Assembly: GCA_963921795.1 (NCBI GenBank)
Contig: OY997651.1
Location: 42,140,856 to 42,204,855, forward strand
DNA length: 64,000 nt
From: Nannobrachium achirus
Taxonomy: Eukaryota; Chordata; Actinopteri; Myctophiformes; Myctophidae
Direction of reading: 5' to 3'
Below are positions 1 through 64,000 of this stretch, one piece after another (position 1 is the first letter of the stretch; every line of letters starts with the position of its first letter). The translations under genes were made by a program, and so were the position numbers. The notes under the pieces are model-generated. The model was not told the origin of the DNA, searched no databases, and worked only from the letters and a program-made list of their open reading frames with translations.

Positions 1-3923
<3,923 letters not shown>

Positions 3924-3952
3924 TTAAAAGATTATCTTTCAATGCTTTAGAC

Positions 3953-4441
3953 CAGGGGTTTCCAAACTTTTTTTTGTCTCAGGGCACCCCATAAATATTT
4001 GTTTAAATCCGAGGCACCCCTACATTATAATTTTCACTCCCCAGCACCTTATATTTATAGCATATCGTCGTTGTCGGGTGTGAACCATTCGTTTTGTATT
4101 TATCATCTAAAATATGTACTAAACTAGTGACAACAGCAGATCTACAAGCACACAACGCCTGTGCTTGTAGATCGGCTGTTTTCACTAGTTTTGTGTGACA
4201 GTCTTGGAAATACAAGGTTTCTGCTCGACAGTGACGATATTTTAGTGATTATGTTGCGAGGAAAACGTTGAGATAATAGCAATTTTGGTTAAAACTGACT
4301 GAAAATAGCTTTGTACTTCAAGTTTAAAATGATACTAAATATATTTTTAAATGTCCAAATAAATTTCAAATATCAAATTATCTCGCGGCACCCCTGAACT
4401 GCTGTCACGGCACCCCAGGGTGCCCACTTTGAAAACCCCTG
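3953..4441. mobile_element. hAT-type MITE with perfect 8-bp target duplication
   Basis: Starts CAGGGGTTTCCAAAC and ends with the inverse of CAGGGGTTTTCAAAG. It is flanked by the exact 8-bp repeat CTTTAGAC (3945-3952 and 4442-4449). It is non-coding. Its centre (4122-4192) is a copy of the dispersed palindrome. Confidence 0.9.
4122..4192. repeat. Dispersed palindrome, copy inside MITE 3953-4441
   Basis: Arms GATCTACAAGCACACA and TGTGCTTGTAGATC pair around a loop of about 5 bases; pairing continues outward through CAGC/GCTG and ACTAGTGA/TCACTAGT. Compared with other copies, CTCACA has become CACACA on one arm and TGTGAG has become TGTGCT on the other, so pairing is kept. Confidence 0.8.
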
Positions 4442-5082
4442 CTTTAGACAAGAGAACCTGTTTCGCCTCGCGTAGCCAGACTATATCACTGCGTGGATAT
4501 GAGTCTGGTGTATGGCTGTTATTTCTTCATGGGGTGGGTCAAAGAATTTCTCTGGTCCAGGGGGCCATTTGTACGGATTTAAAATGAAGCAAAGACATTG
4601 GCCGCTAAGTTGCGCTGTTCTGGTACCAGAAGCAACATGTTCTCCATAGAATTCCATTCATTTTCCCAAACTTTTAAATTTGTTTTTCTTACCTTAATAA
4701 ACATTCTCATAAATACTTTATGGTTCCTGTCGCTAGTTTAAAGCCTCGTTCCAATCACCATGATATGTGTTTTGTGAGAATATGGTCCAGGTTCTGTGAC
4801 CATCCTCTGGGAAGGATGGTTTGATGATTGATTTGACCTCTATGGACCCTTTATAAAAGATTTAGCCCCCATGTCCCTCGCAAAAATCCCGGCATTTTTT
4901 GCTATAGGGCCAAATTCAAAATGGCACCTTAATTAGTGGGATCTTATTAGTGGGCAGTCTGAGTGGGATACGGTCCCGCATCAGAAGTAAATCAACAAAC
5001 TATTGGATAGTGGCTACTATACAAACAAACAGCCAACACAGACAGCACTGCTTCAGGCAGGTGTGGGAGAGAATGTACCTAC

Positions 5083-5214
5083 CACAGATTTTGAGAGGAG
5101 CCTCCAGCTCCAGGAGGATGGGCTGGCTGAGGAAGATCTCCCGGGACTTGATGCAGAGGCCCCGCACCTCGGCCTCCGTCATCTGGACTATCTTCCCCGG
5201 TCGACATCCTCGCA
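5083..5214 (-). CDS. ppp1cb: Protein phosphatase 1 catalytic subunit beta, exon 2
   Basis: This 132-bp exon reads [19 protein letters not shown], then [15 protein letters not shown] and [11 protein letters not shown]. The wording [20 protein letters not shown] is that of the beta isoform; alpha and gamma have GSRPGKNVQL or GSKPGKNVQL types. The acceptor is CCCAG and the donor GTAGGT. Phase joins exon 1 (G plus TG gives Val) and exon 3. This is the exon that identifies the isoform. Confidence 0.97.
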
Positions 5215-6170
5215 CTGGGGGGAGAAGGGGAGACAGAGACGGGGAAACCAGAGGGGAGAGGGTGGGAGAACAGAGAAGGGAGAAAGACAGAACATCAGAT
5301 TATACATTGCATGTTGTAAATGTTTTAAGTGTTTTAATATTTAAAATAGCTGATCCTCAAGCTCACAACGTTTCGATGTAGATCGGCTATTTGAAGTATT
5401 TTCAAATGTTTTTCAAAATAGTAAAAAAGAAGTTTAGGGATAAATAAAATATAGCTCTCTGTCTCACATTCTAAGTCACATCATTTAACAGACAATATAT
5501 TGTGGCTGCAGCAAGTCAACCATGTATTCAACTTTTCTTCTCTCTTCTTCAAAGCAAGCGCCCTCTCATGCGATGCCTGAAGTGTGTAAGGGGAAGCACA
5601 AGGTTTGCAAACAAATCCAGCTATTTGAAAGCATGACATTTTAACGCTGTGGCGGCGCCGAAGGAGCTTAAGCTGTCTAGAAGGGGGCCTGCCCAGTGCC
5701 CATTGGCCCGACAATCCATTATTCCAAAGAAAATGATAGGTGGGTGTGAGGTTAGGCGTATTAATAGGCCAATGTGCAGTCTCTGAATAATAAGAGCTGC
5801 CCGACCAACCAATGCCATGGCAGCGTCTAGAAGAGGGTTTGCCTTAATCTGTCTGTCGCCATCCATTCCATCTCTCTGTTCCAACAAAAGTAGACCAATC
5901 AGCGAACCACACACATCTCAACTCACGCTGCTATGCCAATCACAACTCGGCTCACACTGCTACGTGAATATGTGCATACATTCAGCGAACCACACAGCTC
6001 AGCACGCTGCTATGCCAAACACCGCTCAGCTCATTGTTGCACAGAGCCAAACACAAGCCCGAGCTCCAAAGTCAAAGTTGTCGACGTTACATACATAGCT
6101 GGTGTTAGCACATCATTGGTGTTTCGTTCACTTGACTGCACACACCTTGCAGCCTCCCATCTACAGCTAC

Positions 6171-6208
6171 TAGGGATGTTTCGATACCATGTTTTCCTTG
6201 CCGATCTG

Positions 6209-6263
<55 letters not shown>

Positions 6264-6576
6264 TGTTTGTGGTAGAGAGGGAGAGTGAGAGAAGGGGAGA
6301 TAAGAGATAGAGCACTGGTGTTTATTAGACTGATATCTTGTGTTGTTTATAGCTAACTAAAGACTGTTGCATCCTCAGACTCTTCACTGAAACTTGTACA
6401 CTTGGGCCACTATAAAGCAAACTCCACATACCCAAATGTTTTATTCACCTGCCACAGTGTCAACCCCTGTATTGCATTGGTGGATAGACTGGCGTACTCA
6501 GCGATTCCGATATGACCAAATAAGGCCATATCGGGCACTTTCCCCCGATACCGGTATCGCTATCGGAACATCCATA
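6171..6576. mobile_element. hAT-type MITE carrying a (TG)n microsatellite
   Basis: Begins TAGGGATGTTTCGATACC and ends with the inverse of TATGGATGTTCCGATAGC. The 8-bp direct repeat ACAGCTAC lies on both sides (6163-6170 and 6577-6584). A roughly 49-bp (TG)n tract at 6212-6260 lies inside it. Confidence 0.88.
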
Positions 6577-7633
6577 ACAGCTACAGAGAGTACAATGAAG
6601 CCAAGACGATATTTTTAGACTCTGTGTCTCTTGTGCCATGAATAATACTTTTTGTTTTTTTTCAGGGCGCGAGACATGTTTACCGTCACAACACGTCGAG
6701 CGCAGCCTCTGGGTGAGTTTAGAAATGAACGTCAAACTAAATACGGGAGACAAGGTTTAGCCAACAGCAGGAGAGACAGAAATAGCTCCAAGACTAGAGA
6801 GGGGTTTTCTCTTTTGGAGAGAAACTTCCTGTGTTTCAAGTGGGAGGACAAGAGGCAGAGGAGGCATCGTGTGAGCAGTGTTTAGAAAGGGAATATTTCT
6901 CTACATGGGAGTGTTCTTGGCCCTGGTCACAGATTACAGCTATTTTGGAAAATCATTACATAATTTCTCTGGCTAGATGCAACAGGGAGTATGTTTGGAA
7001 TCCTCTAAAAACCACAACTTGGATGATGACTGCCTTTCTTTTTTGCGCAAACAGGCTAAAAGTAGCCCAAACGTTATTAGCCTAAAAGGCAACACGGGAC
7101 AGCAGAAGAAGACTACAATACTACATATGTTTTTCTTTTTTACATATTGTTTTTGAGCAATAATCTAATACTAGGATGTAGGCTAAATGAATTGAGTACA
7201 AAGGGAAACAATTCCCAGGCTGATCACCACAATTCCTTAAAATAGCAAGCTCACAGTGCGACATGAAAACGTATACATCTACTATTTTTGAAAATTTATT
7301 TTAAACCATAAAAAGTGATAATTGATCATTTTGAATTACATTAAAAAAAAGTTTGAGAACTACAGCACTGATTCAGAAGGCATTTGTAGAATCTACTCAG
7401 GTCTTAAACGGGTCAAGTGGTTATGCTGGCCGAACACAGATTGCAAGAACTGAATGCAGATCAGGTTCCCTGCAGGTGACTTGAGTGTCTGTGCCATATT
7501 GCGGCCGCAAAGACATTTCACATGCGCAATAGACGGGCTCCGTTTGGGGACATGTGCAACGTGACCCTGCTATTTCTGCCCGGAGGCCTCAAGCGGGGAC
7601 GATAAACACACATCTGTCATCCTCTCTCCAAGA

Positions 7634-8069
7634 CAGGGGTGCCCAAAAGGTTGATTGTGATCTACCAGTAGATCACAAAGGCTGTGCTGGTAGACCACAT
7701 GACATGCCCCTAAAAATACATACATAATTAAAATATAAAAACAATATATATTTTGATTAATTGACATGAAGAAGGGCCTGTCAGCTCCCTTCATGGCTTC
7801 TAAAGTAGGCAAACCCCCAATCTAATGCTCTGTTTTCAAGAGACAGGACTGCATTTCAAAGAACCCGAAAACCTACCACTTGCCTACAGAATGGGATGAA
7901 GACTTTTCCCCCCCCCAGTTTCCCATTCCAAGCGCGTTTTTCCGTATATGCAACGCCAGTGCCGCAATTCCAAAGCCTCCTCGGGTAATTTTTTGGCGTG
8001 GTGGGTAGATCACCTTGAGCTATTCATTTCAAAAGTAGCTCTCAAGTCAAAAAAGTGTGGACATCCCTG
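7634..8069. mobile_element. hAT-type MITE
   Basis: Begins CAGGGGTGCCCAAA and ends AGTGTGGACATCCCTG, the usual imperfect hAT terminal pair. The flanks CTCCAAGA and CTCTAAGC agree at 6 of 8 bases and may be a decayed target duplication. It carries the GTAGATCAC-rich subterminal sequence seen in many vertebrate hAT MITEs. Non-coding. Confidence 0.7.
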
Positions 8070-8808
8070 CTCTAAGCCAAGTGGACCCGGGTCCAGTCCT
8101 GTAAAACTGGTCGTGTCGCACACGTGCCCCTACCTGAACACATAGACCAGGGCTAATAAATAATACTGCTAGAAATGTCCCCAAGTACAGGTTACACAGC
8201 AATAGCTTGGGCTAAGGTTTGAGCGCCGTGCAACACCTGCAAACATGCACCCGGATTATTTACGCAAGCCACGTGTAGAAGGGAGAAATCACTCAGCCTT
8301 GCGTTTCTTCTGCTGAAAGCTTAGATGGCAGTTGTTGTGCACTATAAGAACTATTTAATTATTGCCTCTCATACACTAAGAATGGTCGTTTAAAGCAATT
8401 CTAGCTGCTTACACTTTCATCAAAGAATCACATAGAACATAGCACACGTTAAACAGAGGCTCTTGTTGTCAGCTCGGCTGCACTAGTGTGACTCCCACTG
8501 TCTGAAATCGGTCCGCGTGGAAACACATACAAAACATAACAATCCTATTGTTACAAGAACGTACACAGCGTTTGCCTTTTAAGTAAAAAAAAAAGGATCT
8601 ACAGCAAACAACAACAACAACAAGATAAGGACAGTTTGTACCGAAATGTGTGCCATATGTGTGTACACGACTACAGTATGTTTGAGACACCCGTAGTGCC
8701 TCCAGGGAGACATTTCACACCTCAGCTCGGCCCCTCCCTCCCAGCTGGGCGGTGACGCGCTTACAGGTCTGTGTTGGCTCAGCTGACGAAGGGGGGAGGC
8801 CTGATATA

Positions 8809-9232
8809 TAGGGCTGTCACAATTACTACATAATCGTCTAATCGTGATTTTTTGAAATAATCGTGATTATTTTTCATAATTGTCATAATCGTTTCCATGT
8901 TGAAAAATGTTCATGTATTTTTTTTAAATGTAAAAAATAGTGGGAATAGCAGATCTACAAGCTCACAACGCGTCGCATCGCGGCGCGTTGTGAGCTTGTA
9001 GATCGGCTATTTCCACTATCAATGTTATTTTTTAAGTATAAAGTTGTCAAATATGTCAGTAATGTTTTTGTATATTTAGGTTATGTGTCATGATTGCCAT
9101 GTGCAGCTTCAAAGCCTAAAAGCCAAACAGAAATGTAATTATCAACGTCAAAAACACAATTAAATCGTTAATCGCCAATTATTTGAGTGACAATTAATCG
9201 TCATGTAAAATGTCATATCGTGACAGCCCTTA
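8809..9232. mobile_element. hAT-type MITE with 8-bp target duplication and central palindrome
   Basis: Begins TAGGGCTGTCAC and ends GTGACAGCCCTTA. The flanks CTGATATA at 8801-8808 and 9233-9240 are identical. The interior is rich in AATCGTGATTA-like words. The centre (8936-9020) is the most perfect copy of the dispersed palindrome. Confidence 0.88.
8936..9020. repeat. Dispersed palindrome, best-preserved copy
   Basis: Arms run from AATAGTGG through AATAGC and GATCTACAAGCTCACAACG to the central GC-rich turn, then back through CGTTGTGAGCTTGTAGATC, GCTATT and CCACTAT. This gives about 36 paired bases per arm with few mismatches and a loop near TCGCATCG. An RNA copy would form a long hairpin on either strand. 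Confidence 0.9.
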
Positions 9233-10189
9233 CTGATATATGGGAGAGAACAGAACACACCCAGCAGACACCCACCTCACCCACCCTCCTGGCTGACCAC
9301 AACAAGCAGCACTTGTAGCACCAGTCTGGGAGGATCTGCTTTCACCATATGGCCGGACAGACTAAATGCCATTGGACACACACATACTGTCTGTTACTGT
9401 ACACCACACACCTATTTTCTCTCTCTCTCTCGCATGACGTCTTAACTCTCTCTGAACACACAAACAAACAGTAATGATCCGTTCACCGTTCACAGCGCGA
9501 TCGTCCCGTGAAAATCACTAACACACACACCCCGTGATCCAGTGACCTTGACACCAGATCGTACCACTGAGGGGCTCATATCCCAGCATCCTCTGGTACT
9601 GCTGCACGGCAGTGTGCCACGTCACCCGTTCATGTGTGTGTATTTGTGTCTGTAAGAGTGTGTGTGTGTGTGTGTGTGTGTGGATTGTGTGGATATTGGG
9701 GGGGGGGGGGGTTACCAGAGCCGATCACCATGGCAACCAGCACAGGTCACTGCCACCCTGAAAATGGTTGAGTGTTGTAGCTGTGATGGGGGAGTGATTT
9801 GTAGATGTGTGGCATCTCATCTTCCTCCAACAACAACCCATGCTCTGCATAACAGGCACCACTTCCATTCCATCCATAAACGTGCAGGTGCGCATGCATG
9901 AGCAATGGCTTCAGGAATTTACAGGGGCTAAAAGGCGAAAATGCCCCCATTTAAATCTCAAAAGGATGTGCGGCAAAAATATCAGCCCGATAATTCCTGC
10001 TTGTGGAAATACATATGAAAATGCATATACTACTTAAATTAAATTGCATTAAAATCATAGTATTGTTTTATTGACATACTGTAGTAGCGTAAGTAATGGT
10101 ATGAGTGCGTAATGAGAGAAAATAAATGCTGATATTTGTTCCAAAAAGCTTCATACCCTGTCTAACAATGCTGTACCCCCTCCAACTGT

Positions 10190-10305
10190 ATATATGTTCC
10201 CCATTTTCAACAGTTTTTATTATGTTTTGAAACTTGCTTTGGCAATGTAAACGTACGTTTTCTCATGCCAATAAAGCTCCTTTGAGTTGAATTGAATTGA
10301 GTACT
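10190..10305 (+). mobile_element. LINE (L2-like) 3' tail fragment
   Basis: The stretch ends CCAATAAAGCTCCTTTGA followed by short GAATT repeats, the pattern of L2-like LINE 3' ends in fish. No coding sequence remains upstream that I can recognise. Confidence 0.5.
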
Positions 10306-10494
10306 CTCCAATGTCTCACAATTTTAGACACTACCAAGTAGCCACTAATGTACTCACGTACATTTAATGGGTGCAATTACTAGTGCACACGCTTTCAGAC
10401 ATACAAGCCAGCCTCTATGTGAGGGAGTCTCACCAAACCACCGCAGCTTGCCTACAGCTGCTGACTGAAGAACAGAGACAGCAGGCACATGCGC

Positions 10495-10935
10495 ACATAG
10501 ACATCAAAGGGGGCTTGAGCCCCTGCCCTTTTATCCGTCCGTAAAAAGTGTCTTCTCCAGACCATGAATGCAGTTTTTACTATGGTAAAAGAAATGCAAA
10601 TGCCCTCTTTCCATGCCATACCTGAAGGCAGAATTCAAGAGAATTGCCTTGTCCAATCTCTCCTGAACTTGAATGCAGTATCTTATGTTGAAATAATTGC
10701 CCTCTCTGTATAGAAATCCATGCCGTTACTCCACATCTCCAGTATTCACTTGATTATGCCTAGATTAGTGTGGTATCAAGCACCGAAAATAGACGACCTC
10801 CAAGCTCACAATGCGTCGCAGCGGGCGCGTTGTGAGCTTGGAGGTCTGCTATTTTCGCTATTTTCACCAAAAGGCCCTTTTAGAAATGTAAGCCCCTGCC
10901 TCTTTAACATTCTCTGCATGTCCCTGAGAGACAGA
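10495..10935. mobile_element. MITE carrying the dispersed palindrome
   Basis: One end reads GGGGGCTTGAGCCCCTGCCC and the other AAGCCCCTGCCTCTTTAAC. A split copy of the same element lies at 26524-26690 and 28203-28345. The palindrome at 10784-10856 has the variant arms GACCTCCAAGCTCACAATG and TTGTGAGCTTGGAGGTC: both arms changed together from the GATCTACAAG form. Confidence 0.65.
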
Positions 10936-11623
10936 TCCCTGAAACAGATGTGTGGAACCTCACTTTACGTAATCTTAAGTTTTAGAATAGAGAGGAGGAG
11001 GGGGGAGGGGGGTTCCCAGCTGATTCTCATGCAGCATTGGTACTGGTGGTCTCAACAGAGCCTTTGCTTCGGGATTCTCGCCACGTTCCAATTCATCTCT
11101 CCTAATTTGGCAGTGCTCTGCTCAGCTTTGGGAGTGTGTGTGTGTGTGTGCGTGTGCGTGTATGCGTGTGTGTGTATTTCCACATGGCTCTTGTGCCTGG
11201 TGGGATGGGGGGGGGGGGGGGGCTGCTGCTGGGTCACAGTCTTGACACTTTCAAACTGAACATAGGCATATACGTTCTCTCACTCACTCACTCATCCCTC
11301 TTGCCAAAGATCACTGCAACGACATAACTCTATTTTCCATCCTTCCCTCTTCCCGTCTTGAACCTCCACCTCTTTTCCTTGCCCTCCTCCCATCCCTTCC
11401 TCTCATATACTATCTGTCATTCGGCTGGATCCTTGGCTGATTGTGATGGAATCTTGGCTTGCCCCCTGTCCCGCTGCTTGCTGCTGGCTGCTCCGGCCTT
11501 GCCAGTGAACCGGCACTGACGTCAAGAGCAGGGGCATCACGGGGGTTGGGGGAGTGGGACTGAGTTACTAGGGCCCAAGGTGGAGGGGGCCTTAATTGTT
11601 TTATACTTTTTAGCTATTGAAAA

Positions 11624-11691
11624 ATAGCAGATATACAAGGCAGTCGGTGCCGCGCTGCGAGCTTGTAGATCTGCTATTTTTTAAAAGTCGT
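11624..11691. repeat. Dispersed palindrome, degenerate copy
   Basis: Arms AAAATAGCAGATATACAAG and GCTTGTAGATCTGCTATTT face each other around a GC-rich centre. It lies in a MITE region whose relatives have the words GGGGGTCCTTGACATGAA and ATTTTGAGATGGGGGTCC. Confidence 0.65.
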
Positions 11692-11885
11692 GAAAATGTG
11701 TGCAAATCTTTGAATATATGTATTTTTTAAGCGAACATTTTCAACTCAAATTTTGCTTCTGGTTGGGAGACCCTGAAAATAAATATTTTGAGATGGGGGT
11801 CCGTCCGTGGCCAAATACATATCATTTTGGGGGTCCTTGACATGAAAAGGAGCAACAAAGACTTGCACACATTTTCATGATTTTT

Positions 11886-12078
11886 CAAAAATAGCAGATC
11901 TACAAGCTCGCAGCACGGTGCCGCATTGTGAGTTTTGAGTTATTGAAGACTTTATTAGAAGTTTGCATAGGAAAAGGTACAGTTTCGTGACAGTACAGTT
12001 CACTGGTACAAGGTCAACTAAAAGGAGATCCTAGTAAGCACTTTATTTGAGCTTGTATATCTGCTATTTTTCAACAGT
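11886..12078. repeat. Dispersed palindrome split by a LINE 3' fragment
   Basis: The left arm AATAGCAGATCTACAAGCTC starts near 11886 and the right arm GCTTGTATATCTGCTATT ends near 12073. Between them, at about 11938-12047, is a minus-strand LINE 3' fragment sharing TAGAAGTTTGCATAGGAAAA and GTACAGTTCACTGGTACAAG with the copies at 30.4 and 58.1 kb. The LINE fragment entered the loop of an existing palindrome. Confidence 0.65.
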
Positions 12079-12642
12079 TAAAGCACACAATAATGTCCGT
12101 GAACCCTCGTACCCAGGGCACAGGATTTGGTGCGACACCCCTGCTTGCCAGTGAACCGGCACTGACGTCAAGAGGACAGCGCTCCCCTGTGGCTCTTCCC
12201 CTGAGACTCGCTACATTCCACACAGACCATGGATGCTTCCAACCTCTTCCAACCTCCAAAGAGGAGTTCTCTCCGAAGGTTGGGATGTGAGGCATTGTGA
12301 GCATGTAGATCGGCGTTGTGAGCATGTAGATCGGCTATTTTCACAATTTCTGCCTCTATATATTTGACAATTTGGACAATGTTTAATTTGTCATTTTAGA
12401 GGTATTAAAAAGTCCTTAAATTGGCACTTTAGAAATGTGAAGATACCCTCTATACACTTAAACTTTATGTTGGTTTGTTTACAGTTGAGTGAGAAAACAA
12501 TGTTTCACATTAAGTTAATCATCTGGGGACCCCCCAAAATAATTGGGGGGTCGTGTGTGATGTGATCATCAAACGATAAAGTCGACTTCAACTCAACTTT
12601 TTACTGAGTCGAGTCGACTTGCAAAAATCACAAGTCGTTAAT

Positions 12643-12746
12643 GCCCTAGTAGGCACTAAGCAGGTGTGGTTTAGGTTGTTTAGGTCTCTGGTTCGCTGCG
12701 CACACCGCATGGAGATGCCCCATCTGACCTTTCCTTTTTAGCTCAC
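12643..12746. repeat. 104-bp segment duplicated at 15585-15689
   Basis: The sequence from GCCCTAGTAGGCACTAAG to TTTCCTTTTTAGCTCAC recurs almost unchanged 2.9 kb away at 15585-15689. Each copy is preceded by a different MITE-like right end finishing in GCCCTA. It is a local duplication of host sequence or part of a larger repeat. Confidence 0.7.
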
Positions 12747-12854
12747 ACGTTGGGACTATAAGAGGGCTGACCGCGGACGCACCTACCGGCTCTGGCTAAC
12801 ACACCAAGGCGGATATTTTTTGACTACAAAGGTTCATCTGTTGTGCCTTTGCGC

Positions 12855-13231
12855 CAGTGGTTTTCTCGCATTTTCACATCAAGGTCCATTATTTATTCGG
12901 CATTTGAGCCACGGACCACCGTTAGATCCGATTTAGCCTCCCAGACCCATGAGATTCCATGCTGCATTGATGTTGGTGCCATAGGACAGATAACAGGCAA
13001 ACGTTGATCAAAATAACAATTCTTCCACATTCTCTAATTGTAAAGAATTCTTGTAAATTGACTAATGCAGGTGTTTAACGATAATCTAACTCTTGAGAGC
13101 GTAAAATGAAACCAAATGGACCTGTACTAAAGAGTTAAAGGTCTATAAGGGTCCACTGGGTTACCAACTCTCCATCATTTAGCTGGGGACCACCTGGAAG
13201 CCTCACAAGGACCACTGGTTGAAAACTACTG
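12855..13231. mobile_element. hAT-type MITE (reference copy for the 3.4-kb and 18.0-kb copies)
   Basis: Begins CAGTGGTTTTCTCGC and ends GGTTGAAAACTACTG. The flanks CTTTGCGC and CTTTACGC agree at 7 of 8 bases. Internal words CTCTTGAGAGCGTAAAATGA and AGCTGGGGACCACCTGG link it to the copies at 3408-3633 and 17998-18241. Confidence 0.75.
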
Positions 13232-14105
13232 CTTTACGCAAACATACAGCGTTCATCCACTGACAAATGCGTGAGAAGATTCTTGGGGTGGCATTGTCTG
13301 GGTACTGGGTGGGAGCTGAATCACATTAAGACACAGCTTAACGAACAAGAAGGGTTGTGTGCTGTAAACAATACAATGGTGGCTGGGAAACGGGCAGTGA
13401 GTGTGGTATGATCTGATTCTGAACCCCTTTAAGCAGCTTAGAATGAGAGGAAACACAAGGTGAGCTGTGACATTTCGGAAAGGGCTGCAGTACCTCAGCT
13501 TTGCACGGGTGTACTGTAGGCCTACTTCTCTTTACTCAGGAGAGTTTTGGCCCACTCAAACCCCCCGAAATGTCCAGGATTTAGACATTTTAGTGAAAAA
13601 TTGGGACATTGGGATCTGCAAATTGGGGTAGGTAGGCGTACCCCATTATACGACAGTTGGAACTGGTTTAATCCAGTAAACAACATGCATACAGCAGCAC
13701 AATTGAGCAACTGCTGCTGAGCCGGGGAACTATTAGTGTGCAAGCAAGCCATCATTTCCAATGCATCCTAGGCTGAATACTGTGTGTGTGAAAAGAGGGT
13801 CGACGAGTTCAATGTGTTTTCCGTTAATTTGAAAGAGCAAGGTTGGTAGCGGTGGGGGGAAGGAGAAGGGAAGGAGGAAGTATAGGGAAGTAGGCTCTTC
13901 AGTCAGGATAGAAAGTGAGGGAGCGCTTCAAGGCCGCTACAGTAGACTTCAAGGCCGCTACAGTAGATTCTAAGTGCATGACACTTAGCCTGGCGTAGCC
14001 AGACTATATACTAATGCAGCCAAATAACTGCAGTAAACATCCCCACCGAGTGTTACCATGGGTGGATTGTTTAGCGGTGTAACTAAGTACATATACTTAA
14101 AACTG

Positions 14106-14430
14106 TACCGTATTTTCCAGACTATAAGGCGCACCGGACTATAAGGCACACTGTCAATGAATGGTCTATTTTCGAACTGTTTTCATATATAAGACGCACC
14201 GGACTATAAGGCGCACTGTCAATGAATGGTCTATTTTCGAACTGTTTTCATATATAAGAGGCACCGGATACCGTTGCGTTATGCATCCAACAGATGGAGC
14301 TGTGCTAAAGGGAATGTCAATGTCAATGAATGATCCATATATAAGGTGCACTGAACTATAAGGCGCACTGTAGTTTTTTGAGAAAATTAAAGGCTTTTAA
14401 GTGCGCCTTATAGTCCGGACAATACGGTAC
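14106..14430. mobile_element. MITE of the 'CCGTATTTTCC' family with internal tandem repeats, nested in another MITE
   Basis: The ends are TACCGTATTTTCCAGACTA and the inverse of TACCGTATTGTCCGGACTA, about 30 bp of near-perfect inverted repeat followed by TAAGGCGCACC. Inside, a unit of about 66 bp with TCAATGAATGGTCTATTTTC is repeated twice and a third time partly. Flanking AAGTACATATACTTAAAACT and CTTGAGTAGTAGAATTT look like two halves of a separate 'AGTAC' MITE, so this one is nested. Confidence 0.75.
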
Positions 14431-16132
14431 TTGAGTAGTAGAATTTGGACTTCAGGTATTAGTTTTTTTACTTTATTGGAGTATTAACAATTTTAAGCAC
14501 TATTACTTGTACTTTTACCAGTCCACTACAATTATATGAAAGCTAATCATCTGGGGACCCCCCAAAAATAATTTGTGGACCCCCCCTTGGAGTCCCGACC
14601 CACAGGTTGAGAACCACTGCATCAGGGGCGGGGTGATGGCCACAACAATGAAACGGCTGCCAGCTGCAGCCAGCGACGTCAGTCCATTCATTATCAACAA
14701 GTAAACAGGGTGAAGTAAGTGCAGTATCAAGATGGGCACCAGATACAGATAGTACTGGGTCAGCCTTAAGAATGTGCTCTTTAGTTGATGCTGTACGCTC
14801 CAGTATGTGGTGTCACATTTTAACAATGGCACAGCGATATATCAATAATTATGTTGATATCGTTGTGATATGAGACCAGATTATCTTCTGGAATTTTGGA
14901 GGTGGTAATATTGTGATATGGCATAAGTCTCGGTTTTAAAGGCTGTATTGTGAACCTTTGCCTGAACTTAGCCACTTATTATTATTAATTTGTATAATAT
15001 AGTGCAATCTATGTGACACCCATCATCACATGATATCATACCGTAGTGTTTGTGTTTTGTGCTTACAAAAACGGTGAAATAGCAGATCTACGCTTGTACA
15101 GCTGCTATTTCCCCCCATTTCTAAAATCATCGTCATTCAATCTCTCCCCTGCAAGCCAAATGATGCCATGATGACGTTATGATAACGTCCTCCGGTGACG
15201 TTCAGAACTAGGCCAGATCACAGCCCATATCTTGACATCATATGGACTTATGGATTATTGTTATTGTTTGTAATGTTAGTTGAAATACGAGCATGTAAGG
15301 TTATATTCTGGGATATATCTGACTAGTTATGATATTTATCTGGCCTCAATCGGACCCTCTTTGCTAAAACCAGGACATCAGTTTTCGTGGGCAGGATTTA
15401 TGTTGGTTGAAATCAGGTGATATTCTAGGCCGGATCTGACTAGTCGTGGTTTGACTTGATCTGGCCCCAATCGAGACGTCACTGATTGGTCCAGGTCCTG
15501 ACCGTGCTTGCTGGGTCGCAATCGAGGCAAAAGCGAGGTGAAACAGTCGGGATATTGATTTAAAATCCTATCGCCCACCATGCAGCCCTAGTAGGCACTA
15601 AGCAGGTGTGTTTTAGGTTGTTTAGGTCTCTGGTTCGCTGCGCACACCGCCATGGAGATGCCCCATCTGACCTTTCCTTTTTAGCTCACTGCCTCCTCCT
15701 CCCCCCTCCCTCCCCCACTCCCCCCCACCATTCCGTCTGGGCAGCCTTCCAACCCAGCCACCCCTACACTCTCTCTCCTCTATCCCACTATCTGTCCATC
15801 CTTCTCTCTCTCTCCCACGCAGGTCTTGATGGAAAACAGTGACCCCCCACCCTCTCAGTGGACTCAGTGGGAACACAGAGTGACTCTAGGGCTGTAGAGA
15901 ATCTTAAAGCAGGAGGAGAAAAAAAAAGAGAATCCCCACTTGCGATGGCATTTATTTCTGAGCGCCCTGCTCGTTTTCTGAGGACTTTTTGTTTCGCTCC
16001 TTTAAGTGGCCACGACTTGAATAGCCGTCTTTGTGGAGCGAAAGAAAGAGTGAAATTGAGAGGAGAGAGAGAGAGATAAATAGGGGGGAACAGGGGACGG
16101 GAAAGGCACAAACAGAAAATGCAGAGAGTGAT

Positions 16133-16175
<43 letters not shown>

Positions 16176-16244
16176 AAATTAACCCATTGAGACCAGAGGG
16201 CCATTCTAGAAAGTTTTTTTCTGAAAAAACGTATGTTTCTACAG

Positions 16245-16520
16245 TATATCAGTGGTGCTCGAACTTTTTAATGTCAAGGACCCCTAGAATTATAGAATGT
16301 ATTTGACCGCGGAGCCCCATCTCAAAATATTTTGTTCCAGGGACCCAGAGAAAGAAAGATTTGAGTTGAAACGTTGGCTTTAAAAAAACATATATATTCC
16401 AAAATGTGCACACATTTTCGTGATTAAAAGAAATTGTAGATCTACAAACTCATAGTGCAGCACTCAGCCACAGTGCTGTGCTACTAGCTTGTATATCTGC
16501 ATTTTTTTAATAGCCAAAGC
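16245..16520. mobile_element. MITE with decayed palindrome
   Basis: Starts CAGTGGTGCTCGAAC with AATGTCAAGGACCCC nearby, the same wording as the MITE around 11.6-12.1 kb. The centre (about 16435-16500) has arms AGATCTACAAACTCATAGTG and GCTTGTATATCTGC, a decayed copy of the dispersed palindrome. Confidence 0.55.
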
Positions 16521-17997
16521 ATAAAATAATGGTTAAGGCAGAGTGGGGGAGACAGAAAGCGAGGGATACAGAGAGAGAGAGAGAGAGAAGAATGAGAGTG
16601 GTTTATTGGGAAGGCATCCCGGGTCGAGCTCTTGTTGTGCCATGTTTGGTGCCAGGCGGGAGAGCGCTCCTAGCCAAACAGCCTCTGCCATTGTTTCTTT
16701 CCACAACAGCGTGCCACGCTAGCACCCAGCGCACCACTAACACAGTGGCAATCCACATCACCAACAACAACAACAACAATGACGAGGGGGCGATGGAACT
16801 CTTTGCTGGAATTGTATGGGGAGGGGGATGTCCTTGGGTCCAGACGTGGATTACGAAATACGAAATGCACTCAAAAGGTGCCTTCATAATGACATCAACT
16901 GGATAATGCCATCCCTTGTCTTGCCCAATTTACCCAGACTTGTCATGTGCCATCTACAGTTAAATTAGACCGTTAAGAGTCTCTTAACACAGTCATGCCA
17001 TATTCATTACGTATTATGTCATGTTCTTATCCAATTAGGATATCCATGCCCATGGATATTCAGTTTTATAAGTGAAGCATGGCTCAAGAGTCATTTACTA
17101 GACTGGAGTTGGGAGTGTGACCAAAATACAGCTTCCTCCTGGCAGTTTGGGGATAACTCCATTTCAGGAGCTAAAGCAGTACATTCGACGCCTGCTGTGC
17201 TGAGCAATACCCATATACTTTATGGGGTTTGTACTAGGCCGTAACATCACCCCGTAAAAAAAGAAAAGAAATAACAAAAATGGCTCTGGGGGTTGCCACT
17301 TTCCATCGTCCACTCGCTCGGCAACCACTCCCTTGGCTTTTATGTATATGGAGCCGTGGTGTTGATTGTGCCACATTAAGCCTGTGGAAGGCCGGAGGGG
17401 GCCACCTGTGAGGGCAGGGGTGGACAGAGATCCCCTTGTTGGTCAAGCTGGGGCCATGTGGGCTTGTGCCCGGGCACACACACACACTGGAGAGAACTCC
17501 AACTGGAATGGCGGCCTCTCTTCAGCTCTGCCTGGCTCTCCTGCACGCAGATACAGTGGTTCTCAACAAAAGTAACCTTGCCCACCAGGTGTTCGTTCAC
17601 AACAGGCCGTTTGGTTTCCGCCTAAAGCGCGGAAACCACTAGAAGAAGCGGCGTCGCTTTTATTTGGTTCCCTCCGTTTGTTTCCCCAATCCCTATTAAA
17701 ATGCTTGAGTAGCCTAGTGTAGTCTTGTCAGTCGCTAACAGTTGGACTAAAAGATGCATATACCAAACAAATTTTTCAAAAGCAAAACTACTCCGCATCA
17801 AGGAGTTTATTAGGTAGGCCCTAAAAGTATGTCTTTGAGCGCAGGGGAATATTTTGGGTTAAAACTGTTTCCGGTGGATAGTTCCGGCCAAATTGTAGTC
17901 CTTTGAGTACTACAACATGACGTTTTGTGGTTTCCGCTCCAGACCGGTTACAAGCCCGAAAAGTGAAGTGATCCCAGACTACAACAAAAGTGGTCAT

Positions 17998-18241
17998 TGA
18001 GTGGGTTCCAGGTGGTCCCCGGCTAAATGATAGAGAGTTGGTAACCAAATGGACCCTTATTAGATCTTTAACTCTTGAGAGCGTAAAATGAAACACTCTC
18101 AATGATTTACATTATGGTTAAACATCTACATAACTTACAAGAAGTCTACACAATTAAATGTAGAACAATTGTTATTTTGTTATCAACATTTGCCTGTTAT
18201 CTCTCCTATGGTACCACCACATTAAAAAAGCATGGCATTGT
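17998..18241. mobile_element. Inverted copy of the 12855-13231 MITE
   Basis: The segment reads GGTTCCAGGTGGTCCCCGGC and AACTCTTGAGAGCGTAAAAT, then GCCTGTTATCTCTCCTATGG, in the opposite order to the copy at 12855-13231. The ends are not well kept. Confidence 0.65.
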
Positions 18242-18656
18242 ACCACAGCCATGAAACCACTTTTTTTGTAAGGCAGCTGTCAGCTGAACACAGGGGTTAA
18301 ATGTTGATTGCCGTTATGAACTAACACAGCATTATCACGGTGTGAGTGTCTCTCCGAGTCCATAAATCATACCATACCGCTATATGGGCAGGGAGAGAGG
18401 ACAGATGAGTTGAGCTAACCAGAAGCCAACATAACACAGAGACTCGTCATGGGAATTGTACATTCCATTAGGCTGATGTTATAGTTGATTACACAACATT
18501 GACATACTGCAGTACGTACTATGTAACTAGGCCCACAGTGTCTCCGGGCAATCTAAGATCGCTAGATAGGATTTAATCATACGTATATGCACATCTGAAT
18601 ATGTCCTAACCAGATAGAGAATCAGACAAGTCAACATTTCTGGAGCAACGACAACA

Positions 18657-18895
18657 TGGGGCGGCCATAGCTGAGTGGTTAGTGAGCCCACCTGGGGAGC
18701 CAGAGCCCATGGTCGTCCCAGGCATGATTCCAGGCCAGGCCAGCAATGTCCATGTGTGTCCCTGATCAAGACTCTTAACCCCTAATTGCTCCCCGAGGGC
18801 CGTACTGCTTCTAGTTGTTATAGGATGGGTAAATGCAGTGGAAGAATTTCATGTACAGTTGTTCTTACAAAACGAGGAATCTTGAGTCCTAGGTT
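18657..18895 (+). mobile_element. tRNA-derived SINE
   Basis: The head resembles a tRNA with a plausible A box (TAGCTGAGTGGTTAG) and a B box-like GGCATGATTCC about 40 bp later. It continues with CCTGATCAAGACTCTTAACC and a tail ending AATTTCATGTACAG. The A/B layout is that of pol III-transcribed SINEs. Without an anticodon stem or clean acceptor stem it is not a functional tRNA. Confidence 0.6.
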
Positions 18896-19006
18896 CCTGC
18901 CATAAACCATTCCCAGTTTAGCCTATTTGCAATGCATGCGTCAGCATGTGTAGATGCACCCGGTCCAGGCCCGTGACAAAGGAAACCTGAATACACATGA
19001 CTAGCT

Positions 19007-19250
19007 ACTTACACACCGGTCAGCACTTAAAGCATAAAGCAGGAGCGACTGGGTTCAAAGCTAGCTGTGTTGCCAGTGGATCAGATAGGTCTGTCACCCC
19101 AAGGCAGAACAACTGCTGACCCTCGCCTGTCAACAAACAACCGCAGAGCAACGCAGTCCGTTCAGTACATGCCTGCACCATCATCTGCACACGTGTGATC
19201 TCCATGCAGGCTTGGTGTGCATGATAAACACAAAGTTTGAACATTTTCTA
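19007..19250. repeat. Diverged local duplication, copy 1 (copy 2 at 19926-20212)
   Basis: The two stretches share CACCGGTCAGCA, CTGTCAACAAACAACYGCAG, GCAACGC and CATGATAAACA followed by GTTTGAACA in the same order, about 0.92 kb apart. Copy 2 has several insertions. No coding frame is shared. Confidence 0.7.
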
Positions 19251-19925
19251 TGGATGACTGTCACAATGTCAACAATAGGTACAAACAAGGGGATAACGAA
19301 TTAGATTAGATTAGAAATAATTTCAATTGGCCTGAATCTTGACAGCTATCTTGACCAGTAACAAAACCATTGTATTTATTATTATTATTATTATGCTATT
19401 ATATACGTAAGTGAAATATTTCAATATGAATGTATATCAATGCCGCATTGACTGGATAATTGTCAGTGAACAAATATGCGTTGGCTTACTGAATACAATA
19501 CATAGATAGACCATTACTCTCCTCTCGTGACTGTCTTGCAAAAAACACACAAACCCCTTCCTCAGGGTAGACTACAATAATGGCATGATGGCATAAAATA
19601 CATTGGCTGTTTTGTTGAGGCAGTACCAGTGTGGGGAAGAAAGAAAATAATAATAATAATCTAATCAATCTTTCGGGTCAGAGTGGCTGGAAATACATAC
19701 ACATGGCTGAAACATAACAATGAATGGTTCGAAAAAAAAATGAAACTGCAAATTTTGTACAAAATCTACAAAGGTCCAATATTTGACTCTGAGATGTAGT
19801 GGAGTAGAAGCAAAGTATTGAAAATTGGAGTAAAGTACTAATTCTCAAAAGTATACTTAAGTAGCCTTCAGTACTAAAGTACAGTCAGTCCTACAGAGTA
19901 AATGTACTTAGTTCCTTTACACCAC

Positions 19926-20212
19926 TGCTTACGCACCGGTCAGCAAGTGGGTTTGACCACTAGCAGTGTTGCAAGTAGATCAGGTTAGGTCTGTCAGAAA
20001 GGAGGGCAGCAGCATATTGACAGTTTTCTGGCTCACTGCTGCCGACCCTCACCTGTCAACCCCGTCATCGTCAACAAACAACTGCAGAGCAACGCGGTCA
20101 GTGCATCTGCAAAGTACGTGTCTGCCTGTCCGCCTGTATTTGCATGCACGCCATCATCTGTGCATGTGTTCGTCCATGATAAACAGAAGGTTTGAACACT
20201 GTTCACATGGTA
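19926..20212. repeat. Diverged local duplication, copy 2
   Basis: Partner of 19007-19250, in direct orientation. It is immediately followed by a SINE at 20212-20494. Just left of it, 19790-19925 is the right part of the 'AGTAAATGTACTTAGTTCC' MITE family ending CACCACTG. Confidence 0.65.
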
Positions 20213-20494
20213 AATGGTAAATGGTGCATTTATATAGCGCTTTTAATCCAAAGCGCTTTACATAGATTGTGCATTACATTCACCCATTCACACACACATT
20301 CATACACCGGTGGCGGAGGAAGCCATGCAAGGCACCAACCTGCTCACCGGAGGCAATTAGGGGTTCAGAGTCTTGCCCAAGGACCCTTCGACATTAACTC
20401 AGGGGGAGCCCGGATTCGAACTGGGAACCCTTTGGGATTTATACCCTTCGTGCTCTAATACCAGTTTCTCTACCCCTGAGCTATGCCGCCCCGG
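20212..20494 (-). mobile_element. tRNA-derived SINE (V-SINE-like 3' end)
   Basis: Read on the minus strand, the head GGGGCGGCATAGCTCAGG carries an A box (TAGCTCAGGGGTAGAG) and a B box (AGTTCGAATCC). The body has TGGGCAAGACTCTGAACCCC and the tail is AAGCGCTTTGGATTAAAAGC then GCTATATAAATG. That tail is the teleost SINE 3' end thought to recruit LINE reverse transcriptase. The element looks nearly full length. Confidence 0.85.
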
Positions 20495-20879
20495 CATGAC
20501 AGCGCATACAAACAAACGGGCGCGTAGCGATATTACAATGTCCCATTTGTCTGACGTCCCATTAGTCATACGCTGGCGAATGATGACCTGGTGAATGCTA
20601 ACCTGGTGAACCCTAACCTCAGTAAAACTATGCCTGAACCTAACCCTAACCCTTAGTCAGACAAATGGGACGTATAGGAATGTCGAGATTTCCCCCAAAC
20701 AAAATAATGGGGCAAACAAATTATAAGAAAGGCAGAGTTGAATGTCTACTGTACCCAGGGCCATTCTGAAACTCTTTCCTCAACTCTGCGTGTGTCACTG
20801 AAAGGGTAGGTAATTACTACCAGGGACAGCTGCGCCTGTTGACATTTAATGGGAGATCAGAGAGCTCTGTGTACTGTAC

Positions 20880-21020
<141 letters not shown>

Positions 21021-21389
21021 GACTAGCACCAATAGAGAGCGGTCAGAGAGATGAACGAGACCCCTGCTAAAGGGAGTAAGGAGACCCCGCCGCCGTCCTG
21101 GGGTAATGGAAACGTCCCCAGAATTGCAAAACAACAAACAACTTGATAGCCTGGGCACCATTGAAAAAGTCTGACCCAGGAGAGAGTTGTCTTTAAGTAG
21201 TGATAAACATAAGCCATGGGCAGAACCTCGTGAGGCCAGAGGTTGGAATGAGAGGAAACAAAACCACAGTATGTCCATGTTCAGACTGGGTGGATTCAAG
21301 TCCTGGTGAAAGTGCAGGCTCTCTAATGAAGAACCGAAGGTCCAGAATCTTGCATGTGTGTGTGTGTGTGTGTGTGTCTACTCCAATTT

Positions 21390-21596
21390 TTCTCAAACCT
21401 TTAAATTTCAAGGTCTCCTCTTAACTCTGACAGTGTACAAATGCGACCAAAAATTGACCCGTCCGGGTACATTTGGTTCCGTTTGTACACTGTCAGAGTT
21501 ACATACGTAAGGGTCAATTTATTTTAGACCCTCCTTAAAAAGGAACGCATGAGGGTCCCTGGAATCCACTTTGTGAACCACTGGTCTACTATATGC
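21390..21596. mobile_element. Probable MITE with inner palindrome
   Basis: The left end TTTTTCTCAAACCTTTAAAT is roughly inverse to the right end GGAATCCACTTTGTGAACCA. At 21420-21502 the arms TTAACTCTGACAGTGTACAA and TTTGTACACTGTCAGAGTTA pair around a centre with ACATTTGGTTCC. This inner palindrome belongs to the same sequence family as the arrays inside the ISL2EU transposon near 40.4 and 45.5 kb. Confidence 0.55.
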
Positions 21597-22094
21597 TATG
21601 GTGACCAGATGTCCTGGTTTGGTTGGGATTGTCCTGGTTTGAAACTGGTTGTCCTGAGTCCCGACCAAATTATTGGAAAAACACTCAAATATTTCGTTTT
21701 TCAACAACAAAATTGTCCCAGTTTCACGACAATTAAAATAAAATACGTACAGTAGATATTTGCCATGTTCTTCTCAGTTGCAAGGTGCAATCACTTAAGT
21801 GTGTAAGCACTAAATGGAGTAATAGAGAGGAAGAATATTAGATTTACAAGCTAGATCAACAATATTTTCACAACGTTCATCTAACTACATTGCAAAGTAG
21901 AATACTTTTTCATGTAAATGTGCTTAATTTCTGTGCAACAACTGTTCTTGTTTAGAGCCTAGCTACATCACACTAGTGATGGCCAACCACTTGGCTTTGA
22001 TGCCATCTTAGAATAGATAGACCTATTTGACACTGCAGACACATAATTACCTTGTTTGATGCGTTAACGATGCTCAACAAGGATCAGCTGGGTC

Positions 22095-22214
<120 letters not shown>

Positions 22215-22738
22215 CACAGTCTGCAGTGCTCTAAAAACTTAAGTGACTTGGAGTCACTTCACTTGAATATGTTGGAATATGATTGAGGATTACTGTGATT
22301 AATAGGTAAGCTTACATTTCATATCGCACAAATCATGCCTATAACTTTCACTAGCCCCCCTAAAAAAACGATCTGCACAAATCGTTTTGGCTTGATCGCT
22401 GATGGTTTACTGCCAGGGCTGGAGGAAGTTACACTGGGGGTTAAATCTTGCTAACAAACATAGCAAGAGTGGATGAGGGGAGGAATAGATTTGGGAGTAT
22501 ACATTACTGTAGTATGTACACAGAGCACATCTGGAAGCCTTTTAAGGTCAGATACTGCCAAAACAATACAGTGAAGGTTTCCTAAGCAGCGGCATTAAAA
22601 GTACAAGCAGCCAACAACGCAGCCAACTAGCTAGCTGGCATGGCTTAGCTCAGGATGTGGCCATAAATTCCAGTAGCACTGGATTGAGAATTAGGTGGTG
22701 ATAGGGTTGGGGTCCTTTAGGCCGGCCAGTGGCGGCCA

Positions 22739-22980
22739 CAGACAGTAGAAGTACCTCTCCTATCACTCTCCTTGAGGGATGAGGGGGAAGAGTGGAATCC
22801 AATTCATTCACTATGGAAGTCACCTGGTTTCATGCCTATTCCAAGCCGCTTTGATTTAAGCCAAGAGGCTTGGAAGAGGCATGAAACCTGGTGACTTTCA
22901 TTGAGAATTAATTGGACAACGCCCTCCCCCCCACTCATCCCCCAAGGAGAAGCACAGGAGAGGTACTTCTACTGTGAGAA
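22739..22980. repeat. Foldback repeat, arms about 108 bp
   Basis: AGTAGAAGTACCTCTCCT, then GTCACCTGGTTTCATGCC and TTCCAAGCC on the left are matched by their inverses on the right (GGCTTGGAAGAGGCATGAAA, then AGGAGAGGTACTTCTACT). The arms nearly touch and are moderately diverged. It has no coding frame; it is a foldback MITE or an inverted duplication. Confidence 0.8.
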
Positions 22981-24033
22981 CGCAGCCTTGGGATTTAATA
23001 ATTTCGGTTCCTTAACGATTCCCTGTTTAAACAGTTCGATTCCTTTAACGATTCCTATCGGCAGGGGGTTCCAAATGGACCCTAATGGTTCTGTAACTGA
23101 CAGTTTGTACACTCTTAGTTAGTTATGGTGGTTGATGATGAAATGTTAAATGTTTGAGAACCACCGTTATTGTAGGCCTAATTGTATAGCAGACGTGAAG
23201 TCCACATACAGTATCAGCTCTGACAGTGCGATAAAACCGGTTCCTGAAACGGATGGAACCCATTCCGGTTCCGGTTCCTTCCTCCCCTGATCCCAACCCT
23301 AGTTGGTGATAACTCGCATCAGGTGAGTGAACTCTTATGTTAACAACTGTGTAGATCCACACTGTGTCTGTTGATACACACCACGTTTGTTTGTTCATTA
23401 TCATCACAATCCTGTTTCTGTGCGTGTAAAGTTACAGATCCAGTTTCCGAATACATCTGTGCCTGTGATGTGTGTGTACATGTGTTTGTTTGCGACTGTC
23501 GATCAATAATGTTTGTTCACCGCTGTCTGAACCAGTCCACGTTTACTCAAGGCACAGAGGGGTACTGTCTCTGTTTGTGTTTGGTTTTTGTACCAGAGAG
23601 GGGGACATACTGTATATATAGAGAAATCACGTAAGACATAACCCATATTTAGCCTTATGAGCTGCCTGCAATATCACCCGCTTAGCTACCTGCTGCCACA
23701 ATGATGGGTTCAACCGTAACACTTGCCGCTAAAGTAATAAAGTCTCTCTTGTGCAGTGTTACACGTGTCAGTCTAAATTGCAAATAAAGCAGTATAGCCG
23801 AGCTTGTTCGACTTGTTAAACAAATTTAACATGGCATCCCTAATTTGGGCATCATGTAGGCAAAAATAGCAGATCTTTGAATGCGTTGCAATGAGATTCA
23901 AAGTATTCTGAAATAGGGCTTAAGTGATTAAGATTAAGTTATCAAGTAAACCCAGATCTCCTAACCTTACCTCACATGGAAAAAATGCCAAATGTTCAAT
24001 GACCAGCTCAGTCACAGGAAAGACATTAACTTG

Positions 24034-24317
24034 AAGGGATAGTTCATCCCCCAAATACGTTTTTTATTGATTACTCACACTATGGAGACTTCTGTCACAT
24101 TCCTCCTAAGCCAATATGAGGAGACTCTTTGTGTCTCCATACTAGGGAACAAAGCAGGTTCTTTTGTGTCTCCATAGGGAACCACTGCTGGTCAAATTAC
24201 TGGCTTAGGAATGCGACAAAAACAAAAAAGTCTAAGATATCCATGAATTCCAGTCTCCATGGCATGGGGTGAGTAATCGATAAGAGTATTTTTTGGGGTT
24301 AACTATCCATTTAAGTG
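24034..24317. mobile_element. Foldback MITE ('AGGGATAGTTCA' family)
   Basis: The left end AAGGGATAGTTCATCCCCCA is mirrored by the right end GGGGTTAACTATCCATTTAA. Inner words ATTGATTACTCAC and TGAGTAATCGAT are also inverted. Part of another copy lies at about 62975-63078, just before the zinc-finger gene exon. Confidence 0.7.
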
Positions 24318-24837
24318 AAGCAGTACAAGGCTACAAGCTAAAAAAGTGATAACTTTTATGATGGTGGTCATGATGACAACGTCATTACATAATCTCATGA
24401 CCTGTCTGTTGACTGCATGGGCCAATAGATGACACAGGCATTTCGTTAAAAATAAATGAAACAACAACAGATGAACACAAAAGGCTTCATTATGTTTTAC
24501 CCATGGTACGACTAGTGGTGCCATGATAAATGTCTCATATCAAGGGGGGTAGGACGACAACAACAGCAACTAGAAGGGTGGTTGCACTGACGCGAGTGGC
24601 TGAATTCCGTCGTACTATTTATATCAGGGGTCTTCAACTTTTTCAGGCCAGGGACCCCCAAACTGATGGGGAGATGGAGCAGGGATCCCTTCCACCTCGG
24701 AGAGTGGGGGTGACTACAACATATATCATATATTTATGTATACAATTGTGTTTCATATGTTAACAGAAAGCAGGTTCACTTTGGCGAAAAGGTCTCTGAC
24801 CTAGAACTATTGTGTGTTGCCTATATGTTGCAATAAA

Positions 24838-24866
24838 GACATTCATTCATTCATTCATTCATTCAT
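24838..24866. repeat. (ATTC)n tract at a probable LINE 3' end
   Basis: Six to seven ATTC units follow TTGCAATAAAGACATTCATT. A poly(A)-signal-like AATAAA just before a simple tail suggests a truncated non-LTR element ending here. Confidence 0.5.
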
Positions 24867-26408
24867 ATAGCAACCATTTATATTCTATATTGTGATATAT
24901 ATTGTGAAGAAGCATGTCATGAAGTGAAGCATGACCAATCCTGTCTGATTGGACATTATGTTGTCCAAGATATCCAGCCTTACCACCTGGATAACAGCAG
25001 TGAAAAGGTTTACAAAAAGCAGGTTCAGTTTGCTGGCTAAAAATGTTCGGACCGATTACAACAGTGTGTTGTTGCCTATAGCAACATATATATTATATAT
25101 TGTTTGTAATTGTGGTGTCACGTGAAGCTTGACCAATCCTCAAATCCATTGTATTGTCCAATCAGAAAAGGCTCAGAAAAAGTCCTTTTAACTCAATGGA
25201 CTTTTGGGGTTGTCTAGATGAAATAAAGTCAGATGAGAAGAACTATAGTCTGGCTGCCCTGTTAGGGCAACCACTCTAACAATATCAACTTTCACCACCC
25301 AGTTGTCCCTGACTTAAATGTACTACTTAGTTATTATCACTGTCAAGTTGGAAAGTCTCCATGCATTTATCCTGTATTCCCTATACCAGTCAAAAGTTAC
25401 ACATGCACATTGAATAGAAGCTGTGTCCAAAGTTTTGACTGGTAGGGTATATCACACTTTGGCTACTAAAAAAAGCTCCCTCTAAAGTTATTATGTAAAA
25501 TCAGCAGGCCCTAGCATTTACAGTCGATGGTCTGTGGAAAATGTTTCACCAACTTCCATCCCTACAAGTAGGCTGAAGTAGCCTACAATCGTGATTCGTG
25601 ACACAAGTTTATAACAGATCTAAGCTTATTTGTGACAGATTTTTGTTTTAATGACAATTAAAAGTTAGTTAATGACTATAGGGCAACACACTATTGTTCT
25701 CTTCCGACTTTAGAGAGTAAAGTAACCACTAAAACACTGCATAGAGTAAACCCCAAAAGTCCATTGAGTTCAATGGAGGACTGGTACAAGCCTGAGGATT
25801 GGTCAAGCGTCACGTACATGACATACTGTATAGCCTATAAATAGGCACCCACACTTGCATTTTCCCAGGATTGCACCTTTCTAGTTGTTAAAATAGCCCA
25901 AGGCACGCAGACTAGTCACCTAAAAAAAGATCCTCATTCCACAATACAGGCCCGGGGTTCGACTAGAGTCTGAGACAATTCACAATTCCACTCCCAAACA
26001 TAGGCAAAAAGAAAGAAGGCAGTACCTTCTGCAACTTTTCTTACCAGCCACTCAGAGACCAGCCTGTTAACACAGGCTACATACAGTAGTACATCCTTAT
26101 TACATGTTAACGACGCCCAAAATGTTCGTTGTTCACAGATTATGAGAGTAATATGGTAATTCTAAACACAGTACTGTTGGGCTTGCCACCAAAAAGTGTC
26201 ACCATTGGGTAGTATGTATTATTATAGTGACGGGGAACAGACAGAAACTCCAAAACACAGGGCGACAAAAGCAGACAGTTTTGTTCTCGCCACAAGTCGC
26301 GACAAAAACATTTAAAGATAAAAAAGTTTCTGTGACGAGGCCAGAGCGCCTCGACCGAACAACATGTTGTGTAGGACAGAATAAAGTGTCAAAAGTGCAA
26401 AAACTCAC

Positions 26409-26460
26409 CCTCTAAAAGCCTGGAAATCAGCGAGTCGACGTCCAGCTCCCCCTCCGCCAT
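26409..26460 (-). CDS. ppp1cb: Protein phosphatase 1 catalytic subunit beta, exon 1 (start codon)
   Basis: The minus strand reads MAEGELDVDSLISRLLE plus one base, followed by a GTGAGT donor. The sequence is the PP1-beta N terminus (MADGELNVDSLITRLLE in mammals). It lacks the SDSEKLNLD start of the alpha and gamma forms. Seventeen codons plus one base give 52 bp, and the phase fits exon 2. The 5' UTR runs rightwards from 26461, and the MITE half that begins at about 26524 lies next to it. No TATA box is seen. Confidence 0.95.
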
Positions 26461-26523
26461 TTCTGTAGTGAAGCTGTCTGTAGCTAGCTGACTGTGTGTA
26501 CCGTTGTAATTACTGCTGCTCTA

Positions 26524-26690
26524 TGCTGCCCACCCCGACAGGGACGTGCAGAGAATGTTAAAGAGGCAGGGGCTGAACTTTCTAAAAGGGCCTTTGGTGA
26601 GAATTTGCAGACCTCCAACTATAAGCTCACAATGCGTTGCGCGCTGTTGTGAGCTTGGAGGTCTCTGCATGATACACACTGAACTACTAA
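26524..26690 (-). mobile_element. One half of a split MITE, next to the ppp1cb 5' end
   Basis: The inverse of this stretch matches the right half of the 10495-10935 MITE (AGAGAATGTTAAAGAGGCAG, AAAAGGGCCTTTGGTGA) and includes the palindrome at 26606-26668 with GACCTCCAAC and GCTTGGAGGTC arms. The other half is at 28203-28345. The LINE at 26740-27876 lies between them. Confidence 0.65.
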
Positions 26691-26739
26691 AGCAATGCTT
26701 TAGTTCAGTGCTTTAGTTCTAGCCATAAATTATATCTAT

Positions 26740-27876
26740 CTAGGTCGTCCTCAGACGAGCCCTCCATCGTTGTTTCCAGTCATCTCGGTTCTCCATACAT
26801 CTGGCCAGCTCATTGGTGTTCTGTGTCCCTACGTCTTCCTTGAGTACGTCCACGTATGTTTTTGTGGGACGTCCTCGCGACCGGTGCCCATGTGTTGGCT
26901 CCCACAGTACCAATTTGCTGGCTGGAAGCTCCTGGTGTCTTTGGCAGTGTCCTGCTAGTCTCATTCTTCTGGTGGCAATTTTCTCGCTTACCTTTGGTAT
27001 TCCCTCATACAGGCTCCTGTTGGTAACATGTGCACTCCTGTTGATGTTGAGTACTGCACGCAACATTCTAGTGTAGCACCCGTCTAGAGACTTCTGCAGG
27101 GTTGGCTTCAGGGTCCAGCATTCACTGCCATAGAGGAGAACAGACTCCACCGTTGCAAAGAAGAAGCTAAGTTTGATTTGGCGGGGGAGGTTAGAGTTCC
27201 ATACACTGTTCATGCCGTTCAGGGCCCTCCACGCGAGTGCCTTCCTTACTTTAAGGTCTTTCTCAGTTGAGTCGACCCATGCGCCCAGGTACTTGAAGTC
27301 CTTGACTTCCTTCAACACAGCTCCTTCTGTTGTTGTCAGAGGTGAGTGATCAGGTAGGTTATAGGTGATAACCTCAGTTTTCTTAGCATTTAGCCTGAGA
27401 CCAACTTTGGCACACTCTATCTCCACCCTGTTCAGGAGTTCTTGTGCTTGTTCCATGCTGTCGGAGAGCAGGCTGATGTCGTCCGCATAGTCCAGGTCTG
27501 TCAGAACTACTGCGGGATGCCGCCTTGACCTCCTTGGTGTTAGCGTGAAGCCAAGCTCTTGTTCTCGTCCCCCTATGGCTTTCCTGAGCGCATAATCTAG
27601 AACTATGATGAAGAGGTAGGGGGCTAGGGTGTCTCCTTGCATTACACCAGCTCGGATGTCAAACACCTCACTGCTGCCATCCGGGGTCACCACTTTGGCC
27701 CTTGTTTTTGCGTACATGGTCTCGATAGCCCGGAGAATGTTGGGAGGGACATTGTAGGCCTCAAGGATCTTCACCATCTTGCTTCTGTGGATAGAATCAA
27801 AAGCTTTTTTGAAGTCAATGAAGCACAGTACAGCTGCTAGGTTGTCCTTTTTCACCTCCTCTATTAATCTAAATTA
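26740..27876 (-). mobile_element. 5'-truncated LINE encoding a reverse transcriptase C-terminal part
   Basis: An open frame of 371 codons without a stop covers reverse transcriptase motifs: LCFIDFKKAFDSIHR, AGVMQGDTLAPYLF (RT motif with QGD), DLDYADDISLL (catalytic YADD), GLRLNAKKTEV and FKYLGAWV, then a long C-terminal part with SECWTLK and RMLRAVLN. The YADDI box and overall order suit the RTE/RTE-X-like non-LTR group. No endonuclease domain remains; the frame opens at about 27876 inside the palm, with GTG as first in-track codon, so the copy is 5' truncated as LINEs usually are. An uninterrupted frame points to a fairly recent insertion. Clade assignment is tentative. Confidence 0.85.
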
Positions 27877-27885
27877 AAGTATAAA

Positions 27886-27945
27886 TTATAACTTCCAGGA
27901 GAGGGCGCTAATATTCGGACGTTATGTCTCTCCTGGAGTTATAAG
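27886..27945. repeat. Short inverted repeat next to the LINE
   Basis: TTATAACTTCCAGGAGAG and the inverse reading CTCTCCTGGAGTTATAA face each other around a spacer of about 22 bp with CGCTAATATTCGG. It lies just upstream of the LINE 5' break and may mark the junction or a tiny foldback element. Confidence 0.6.
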
Positions 27946-28202
27946 GCAGAGTCATATGGCTCTCGCTGGTTGAGCCCCAACGTCCACATTCGGCTCAAAA
28001 CATGTACAAATCAATAAGTTGCTCACCGAGTTGTCAAAACAGCGTTATCTACCGGCCGGCACACTCGTTGGCATGTGTTAGTCCATATGTTTCTAATAAA
28101 TTAATGTTTATTATTTTAGGGTCCTAAAAAAGCCTCAAAAAAGTTTGGCGCTTTTATCCGCTTCGTTTCGATAATGTCAAGAACCAGGGTTAAGCAACCA
28201 CA

Positions 28203-28345
28203 CTATATGGCATGGAAAGAGGAAATTTGCATTTCTTTCACCATAGTAAAAACTGCATTTATGATCTGGATAGGGCACTTTTTACAGACAAAAAGGGCAG
28301 GGACTCGAGCCCCCTTTGATGTCTATGTGTGCACATGCCTGCACC
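28203..28345 (-). mobile_element. Other half of the split MITE
   Basis: The inverse matches the left half of 10495-10935: AAAGGGGGCTCGAGTCCCTG and ATAGACATCAAAGGG-like words. Between this and 26524-26690 lie the LINE and about 300 bp of unassigned DNA, so the MITE was present before the LINE arrived. Confidence 0.6.
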
Positions 28346-29165
28346 CCGACACTACACTACGCGGTCTGTCTGCGGATCGAGTGCGGATACCATCCCATAG
28401 CTGGGGGAGACCGGGGGAGACACACACACACACACACACACAGCCAGCCAGTGGTGGAAAAGGTACTCACATTTGTTACTTGAGTAGCTCTGGTCCATAG
28501 TGTTATGTTTTTATTTTATTTTTTAGATAACATAAAAACATCTACCTTAAAAAACAAAACAAAGAACAATACAACTTGTATTTAAAAGGCTCTTGAATGC
28601 CTATATCTAGGGCCGAAGACGGTTTATACATGTTTTGTCAAAATCTACAATGTAACTAGCAGTAGGGCCGCCCTAAGTAACTAGTTTTCAAAATGTAGCA
28701 GAGAGAAAAAGTAAACAACATTTGGATCCGAGATACAGCCAGTGTAGTGCGAGTAGAAGTGAAAGTTTTTATACATAGTACAAATGCCTCTAAAGTGTAG
28801 CCTACTTATAACTACTTAAAACGACTAGCCAATCACAGCCAACCCATTCCTGCAGGCTATGGGTTTACACCAGGAAAGCAGGCAGGCGGCAGAAGCAGAC
28901 AAGACAGACAGACACACCTCAGTAACGCCATGCATTGCTGGATGCGGGTGCATGTCACCGCAGAGAAATGCTCTGGTGTCCGTGGTCCCCGGCCCCCACA
29001 CACTTCATCCCATCGTTACTAGAGCCATGACGTTATACAGTAGCCTACACTCCGGGCCCTATTATGATCCAGGTCTTATGCCTTATGCCTTAACCTCTTT
29101 ACCTTTTTTCACTATTTTGATAAACATTTTTAAATACTTCAAATGCTGATCTACATCTGCACGTT

Positions 29166-29428
29166 GTGAACTTGCAGCAACTTCCAATGGGCCTGGTGTA
29201 CAAGATACACTACACCACTATGATACCCAAGTACCTGTCAAAATACTTTATAAACATTAAGGATGTCCATAATTACAACACCAGAGGCAGCGCCACAGAT
29301 CACTTTCAACCCAGAGTCAAAACCAACAAAGGGTCAAACTCTTTTTTCTGCTATACCACCAAAATGTGGAAAGCCTTACCGAAGGTCATAAAGGAGTGTG
29401 GATCACTAGCATCCTTTAAAATTGCCCT
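29166..29428 (+). mobile_element. LINE ORF2 C-terminal fragment
   Basis: The reading frame contains DVHNYNTRGSATDHF, RVKTNKGSNSFFCYTTKMW and LPKVIKECGSLASFKIALK. This H-NTR ... W-x-LP ... FK-x-x-LK pattern is the standard tail of many jockey/CR1/L2-group non-LTR retrotransposon ORFs. The fragment is broken at 29428 by the long-TIR element and its frame resumes after 30217. Confidence 0.75.
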
Positions 29429-29436
29429 GAAAAATC

Positions 29437-30208
29437 GGTCACCAGCACTTTCGCCTATAACATATTCGCCTACACGCATTTGGTCCTTTCGCCTGGCATT
29501 TTCGCCTTGGAAGAGAGTCTTTTCACTTACCTGTCTGAGCCATTTCGCCTACCCTCAATTCTGCTGTGCTGTCAGACTGTCCATGTTTTCATATTATCTC
29601 TTTGTCATTTAAATATTATAGTGACTGTGACAGTGGTGTTACATGTCAAACCTACACACTGCTATCCTATGCACTCCATAGTAATCACATAAATACAGAG
29701 CTATTGGAATCAGGTGCGCCCAAATAATTAATTAATCCATGTCCCGATACTATACATTCTTTGGTGCAGTATTGAACAGTATTGTTAAATGAACAGTAGC
29801 CTATTGTAGGCCTATATTGTTTTAACACTAGGCTATACAAAATATATATGTAGGCTATTAGCCTATATAGGTCTATATAGGATATATGCTACACCTAAAT
29901 AGCCTATAGAATCAACCTTGCCTGTCAACAGGCATAAAAAACTATTTTGCCATTTTTTAGGAATAAAATGTGATGTAAATAATAAAATGTCAAATAAACT
30001 GTTAGATTCACTTGACACCACTGTCACAGTCACTATAATATTTAAATGACAAAGAGATAATTTGCAAACATGGACAGTCTGACAGCAGAATTGAGGGTAG
30101 GCGAAATGGCTCAGACAGGTGAAAAGACTCTCCTCCAAGGCGAAAATGCCAGGCGAAAGGACGAAATGCGTGTAGGCGAATATGTTATAGGCGAATATTC
30201 CTGACACC
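29437..30208. mobile_element. 772-bp DNA transposon with ~215-bp terminal inverted repeats, inserted in a LINE
   Basis: The left arm has TATTCGCCTACACGCATTT, TCGCCTGGCATTTTCGCCTT and CCATTTCGCCTACCCTCAAT; the right arm carries the same in inverse order over about 215 bp. The 8-bp repeat GAAAAATC lies on both sides (29429-29436 and 30209-30216). The ends read GGTCACC and GGTGTCA. It does not code for a transposase. An 8-bp duplication with long TIRs suits a hAT, P or MULE-like non-autonomous element; which one cannot be decided here. The arms repeat TTCGCC/TCGCCT at short intervals. Confidence 0.88.
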
Positions 30209-30216
30209 GAAAAATC

Positions 30217-30545
30217 ACTTACAGGCAGCAGCCGTTCGCAACTGGTAAAAAACTAACCTAGCCCAACCCTACCCTCCCCTGCCCCTTATACTGTTTGTTT
30301 AGACTTACTGTTTTCTTTTTTGTTTTTCTTTACATATCTACTGCATAGTACTGTGTTCTATTTGTCTGTCATTCAATGTTATATGAGATACTTCAATGGT
30401 TTCCAGTGGAAATAAGCTTAGTCTTTTCATGGATCTCCTTTTAGTAGACCTTGTACCAGTGAACTGTACCGTCATGAAACTGTACCTTTTCCTATGCAAA
30501 CTTCTAATAAAGTCTTCAATCAATCAATCAATCAATCAATCAATG
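30217..30545 (+). mobile_element. LINE 3' end with (CAAT)n tail
   Basis: Continuation of the fragment at 29166-29428: a few codons to a TAA stop, then a 3' UTR ending CTTCTAATAAAGTCTTCAAT and about six CAAT units (30517-30545). Minus-strand relatives are at 57233-57370 and 58110-58462, and one fragment is inside the palindrome at 11938-12047. Perfect target repeats for the LINE were not found. Confidence 0.75.
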
Positions 30546-31425
30546 CAGATCAGCTATTTGAAATATTTAAAAAACAAAAACAAAATAGTAAAAAAAAAAG
30601 GCAAAGAAGTTAAGGCATAAGACCTGGTTCATAATAGGGCCCTCCATGTCCAAAACCATTTGACTATTATTTTGACCAATGGGTTTCATTCATCAACAAA
30701 AACACTGTTCAGCAACAATACCCATCAATTGGCTTTTAGCTCCCTCTCCTGGCTTGAACCAGTTGAATGCCTCTACAGTATTAGTCAAGTCAAGTCAATT
30801 CACTTTCCCTGGAAAATAATTGCATACATGACAATTATTTGGGACTGAGCCTGATTGTTTATTATACAATACAATGTTAAGTGAACTATAGCCTACACAG
30901 CTACTGAAATTGGTAGCTAGTTAGATGAGTTTTCTGGGATGGAGCTAATTGATCAACCCGACTAATTTATTTTGAGAGGTCTGACTCTGACATGTCTGTT
31001 TTAGAATCACAATAATAGTTCAGTCATTTTCCATTGCTTACGTGCAGAGCAAACATCAGAACTTGACATCAAATACTAAACAGTAATGAACAATCAATCA
31101 ATCACAATCAATCATCATCAATCAAGCAGAACATACCAATAAACTCTCAGTATGAAGTTATATGGCGCTTGAACAATGGCATATTGAGCATTCTGTGACA
31201 GTTGATGTTTAAACAAATTGGTTATGTCACATGTAATATATAGTGACATATAGGCTAGTACATGTAGTAGCATACATGTAATACATTTTATTACTTGCGC
31301 CAGCACAGTGCGTAAGTACAGCATTCGGCATATCTGTTTTCCCAGTGTTATTTGTATCAATCTCTGTTGCTGCACATTCAAACTTCACATTTGGCTATCC
31401 ATAATAGGCAACCACACATGGTACC

Positions 31426-32270
31426 TGTGACAATGACAGATACTGCCATTCCCACTTCTAACTTTTAAGGCCCACATTTTCAGTTGTGTTTTTCTGATTA
31501 TACTTTTAATCTGGTTATTGTAGCATTTCCAGGTTATGCACTGCTTATTTTTATGTTGCAGTATATTTTCATTCAGTTCACCAATATGACAAATGAAAAG
31601 TGTGTTAAATATGTATTTCTTCAACTGATTATTCTTGGTCTAATACACTTACTTCTGATGGTGCTTTAAAAGAATCACAGGTGTTTCCATTGCTCAATTT
31701 ATAGTGAGGAGCCTGATTGGAGTGATTGGAGCAGACCATTTTGAAGGGGTGTTTCAATGAAGGAAGTGTTTGTTTGTCATAAAGGGTTGAGTTAAGAATA
31801 TGAATACTTACCTTTATACTTAATTTCGATTAAGCTTTATTATGTCTGTGAAATGTTTTCTTATTTGTCACAGGCATTGCCAGGTGTTTAGGTAGTGTTC
31901 CCTGATCAGGGATGATTGGTTTGGACCAATTGGGGCAAGGCCCACACTACTTATGCTCTGGAAACTTTCTGGCATTTAGTGATGGTCTCTGCACTAGGGA
32001 GGAGGAGGCACAATGCTCGGGGAGAGCTCTGTCTCTGAAAACAGTATTGAAGTCTGTAAGAACTTATACTGCACGCCTGCTTTGAGGTGTCTTAGTGCTA
32101 TAGGCATTGGTTTTCATTTATTTATTTTTTGTCTAATTTCAATTTCAAGTTTACATTTTTGTAGTTTTTGGAACTATTATCTTGCAAGCAGAAAATAAAA
32201 ATCCTCATTTTTGGAACTTTGTTTTGTCATGTTCTGAACACCTTGCCCTCACCAAACGAACTCTTTTACA
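31426..32270 (+). repeat. Left LTR
   Basis: Begins TGTGACAATGACAGATAC and ends CGAACTCTTTTACA. A polyadenylation-type AATAAAAATC lies near its 3' part (about 32200). Confidence 0.92.
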
Positions 32271-32272
32271 CA

Positions 32273-32290
32273 TGGTGGCAGTGGTGGGAT
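32273..32290 (+). promoter_or_regulatory. Primer binding site complementary to tRNA-Leu 3' end
   Basis: TGGTGGCAGTGGTGGGAT begins 2 bp after the left LTR. It is complementary, with one mismatch, to the 3' end of vertebrate tRNA-Leu(AAG) (…ATCCCACCGCTGCCA plus CCA) as I recall it. Confidence 0.75.
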
Positions 32291-32526
32291 GAGCGGCAGC
32301 TAAAAGTTGACAGAACCCGAGTGACAAACAAAAACCCTCACAAACCAAGAATGTGCCGCGATGGCGAAAACCAGACCTCTTTGGTAGAGGAGGTTGAGGA
32401 GGAGGAAGGAGCCATCGGTGGGGTACTGGTGGAGATGGTGGGAAGCCTGAGCCGGACCCTACAAGCCTTCCTCATCAACCACCAACAGAGAGCTGAGAAG
32501 GGGGAGTGTGAACAGCCAGCCGATCT

Positions 32527-33213
32527 CCGTGTTATCCTCCCTTGGTATGGGTCTGTTTTCACCCCTGTCATGCCTTGGCCAAGGCTCAGTAGTCGGACTA
32601 CCAACTACCAGGAGCTGGTAGATCCGTTATCGCCCATAGACTTGTCATTGCAATGCGCATGCGCCAATGCACGTTCACAGGAACAGTATACTGGTCGCTC
32701 CGTCAGTGAGAATCGAACCCCGGCCGTCGGATTACTAGTCCCCGACGCTACCGACTGAGCTAACCAAGGCAGCTGGCGGACTTTTGTTTTTTGCTTGGTT
32801 TTACACATGACTCGGTAACGGGAGCAGTCCCCTGGTCAAAATTTACTATTCTGTCCATAACGGCACATAATTCGGTAACGCCGCTGAGTCGGCTCATGCG
32901 CCGTTCGCACCGTTCGCCGCGGCGACTCGGTCGCTACCGCTCCCTCGGCGGCGGCTCTCGGGGCTCATCGGCGCCTGAGACGGCGCGGCTCCGTCGTTTA
33001 TAGTGGCGTGAACGGTAGCGTCGGGTGGCTGGTAACCACCTCATAGCGGTATCGAATCCCGCTTCGGGAACAATTTTTTTTTTCTTTCTCAAGGCTGATA
33101 TTAAGGTTGATATTGGGACTACCCAGCTACTGGTAGTTGGTAGTCTGACTACTGAGCCTTGGCTAAGGTATGACAATTTTGATAACAGTCCCATCCATAG
33201 GATATGATAACAC
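32527..33213. mobile_element. Foldback element nested in the LTR retrotransposon, with tRNA-like parts
   Basis: Arms: CCAAGGCTCAGTAGTC and ACTACCAACTACCAG on the left, with the inverse (CTGGTAGTTGGTAGT, GACTACTGAGCCTTGG) on the right; weaker pairing extends outward to CGTGTTATC / GATAACACG. Between the arms the minus strand of about 32660-32775 carries TTAGCTCAGTCGGTAG and GGTTCGATTC, an A box and B box in tRNA spacing. About 33040 has TATCGAATCCCGCTTCGG. The centre is very GC-rich. It looks like a SINE-like or tRNA-derived unit inside a foldback. Confidence 0.65.
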
Positions 33214-33642
33214 GTGTATCAGGTGGAACAGCAGGCCCGGGAGCACCGAATGCTGAGCCTTCTACACCAAGACGGCCAGATTCAACTCGAGGCCCCTGGA
33301 GATCTCAGAGAAAGCAGCATGGCGGCTGGTTCCCCTGGTGGTCCTGATGATCAGGGGGTGGAGTCTCTGTCATCAGGCCGTGCATCTACTGCAATAACAT
33401 CGACTAACTGGAAAGGGTCGAGGTTGCAGCCCTACTGGGAGGATGAAGATATCGAACACTACATATCTACTTTCGAGTCATTCGCACTGGCTTGTCGGTG
33501 GCCCCAGGACAACTGGGCTCTTCATCTTGTTCCCCTCCTGACCGGCAAGGCCAGGGCAGTCTACCTGGCCATGGAGCTTGAAGATGCAATGCAGTTCAAC
33601 CAGGTGAAAGCAGCCTTTTTGCACCTGAATGCCCTGCTGTGA
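33214..33642 (+). pseudogene. gag-like remnant of the LTR retrotransposon
   Basis: The frame contains WEDEDIEHYISTFESFALAC, PQDNWALHLVPLLTGKA and VYLAMELEDAM, the pattern of the capsid region of Ty3/gypsy gag and SCAN-like domains. It is a fossil fragment; no pol domains follow before the right LTR. Confidence 0.75.
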
Positions 33643-33752
33643 CACAAATGGCTGAATGGCATGGTGGTTTTCTCTGTAGCCATATAAGTTCACTTTGAGT
33701 ATTATGCTGTCCCAACATGAGATGTGAGGGACAGGACTTGAAGGGGGGGATG

Positions 33753-34597
33753 TGTGACAATGACAGATACTGCCATTCCCACTTCTAACTTTTAAGGCCC
33801 ACATTTTCAGTTGTGTTTTTCTGATTATACTTTTAATCTGGTTATTGTAGCATTTCCAGGTTATGCACTGCTTATTTTTATGTTGCAGTATATTTTCATT
33901 CAGTTCACCAATATGACAAATGAAAAGTGTGTTAAATATGTATTTCTTCAACTGATTATTCTTGGTCTAATACACTTACTTCTGATGGTGCTTTAAAAGA
34001 ATCACAGGTGTTTCCATTGCTCAATTTATAGTGAGGAGCCTGATTGGAGTGATTGGAGCAGACCATTTTGAAGGGGTGTTTCAATGAAGGAAGTGTTTGT
34101 TTGTCATAAAGGGTTGAGTTAAGAATATGAATACTTACCTTTATACTTAATTTCGATTAAGCTTTATTATGTCTGTGAAATGTTTTCTTATTTGTCACAG
34201 GCATTGCCAGGTGTTTAGGTAGTGTTCCCTGATCAGGGATGATTGGTTTGGACCAATTGGGGCAAGGCCCACACTACTTATGCTCTGGAAACTTTCTGGC
34301 ATTTAGTGATGGTCTCTGCACTAGGGAGGAGGAGGCACAATGCTCGGGGAGAGCTCTGTCTCTGAAAACAGTATTGAAGTCTGTAAGAACTTATACTGCA
34401 CGCCTGCTTTGAGGTGTCTTAGTGCTATAGGCATTGGTTTTCATTTATTTATTTTTTGTCTAATTTCAATTTCAAGTTTACATTTTTGTAGTTTTTGGAA
34501 CTATTATCTTGCAAGCAGAAAATAAAAATCCTCATTTTTGGAACTTTGTTTTGTCATGTTCTGAACACCTTGCCCTCACCAAACGAACTCTTTTACA
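33753..34597 (+). repeat. Right LTR
   Basis: Same ends and same length as the left LTR; followed by the GTACC target repeat. Confidence 0.92.
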
Positions 34598-34897
34598 GTA
34601 CCACACAACCAGACATACAATGTGAGTGGGAGAACATATGTTTGAACAGGTAAAGATTTGTGTTCTGTCGTATCAGATCCACGGAAAGCCAAATTACGAC
34701 ATATTTTTATATCATTTATATTTTTACGAGCTTGCAAAGTCGTCAGCCAACCTAGCCGCCATTTGGTCATTTTGCGTTACTTTCTCCTCATTGGCTGCTG
34801 GCCCCATAGTAGAAATTCAGGAAGTTCTGCGTTACTTTTCTCTAAAGTGCACTCTGTCGAGGTGCCAACTTGCGACTTGTTATTTAAGGTTGCAACT

Positions 34898-34985
34898 TGT
34901 TGGTGGTAACGTCACTGAGAACGCTCTCCCTCATCATCTCCCTCTGGCCAATGAGGGAGCGGCATTCTCGGTGACGTCACCACCT
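34898..34985. repeat. Inverted repeat with CRE-like palindrome, followed by a TATA-like box
   Basis: GGTGGTAACGTCACTGAGAA with CTCTCCCTCAT is mirrored by ATGAGGGAGCGG and TTCTCGGTGACGTCACCACC around CATCTCCCTCTGGCCA. The right arm contains the CRE palindrome TGACGTCA. A TATA-like TATAAAAG is at 35017-35024. No gene is recognisable downstream, so promoter function is uncertain. Confidence 0.55.
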
Positions 34986-35156
34986 CTGCAGGGTTAGTCC
35001 ACAAGGCGCAAGCTGGTATAAAAGGACTGTCATTTCTTGTAATATTTCATATCTTTACATTTATGATAGAAGTCAATGAGGTTTGGCTCCGGCTGAAACA
35101 TTGCCCAAATTTTGAGATCTCATGACCGTACCCTCTTGTCTCCCCATATTATCAGT

Positions 35157-36125
35157 ACTAGAAGCTCGGCCGCCCAAATCTGGCCAACCCGGGAACAATG
35201 TAAATAGGGAATGAATGCCCCGCCCTTTAATGCAAACCCCATTATACCTGTTGTCATAGGATCCGTTTTGACCATCTGTTTGCGTCTGTCCATTTATGCC
35301 CATATATGGAGATATCTGTCTGTCTACGTTCATTTTATGCCCATATATGGAGATCTCTGTAGGACCCCGTTTTGACCATCTGTTTGCCTGTGTCCATTTA
35401 TGCCCATATATGGAGATAACTGTCTCTAAGCGTCCATTTTATGCCCATATATGGAGATCTCTGTAGGACCCGTATTGACCATCTGTTTGCCTGTGTCCAT
35501 TTATGCTCATATATGGAGATATCTGTATCTGTCTGTCTGCATCCATTTTATGCCCATATATGGAGATCTCTGTATCTGTTTGCCTGTGCCCCTTTATTCC
35601 CATTATGGAGATCTCTTTATCTGTCTGTGCCTCCGACTGTGTTGCAGACACAGTGCCGGTTCCCCCTTTAATGCGAACCCCATTATACCTGTTGTCATAC
35701 AGTATTATGGACACAGGCCATATGTTTGCCTGTGTCCATTTAAGCCCATATATGAACATCAGAACACGTCATACTGATGACATTCAATACTTAACCATGG
35801 CATTTTTTGTTGACTCATGTGGCGTACGTGATGTCAGAGCCTTTTATGAAGTGATGTCACAATGAGTCAGCACTTGCGCCGATTTCCTCCGGAACAGCCT
35901 GATGTCAACAATCAGCTCGGCATAAGGAGATTCCGAACGTTTTGCGGTGGTTTGGAAAAACTGCGCGTCGGGTCGAGGCCCGGCACTGCACTCCGCGCCG
36001 CGGCGGGGAACGCGCGTGCCGAATCTGAAGCCGATGGGACGAACAGTTCTCGAGATACGTGGATTACATACAGACAGACAGACACGCAGACAGAGATTTG
36101 TCGCATTTATAGATACTGTAGATGA
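35157..36125. repeat. Single-sided relative of the 54.2-kb foldback repeat
   Basis: Begins ACTAGAAGCTCGGCCGCCC, exactly like 54211. It continues with the same leader (TTTAATGCAAACCCCATTAT), several 'CCATATATGGAGAT' minisatellite units and the GC-rich core with GGAGATTCCGAACGTTTTGC. It ends in a CAGACAGACAGACACG stretch near 36090 without the mirrored right terminus. It therefore looks like one arm plus core. Confidence 0.75.
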
Positions 36126-36186
36126 TGTCAAATATCCACAAGGTAGCCATATAATTATTAGGCCCGGTCTTTTGACCGGGCCTACA

Positions 36187-36420
36187 TTTCATTTTGTGTG
36201 TATTAGTACGGATCTCCATGTATGGATAGCCAAAATGTATTCACCAAAATGTATCAGTAGGGATAATTATGTAGATCCGTGCTCACACACATAAAGCAAG
36301 TTCCGTGACATCAGTGACCTAAAGTAGACCTAACTGATGTCACGGACAGAACGGCCCATACAAGGAGATATACGTACACGTGTGTAGTGTTTGCACGGCT
36401 CACTTGGCACAGGTGCGAGT
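36187..36420. repeat. Dispersed repeat, inverse relative of 2098-2232
   Basis: GTGTGTATTAGTACGGATCT and CGGCCCATACAAGGAGATAT here match, inverted, AGATCCATGCTCATTG-type and GCAAATCTCCTTGTATGGGC words at 2.1-2.2 kb. The related segment at 37110-37350 shares GACACATTGAGGTTGGGCAA and GCCGGCCAGCCCTCCC with 1878-2005. The two stretches together form one repeat family; ends not resolved. Confidence 0.55.
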
Positions 36421-36546
36421 TTGACTAGTTATTGTGCCAGAAAGTAAAGCGAGCTGGTATAGCATAGCACCACCAAAAGAGTTCAATTTGAAATGGTTGT
36501 GGTGGACGGACGTCTTTGGCCTACCTGTAACCTGCATGAGCAATCT

Positions 36547-36900
36547 AGGGATGGGACGATACGCAATATTCTCGTTTATCGCGATAAAAAACACTCACGA
36601 TAATCGTATGGTGGAGATTTAATTTATCGTGATATCGTCCTTCGTCATGCACTGGGATCAATTCACCTTTTATTTGCCAAGCTACATATCCAGTACCACT
36701 TAAACCCTCAATTGCTAAAAGGTAGTTATAATATACGTACTTGGTACAGCCTTTTTTTCACCCTATCAAAATATAGATCTGCTATTTTTGGGCAAATGTT
36801 CCGCCCCAGGATAATGGATTTTGATTATCGTGATAATATCGTAAATTGAGATTTCTTTTGTCACAATAATCGTGATATGAAATTTCATATCATCCCAACT
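36547..36900. mobile_element. MITE of the 'GGGATGGGACGATA' type
   Basis: Left end AGGGATGGGACGATACGCAA; right end TTTCATATCATCCCAACT, the imperfect inverse. The interior is made of TATCGTGATA/ATAATCGTGATA words. A short remnant of the dispersed palindrome, AGATCTGCTATTTTTGG, lies at about 36775. Confidence 0.65.
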
Positions 36901-37815
36901 GATCAGTTCAGTAGTTTCCGGACTCATGGACACTTGCCATCCCCGGCCTGCCTGGTGGCAGATAATACAACTGGAGAAAAAAAAGAGGATTGAGAAACAC
37001 CAGCTCAAAGGGGTATACACTACTTGTGTTTATACAATTGTCTACTAAATGTGTAAGTGTGTCTATAGGGTATGCATTCTTAAGACAATACTATATAGAG
37101 GTCTGGACTTGCACCTATTTATGCATTCGGGTCGCTTCGCTGCCTCAACCCAAACTCCATTATGGTAGTGTTTGGTCTAGGGCTCTATATATGGAGTTGA
37201 CTGATTTGTTTGCACCTGATGCCATGGCGACACATTGAGGTTGGGCAACACACACATATATGGGCACACTGCATTGGGAACTCCTCCACGACATGAGCGC
37301 GATGATGTGATTGTGGTCTGCCTGTCCGGCCGGCCAGCCCTCCCATATAGGATGGTTCCTGTTACTGAATTGTTCTATTTTGTTATTCATCTGGTTCATG
37401 AAAGCAGAGCATTGTTTTTCCGCCCCCTTTTTGGGATTTTTTTAAGACTCATTGGGTTGGAAAAAAATAGCATTTGGCGGACACTCACTACACTAAATTC
37501 CTCGTACCGTAGTCGTAAAGCATGGTTTTGTACTACTGCTCAGTGCTCTGATCTGGAACCCTGAGCGCAAGTTGGCACCTCAACAGAGTGCCACCTTTCC
37601 CCGCCACATGCAGACAGCATCGAACAGCACCGATTGCAGTACTTATGCGCTCTGCTGGCGCACAGGTGGGCCATATGTGACCCCTTCGAATACAATCTGA
37701 AATGTTTAAACAACCATTTCAATAACAAGTGAGCACAACGTGAGCACGCCTACACCATAACATGCATGTCCATGCAGGGGGCATCGACGTAAGTCAGTTC
37801 TTATTTAATTGCTGA

Positions 37816-39594
37816 CTATTTCCTTTTCTTGGCATGGGCCTTCTTGCCTCCGACAGAGGAGTGACCTGCCCCTAAGGTGCTGTCTGAAGGGTTTGCAGAA
37901 ACGTTAATTTGTCCACCTTGAATTTCACTACGAACGTCTGAAGGCAGGCGTTCAATCTGCTGCTGAGTCTCCAGGGAGAACATCAAGTCTCTCAGTTGCT
38001 CTTGCAGCTCTGCTATCGTCCCATCCTTATGCTTTGCAGTCTCCCTTCCCTTGCGTTCCTCTTCTGCCAACTGGGCCTGGAGCTGCAACTGATTGGCTCT
38101 CAGACAGCGGTTCATCTCCTGCTCCTCCGTCAGCTCCCGGCTCAGCTTCGTCACACGACTGTTCACCTGGGCATATTTTTTGTCAATTCCCTGTCTCCCC
38201 TTGGTTAGCTCTGCCAGCCGTCGCTCCAAGCTATCACAACGCTCTAGCGTCTCCTTAAACTTAGCCTTCGTGTTGATTATCTCGTCGGCTATGTCTTTTT
38301 CCAGACGAAAAATCTTATTCTCCCAGTAAATCCTTTGGGACTCCAGTTGACTTGTCAGCAAGTAGGTATACTCTAAGTGCAGTGCTTCTATTTTCTCAGC
38401 ATGGCATATGTCTCCATCAAATTTACTTTCATACTGCACCATCTTTCCATCGGTCTTACTTGCCACAAGTCGATGGACGTAGTTATCTCCTGCATAGTCC
38501 CAGACACGTTGGTTGGTGAGGTGCATGGCATAAGTATGCTGTGTTTCCTCAAAGTGCTTGAGAGCATGCACACTGTCGTAACGGGAACAGCCGACGTGCC
38601 CACAGATCAAACAAATCCACACATTCTCCTGCACGCCACACTCAAAGCACTTGTTCTCCTCAACGGATTCCGGTGTTTGACGGTGCCTACATACAGGACA
38701 CGAGGCATCCTCCCAGCGCTGGAGACACTGGATGTGAAAGCTGTGGTTGCAGAGGGTGGTGAGAACGCCATTAACAGACTCATCCATTCCCTCTAGGCAG
38801 ACGATACACTTAGGCAGCTCGGTCAACTCCATCACTGGCAGACTTGCTCCCTGTTCCGACTTGATGGCTTCTGCCCTTTCCACATAAACTAGATGGCACA
38901 CTGCATCCTCTATCGCGTTGAACTGGCGGCCATTAGTTGCAGTGTAGAAACGGTCTGCATCTGCCTGTGTACTGAAGTTGAGTAGCACCATAAACTGGTT
39001 AGGGGTGGAATCACGTATAATCTTCATGTGTTCCATTACATCGTTATAAGGTGCCACAAGCTTCATAAGGTCATGGCTGGTCATGGTAGCTGGAACGGCC
39101 AGTAGGCACAGCATGGCACTACGTCTCACATCCTCAGTAAGTGACGTCATTTTATTGGTCTTGTAGAGGTGCATGATACCGTGGACAATTTCCACCGAGG
39201 GGTTTCCACTGAAGAAGGAGATCTGGTCCTGGTCTGATAGTTGCTTGAATGCTGAGTATCGAGACTTGATCCCCTCACAGCCCTCCTTACAATCAGTTTC
39301 AGGCTTCAGGCACTGACTTCCAGGGATGTTCTGAAGTGCGTCTTCAACCGTTCCTGGATTTAGTTCAAAAGTCTCAATGACCAGATCTCCCATGGCTCTA
39401 CTACCAATGTTTTTGTGAAGAACGGTTGATCGTTCCAGGTCTGTCTTCCCAGTCAAAGTGGCCTTGGCAAGGCCCAGAGCTTTCTCGTGCATCTCCTCTT
39501 CTGCCGTCCCCTCCCCTGCAGAATACTGGAAACCTTGTGGACAGAGCGATTGGTCTGCTAATTCCAGACGGATAACGACCAGAGGCACACTCAT
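37816..39594 (-). CDS. brap: Intronless BRAP (BRCA1-associated protein / IMP) retrogene, 592 aa
   Basis: A single frame gives a complete BRAP. Start MSVPLVVIRLELADQS matches mammalian MSVSLVVIRLELAE; I chose this Met (39592-39594) rather than the one 17 codons upstream because the product is then 592 aa, the length of human BRAP. Domains: BRAP2-type RRM-like region about 120-245 (SFFSGNPSVEIVHGIMHLYK), C3H2C3-type RING 263-302 (CIVCLEGMDESV ... CPVC), UBP zinc finger about 316-360 (CFECG, CGHVGC, HFEETQH), long coiled coil about 405-550, basic tail KKAHAKKRK. BRAP is a Ras-responsive ubiquitin ligase that limits KSR/MAPK signalling and holds NLS proteins in the cytoplasm. Vertebrate BRAP has about 12 exons, so an uninterrupted frame indicates a retrocopy. 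In the UBP finger, GCGRY is GCSRY and SRHAYKH is SVHALKH; zinc ligands remain. No poly(A) tract or target repeats were found, so it is not very young, yet the frame is intact. Confidence 0.92.
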   Translation of the reverse strand: MSVPLVVIRLELADQSLCPQGFQYSAGEGTAEEEMHEKALGLAKATLTGKTDLERSTVLHKNIGSRAMGDLVIETFELNPGTVEDALQNIPGSQCLKPETDCKEGCEGIKSRYSAFKQLSDQDQISFFSGNPSVEIVHGIMHLYKTNKMTSLTEDVRRSAMLCLLAVPATMTSHDLMKLVAPYNDVMEHMKIIRDSTPNQFMVLLNFSTQADADRFYTATNGRQFNAIEDAVCHLVYVERAEAIKSEQGASLPVMELTELPKCIVCLEGMDESVNGVLTTLCNHSFHIQCLQRWEDASCPVCRHRQTPESVEENKCFECGVQENVWICLICGHVGCSRYDSVHALKHFEETQHTYAMHLTNQRVWDYAGDNYVHRLVASKTDGKMVQYESKFDGDICHAEKIEALHLEYTYLLTSQLESQRIYWENKIFRLEKDIADEIINTKAKFKETLERCDSLERRLAELTKGRQGIDKKYAQVNSRVTKLSRELTEEQEMNRCLRANQLQLQAQLAEEERKGRETAKHKDGTIAELQEQLRDLMFSLETQQQIERLPSDVRSEIQGGQINVSANPSDSTLGAGHSSVGGKKAHAKKRK

Positions 39595-40334
39595 TTGTAA
39601 TGTCTTTGTCAAAGTCCCCTTTAAAAACCAAAAGAAACAAGACAACTGACGGCAGCTGATCAGGCTAAACCTCAGTCAATATTAAAGAGCAAGAAAAACG
39701 GACTGTCAAAAACGTTAGGTGTGTATGAAAAGAGTATTAAATACACAGACTTGAGTGACAACAACATATTTACCATATTTAGGTTTGACCAAGCTCCGGT
39801 CTGACATCAGTCACCACTGAGTTCAATGGAGGATCGGTGCAAGCTTGACATCAGATAACATCACGTGACATCACGTATATAGTGATCTCATGACGCGTCA
39901 TCAAACGCGTCATCAAATCCCGTCGGCCATATCGGCGACACTGCCTTGATGTAAACAAAGAGCCTACTACTAGCCAGCGTGCATAGTACTTATTCGTATC
40001 CTTATAAACCTCTGAACAACTGAAAATGGTTAATTATTGCCGTGTTTATGGGTGCACTAATCGGTCTGACCGTGAAAAGAATTTAGAGTATTACAGATTA
40101 CCAAGAGTTATTACAAATCAGGGAGAAGCTTGCAAAACATTGTCAGAAGAAAGGAGACGTTTGTGGCTGGCCAAACTGAATCAAGATTTCAAGGGGAAGA
40201 ATCTTGACAACATTCGAGTTTGTTCTGCGCATGTACTGTATACAGTGTTATTGCTCAGTATCTGTGCATTATCTAATTTCATAGCCTACTACACTGCCCT
40301 ACAAAGCCAAAATGCAATAACGTTTTTGGACACA

Positions 40335-40540
40335 AAAGAGTTGTTTAAGGGTTCATTTGGTTCCATTTGTGTACACTATGAGAGTTACAGACCTGGCTGT
40401 AAGGGTCCATTTGGTTCAGAGACTCAGAGTTAGTTGGTTCAGAGACTCAGAGTTAGACCTGTAATGGTCCATTAGGTTCAGAGACTAAGAGTTAAGAGAC
40501 CTGTACAGGTCCATTTGGTTCTAAAATATATAATACCCAT
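40335..40540 (+). repeat. Array of 'GGTCCATTTGGTTC' units inside the transposase intron
   Basis: Three to four imperfect units carrying GGTCCATTTGGTTC, ACTATGAGAGTTACAGACCT and TCAGAGACTCAGAGTTAG lie in tandem. The mirror-image array lies in the other transposon gene at 45285-45665. Single relatives occur in MITEs at 3.56, 13.1, 18.05 and 21.45 kb. Confidence 0.7.
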
Positions 40541-41818
40541 AGAGGTTATTTTATGTTTTGTTTTTCTACTTAAAATCGGTTTGAGAAATTATGTAAACTA
40601 GGATTGTTACTGAAAACACTAGATTATCCACAATGTAAAAACAAAAATCCTTTGAGAAAAATATAATTATAAATAGTGATAGTGTTATCACTGTTTTTGG
40701 TCTCAAAGGTAAAACTAAATGATTATGGGAAAAACTATTACCTCGTATTAAACATACTGATCATTGATCAATTATTGAAATATCATAGTCAATATATACT
40801 TATCACCCATTTGGCTAGCCAACTGAAAGCTTATTATTTCACTTTGGCTTTGTGAGACAGTACAGTATGAACACATGTAATATTAGATTTAAGAATCTGC
40901 CATACTGTATCTCATCACATGCAGGTAAAAGGGCAGAGCTGTACTACAAAGATGACCCAGATTGGGTTCCATCAGTTGGTATGACAGGACCGCTGGAACC
41001 TTCTCTTCAGCCACCAAAAGAAACAGTGTCATCACGCTACCAACGCAGTTTGAACAGAACCCAGAGAGGACTCCAGCTTACGGCGGCTGCTGCTGATGCT
41101 GATGATGATGATGATGCTGCTGCCTCTGTTGAAGATGCTACCACAAGTGATCATATCAGTGACAATATGTGCAGTGTAGAGACTCAAACTGAAATGACTG
41201 GAGATTTATTTGATTCATTGTACAGTGAACTTCAAAATCTTAGAACAGAAAACATTCAGTTGCGTTCTGATGTGGAGCGTTTGTCCTCCTATTATGACCA
41301 AAGTGCTTTTGTAGACAAGGATGACAAGGTTTTATTTCACACTGGTCTACCTACTGTACTTGGCAGCTTCTGTTGGTACTCTACACATACCTTTGTCCAT
41401 ACCTCCCTGTGAAGAAGTCACTTGGTAAATTCCAACAGTTAATGCTGACATTAATGCGACTAAGACTTAATGTTTCTACAACCTTCTTGGCCTATCTTTT
41501 CAATGTGTCATTATCCACTGCTTCTAGGATATTCACTGATGTTACTGATGTCATGTTTATTTGCATGAAACCTCTGATTAGATGGCCAGAAAGAGAAGAT
41601 TTGCAAAAAACTATGCCAATGCAATTCCGGAAACATTTTGGTAAAAAATGTGTTGTTATTATTGACTGCTTTGAGGTTTTCATTGACCGTCCATCTAACC
41701 TTAGAGCCAGAGCACAGACATGGTCTTCCTACAAGCATCATAACACTGTACATTTTTTGATTGGAATTACACCACAGGGCACAGTCTCATATATCAAATG
41801 CATGGGGAGGAAGAGTTA

Positions 41819-42516
41819 GTTGCGACCGTAGGTCGCACTTTACTATCAAAACCACCACAAAGTGTAAGTAACTCCGTCCCTCCGTCTGTCTGTCAGTCTG
41901 TCTGTCACACCTCACAAGTCACACTTTTTCCCTGCTTTAATCTCCGCAACCGTTGCCCCGATCCATGCCAAATTTTGCACACACGTTCCTTGGCTGCCAA
42001 ACTACAACCTCCAAGGACCCCCGGAGCTCCAGGGACCCCCAGATGTAAAAAATGACCAAATGCGCAAACATGACCAAATGACCACCCCAACGGGGCTGCT
42101 CACGGGGAATTCCCGGGGACCACCGACTCCTGGTGCTCCAGAACGGATGCAAAAGTGGTGGCGCCCCCAGTGGAGGACCCCCTACACTGCAGCTCACATA
42201 AAATGCCGTAACTCCGGCTAGGAGCGACCGGGACAGCCGGGGCCGGTACCTGTTCGTCCGCCTTGCCGGCGCGGAGACCCCACCCCTCATTTCTCACATG
42301 GCCCTCTTCTAGCGCCACCATGAGGCCGATTCTTGCAAAACACATTTTTGGACACTGCTCCTACAGATTTTGCCCTAAAATCACGAAAATCACTACACAG
42401 TATGTCTACACTCATGTCATCAACATGGATCAGGAAGATTTTGGCAAAACACATTTTTGCCCTATTTGTGGAGATAAGTGACCTACGGTCGCTTATCTCC
42501 CGATTAGGGAGCCTTA
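41819..42516. mobile_element. Insertion inside the transposase DDE domain
   Basis: Transposase homology stops after GGAGGAAGAGTTAG at 41818 and resumes at GATAAGCATCTAACTGAAAA. The inserted DNA has a 13-bp inverted pair GCGACCGTAGGTC (41822-41834) and GACCTACGGTCGC (42480-42492). Each lies in its own small palindrome (GCGACC-gta-GGTCGC on the left, GAGATAAG...CTTATCTC on the right). The body belongs to the family at 58.98, 60.21 and 63.77 kb: CCGTTGCCCCGATCCATGCC, TAGCGCCACCATGAGGCCGA, TACAGATTTTGCCCTAAAAT. Non-coding. Confidence 0.75.
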
Positions 42517-42949
42517 CTGGTGATAAGCATCTAACTGAAAACTGTGGCTTTTTGGACAAGATTCTTCCTGGTGATTTAGTTTTAGCTGACCGGGGCTTTA
42601 ATATTCATGCCACATTAGGTTGCATGATGGCACAGTTACAAATTCCAGCATTCACTCGGGGGAAGTCACAGTTAGCTCCTGTTGACTTGGAGACCACAAG
42701 GAAAATTGCTCAAGTTAGGATTCATGTTGAGCGTGTGATCGGTTCTGTGCGCCAGAAATATTGTATTTTGGGGGGGATATTGCCAATTGAATTCTTATCA
42801 TGCAAGGATAGTGATGGTTATTGTACCATAGACAAGATTGCGCTGGTCTGTTGTGCTCTGGTGAACCTTTGCCCAACAATTGTTGATTTTGACTAAATGG
42901 TTAATTTGTAAGGATGTCAATAAAGACAGACTATTTCTATAGCCTAAAG

Positions 42950-43342
42950 CAGGGGTCTTCAACGTTTTCAGGCTAAGGACCCCTTAGTTGAGAGAGAGAT
43001 GAAGCAGGTGCCCCCACAACCTTTTAATAGATTCCATAATTTCATCGTTTGACAGCACAATCAGTGTATTTTGGATTCATGTCAATTTGTGTTGGATATT
43101 TAACCACTTATGCTGTCATTACCTAATACACTTGACCTTTTACTCTGTACTTAAGTCTGCTCTTTTTCCCCTCTACACCAAACCTGTTGGTCAAATAGCT
43201 GATCTACAAGCTCACAACACCTCGCAGTGTGAGGCGTTGTGAGCTTGTAGATCTGCCATTTTTGGCTACAGTTCTCAGAATATGGACACTAGGGTTCAAG
43301 TTGTTAATATAAAAAGGATTGGAAGATTTGGAGGACCCCCTG
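42950..43342. mobile_element. hAT-like MITE with central palindrome, between the two ISL2EU genes
   Basis: Begins CAGGGGTCTTCAACG and ends GGAGGACCCCCTG. The centre (about 43193-43262) is a well-kept palindrome copy: AATAGCTGATCTACAAGC, TCACAAC, loop CTCGCAGTGTGAG, GTTGTGAGCTTGTAGATC. A clear target duplication was not found. Confidence 0.65.
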
Positions 43343-43463
43343 TAGTAACTCTCAGTGTAACAACACACAACATATCATTATGAGAACAATGGCACAGTAC
43401 ACCATTAACAAAACACTTGAATAACTGTACCCACAGTGTAGTATATAACATGAGTTTCACAGC

Positions 43464-43469
43464 TTTATT
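43464..43469 (-). terminator. Polyadenylation signal candidate for the minus-strand transposon gene
   Basis: AATAAA on the minus strand, about 120 bp beyond the stop at 43588. Confidence 0.4.
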
Positions 43470-43587
43470 TGTCAAAAGCATTCCAAAATGCTAAGTGATT
43501 AACAAGTACTCAACAGTTATTCAAATAGTTTTGAACACCAACATCAAATTACAGTGCCTGAATGCTCACCTTTTTTAAATTTACCTT

Positions 43588-46173
43588 TTAATTTTTTGTA
43601 CTTTTCTTAGCCCTTTTTGGCAGAAACTGAGGTAGCTTACGGCAATTGGGACAATACCATTTCCCTCTTGGTGCAACCTGAACATTAACACATGCATAGT
43701 GAAACCACTGAATATGACATTTGTCATTGTCACAACATATCATTTTACCAAATTCAACCTGGCCACAGGAACAAAATGCTTGTTCTAGCCCGCTGGCACT
43801 TGCAGCAAGATCAGAACCATGTGACTCAGCAGAGACAGATACTCCAGGCTGTGAGGACTCAGTGAGTGTGTGTGTAGATGAAATCCTAGTGTAGAACTTT
43901 CCAACCAACTCTGGCATAATGGCTGTGTCAAAAATGTGCTTACTCTTCTGGCATATCATGCCCCAGAACTCTTCATCAAATGAAATGGTCTCTCAACGTG
44001 CAGATCCTTCTCTGTCCAAACAACAAAAAAAGCAGATTCCAGTCTACACACCCCAAGTTGAGTTTGCACCTGGTAGAAATACTGATGGTTTCTATTTAGT
44101 TTTAGTTTCCCATCATCATCATCCTTCTGCAAGTAGGTTACACTGTCTACCATTTCACCTTTGACACAGAAAGGACATTTAACTTCAATTACATTGACAC
44201 CACAACAATCACAAGAAACAAGGCCGTCTGGGGAAGCGCCCAAGAATGGCACACTTGGATTAATGAAGAAACCTGTGTTGTGCATTTTCACATTTTCATG
44301 AGATTTCTTATGTTCATCTATGAACATATCACGTGCAAATTTCTTATGAGTACATCCCCAGGTAGTGGCGCTTGAAGTAAATTTGTATGCCTCAGGATAG
44401 CATACACTTTTGATGAGGCTCTGTGCTGGTTGGTCCGGATTAGTGCAGCATGCAGTTTTCATTTTAGATGCTGTGATTCGACCAGCACGAAATCGAAACC
44501 ACAGTTTAGAATCAGCTTGATCCCTTGTAGCTGCCTCAACTGCCTTTGCTTGCTCCTCAGATACAGAAATCTCAACATCATTGCAAATAGACAATACATC
44601 ACTATAGTCCATGTGAACTGCATTATTGTTTCGTAATTCAGTCAACACCAGAGGAAAGTTTTCACCCATCGCTTTGGGAACAAAACTGTCTGAATGAGGT
44701 GCAATCAGTGACAAAATAGCAGATCCACTTGTGCTAAGAGCACTGAAAAATTTGGTTAATTCAGTAATGGTTGGCTGTGGTGTTTTTCTAACTTTTCTAA
44801 GAGTAGAGCGGTCACTAGCACTTTTTTTCTCATGACCAGCACAGCTGCTCTCTGCTATTTTACTTTATATCTCTTTGCTGCAGTGAAGTCTATCTTTTGG
44901 CATTCCTTTGTACTCCACCTTTGACAACTCAGTAGGTAACATCCAATAAGCCTTTTCCTGTGTCACTGTCTTTGAGTCCCTCAAGTTCACAGTTTCTTGG
45001 ATCAGAAACAGCAATGCAGCATGTGTGCACACTTCTCCAAGGCCAGCCACACACGTGCAGTGGCCTCCAAGAATCCGGCCTGACTTCTCTGCAATTATCC
45101 AGGGTTCAAGTGGTGTATTTCGGATTGACTGGGAATGGAGGACCTGAATAAAAGACAAGACAAACCAAATATAAGCTAAGAATAATCAATCATCAATTTA
45201 ATTTTAAAATAAATGACATCATGTAGGCTTATACCAATGGCTCTCAATATTTGAGGAGTTATAGGTCTGTAACTGTTAGTTAGTGTACTAATGGAACCAA
45301 ATTGACAGGTCTCTAAAGGCCCATTCCCAGTGAGCAAGATAAAAGATAAAGAAAACAAATATCTTTATCCATTGAAGTGGATGAGAGTAGGCTACCATCC
45401 ACTTCGATTGAGAAAAATATATTTTTTGTCTTTATCTTGCCAAGTGGGAAATGGGCCTTAACTTAACTCTGAAAACAAAGGAACCCTTACAGGTCTGTAA
45501 CTGTCATAGTGTACAGTACACCATTGGAACCAAATGAACCCTTACAGGTATGTAACTCTCAGTGTGTGCAATTTGAACTCTGAACCAAATGGACCCTTAC
45601 AGTTTGTAAGTCTGATAGTGTACACAAATGGAACCAAATGGACTCTTACAGATCCATTTGTACATTGTAAGTGTTAAAACATTTTAAAGTAATTGTAATC
45701 TGCAGTTAACAGTGTAGTTTGGGACTGTGGAGTGGACTAATGCATATCAAACTGATGATCAAAAATGTAATAAGACTATATACAATGTCTAAATGGCAAA
45801 GACAGGTTGATCTAAAAACGTTACCTACCTTAGCTTTCACGATGCATCTGTCATTGAGGAGCTACTGTATCTCTCTCACCCATCCACACACCATCTGGTT
45901 ATAAGCTTCCAAACCTTTGTAGGCGTTAAGGTCTTCAGATGTGTATGGGCTTGGCGAAAAAATAAGGTAGTTAACAATGTCTGGATATTTGATAGAAGGT
46001 AGAATATTTGGGTCATCATTGATCCAAGACGATGGGGCCAGCTCATATGGATCTTTGCCACATATTAAGCTTAATTTCTCTAAATAGCGTGCCCTTTCCT
46101 GCAGACCAAGTCCTTCTTTGTAGCTGGTAGCATCTTCCACACGATTTTCGGAGCTTTTCCGTGGGTTTGACAT
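43588..46173 (-). pseudogene. SWIM finger - YqaJ exonuclease - PHD protein of the ISL2EU element
   Basis: The minus strand carries four coding parts. About 46173-45862: MSNPRKSSENRVEDATSY ... WINDDPNILPSIKYPDI, the N terminus. About 45158-44865: SGRILGGHCTCVAGLGEVC then THAALLFLI, a SWIM zinc finger (CxC...CxH). 44714-43990: a YqaJ/lambda-exonuclease-like nuclease with WFRFRAGRITASK, FLGASPDGLVSCDC, NVIEVKCPF and QYFYQVQTQLG, which supply the Asp, the E-x-K and the Tyr-Gln of the active site. Then FCSCGQVEFGKMICCDNDKC with WFHYACVNV and WYCPNC, a PHD finger, to the stop at 43588. The frame changes by one base near 43985 between nuclease and PHD, and the join between 44870 and 44714 contains a stop, so this copy is probably not functional. 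The nuclease role in transposition is not established. Confidence 0.82.
45285..45665 (-). repeat. Array of 'GGTCCATTTGGTTC' units, mirror of 40335-40540
   Basis: On the plus strand the units read GGAACCAAATGGACCCTTAC and AGGTCTGTAACT, repeated four to five times with a central 'AAATATCTTTATC' inverted stretch near 45350-45445. It lies in the first intron of the minus-strand transposon gene, in inverse orientation to the array in the transposase intron. Confidence 0.7.
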
Positions 46174-46512
46174 AATGGCATTGTCTCAAAGTCGTAAATT
46201 AAACGTTATCACCGCATTCCAATGCTAGTATTATCCCACGTTGGTTTGTTTACAAAAGAGAGTATCGCCATGATGGCTGCGCCTCGCGGTAACGCCCATT
46301 TCGTGACGTCGGTGATTCCACTAATAGGCAACAGACTATTCTCACATATGGTGTGACATCACGACACGTTACATCACATGATGATGACATCACATAATAT
46401 CATCACAACTGTCCTATAAAGTTAACTTTCGAACGAACAAAATCTCATTTAGCAGCCTTCAGCAACACGTAGCAACTTCTTCCCAAAACTGGAGGAAGTG
46501 GCTACGTGTCTA

Positions 46513-46525
46513 GTTGCTAGGCAAC
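46513..46525. promoter_or_regulatory. RFX X-box-like palindrome upstream of the RPB1 retrogene
   Basis: GTTGCTAGGCAAC fits the RFX-family X-box pattern GTYRCC(N0-3)RGYAAC closely. It lies 65 bp upstream of a TATA box. RFX2 and relatives drive ciliary and testis genes. Binding is inferred from sequence only. Confidence 0.5.
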
Positions 46526-46560
46526 GGGGTGTGTTGATGTCACAACGGGGTGTGTTGATG
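46522..46560. repeat. Tandem pair upstream of the TATA box
   Basis: CAACGGGGTGTGTTGATG occurs at 46522-46539 and again at 46543-46560. The first copy overlaps the X-box end. Confidence 0.85.
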
Positions 46561-46589
46561 ACGATGTCAGCCCAGAGCTCAGTCCAGCC

Positions 46590-46597
46590 TATATAAG
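46590..46597 (+). promoter_or_regulatory. TATA box of the RPB1 retrogene
   Basis: TATATAAG in the context CAGCCTATATAAGGGGGTG. A start site near 46620 would give a 5' UTR of about 195 bp to the ATG at 46815. It lies about 300 bp from the right end of the ISL2EU element. Vertebrate RPB1 genes themselves have housekeeping-type promoters, so this looks newly acquired. Confidence 0.6.
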
Positions 46598-46814
46598 GGG
46601 GTGTGCTGTGTGCTGGGTGTCTTATCTCTTTAGATGTCGACTCGGAAAGATATAGCAAGGAGAGTCACTGTTGATACATATATTTATCAGAGATAAATAT
46701 AGATAATATATAAGATAGATAGAAAATAGATAAGAGAAAGACAAATAGAGATTTAAAAGTTCATTCTCACATAGCAGTGTGCCGAGGGAGGGCACGTATC
46801 ATTGAATAGACAGG

Positions 46815-49800
46815 ATGCATGGACCACCCTCTGGTGACAGTGCATGCTCACTGCGCCTCATCAAGAGAGTACAATTTGGCATCCTCAGCCCAGATGAGAT
46901 CAGACGCATGTCTGTCACGGAAGGTGGACTTGAACACCCCGTAATCACAGAAGGAGGCCGTCCGAAACTCGGCGGCCTCATGGACCCAAGGCAAGGGGTC
47001 ATGGAACGATCTGGAAGGTGTAAAACATGTGCCGGTAACATGACAGAATGTCCAGGCCATTTTGGACACATAGAGCTGGCAAAACCTGTCTTCCACGTCG
47101 GCTTCATGGCACATATTAAGACGGTTCTCCGTTGCGTTTGCTACTATTGCTCCAAGCTATTGGTGGATTCGAATAATCCAAAGATCAAAGACATCCTTTC
47201 CAAATCTAAAGGGCAACCCAGAAGGCGATTGGCACACGTGTACGAGTTGTGCAAAGGCAAAAAAAGCTGTGAAGGAGGAGAGCAGACGGATTTTGATATG
47301 GAATCTGGGGCCAAGCAGGGGGAGACAGAGGATGACAAACGCAGGGAGAAAGGCCATGGTGGCTGTGGGTGCTTCCAGCCCCGTATTCGGCGCTCTGGCC
47401 TTGAGCTATACGCTGAGTGGCAGGAAGTCAACGAGGACTCTCAAGAGAAGAAGATCCTGTTGAGCCCTGAGCGTGTGCTTGAGATCTTCAAGCGCATCTC
47501 AGATGAGGATGACATCATTCTGGCTATGGACCCTAAGTTCTCCCGGCCGGAGTGGATGATAGTCACTGTTTTACCTGTGTCTCCACTGGCCGTCAGGCCT
47601 GCTGTAGTCATGCAGGGCTCCGCCCGTAACCAGGATGACTTGACCCACAAACTGGCCGACATAATCAGGATTAACAACCAGTTAAGACGAAACGAGCAGA
47701 ATGGTGCCCCGGCTCATGTCATCGCTGATGACTTCAAGCTCCTTCAGTTCCATGTAGCCACAATGGTGGACAATGAGCTTCCAGGCATGCCCAGGGCAAT
47801 GCAAAAGTCGGGCCGCCCACTCAAATCCATCAAACAGCGTCTAAAGGGTAAGGAGGGGCGAATCCGTGGCAACCTGATGGGGAAACGTGTGGACTTCTCT
47901 GCCCGAACTGTCATCACCCCTGACCCCAACCTATCACTTGACGAAGTGGGTGTTCCACAATCCATCGCAGCTAACATGACCTTCCCAGAAATTGTCACAC
48001 CATTTAACTTTCTCAGGTTACAAGAGCTGGTCCGAAGAGGGCACAGCAACTACCCTGGAGCCAAATATATTATCCGTGACAATGGGGACAGAATTGACCT
48101 GCGATTCCACCCCAACCCAAGTGACATAAATCTGCAGTTTGGCTACAAGGTGGAGAGACACATGTGCGACGGTGACATTGTCATCTTCAACAGACAGCCC
48201 ACGTTACATAAAATGTCCATGATGGGGCACAGGGTTCGAATACTTCCCTGGTCCACCTTCCGACTTAACCTCAGCGTGACCACACCGTACAACGCCGACT
48301 TTGACGGTGACGAGATGAACCTCCACCTGCCACAGTCCCTCGAGGCCAAGGCAGAGATACATGAGCTGGCCATGGTGCCGCGCATGATCGTCACGCCCCA
48401 GTCGAACCGGCCCGTCATGGGAATCGTGCAGGACACACTCACGGCCGTGCACAAGTTCACCAAGAGGGACGTCTTCTTGGAGAGAGGCGAGATGATGAAC
48501 CTTCTCATGTACCTCTCCACGTGGGACAGGAGGATGCCCCAGCCGGCCATCCTCAAGCCCCGCCCCCTATGGACGGGCAAGCAAATATTCAGCCTCATCA
48601 TTCCCGGACACATAAATATCATCCGAACGCACAGCACCCACCCCGACGAGGAGGACAGAGGGCCTGACAAGCACATCTCTCCAGGGGACACCAAGGTCAT
48701 AGTGGAGAATGGCGAGCTGATCATGGGCATCATGTGTAAGAAGTCTCTTGGAACATCAGCTGGCTCTCTGGTCCACATCTCCTACTTGGAGATGGGCCAC
48801 GACATCACCAGGCTCTTCCTCTCCAACATACAGACTGTGGTCAACAACTGGCTGCTCATTGAGGGTCTCTCCATCGGTATTGATGACATTATTGCTCATG
48901 ATAACACTTACCTTGACATCCAGAATACCATCAAGAAAGCCAAGCAGGACGTGATAGAAGTCCTCAAAAAAGCCCATAACAACCAGTTGGAGCCGATCCC
49001 AGGATGCACGCTGAGGCAGACCTTTGAGAACCACGTCAACCGTATCCTCAATGATGCCCGTGACAAGACAGGATCCTCTGCTCAGAAGTCCCTGTCTGAA
49101 TACAACAACTTTAAGACCATGGTGGTGGCTGGGTCCAAGGGATCCAAGATCAACATATCACAGGTTATTGCAATGGTGGGGCAGCAGAATGTTGAGGGTA
49201 AGCGCATCCCTTTTGGCTTCAAGCACCGCACGTTGCCCCACTTTGTTAAGGATGACTATGGTCCCGAGAGCAGAGGCTTTGTAGAGAACTCATACATGGT
49301 CGGCCTGTCACCCACTGAGTTCTTTTTCCATGCCATGGCCGGCAGAGAAGGTCTGATCGACACAGCGATCAAGACCGCTGAGACTGGTTACATCCAACGT
49401 CGTCTGATCAAATCTATGGAGTCAGTGATGGTGAAGTATGACGCCACGGTACGTAACTCTGTAAACCAGGTGGTCCAACTGCGCTACGGAGAGGACGGTC
49501 TGGCTGGAGAGGCTGTGGAGTTCCAAAACATGGCCACACTTAAACCCTCAAATGCGGTCTTTGAGAAGAGGTTCAAGTTTTCCTATACCAATGAAAAGTC
49601 GCTGAGGCACTTCCTGCAGGAGGATGTGGTGAAGGATGTGACAACAAACGCTCATGTACAGGCCGCCTTAGATAACGAATTTGAGAAGATGAAGGAGGAT
49701 AGAGAGACCCTCAGGGCTATCTTCCCCACTGGGGACAGTAACGTGGCACTGCCTTGCAATCTTGCCAGAATGATCTGGAATTCTCAGAAGACCTTCAAAA

Positions 49801-51956
49801 TCAACACTCGCACCCCCACAGATCTCCATCCTCTTCAAGTGGTCGACGATGTCGAGGAACTGAGTAAGAGGCTGGTGATTGTGCATGGTGACAACCCTCT
49901 GAGTCAGCAGGCGCAGCAAAATGCCACGCTGCTCTTCAACATCCACCTGCGCTCCACCCTTTGCTCCAGACGTATGACGGAAGAGTTCCGTCTTTCCACA
50001 GAGGCCTTCAAATGGCTGTTAGGAGAAATTGAGACCAAGTTTAACCAGTCCATCGCCCACCCAGGTGAGATGGTGGGGGCCCTGGCTGCCCAATCACTGG
50101 GAGAGCCTGCCACCCAGATGACCCTCAACACATTCCACTACGCCGGTGTATCGGCCAAGAACGTCACGCTGGGTGTGCCGCGTCTGAAAGAGCTGATCAA
50201 CATATCCAAGAGCCCCAAGACACCCTCACTGACAGTTTTCCTTTTGGGCCAGGCTGCAAAGGATGCAGAGAGGGCCAAGGACATCCTGTTTAGACTGGAG
50301 CACACCACTCTACGCAAGGTAACAGCCAACACTGCCATCTATTACGATCCGGACCCCCAGGCCACAGTGGTGACGGAGGACCAGGAGTGGGTGAGCATGT
50401 TCTATGACATCGAGGGCTTAGACGTTACGCGCATCTCTCCTTGGCTTCTCCGTATTGAGCTGGACCGCAAGCACATGAATGACCGTAAGCTCACCATGGA
50501 GCAGATCACTGAAAAGATCAACGAGGCTTTCAAAGATGACCTAAACTGTATCTTCAACGACGACAATGCAGAGAAGCTGGTTCTGCAAATCCGTATAGTA
50601 AACAGCGACGATAACAAGTTTCAGGAGGGCGAGGCGGAGAAGATGTCTGATGATGTTTTACTGAGGGTCATCGAAAACAACCTGGCTGAGTTAACACTAC
50701 AGGGCATTGAGCATATCAGCAAGGTGTACATGCACTTGCCCCAGACGGATAACAAGAAAAAGATCATCATTACGGACGAGGGTGAGTTCAAAGCCCAGCA
50801 GGAGTGGATACTTGAAACGGATGGAGGGGGACTCATGAAGGTCCTCAGTGAGAAGGACGTGGACCCTGTCAGGACCACCTCCAATGACATTGTGGAGATC
50901 TTCCAGGTGCTGGGTATCGAGGCTGCACGCAAGGCTCTGGAACGTGAGTTGAACCACGTTATCTCATTCGACGGTTCCTACGTCAACTACCGCCACCTGG
51001 CCCTGCTCTGTGACACCATGACATGCAGAGGACATCTGATGCCTATAACACGTCACGGCATCAACCGGCAGGACACGGGACCCCTCATGAAGTGCTCGTT
51101 CGAGGAGATGGTGGACGTGCTGATGGAAGCAGCATACCACGGAGAGAATGACCCGATGAAGGGTGTGTCCGAGAACATCATGCTTGGTCAGCTGGCTGCA
51201 GCCGGGACTGGCTGCTTCGACCTGCTGCTGGATGCTGAGAAGTGTAAGTATGGCATGGAGATCCCCACAAACATCCCTGGTGTGGCCAAAACCACTGGAA
51301 TGTTCCTCGGCTCGACGCCCAGCCCCATGACGAATCTGTGGCGCACGGGAGTGAGCCCAGCGTACGGCGCGTGGTCTCCCAGTGTCGGAGTAACCCCGGA
51401 GGCAGCAGGCTTTTCACCCGGCGCAGGATCGGATGTGAGTGTCTTTTCTCCGGGCTACTCGCCGGCGTGGTCGCCTACTGCTGGATCTCCCGAGGAGTCA
51501 TCTGGCCCAATCAGCCCGTACAACCCCTCCCCAGGTGAAGTCCCGACCTCCCACTCTTACTCCCCCACGAGCCCCAACTACTCACCCTCCTCGCCATCCT
51601 ATTCGCCCACTTACTGCCCTACCTCCAACTCCCCCACTAGGCTCAATGTCAGCCCTAGCTACTCACCCTCCTCGCCATCCTATTCGCCCACTTACTGCCC
51701 TACCTCCAACTCCCCCACTAGGCTCAATGTCAGCCCTAGCTACTCCCCCTCTGGTCCAGAGCACACCTCCCAGTCACCCACCTATAGTCCAAGCTCACCC
51801 TCCTACTCTCCTACTTCCTACAACCCCATCCTGCCCTCCTACAGCCCGGAGTCACCCAGGTACTACCCCTCCTCCCCCAATTATTCCCCCACTTCCCCAA
51901 CATACTCACCTACTAGTCCTGAAGGCTCTGACGACAGTGACGAGGAAAACAACTGA
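46815..51956 (+). CDS. polr2a-like: Intronless RNA polymerase II largest subunit (RPB1) with shortened CTD, 1713 aa
   Basis: One uninterrupted frame encodes all of RPB1. Start [20 protein letters not shown] matches vertebrate [13 protein letters not shown]; an in-frame TGA at 46803 fixes the start. Body: clamp zinc site C69/C72/C79/H82 ([17 protein letters not shown]), second zinc site with CVCYYC and CEGG...GHGGCG, active-site loop NADFDGDE with D495, D497 and D499, bridge helix ([19 protein letters not shown]), trigger loop ([19 protein letters not shown]), conserved region to [14 protein letters not shown]. The catalytic body (about residues 1-1581) is complete. The CTD spans only residues about 1582-1703: roughly 13 recognisable heptads, many altered ([21 protein letters not shown]), against 52 in vertebrate Pol II; total length 1713 against 1970 in human. 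The acidic end DDSDEENN is kept. Vertebrate POLR2A has about 29 exons, so this is a retrocopy. An open frame over 5.1 kb with conservative changes suggests selection or a fairly recent origin. Confidence 0.96.
51578..51739 (+). repeat. Exact 81-bp tandem duplication inside the RPB1 CTD
   Basis: Units 51578-51658 and 51659-51739 are identical base for base. Each codes 27 residues covering [14 protein letters not shown] and the non-heptad insert [13 protein letters not shown]. Identity implies a very recent duplication in the CTD. Confidence 0.95.
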
Positions 51957-54205
51957 GCTGCTATGAAGACGGGTGGCAGCAGCTGAGGAGGCTTCCTAAT
52001 GCCTTCCAGCACCATCTAAGAGATGATAAAATTGAAGGATGACACCTCTAGCCAGTGCTAAGCCAGAGGGGCTCTAATTCTCCATTTGTTTTTATTTCAG
52101 GGAATCACTTTTAGGCCTGACCATCGTTGGGAGGGGATTCACAAAAGTAAAGTAAGCAAATATTTACAACCATTTTCTCAGGGTCATGAGTTGACAATGT
52201 TATGGATGAAGCTCAGCCAGGTGTTGGCTTCTCCTCAGTCGCCATCTGTGGCTCTTGCCACAATTGGTGGATCTCTTCGGACTTGGTTGTAGCAAATGCA
52301 TCTTTCAGTTGTCGTAGCTTGTAATCCATTTGCCACAGTCGTCATTGGTAGGTTTGTCCTATTGGGGAGTTCATCGTTCCAACCTCTGGCTCTCCTGGGC
52401 GTATTTAAGTCTGTTCGGGTGTTCACCATCCTGCCCAAGTTGTTGTCTGTCCAGGCTGCCAACTGTCACCAGTCTGTTTTTGGTTGTCACCCATTCCTGG
52501 GTATACATCATGTGTGATGTCATATAACCATATATAGACAAGAGAGACCGAGGGGGGAGACATCTTGGTGGTTGCCCACTGGCTGGGCTCTACTAGGATA
52601 GGAAACATAAGAAGTAGCACCTTCTGGACACAATGTTTGGCTTTGTCCTACAGTACTTCAGATCATGAAGAGTCCAGACAGATATTCATCTACTTGAGTT
52701 ATATGCATTCCAAATGGAAAACCGCTTTATCCTTGAAAATACGGTTGCCTCAGAGCTAGAGAGGGACAAAGAGCGGGGGATATAAAGGCAGTGTGATGTT
52801 ACGTCATACAGCGTAAGATGACGTGGCACTGTAGGAGGACATCTATCTGTAAGAGGGTCAGTCTGTCTGTCAGCCTTGTCGGTCTGCATGTCTTTGTGAA
52901 TCTAATGTGTGTCTTGCTGGGCTGATCTTTCCATATGTATTGTGCACATGGCCAGTATAGGCAGACTTAGTGCTTGTCTACATTTCTTTAACAGTTGTTT
53001 TATATTTGTTGAATGGTATAGTTTTAAGATTCACATGGGAACCTTTTATCAGAATGCTCTCTGGCGGGGAGTTGCGCTCCTAGGTTTATTGTCACCTTGG
53101 TAAATTCATAGTTGCTGCTATTTATTGGGGTGTTGTGCTGCTGTGGAGGAGTGGACTCAAGTCACTGACAGAAAACCAGGATGAATAGAAATCAACATGG
53201 AATGTAAGGGGAAATGTTTGTACTGAATTCCCCTGCAGATGTCTTTGGCCTCTCTCTACCCACAATGCTCTTGTCAGAACACTCACGTTTATCCAATATC
53301 ACCCCATTGGTCTCCTCAACACAGTGAAGAGACAAAGCATAAACAACGTCCTAAATCATCCACCAGTATTCCCTTTGAGACGTGTACAACAAAAGCACAA
53401 ATAAACAAATATAAAACTAAACATAATGAGAGTTCTGTGTTTTCCCTTTCCTTTCCTTTTCTAGGAGGCCCGGGTCATATAGGAGGTGAGTGAGAGATTA
53501 TAGTTTGACACTTTTTTTTTTCTTCTTTTTTTTCTCAAAGTTTAGTAGCATTTAAATAAAGTAATCAAGTAATTCTCTGCTCACTTCATTTAGACTTGTC
53601 TATTTTCTTTAGGACTAAGTATAATTATTTTTAAGCACAATTAATTATTCTGTGTGAATAAGAATAAAGTAAATAAAAATCAAACCTCGGTTCGAAGTGA
53701 AGCGGTGAATTTTTATTCTATGTGTTCTAGAGCTATGAAATCTGTGTTCTAGATCTATCCACAAGTTTCCGCGGGAGTTTACTGGAGACTATCGGGACCA
53801 AACTTCCGGGTTTAACAGCAGACATACAAGCCCACGTCGCGTTGCAGATGCAACCCGTTGTGAGCTTGTAAATCGGCGCCGTAAGCTCGGTACAGACGTC
53901 TGCGCAATGCACTATGGGGCGTTGGGAACTCGTGGATACATTCTGTGTTCTAGATCTATACCTTCTATGTGCTTTAGTTCTATATTTTTATGAATTCTGA
54001 CTGAATGAATGATTTTGTCTGGAGGGCCAAATTGTCATGTGAAGCTTGACCAATCCTCAATTCTGCATGCACGGGACATGTATGGGACAGACAAAGCCAC
54101 TCCTTGAGAATCTATGGGAATCCTCAAAAAAAAAAAAACATGTACGGGACAGACAAAGCCACTCCTTGGAAGCGGCTTTCACCGCTTCAAATATATACTT
54201 AATTT
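51957..54205 (+). other. Region 3' of the RPB1 retrogene
   Basis: Probable 3' UTR and downstream DNA. The first AATAAA I find on the plus strand is at 53400-53405 (GCACAAATAAACAAATATAA), about 1.45 kb after the stop. No poly(A) tract typical of a fresh retrocopy is visible. About 53510-53545 is T-rich. 53817-53873 is a palindrome copy. No further gene seen. Confidence 0.45.
53817..53873. repeat. Dispersed palindrome copy
   Basis: Arms CAGACATACAAGCCCACGTC and GTTGTGAGCTTGTAAATC around GTTGCAGATGCAAC; moderately decayed. Confidence 0.6.
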
Positions 54206-54210
54206 ATTTT

Positions 54211-56212
54211 ACTAGAAGCTCGGCCGCCCGCCCTGGCCAACTCGGGAACAATGTAAATAGGGGATGAATGCCCCGCCCTTTAATGCAAACCCCATTATAC
54301 CTGTTGTCATAGGATCTGTTTTGACCATCTGTTTGCGTGTGTCCATTTATGCCTATATATGGGGATATCTGTCTGTCTACGTCCATTTTATGTCCATATA
54401 TGGAGATCTCTGTAGGACCCATTTTGACCATCTGTTTGCCTGTGTCCATTTATGCCCATATATGGAGTTATCTGTCTCGGCCGAGCGTCTAGTCGGCACC
54501 CTGGCCAACTCGGGAACAATGTAAATAGGGGATGAATGCCCCGCCCTTTAATGCAAACCCCATTATACCTGTTGTCATAGGATCTGTTTTGACCATCTGT
54601 TTTGACCATCTGTTTGCGTGTGTCCATTTATGCCCATATATGGGGATATCTGTCTGTCTACGTCCATTTTATGTCCATATATGGAGATCTCTGTAGGACC
54701 CGTTTTGACCATCTGTTTGCCTGTGTCCATTTATGCCCATATATGGAGTTATCTGTCTCGGCCGAGCGTCTAGTCGGCGCCCTGGCCAACTCGGGAACAA
54801 TGTAAATAGGGGATGAATGCCCCGCCCTTTAATGCAAACCCCATTATACCTGTTGTCATAGGATCTGTTTTGACCATCTGTTTGCGTGTGTCCATTTATG
54901 CCCATATATGGGGATATCTGTCTGTTTACGTCCATTTTATGTCCATATATGGAGATCTCTGTAGGACCCGTTTGACCATCTGTTTGCCTTTTTTTTCTCA
55001 AAGTTTAGTATATGGAGATATCTATATCTGTCTTTTTGCGTCCATTTTATGCCCATATATGGACATCTTTGACCATCTGTTTGCCTGTGTCCATTTATGC
55101 TCATAAATGGAGATATCCGTATCTGTCTGTCTGCATCCATTTTATGCCCATAAATGGAGATCTATGCAGACACAGTGCCGGTTCCTGAAAACCCTGATGT
55201 CAGACATCAGAATCCGAACCTTTCGTGCTGGTTCCAGAAAATCGTGTATCCGATCGGGTCAGGGCCGGGCACGCGTCGGGTCGGCCTCGACCCGACCCGA
55301 CGCGCGTTTTTCCCCAACCGGCGCAAAACGTTCGGAATCTCCTTATGCGGAGCTGATTGTTGACATCAGGCTGTTCCGGAGGAAATCGGCGCAAGCGCTG
55401 ACTCATTGTGACATCACTTCATAAAAGGCTCTGACATCACGTACACCACATGAGTCAATGGGCATAAATGGACACAGGCAAACGATGGTCAAAACGGGTC
55501 CTATGACAACAGGTATAATGGGGTTTGCATTAAAGGGGGAACCGGCACTGTGTCTGCAGCACAGTCGGAGGCACAGACAGATACAGAGATCTCCATAATG
55601 GGCAAAAAGGAACAGACAGACAAACAGATACAGAGATCTCCATATGGGCATAAAATGGATGCAGACAGACAGATACAGATATCTCCATATATGTGCGTAA
55701 ATGTACACAGGTAAACAGATGGTCAATACGGGTCCTACAGAGATCTCCATATACAGGCATAAAATGGACGCAGACAGACAGATAACTCCATATATGGGCT
55801 GTGGACATCAGGCTGTTCCGGAGGAAATCGGCGCAAGCACTGACTCAATGTGACATCACTTCATAAAAGGCTCTGACATCACGTACACCACATGAGTCAA
55901 TGGGCATAAATGGACACAGGCAAACAAATGATCAAAACGGGTCCTATGACAACAGGTATAATGGGGTTTGCATTAAAGGGGGAACCGGCACTGTGTCTGC
56001 AACACAGTCGGAGGCACAGACAGATACAGAGATCTCCATAATGGGCATAAATGGACACAGACAAACAGATACAGAGATCTCCATATGGGCAAAAAATGGA
56101 TGCAGACAGACAGATACAGATATCTCCATATATGAGCATAAATGGACACAGGCAAACAGATGGTCAATACGGGTCCTACAGAGATCTCCATATATGGGCA
56201 TAAAATGGACGC

Positions 56213-56279
<67 letters not shown>

Positions 56280-56923
56280 TAACTCCATATATGGGCATAA
56301 ATGAACAAGGGCAAACAGATGGTCAAAACGGGTCCTACAGAGATCTCCATATATGTTCATAAAATGGACGTAGACAGACAGATATCTCCATATATGGGCA
56401 TAAATGGACACACGCAAACAGATGGTCAAAACGGGTCCTATGACAACAGGTATAATGGGGTTTGCATTAAAGGGCGGGGCATTCATTCCCTATTTACATT
56501 GTTCCCGAGTTGGCCAGGGCGCCGACTAGACGCTCGGCCGCCCATCTCCATATATGGAAATGGACGTGGACAGACAGATATCTCCATATATGGGCATAAA
56601 TGGACACACGCAAACAGATGGTCAAAACAGATCCTATGACAACAGGTATAATGGGGTTTGCATTAAAGGGCTGGGCATTCATTCCCTATTTACACAAGAC
56701 GCTCGGCCGTCCATCTCCATATATGGGCATAAAATGGACGTAGACAGACAGATATCTCCATATATGGGCATAAATGGACACACGCAAACAGATTGTCAAA
56801 ACAGATCCTATGACAACAGGTATAATGGGGTTTGCATTAAAGGGCGGGGCATTCATTCCCTATTTACATTGTTCCCGAGTTGGCCAGGGCGCCGACTAGA
56901 CGCTCGGCGGCCGAGCTTCTAGT
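54211..56923. mobile_element. 2.7-kb foldback element built of minisatellite units
   Basis: The outer ends are ACTAGAAGCTCGGCCGCC and its exact inverse. The left arm (54211-55160) has three direct units of about 283 bp, each starting with the leader GGCCAACTCGGGAACAATG. Each unit contains pairs of 'CCATATATGGAGAT' boxes spaced by CTGTCTGTCTACGTCC. A GC-rich core (55180-55440) holds CGCGTCGGGTCGGCC and TCGACCCGACCCGACGCGCG. The right arm (55440-56923) repeats the same modules inverted, with a (CAGA)n tract at 56212-56278. The core module with GAGGAAATCGGCGCAAGC occurs twice (55378 and 55820). No transposase. Family not recognised. Confidence 0.85.
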
Positions 56924-57232
56924 GGTATTAACAGGAAGTGGTGCATTAATGATAAGTGACAACCATGACAAAAATCACTTTGAGCATTAATCCCCTCAGT
57001 TGATACCGACCAACCCCCCCTGGCTCACTGTCTACTCTTTATGATAGCCTTTCTTGATCCATCCAAGGCTATTTGTTTACATACACTATGAAATACATAC
57101 ACTCATTACACTGTAAAATTCATGGTAAGTCTACAACATTATAATTCATTGGGAGTTTTTGTTTTGTTGAAAACGATGTTTCCTATTTGTCTATGACCTA
57201 AACCAGCATTTCTGGTACTTCTACAGGGAACT

Positions 57233-57370
57233 TTGGATTGATTGATTGATTGATTGATTGAAGAATTTATTATAAGTTTGCAATAGAAAAAAAGTACGGT
57301 TTCACGACAGTACAAATCACTGGTACTGTACAAGGTCAAGGAGATCCTAGAAAGCACTACGGCTTATTTC
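57233..57370 (-). mobile_element. LINE 3' fragment
   Basis: Begins with (GATT)n and continues AATTTATTATAAGTTTGCAA, ACGGTTTCACGACAGTAC and AAGGAGATCCTAGAAAGCAC, a diverged relative of the 3' ends at 30.5 and 58.1 kb, inserted in minus orientation. Confidence 0.75.
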
Positions 57371-57559
57371 CACAGGAACCACACTTTAAGTATCTCATAT
57401 TAAGTAGTGTACACTACAGTACATACAGTCTATGGTACATTACTGTGTTTCAACCCGGACGAGATAGAGGGAAGGACGGGGACCGTTTCCGCTCCTCTCG
57501 TAAACAGAGCATAGAGCGAACGAAGACGACGCTGAGAACATCTGTGTTGTAAATAAAAC

Positions 57560-57783
57560 AATAGAGGTTTTCACTCACTAACCTTTGTGTAACTTGTGTG
57601 TCGGAGAGTGTCGTTGCACAACAGTCTGTACAGTCTGTTTCACAGGCTGGCTCCTTGTGAAATCGGGAGGAATACATTTCCTACAAGAAGTTCAAAGATG
57701 CAAGAGCTAAGTGGAGACTAGAAACCTTACTTTAGAGCTGCGTTAAAGTGTTTTCTACCAGGATACATTCTTTCTAGGAGAAG
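57560..57783 (+). other. Possible non-coding first exon of the zinc-finger gene
   Basis: The stretch is less AT-rich than its surroundings and ends CTAGGAGAAG followed by GTATGT, a fair splice donor. It lies 0.8 kb before the first coding exon. The start is a guess. Confidence 0.25.
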
Positions 57784-58108
57784 GTATGTTTTTTGTTGTT
57801 GTTGTTGTTTATATAGATTAAGAATGTAACTTGGAAGGAATGAGGGCATTGCACTATTATGGCAGTAAACCTTAACTCTTACTCTTAGTGTTTACTACAG
57901 TGTTTAAATAACAGCCTATTAGTATTACATTTACATAAACCATGACTAAATAGGCTAGAGTTTTTTCTTCTAAAGAGAACTAGCCTACTATTTATCTTAA
58001 AGAGGGAACATTTTCTATCAAAGAGAATAACATTACAATATTAATTATATTTTCCTAGACTGTGCAAGGTTTTGAAATATACTTGCAGTTAAAACATCTT
58101 TCTGTTGC

Positions 58109-58109
<1 letters not shown>

Positions 58110-58143
<34 letters not shown>

Positions 58144-58462
58144 AGAAGTTCGCATAGGAAAAGGTACAGTTTCATGACGGTACAGTTCACTGGTACAAGG
58201 TCTACTAAAAGGAGATCCTAGAAAAGACTACGCTTATTTCCATAGGAAACCATTTAAGTATCTCATATAACATTGAATGACAGACGGATAGAACACAGTA
58301 CTATGCAGTAGATATAGTCAGGGAAAAAAAAATATATATATAAAAAACATACACTAGCTAGGTAAATACAAAGAAGGGGCAGGGGAGGGTAGGGCTGGGC
58401 CATGTTTGTTTTTACCAGTTGCGAACGGCTGTTGCCTGTTGTTTTTCAGGGCAATTTTAAAT
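58110..58462 (-). mobile_element. LINE 3' end
   Basis: Inverse of the 30217-30545 type: (GATT)n tail, then GTACAGTTCACTGGTACAAG, TATCTCATATAACATTGAAT, GGGCAGGGGAGGGTAGGGCT and ACCAGTTGCGAACGGCTG, breaking off at GGGCAATTTTAAA. The left break of the 1,225-bp tandem duplication lies inside it. Confidence 0.8.
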
Positions 58463-58576
58463 GTGTTTGTTTATGAAGGAAGATGTGAGGTGTCAAGGCA
58501 ATTACTATCCGAAATTAGACGACCATGATTTGCATATTCTTGACACTAGGCCTGAAGACACAGACTGCAGGTGAAG

Positions 58577-58646
58577 ATGAACTCTCCAGACTCAGCCAGG
58601 GCCATTTCTATTAAACAGGAGGAACTTGAAGATCACCCACACATTA
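58577..58646 (+). CDS. Zinc-finger-type gene, first coding exon (copy 1)
   Basis: The exon codes MNSPDSARAISIKQEELEDH, PHI and one base of the next codon, followed by a GTAAGT donor. The wording is that of the N terminus of fish C2H2 zinc-finger proteins, with a SUMO consensus IKQE. Its phase (one leftover base) fits the acceptor at 63118. The upstream bases GGTGAAG give a fair start context. An identical exon is 1,225 bp downstream; either could be spliced to the 63.1-kb exon. The finger exons lie right of the window, so the assignment rests on the front end only. Confidence 0.65.
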
Positions 58647-58984
58647 GTAAGTTTAACCACTTGAACCCTAGCATCGTATGCTGGGGGAACGTGCTGAAAA
58701 TTGTCAATCTAGCTCACAACTTCTCAAGTATTATGTTTTAATATTGTTTCATAAATTCATAATTGAAATTAAATATTTAGTAAAAAGAAAATCATCCTAA
58801 AACATGGCGTGGCATTTATTCAAGTGGTGCCAACTAAACCTTATGTTGCTTTGGTACTATTCACTGTGGCCCGTTGAATAGCTTGTCTGTTCAAAATGGC
58901 AGAAGAGAACAGAGGAGAGTAGATACAGGTCCCTATTTTCGTCCATACCTTATCCATAAACGTCTTGCCTATTTCTTTCTCCAC

Positions 58985-59290
58985 CAGCCAAAGGCATGGG
59001 GAGACTGTTTTCGCCTCTGTCTGTCCCTCCATCTGTCTGTCCGTCTGTAACCAGCTAATTTCCGGTGCCGTTGCCCCGGTCGCTGCCAAACTGTGCACAC
59101 GCCCTCTTTGGAATCTTGGATACCAATTCAAAACCTCTGCCCCACATTTTTCAAATGTCCTGTTCTAGTGCCACCAGGAGGCCAGTATTGCCCAGTACTC
59201 CTAACGACTTTGTCCAAAAATCACGCAAATCGGTAGACAGTATCTCTACAGTCATGTGATTGACATGGATCTGTCTGATTTTCCATATTC
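58985..59290. repeat. Dispersed repeat with CTGTCCGTCTGT and 'GCCACCAGGAGGCC' words (copy)
   Basis: Contains GGCATGGGGAGACTGTTTTC, CCGTTGCCCCGGTCGCTGCC, AGTGCCACCAGGAGGCCAG and AATCACGCAAATCGGTAGAC. Copies lie at 60210-60515, 63770-64000 and in the transposase insertion 41870-42470; a fragment with CGCCACCAGGAGGCCAC is near 62740. No coding capacity; transposon class unknown. Confidence 0.7.
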
Positions 59291-59607
59291 CATCTTGATT
59301 GTCAAAGATTGGCTTCCAAAGTTTGCAGGATTGATCCGTTTTGAATAAAATGCTTCAAATCATGTACGCAGCGTGCAATTTTGATGGAATTGTGCTTGCA
59401 CATTCCCAATACACGAAAGAAGAAATGTCACTTTACATTTTTCAAATCATCCTCATGGTGGCATTATAACAGGCCAATTCATGTTTTAACTCATAACTCC
59501 ACTGATCAGTGGAAAACTTTGTATGTGCACTCCCTAGAGTTTTGAACAAAATTACTTAAAGTGATCCCTGACTAATACGACAAATATGCCTTAATACATT
59601 ATAATTG

Positions 59608-60832
59608 GGGAGGGTAGGGCTGGGCCATGTTTGTTTTTACCAGTTGCGAACGGCTGTTGCCTGTTGTTTTTCAGGGCAATTTTAAATGTGTTTGTTTATG
59701 AAGGAAGATGTGAGGTGTCAAGGCAATTACTATCCGAAATTAGACGACCATGATTTGCATATTCTTGACACTAGGCCTGAAGACACAGACTGCAGGTGAA
59801 GATGAACTCTCCAGACTCAGCCAGGGCCATTTCTATTAAACAGGAGGAACTTGAAGATCACCCACACATTAGTAAGTTTAACCACTTGAACCCTAGCATC
59901 GTATGCTGGGGGAACGTGCTGAAAATTGTCAATCTAGCTCACAACTTCTCAAGTATTATGTTTTAATATTGTTTCATAAATTCATAATTGAAATTAAATA
60001 TTTAGTAAAAAGAAAATCATCCTAAAACATGGCGTGGCATTTATTCAAGTGGTGCCAACTAAACCTTATGTTGCTTTGGTACTATTCACTGTGGCCCGTT
60101 GAATAGCTTGTCTGTTCAAAATGGCAGAAGAGAACAGAGGAGAGTAGATACAGGTCCCTATTTTCGTCCATACCTTATCCATAAACGTCTTGCCTATTTC
60201 TTTCTCCACCAGCCAAAGGCATGGGGAGACTGTTTTCGCCTCTGTCTGTCCCTCCATCTGTCTGTCCGTCTGTAACCAGCTAATTTCCGGTGCCGTTGCC
60301 CCGGTCGCTGCCAAACTGTGCACACGCCCTCTTTGGAATCTTGGATACCAATTCAAAACCTCTGCCCCACATTTTTCAAATGTCCTGTTCTAGTGCCACC
60401 AGGAGGCCAGTATTGCCCAGTACTCCTAACGACTTTGTCCAAAAATCACGCAAATCGGTAGACAGTATCTCTACAGTCATGTGATCGACATGGATCTGTC
60501 TGATTTTCCATATTCCATCTTGATTGTCAAAGATTGGCTTCCAAAGTTTGCAGGATTGATCCGTTTTGAATAAAATGCTTCAAATCATGTACGCAGCGTG
60601 CAATTTTGATGGAATTGTGCTTGCACATTCCCAATACACGAAAGAAGAAATGTCACTTTACATTTTTCAAATCATCCTCATGGTGGCATTATAACAGGCC
60701 AATTCATGTTTTAACTCATAACTCCACTGATCAGTGGAAAACTTTGTATGTGCACTCCCTAGAGTTTTGAACAAAATTACTTAAAGTGATCCCTGACTAA
60801 TACGACAAATATGCCTTAATACATTATAATTG
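59608..60832 (+). repeat. 1,225-bp tandem duplication, copy 2
   Basis: Starts GGGAGGGTAGGGCTGGGCC immediately after copy 1 and ends ACATTATAATTG, where the foldback arm carries on with TCCTCTATAAC. That continuation shows copy 2's right end is the original one. Confidence 0.95.
59802..59871 (+). CDS. Zinc-finger-type gene, first coding exon (copy 2)
   Basis: Identical to the exon at 58577-58646, with the same ATG, phase and GTAAGT donor. It is nearer to the next exon at 63118. The pair provides two interchangeable starts coding the same residues. Confidence 0.6.
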
Positions 60833-61276
60833 TCCTCTATAACTACAATGTAAAATTAAAAACACCTTAAATATTTTATTTCTTCTAGAAATAGCTAATC
60901 TTTCACTCAATAGGGGAAATGCCTGTCGCAAGTTGATGATGTCATAAATGTCATGTGTGATCTATCCTTATGGAATTTATGGCATGCATGTGCAAAAAAC
61001 ACATTTGAAATATTGATTTGATGCTCATATTAACCATAGGAAGTATAAGTTTGTTTTTATTTGCACATGCATGCCATAAATTCCATAGGGATAGATCACA
61101 CATGACATTTATGACATCATCAACTTGCAACGGGCATTTCCCCTGTTGAGTGAAACATTCGCTATTTCTAGAAGAAATATAATATTTAAGGTGTTTTTAA
61201 TTTTACATTGTAGTTATAGAGGACAATTATAATGTATTAAGGCATATTTGTCGTATTAGCCAGGGATCACTTTAAA
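60782..61276. mobile_element. Foldback MITE, near-perfect arms of about 210 bp
   Basis: Left arm AAAGTGATCCCTGACTAATA ... TCACACATGAC-type words; right arm the inverse ending TATTAGCCAGGGATCACTTT. The two arms are separated by about 70 bp with GATGCTCATATTAACCATAG. Long inner matches include GCATGCATGTGCAAA and its inverse. Non-coding. Its left arm supplied the right breakpoint of the tandem duplication. Confidence 0.9.
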
Positions 61277-61523
61277 GGAAAAATATGCAAGCTTGTGTGT
61301 ACACAAAAACATTCCCCCTCCCCCTCCCCTCTATGACAGGCATCAAACAGGTAGTTGTCTTTGATGCTTTCATTGATTAGAGAGATCACTAACAAGGACT
61401 TGACACTTTTATGGCCCAATCAATTACCTTAGTGCACAACCCCTTTGAAGTTCAAAGGCAATAAACCCTTTTGTAAATCCCGCCCCATTCTGCCCTGTTA
61501 CTATGATGGGACATTAACCCTGG

Positions 61524-61930
61524 GCAGATTGTTTTTATAGTGGAAGTGGATGGGATTTTTTTTTCCCTTCATAGCCTCATTACAGCTATATAAAGTACCA
61601 AAGGAAAAACACCTAGGTGATATTAATAAAAAGGGAAGACAAAGGTACAGTAGTTACATTGCAAAACAGGGGGTTTACCCGAAAATATATGTTTTAATTT
61701 GTTTAATCCCAGTGGGACAGAATCCTCTTTGCAGATTCTTTTATAGTGGTAGTGGATGGGATTTTTTTTCCCTTCATAGCCTCATTACAGCTATATAAAG
61801 TACCACAAAAAACACATCTACGTGATATTAATAAAAAGGGAAGAAAAAGGTACAGTAATTACATAGCAAAACAGTAGTTTTCCCCCGAAAAATAAATGTT
61901 TTAATTAGTTTAATCCTCTGGATCAGAGAT
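61524..61930. repeat. Tandem pair of ~205-bp units
   Basis: GCAGATTGTTTTTATAGTGG and TTCATAGCCTCATTACAGCT followed by GATATTAATAAAAAGGGAAG occur at 61524-61730 and again at 61731-61930 with some differences. The short open frame over unit 1 is chance. Confidence 0.9.
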
Positions 61931-62283
61931 AGAAAGAGAAGCGCATTGCATCTTGGGTACTAGGAAGAGGACAGAGAGAATGTTTCTCCTCACATAATAG
62001 GCTGGCTTTTCGTAATTCTGCCCATTTAAATTATATGTACCCAATCGTGACTCTTAGACCATTGATAAGGTACATGTGAACTAGTTTGTTGAAGCTTATT
62101 CGTTATGATGAGCGAGATCGCTTGACGCTTGCCGTCGCTATCACCGTACCGGCCGATCTCCGTGTCGCGCACTGCGGACAGTTGTTGAAAGCCACATTCA
62201 ATATTCTCCACTGCACAAACTCCACCCCCGATAGCAAAAAGTGAATGTTTTTTTCTGGTTGGCCAGTCAGGGAGTCTCAGGGA

Positions 62284-62316
62284 CCAATCAGAAGGCTGAC
62301 AAACGGTCTATAAAAA
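62284..62316 (+). promoter_or_regulatory. CCAAT box and TATA box pair
   Basis: CCAAT at 62284-62288 (ACCAATCAG) and TATAAAAA at 62309-62316. A start would fall near 62340. The next coding exon is at 63118 but begins with a splice acceptor, so any link to the zinc-finger gene would need another first exon. It could instead belong to a repeat. Confidence 0.35.
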
Positions 62317-62849
62317 GCTCCCCCTGACAAACGTTTCTCCTCTGTTTCTGTTGACATTTAATGTCAACATAAAGAGTGGAACAGAACAGAAATACAGCCA
62401 GGGGTGTGTCTTTCTGCAAGGAAACACCCCAGCACAATACTATAGTTACTGATGTAGGGAAATGACTTCTAAAAATGTATATACATAATATTTTTAATAG
62501 TCTTAAAGTTACATATAATTCCTTTAAATCATGAACGCAGCTTGTGATTACAGAGAAATTCTGCACGCACATTCCCTCTAGGACAAAGAACAAATGCCAA
62601 TCTTTTCACATTGGCCTGTTATAGCACCACCAGCAGGTTAACTTTTGCCAAACTCATTTTTACAACAAAATGCCTCAAATCATGCTTGCAACGTCACATT
62701 CCCATTAAAGGCCCAAGAAGACATCTCACCTATTATAGCGCCACCAGGAGGCCACAATAACATACCTGACCTGGTTTAGACCTGTGCTCGGAAGAGCACT
62801 ACTTCTATTTTTTTTTTCTTTACTATTTTGATTTTTTTTTTAAATAGTT

Positions 62850-62905
62850 CAAATAGCTGGTCTACAGGCTCACGTGTTGATGTAGATCAGCTATTTGAAG
62901 TATTT
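62850..62905. repeat. Dispersed palindrome remnant
   Basis: AAATAGCTGGTCTACAGGCT and GATGTAGATCAGCTATTTGA face each other; the same shortened form is at 5344-5395 (AATAGCTGATCCTCAAGC ... GATGTAGATCGGCTATTTGA) and partly at 29145-29170 and 30545-30570. Confidence 0.6.
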
Positions 62906-62974
62906 TTAAATGTTTTTCAAAATTGTAAAAGACTATAGGGGTTTAGGGTTTAGCATGGACGAAAATAGGGCCCT

Positions 62975-63078
62975 AAGAGTCTCCTCTAATTATTGGCTTA
63001 GGAATGCGACAAAAGAACACAACCATGAATTCAGGTCAGAAAAAAAAGTCATTTTGGGGGTGAACTATCCCTTTAAGG
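62975..63078. mobile_element. Part of an 'AGGGATAGTTCA'-type MITE before the zinc-finger exon
   Basis: TTGGCTTAGGAATGCGACAA and TTTGGGGGTGAACTATCCCT match the MITE at 24034-24317. It ends about 40 bp upstream of the splice acceptor at 63116-63117. Confidence 0.65.
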
Positions 63079-63117
63079 AATTCAGTGTTAGCTATCATGG
63101 TGTTTTTCTGCTCCTAG

Positions 63118-63645
63118 ACATCCTGCACATGGTTGTGTGTAAAGAGGAGGTTTCTCCTGAACATGAGAGGAGCTCCAGTCTGCTCCAGGAGGAACCAGAG
63201 CCTCCACACATTAAGAAGGAACAGGAGGAACCAGAGCCTCCACACATTAAGGAGGAACAGGAGGAACCAGAGCCTCCAGACATTAAGGAGGAACAGGAGG
63301 AACCAGAGCCTCCAGACATTAAGGAGGAACAGGAGGAACCAGAGCCTCCACACATAAAAGAGGAACAGGAGGAACCAGAGCCTCCACACATTAAAGAGGA
63401 GGTTTCTCATGATCAGGAGGGGAGCTCCAGTCTGCTCCAGGAGGAACCAGAGCCTCCACACATTAAGGAGGAACAGGAGGCGCTACCTCAAAGACCAGAG
63501 GAGCCTGATGGTTCAACGTCGACATTACCAGCAGTGAAATGTGAACATGATGATAAAGACATCGCTTCGCCTGGAGTTGAAGTCGAGCTAGAATCTGACA
63601 CTGAAGTCACTGAAGACAGTGACGATTGGGAGGACACCAGTGGAG
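63118..63645 (+). CDS. Zinc-finger-type gene, acidic repeat exon
   Basis: The exon follows TTTTTCTGCTCCTAG and ends GGAG before GTCAGT. It reads ILHMVVCKEEVSPEHERSSS, then seven units of the type EEPEPPHIKEEQ (six in a row, one after SHDQEGSSSLLQ), then PAVKCEHDDKDIASPGVEVE and TEVTEDSDDWEDTSGG. Such Glu/Pro-rich, IKEE-bearing exons are typical of the front part of fish C2H2 zinc-finger genes. The open frame continues past the donor to a stop at 63701, but that part is intronic. Eight IKxE/VKxE SUMO consensus sites are present (seven in the repeats plus VKCE). No zinc fingers are within the window. Confidence 0.7.
63189..63404 (+). repeat. 36-bp coding minisatellite, six units
   Basis: Six 36-bp units each coding 12 residues (EEPEPPHIKxEQ or EEPEPPDIKEEQ). 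Very similar DNA between units suggests unequal exchange is active. Confidence 0.95.
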
Positions 63646-63769
63646 GTCAGTCAGTGTTAAAAACAGGAACAGGACTAATGTGTGGGGGACAGAAAATGTG
63701 AGTTGGAATCAAAGAGGTCGATGAAAAATATAATTAAATCAGTAATATTAAAAGGAAAACCGTAATTGT

Positions 63770-64000
63770 CTCTACCAGGCCGAAGGCATGGGGAGACTAT
63801 GATTTGTCCCCTGACCGTCTGTCCGCGTGTCCGTCCGTCTATTACTAGCTGATCTCGGGGCCGTTGACCCAAGATGCCACACTCCCTGGATGCCAATTCG
63901 GAATCTCTGCCCCACAATTTTTACATTGACCTGTTCTAGCGCCACCATGAGGCAGATTTTTGCTAAACTTATTTTTGGACATTACTCCTACAGATTTTGT
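63770..64000. repeat. Dispersed repeat copy (same family as 58985-59290)
   Basis: GGCATGGGGAGACTATGATT, CTGTCCGCGTGTCCGTCC, TAGCGCCACCATGAGGCAGA and TACTCCTACAGATTTTG follow the order seen at 41.9-42.4 kb. It runs off the window end. Confidence 0.7.

Follow-up and report, generated by a model that had tools for sequence, protein, structure and literature searches.

This locus raises the question of whether a long uninterrupted frame for the largest subunit of RNA polymerase II (Pol II), RPB1, in Nannobrachium achirus is a copy of polr2a, whether selection has kept it, and what a polymerase subunit with so short a C-terminal domain (CTD) might be used for. The window analyzed is a stretch of 64,000 nucleotides of contig OY997651.1, and its features are collected in the table. 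The frame has no internal stop or frameshift across its 1713 codons, and a Pfam search matched all of the Rpb1 domains 1–7 with scores far over the cut-offs. The top matches in a PDB search were full-length RPB1 chains, presumably mammalian, which scored above the RPC1 and RPA1 chains. The complete intronless RPB1 frame described in the first-pass annotation is thus borne out.

Table. Features of the RPB1 copy and its flanks, in positions of the window; the names of the three stretches of the catalytic core are those we take them to have.
Feature	Coordinates	Strand	Description
TATA-like box TATATAA	46590..46596	+	225 bp upstream of ATG; consensus match only
5'UTR homologous to parent polr2a 5'UTR	46764..46814	+	52 bases, 86.5% identity
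RPB1 retrogene	46815..51956	+	single ATG-start frame, 1713 codons plus stop, no introns
NADFDGDE, catalytic metal motif	48291..48314	+	codons 493-500; 8/8 residues as parent
Bridge-helix stretch	49323..49412	+	codons 837-866; 28/30 residues as parent
Trigger-loop stretch	50112..50204	+	codons 1100-1130; 31/31 residues as parent
Collapsed CTD	51456..51953	+	166 aa, 12 heptad-like units, acidic tail at end
Tandem duplication inside CTD	51570..51751	+	81 bp, 97% alike
3'UTR homologous to parent 3'UTR	53138..53377	+	66% over 244 columns
Distal 3'UTR homologous to parent	53567..53673	+	74% over 111 columns

An intron-containing polr2a lies on the same chromosome, 11.4 Mb from the RPB1 copy, which is therefore not the only polr2a of the genome. 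The match to this parent falls into 29 blocks, compared with the single frame of the copy, and GT...AG is present at 25 of the 28 block junctions when the blocks are simply joined. One of the GT...AG junctions fitted badly and the joined translation is out of frame from there, so dN/dS was calculated from codons inside the blocks and not from a spliced parent. The copy matches the parent in both UTRs and is therefore a retrocopy of polr2a, as the first-pass annotation had proposed, a conclusion that we regard as virtually certain. The homology begins at 46764, where the first exon match starts, and AATAAA occurs in the distal 3'UTR at 53663 and 53672. No clear poly(A) tract was seen at the 3' end of the parent homology when the flanks were read by eye; the poly(A) tail and target-site duplication are often lost at such an age. 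The region around the TATATAA box has no match to the fetched parent polr2a locus, and the box is a candidate acquired promoter. Further TATA-like strings are found upstream of the copy at 46415 and 46707.

Comparison of the RPB1 copy with its parent gave an NG86 dN/dS of 0.136 (bootstrap 0.109–0.168, 1451 codons), and not a value near 1, which the first-pass annotation had named as telling against its reading. With an intact frame and a dN/dS clearly below 0.5 the copy is a retrogene, and we are highly confident that it is under purifying selection. Values are similarly low for the intronless copies of RPB2 (0.102; 1160 of 1174 codons), RPC1 (0.170; 1106 of 1426 codons), and RPC2 (0.209; 782 of 1133 codons). 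Under neutrality about 38, 26, 27, and 17 nonsense mutations would be expected in RPB1, RPB2, RPC1, and RPC2, respectively, and none was observed. The dS intervals of the RPB1 and RPC2 copies do not overlap when the four copies are compared, so the copies need not stem from one event. The amino-acid changes that were polarized (n = 87) comprise 77 on the RPB1 copy and 10 on the parent; the faster evolution of the copy also fits partial relaxation.

The changes are unevenly placed, being strongest in the jaw, foot, and CTD, with the active centre conserved. By domain, omega is 0.047–0.055 around the bridge helix, the trigger loop, and the last part of the cleft, and about 0.2 in the jaw and foot. 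The retention of NADFDGDE, bridge helix, and trigger loop noted at first pass holds up in the residue-by-residue comparison with the parent, and the copy is very probably catalytically competent. In the CTD, a unit was counted where a heptad starts with Tyr and agrees with the consensus YSPTSPS at four or more of its seven positions. The copy has 12 such units, close to the earlier estimate of about 13, so the heptad array persists in a strongly reduced form. Six of the units match at six or more positions, none is perfect, and Lys7 is absent; of the 52 units of the parent, 41 match at six or more positions and 22 are perfect, and Lys7 occurs eight times. Four of the 12 units of the copy sit within the tandem duplication.

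The RPB1 copy is not a lone oddity. Intronless frames are also present in the genome for RPB2, RPB3, RPB5, RPB7, RPB11, RPC1, RPC2, and RPC8, with RPB7 only 28 kb from the RPB1 copy, so that several subunits of one complex, Pol II, have been copied (RPB1, 2, 3, 5, 7, and 11, the six Pol II subunits that the search covered). An introned RPB7 was not located in the genome, and none of the intronless frames seen there encodes a large subunit of Pol I. Pol III also needs subunits AC40 and AC19, and a PF01193 search gave no match to an intronless frame for either. We also considered whether the parents are decaying. As judged by reading, the stops in the matching blocks of the four large parent genes fall in introns or at block edges, and decay of these parents is therefore not shown; this reading covered the fetched stretches, and the ends of polr3a and polr3b fell outside them. 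No common promoter element was obvious by eye in the 900 bp upstream of the four large-subunit copies. The string CCATATATGG, which we take to be a perfect CArG-type string, is frequent near some copies but is part of a dispersed repeat and was rejected as a shared promoter element.

The most likely interpretation is that the RPB1 copy is a functional retrogene within an unusually large set, perhaps expressed in the germline. Reverse transcription of a processed polr2a mRNA would have placed the copy some 11 Mb away from the parent gene, and for its expression we infer a promoter gained at the new site. Selection would then have preserved the function of this RPB1 and its conserved catalytic centre, while the CTD shrank from 52 to about 12 heptads. 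The product would most likely build an alternative Pol II, for which the intronless RPB2, RPB3, RPB5, RPB7, and RPB11 can provide other subunits; assembly with these partner copies is a possibility that we rate slightly below even. Such a polymerase would operate in some restricted context in which a short tail is enough, most likely the germline and testis first, although we consider germline use evenly balanced. Taken as a whole, this explanation, from constrained retrogene to alternative Pol II in a restricted setting, is one that we favor by a little. A bolder and rather unlikely extension is that retrogenes supply a complete second Pol II and a second Pol III, the former with a tail of about a dozen degenerate heptads and making mRNAs that need no splicing, and that selection maintains this alternative polymerase for a dedicated cell type.

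The RPB1 copy could instead be a dosage or backup gene that is broadly expressed and whose product combines freely with the standard Pol II subunits; there would then be neither a dedicated alternative polymerase nor a special tissue. Purifying selection and the conserved active centre would be expected of such a gene, and copying in this genome extends well beyond polymerases. Long single intronless frames are found in the CCT, proteasome, class I tRNA-synthetase, and DNA_pol_B families, the last with two frames of 1113 and 1139 aa, which rules out polymerase-specific copying as the whole story and removes the need for a polymerase-specific explanation. BRAP, within the window, has a long intronless frame as well. 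None of 11 MCM loci, taken as a control, is intronless; a reading of this result as pointing to a non-replicating cell is weakened by the two DNA_pol_B frames. Because intronless frames are frequent elsewhere, the polymerase set may reflect high general retroposition and retention, and not selection for a second polymerase. A backup role is nonetheless unlikely, since the loss of all but 12 CTD units, with neither a perfect heptad nor Lys7, and the excess of polarized changes on the copy side suggest a changed job.

It is also conceivable, but quite improbable, that the copy worked through most of its history and only recently ceased to be expressed or used, with no stop acquired so far. The degenerate CTD with its young tandem duplication and the faster evolution of the copy relative to its parent are in keeping with such silencing, against which stand the open frame throughout its length and the three other large polymerase copies that are likewise open. 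The first-pass annotation had offered either a second Pol II form or a dominant interferer. A short, degenerate CTD could weaken the coupling of transcription to RNA processing, and a selected interferer would compete for the other subunits and damp transcription, for instance in germ cells as they mature. Long purifying selection and the conserved active centre suggest a useful product, so the interferer loses support; constraint is tightest around the catalytic centre, and the partner catalytic subunit RPB2 is likewise copied and constrained, making interference very improbable. Many retrocopies are neutral, but a neutral processed pseudogene intact by chance can be dismissed because of the number of nonsense mutations expected (a stop-free frame has a probability of 2.4e-17 with the branch length applied and 4.9e-9 with half that length) and the upper bound of its dN/dS, as can an assembly artefact, given that the copy lies within a 65-Mb contig in an assembly that resolved the far more repetitive parental CTD.

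Compared with vertebrate POLR2A, the copy shares the seven Rpb1 Pfam domains, the active-site motif, the trigger loop, and the acidic C-terminal end, and differs in its lack of introns, its 12 instead of 52 heptad-like units, and its changed jaw and foot. TAF1L, which arose by retroposition and encodes a TFIID subunit active in human spermatogenesis, is likewise a retrocopied gene of the core Pol II machinery and reportedly serves male germ cells. TAF1L is, however, not a polymerase subunit, and its parent is X-linked, whereas the RPB1 copy and its parent are on one chromosome. In Drosophila, PMC1839131 describes testis-specific proteasome retrogenes that likewise represent several subunits of one core complex retained as functional genes, with late-spermatogenesis expression reported for three; the present set differs in that its complexes include Pol II and Pol III. 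For zebrafish, 440 of 652 retrocopies are reported intact in the main texts of PMC3091775 and PMC3136929, and the retrogenes of zebrafish and non-mammalian chordates described there resemble the RPB1 copy in being intronless and intact with Ka/Ks well below 0.5. In contrast to these, the copy encodes a 1713-codon catalytic subunit whose partner subunits were copied too, and the words "polymerase" and "chaperonin" are absent from the same main texts, supplements aside. No RPB1 retrogene was named in the titles and abstract openings searched, or found by direct phrase, in a search that left most subscription journals and supplements outside; in the available text of PMC5509963, which contains both "POLR2A" and "retrocopy", POLR2A refers to ChIP peaks.

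The role of the long vertebrate CTD is otherwise approached via engineered truncations, and a naturally occurring vertebrate RPB1 that combines a conserved catalytic core with about 12 degenerate heptads would let that role be tested without engineering. Because a single genome carries intronless copies of several subunits of both Pol II and Pol III, one can ask whether a vertebrate uses a cell-type-specific polymerase, for which the proteasome retrogenes of the fly testis appear to offer a parallel. More broadly, the many long intronless housekeeping frames invite the question of why genes for core machinery have been retained in intron-free form in this lineage.

The first-pass annotation had described a complete intronless RPB1 paralogue, and this frame (the RPB1 copy) does run from an ATG through 1713 codons to a stop, matches seven Rpb1 Pfam domains and has full-length RPB1 chains as its closest solved relatives in a PDB search. 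The catalytic elements said to be kept are present: the stretches that we take to be the NADFDGDE motif and the trigger loop match the parental protein exactly, and the presumed bridge helix differs from it at 2 of 30 residues. The parent, an intron-containing polr2a, was located elsewhere on the same chromosome. DNA alignment of the two genes gives 29 blocks, with GT...AG at 25 of the 28 parental block junctions (one of the 25 a poor fit), and the parental protein blocks cover 1710 of the 1713 residues of the copy. We read the stops within those blocks as intronic or as falling at block edges, and none occurs among the codons of parent and copy aligned for dN/dS. The parent differs from a solved RPB1 chain, presumably mammalian, at 40 of 884 aligned sites. 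This closeness, together with its C-terminal tail of 52 heptads, marks it as a vertebrate gene, presumably from a teleost. Homology to the parent begins 51 bases 5' of the ATG of the copy and then extends patchily as far as window position 53673, with two of the 3'UTR patches at 66% and 74% identity; their JC distances (0.45 and 0.32) are close to the coding dS of 0.47. The intronless frame, the separate introned parent and the homology on both sides of the coding region bear out the proposed retrocopy origin. Upstream, window 45801-46764 showed no match to the 38 kb around the parent in a sequence comparison, and a TATA-like box lies at window 46590.

Comparison of the RPB1 copy with its parent gave dN 0.064, dS 0.468 and dN/dS 0.136 (NG86, 1451 of 1713 codons; codons 1486 onward, including the C-terminal heptad-repeat tail (CTD), were excluded, as were any not fully matched), a ratio well under 1 and in keeping with a functional copy. 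For a dead copy set against a constrained parent, dN/dS is expected to near ~0.5. With half of the dS placed on its branch, a neutral frame would have gathered 38 nonsense mutations, or 19 if that branch length is halved again, and none is observed. Polarisation of the changes over 884 sites, with the solved RPB1 chain as outgroup, assigned 77 to the copy and 10 to the parent, leaving 7 unassigned; combined with an even split of dS this corresponds to dN/dS of ~0.24 on the copy and ~0.03 on the parent, and the RPB1 copy is therefore constrained, though less so than its parent. Regional dN/dS is lowest around the bridge helix (0.047), in the trigger loop (0.055) and in the last part of the cleft (0.055), takes middle values of 0.11-0.16 in the regions of the clamp, active site, pore, funnel and linker, and is highest in the jaw (0.22) and foot (0.19).

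The CTD had been called collapsed, with about 13 heptad-like units, and it proved to be 166 amino acids long with 12 Tyr-start units carrying at least four of the seven consensus letters. None of these is a perfect heptad and none has Lys7, compared with 52 heptads in the parent (22 perfect, 8 with Lys7). The tail also contains a tandem duplication of an 81-bp unit. According to the excerpted text of one study, transcription differs only slightly in human cell lines engineered to carry a 25-repeat CTD, in which residual endogenous RPB1 is possible (PMC11126984), but the 12 degenerate units of the copy form a far shorter tail.

Intronless frames were also found for partner polymerase subunits (see table), and introned counterparts were located for RPB2, RPC1, RPC2, RPB3, RPB11, RPC8 and RPB5 (for RPB5, one exon); an introned RPB7 gene was not located in the genome. 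The introned POLR2C appears to be tandemly duplicated. A second intronless RPB11 match contains an internal TGA. No intronless Pol I large subunit was seen in two genome searches able to show one, nor was an intronless AC40 or AC19, the intronless PF01193 matches being only the RPB3 and RPB11 copies. The dN/dS values were 0.102 for the RPB2 copy (1160 of 1174 codons), 0.170 for the RPC1 copy (1106 of 1426) and 0.209 for the RPC2 copy (782 of 1133), two stop-reading codons having been dropped from each of the latter two calculations. The dS intervals of the four copies are similar (RPB1, 0.403-0.536; RPB2, 0.326-0.445; RPC1, 0.349-0.474; RPC2, 0.244-0.352), yet those of RPB1 and RPC2 do not overlap.

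The RPB7 copy, identical to the solved chain 28jc_G at 160 of 172 residues, follows the RPB1 copy on its downstream side at a distance of 28 kb; by our own arithmetic the chance of a random site falling this close to a given point is ~3e-5 in 1.66 Gb, the proximity having been noticed post hoc. The window holds a second intact intronless frame, for BRAP (BRCA1-associated protein), and this shared location hints that the region may gather retrocopies. Upstream of the RPB1 copy, on the opposite strand, lies a YqaJ/alkaline-exonuclease domain frame with a DDE transposase fragment nearby, which together look to us like a YqaJ-carrying DNA transposon, and a LINE-like RVT_1 reverse-transcriptase fragment was also seen. 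A dispersed repeat rich in CCATATATGG occurs in the window and elsewhere; the window contains 21 occurrences of CCATATATGG, the 10-kb stretches holding the RPB2, RPC2 and RPC1 copies have 2, 4 and 5, respectively, and 15 fetched genome stretches (L024-L038) have 5 in total. A 263-aa frame containing 36-bp repeats has no Pfam match.

Locations of the features discussed (C, chromosome of the assembly; where class is by Pfam family and length, it is presumed)
Feature	Location	Strand	Details
Window	C14:42140856-42204855		
RPB1 copy	window 46815-51956	+	
Parent polr2a	C14:30794990-30810551	-	introned
RPB7 copy	C14:42220907-42221425	-	172 aa, complete; class confirmed by PDB search
RPB2 copy	C10		1174 aa from GTG, 1168 from ATG; class confirmed by PDB search
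RPC1 copy	C8		1426 aa from TTG, 1388 from ATG; class confirmed by PDB search
RPC2 copy	C22		1133 aa; class confirmed by PDB search
RPB3 copy	C8		270 aa; class by Pfam family, length
RPB11 copy	C5		118 aa from ATG; class by Pfam family, length
RPB5 copies (2)	C2; C20		212 aa; 228 aa; putative, by Pfam family, length
RPC8 copy	C16		235 aa, 131 codons read; class by Pfam family, length
POLR2C, introned	C11:12946250-12958843	+	
BRAP copy	window 37816-39594	-	592 aa from ATG
YqaJ frame	window 43959-44864	-	
DDE fragment	window 42324-42893	+	
RVT_1 fragment	window 26740-27855	-	
Dispersed repeat	window 54390-56800		
36-bp unit	window 63186-63400		six units, 96% alike
CCT frame, example	C14:10166586-10168070	-	
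Proteasome frame, example	C13:31140665-31141231	-	
DNA_pol_B multi-copy row, example	C1:85351612-85352202	+	
tRNA-synthetase frame, example	C21:12380737-12382602	-	

Long single frames were found in other housekeeping families, with counts that rest on the matches listed and are thus lower bounds. In the CCT family, 7 of the 67 matches listed span no fewer than 487 of 490 positions in a single frame and score above 500 bits; a further two long frames with weaker matches may, we presume, be BBS-type genes. Among the 73 proteasome matches listed, 20 span no fewer than 181 of 189 positions in a single frame, although some proteasome genes may be intron-poor in any case. Four of these frames (C1, C9, C11 and C12) are nearly equal in score and may reflect secondary spread. 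Whole-domain single frames account for 2 of the 34 DNA_pol_B matches listed (1113 and 1139 aa); at least 16 further rows, with multi-copy frames of 1653-1700 aa on many chromosomes, are probably mobile or virus-like elements. Class I tRNA synthetases have single frames of 900-1278 aa at at least nine loci, with an apparent tandem pair on C13. For MCM, the 40 matches listed fall at 11 loci and include no long single frame, all being exon-sized pieces with a longest open frame of 191 aa. With the CCT, proteasome, DNA_pol_B and tRNA-synthetase frames, this genome carries a large number of housekeeping frames that are long and intronless, and the RPB1 copy belongs among them.

The titles and abstract openings returned by our literature searches name no RPB1 retrogene, and a direct phrase search gave no match. 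In the excerpted sources, intact retrogenes are well known in fish (PMC3091775), and a 2026 survey describes retrocopies as fewer outside mammals and mostly species-specific, and counts ray-finned fishes among the groups in which the proportion under selection is greatest (PMC13320880). The locus is best read as a retrogene that may have been retained to provide a catalytic, short-tailed RPB1, which could act together with the copied partner subunits and would be used in a restricted setting. Precedent suggests that this setting could be the germline, because, in the excerpts of the two papers concerned, fly proteasome retrogenes are expressed in late spermatogenesis (PMC1839131) and a testis bias of retrogenes is reported elsewhere (PMC3136929).
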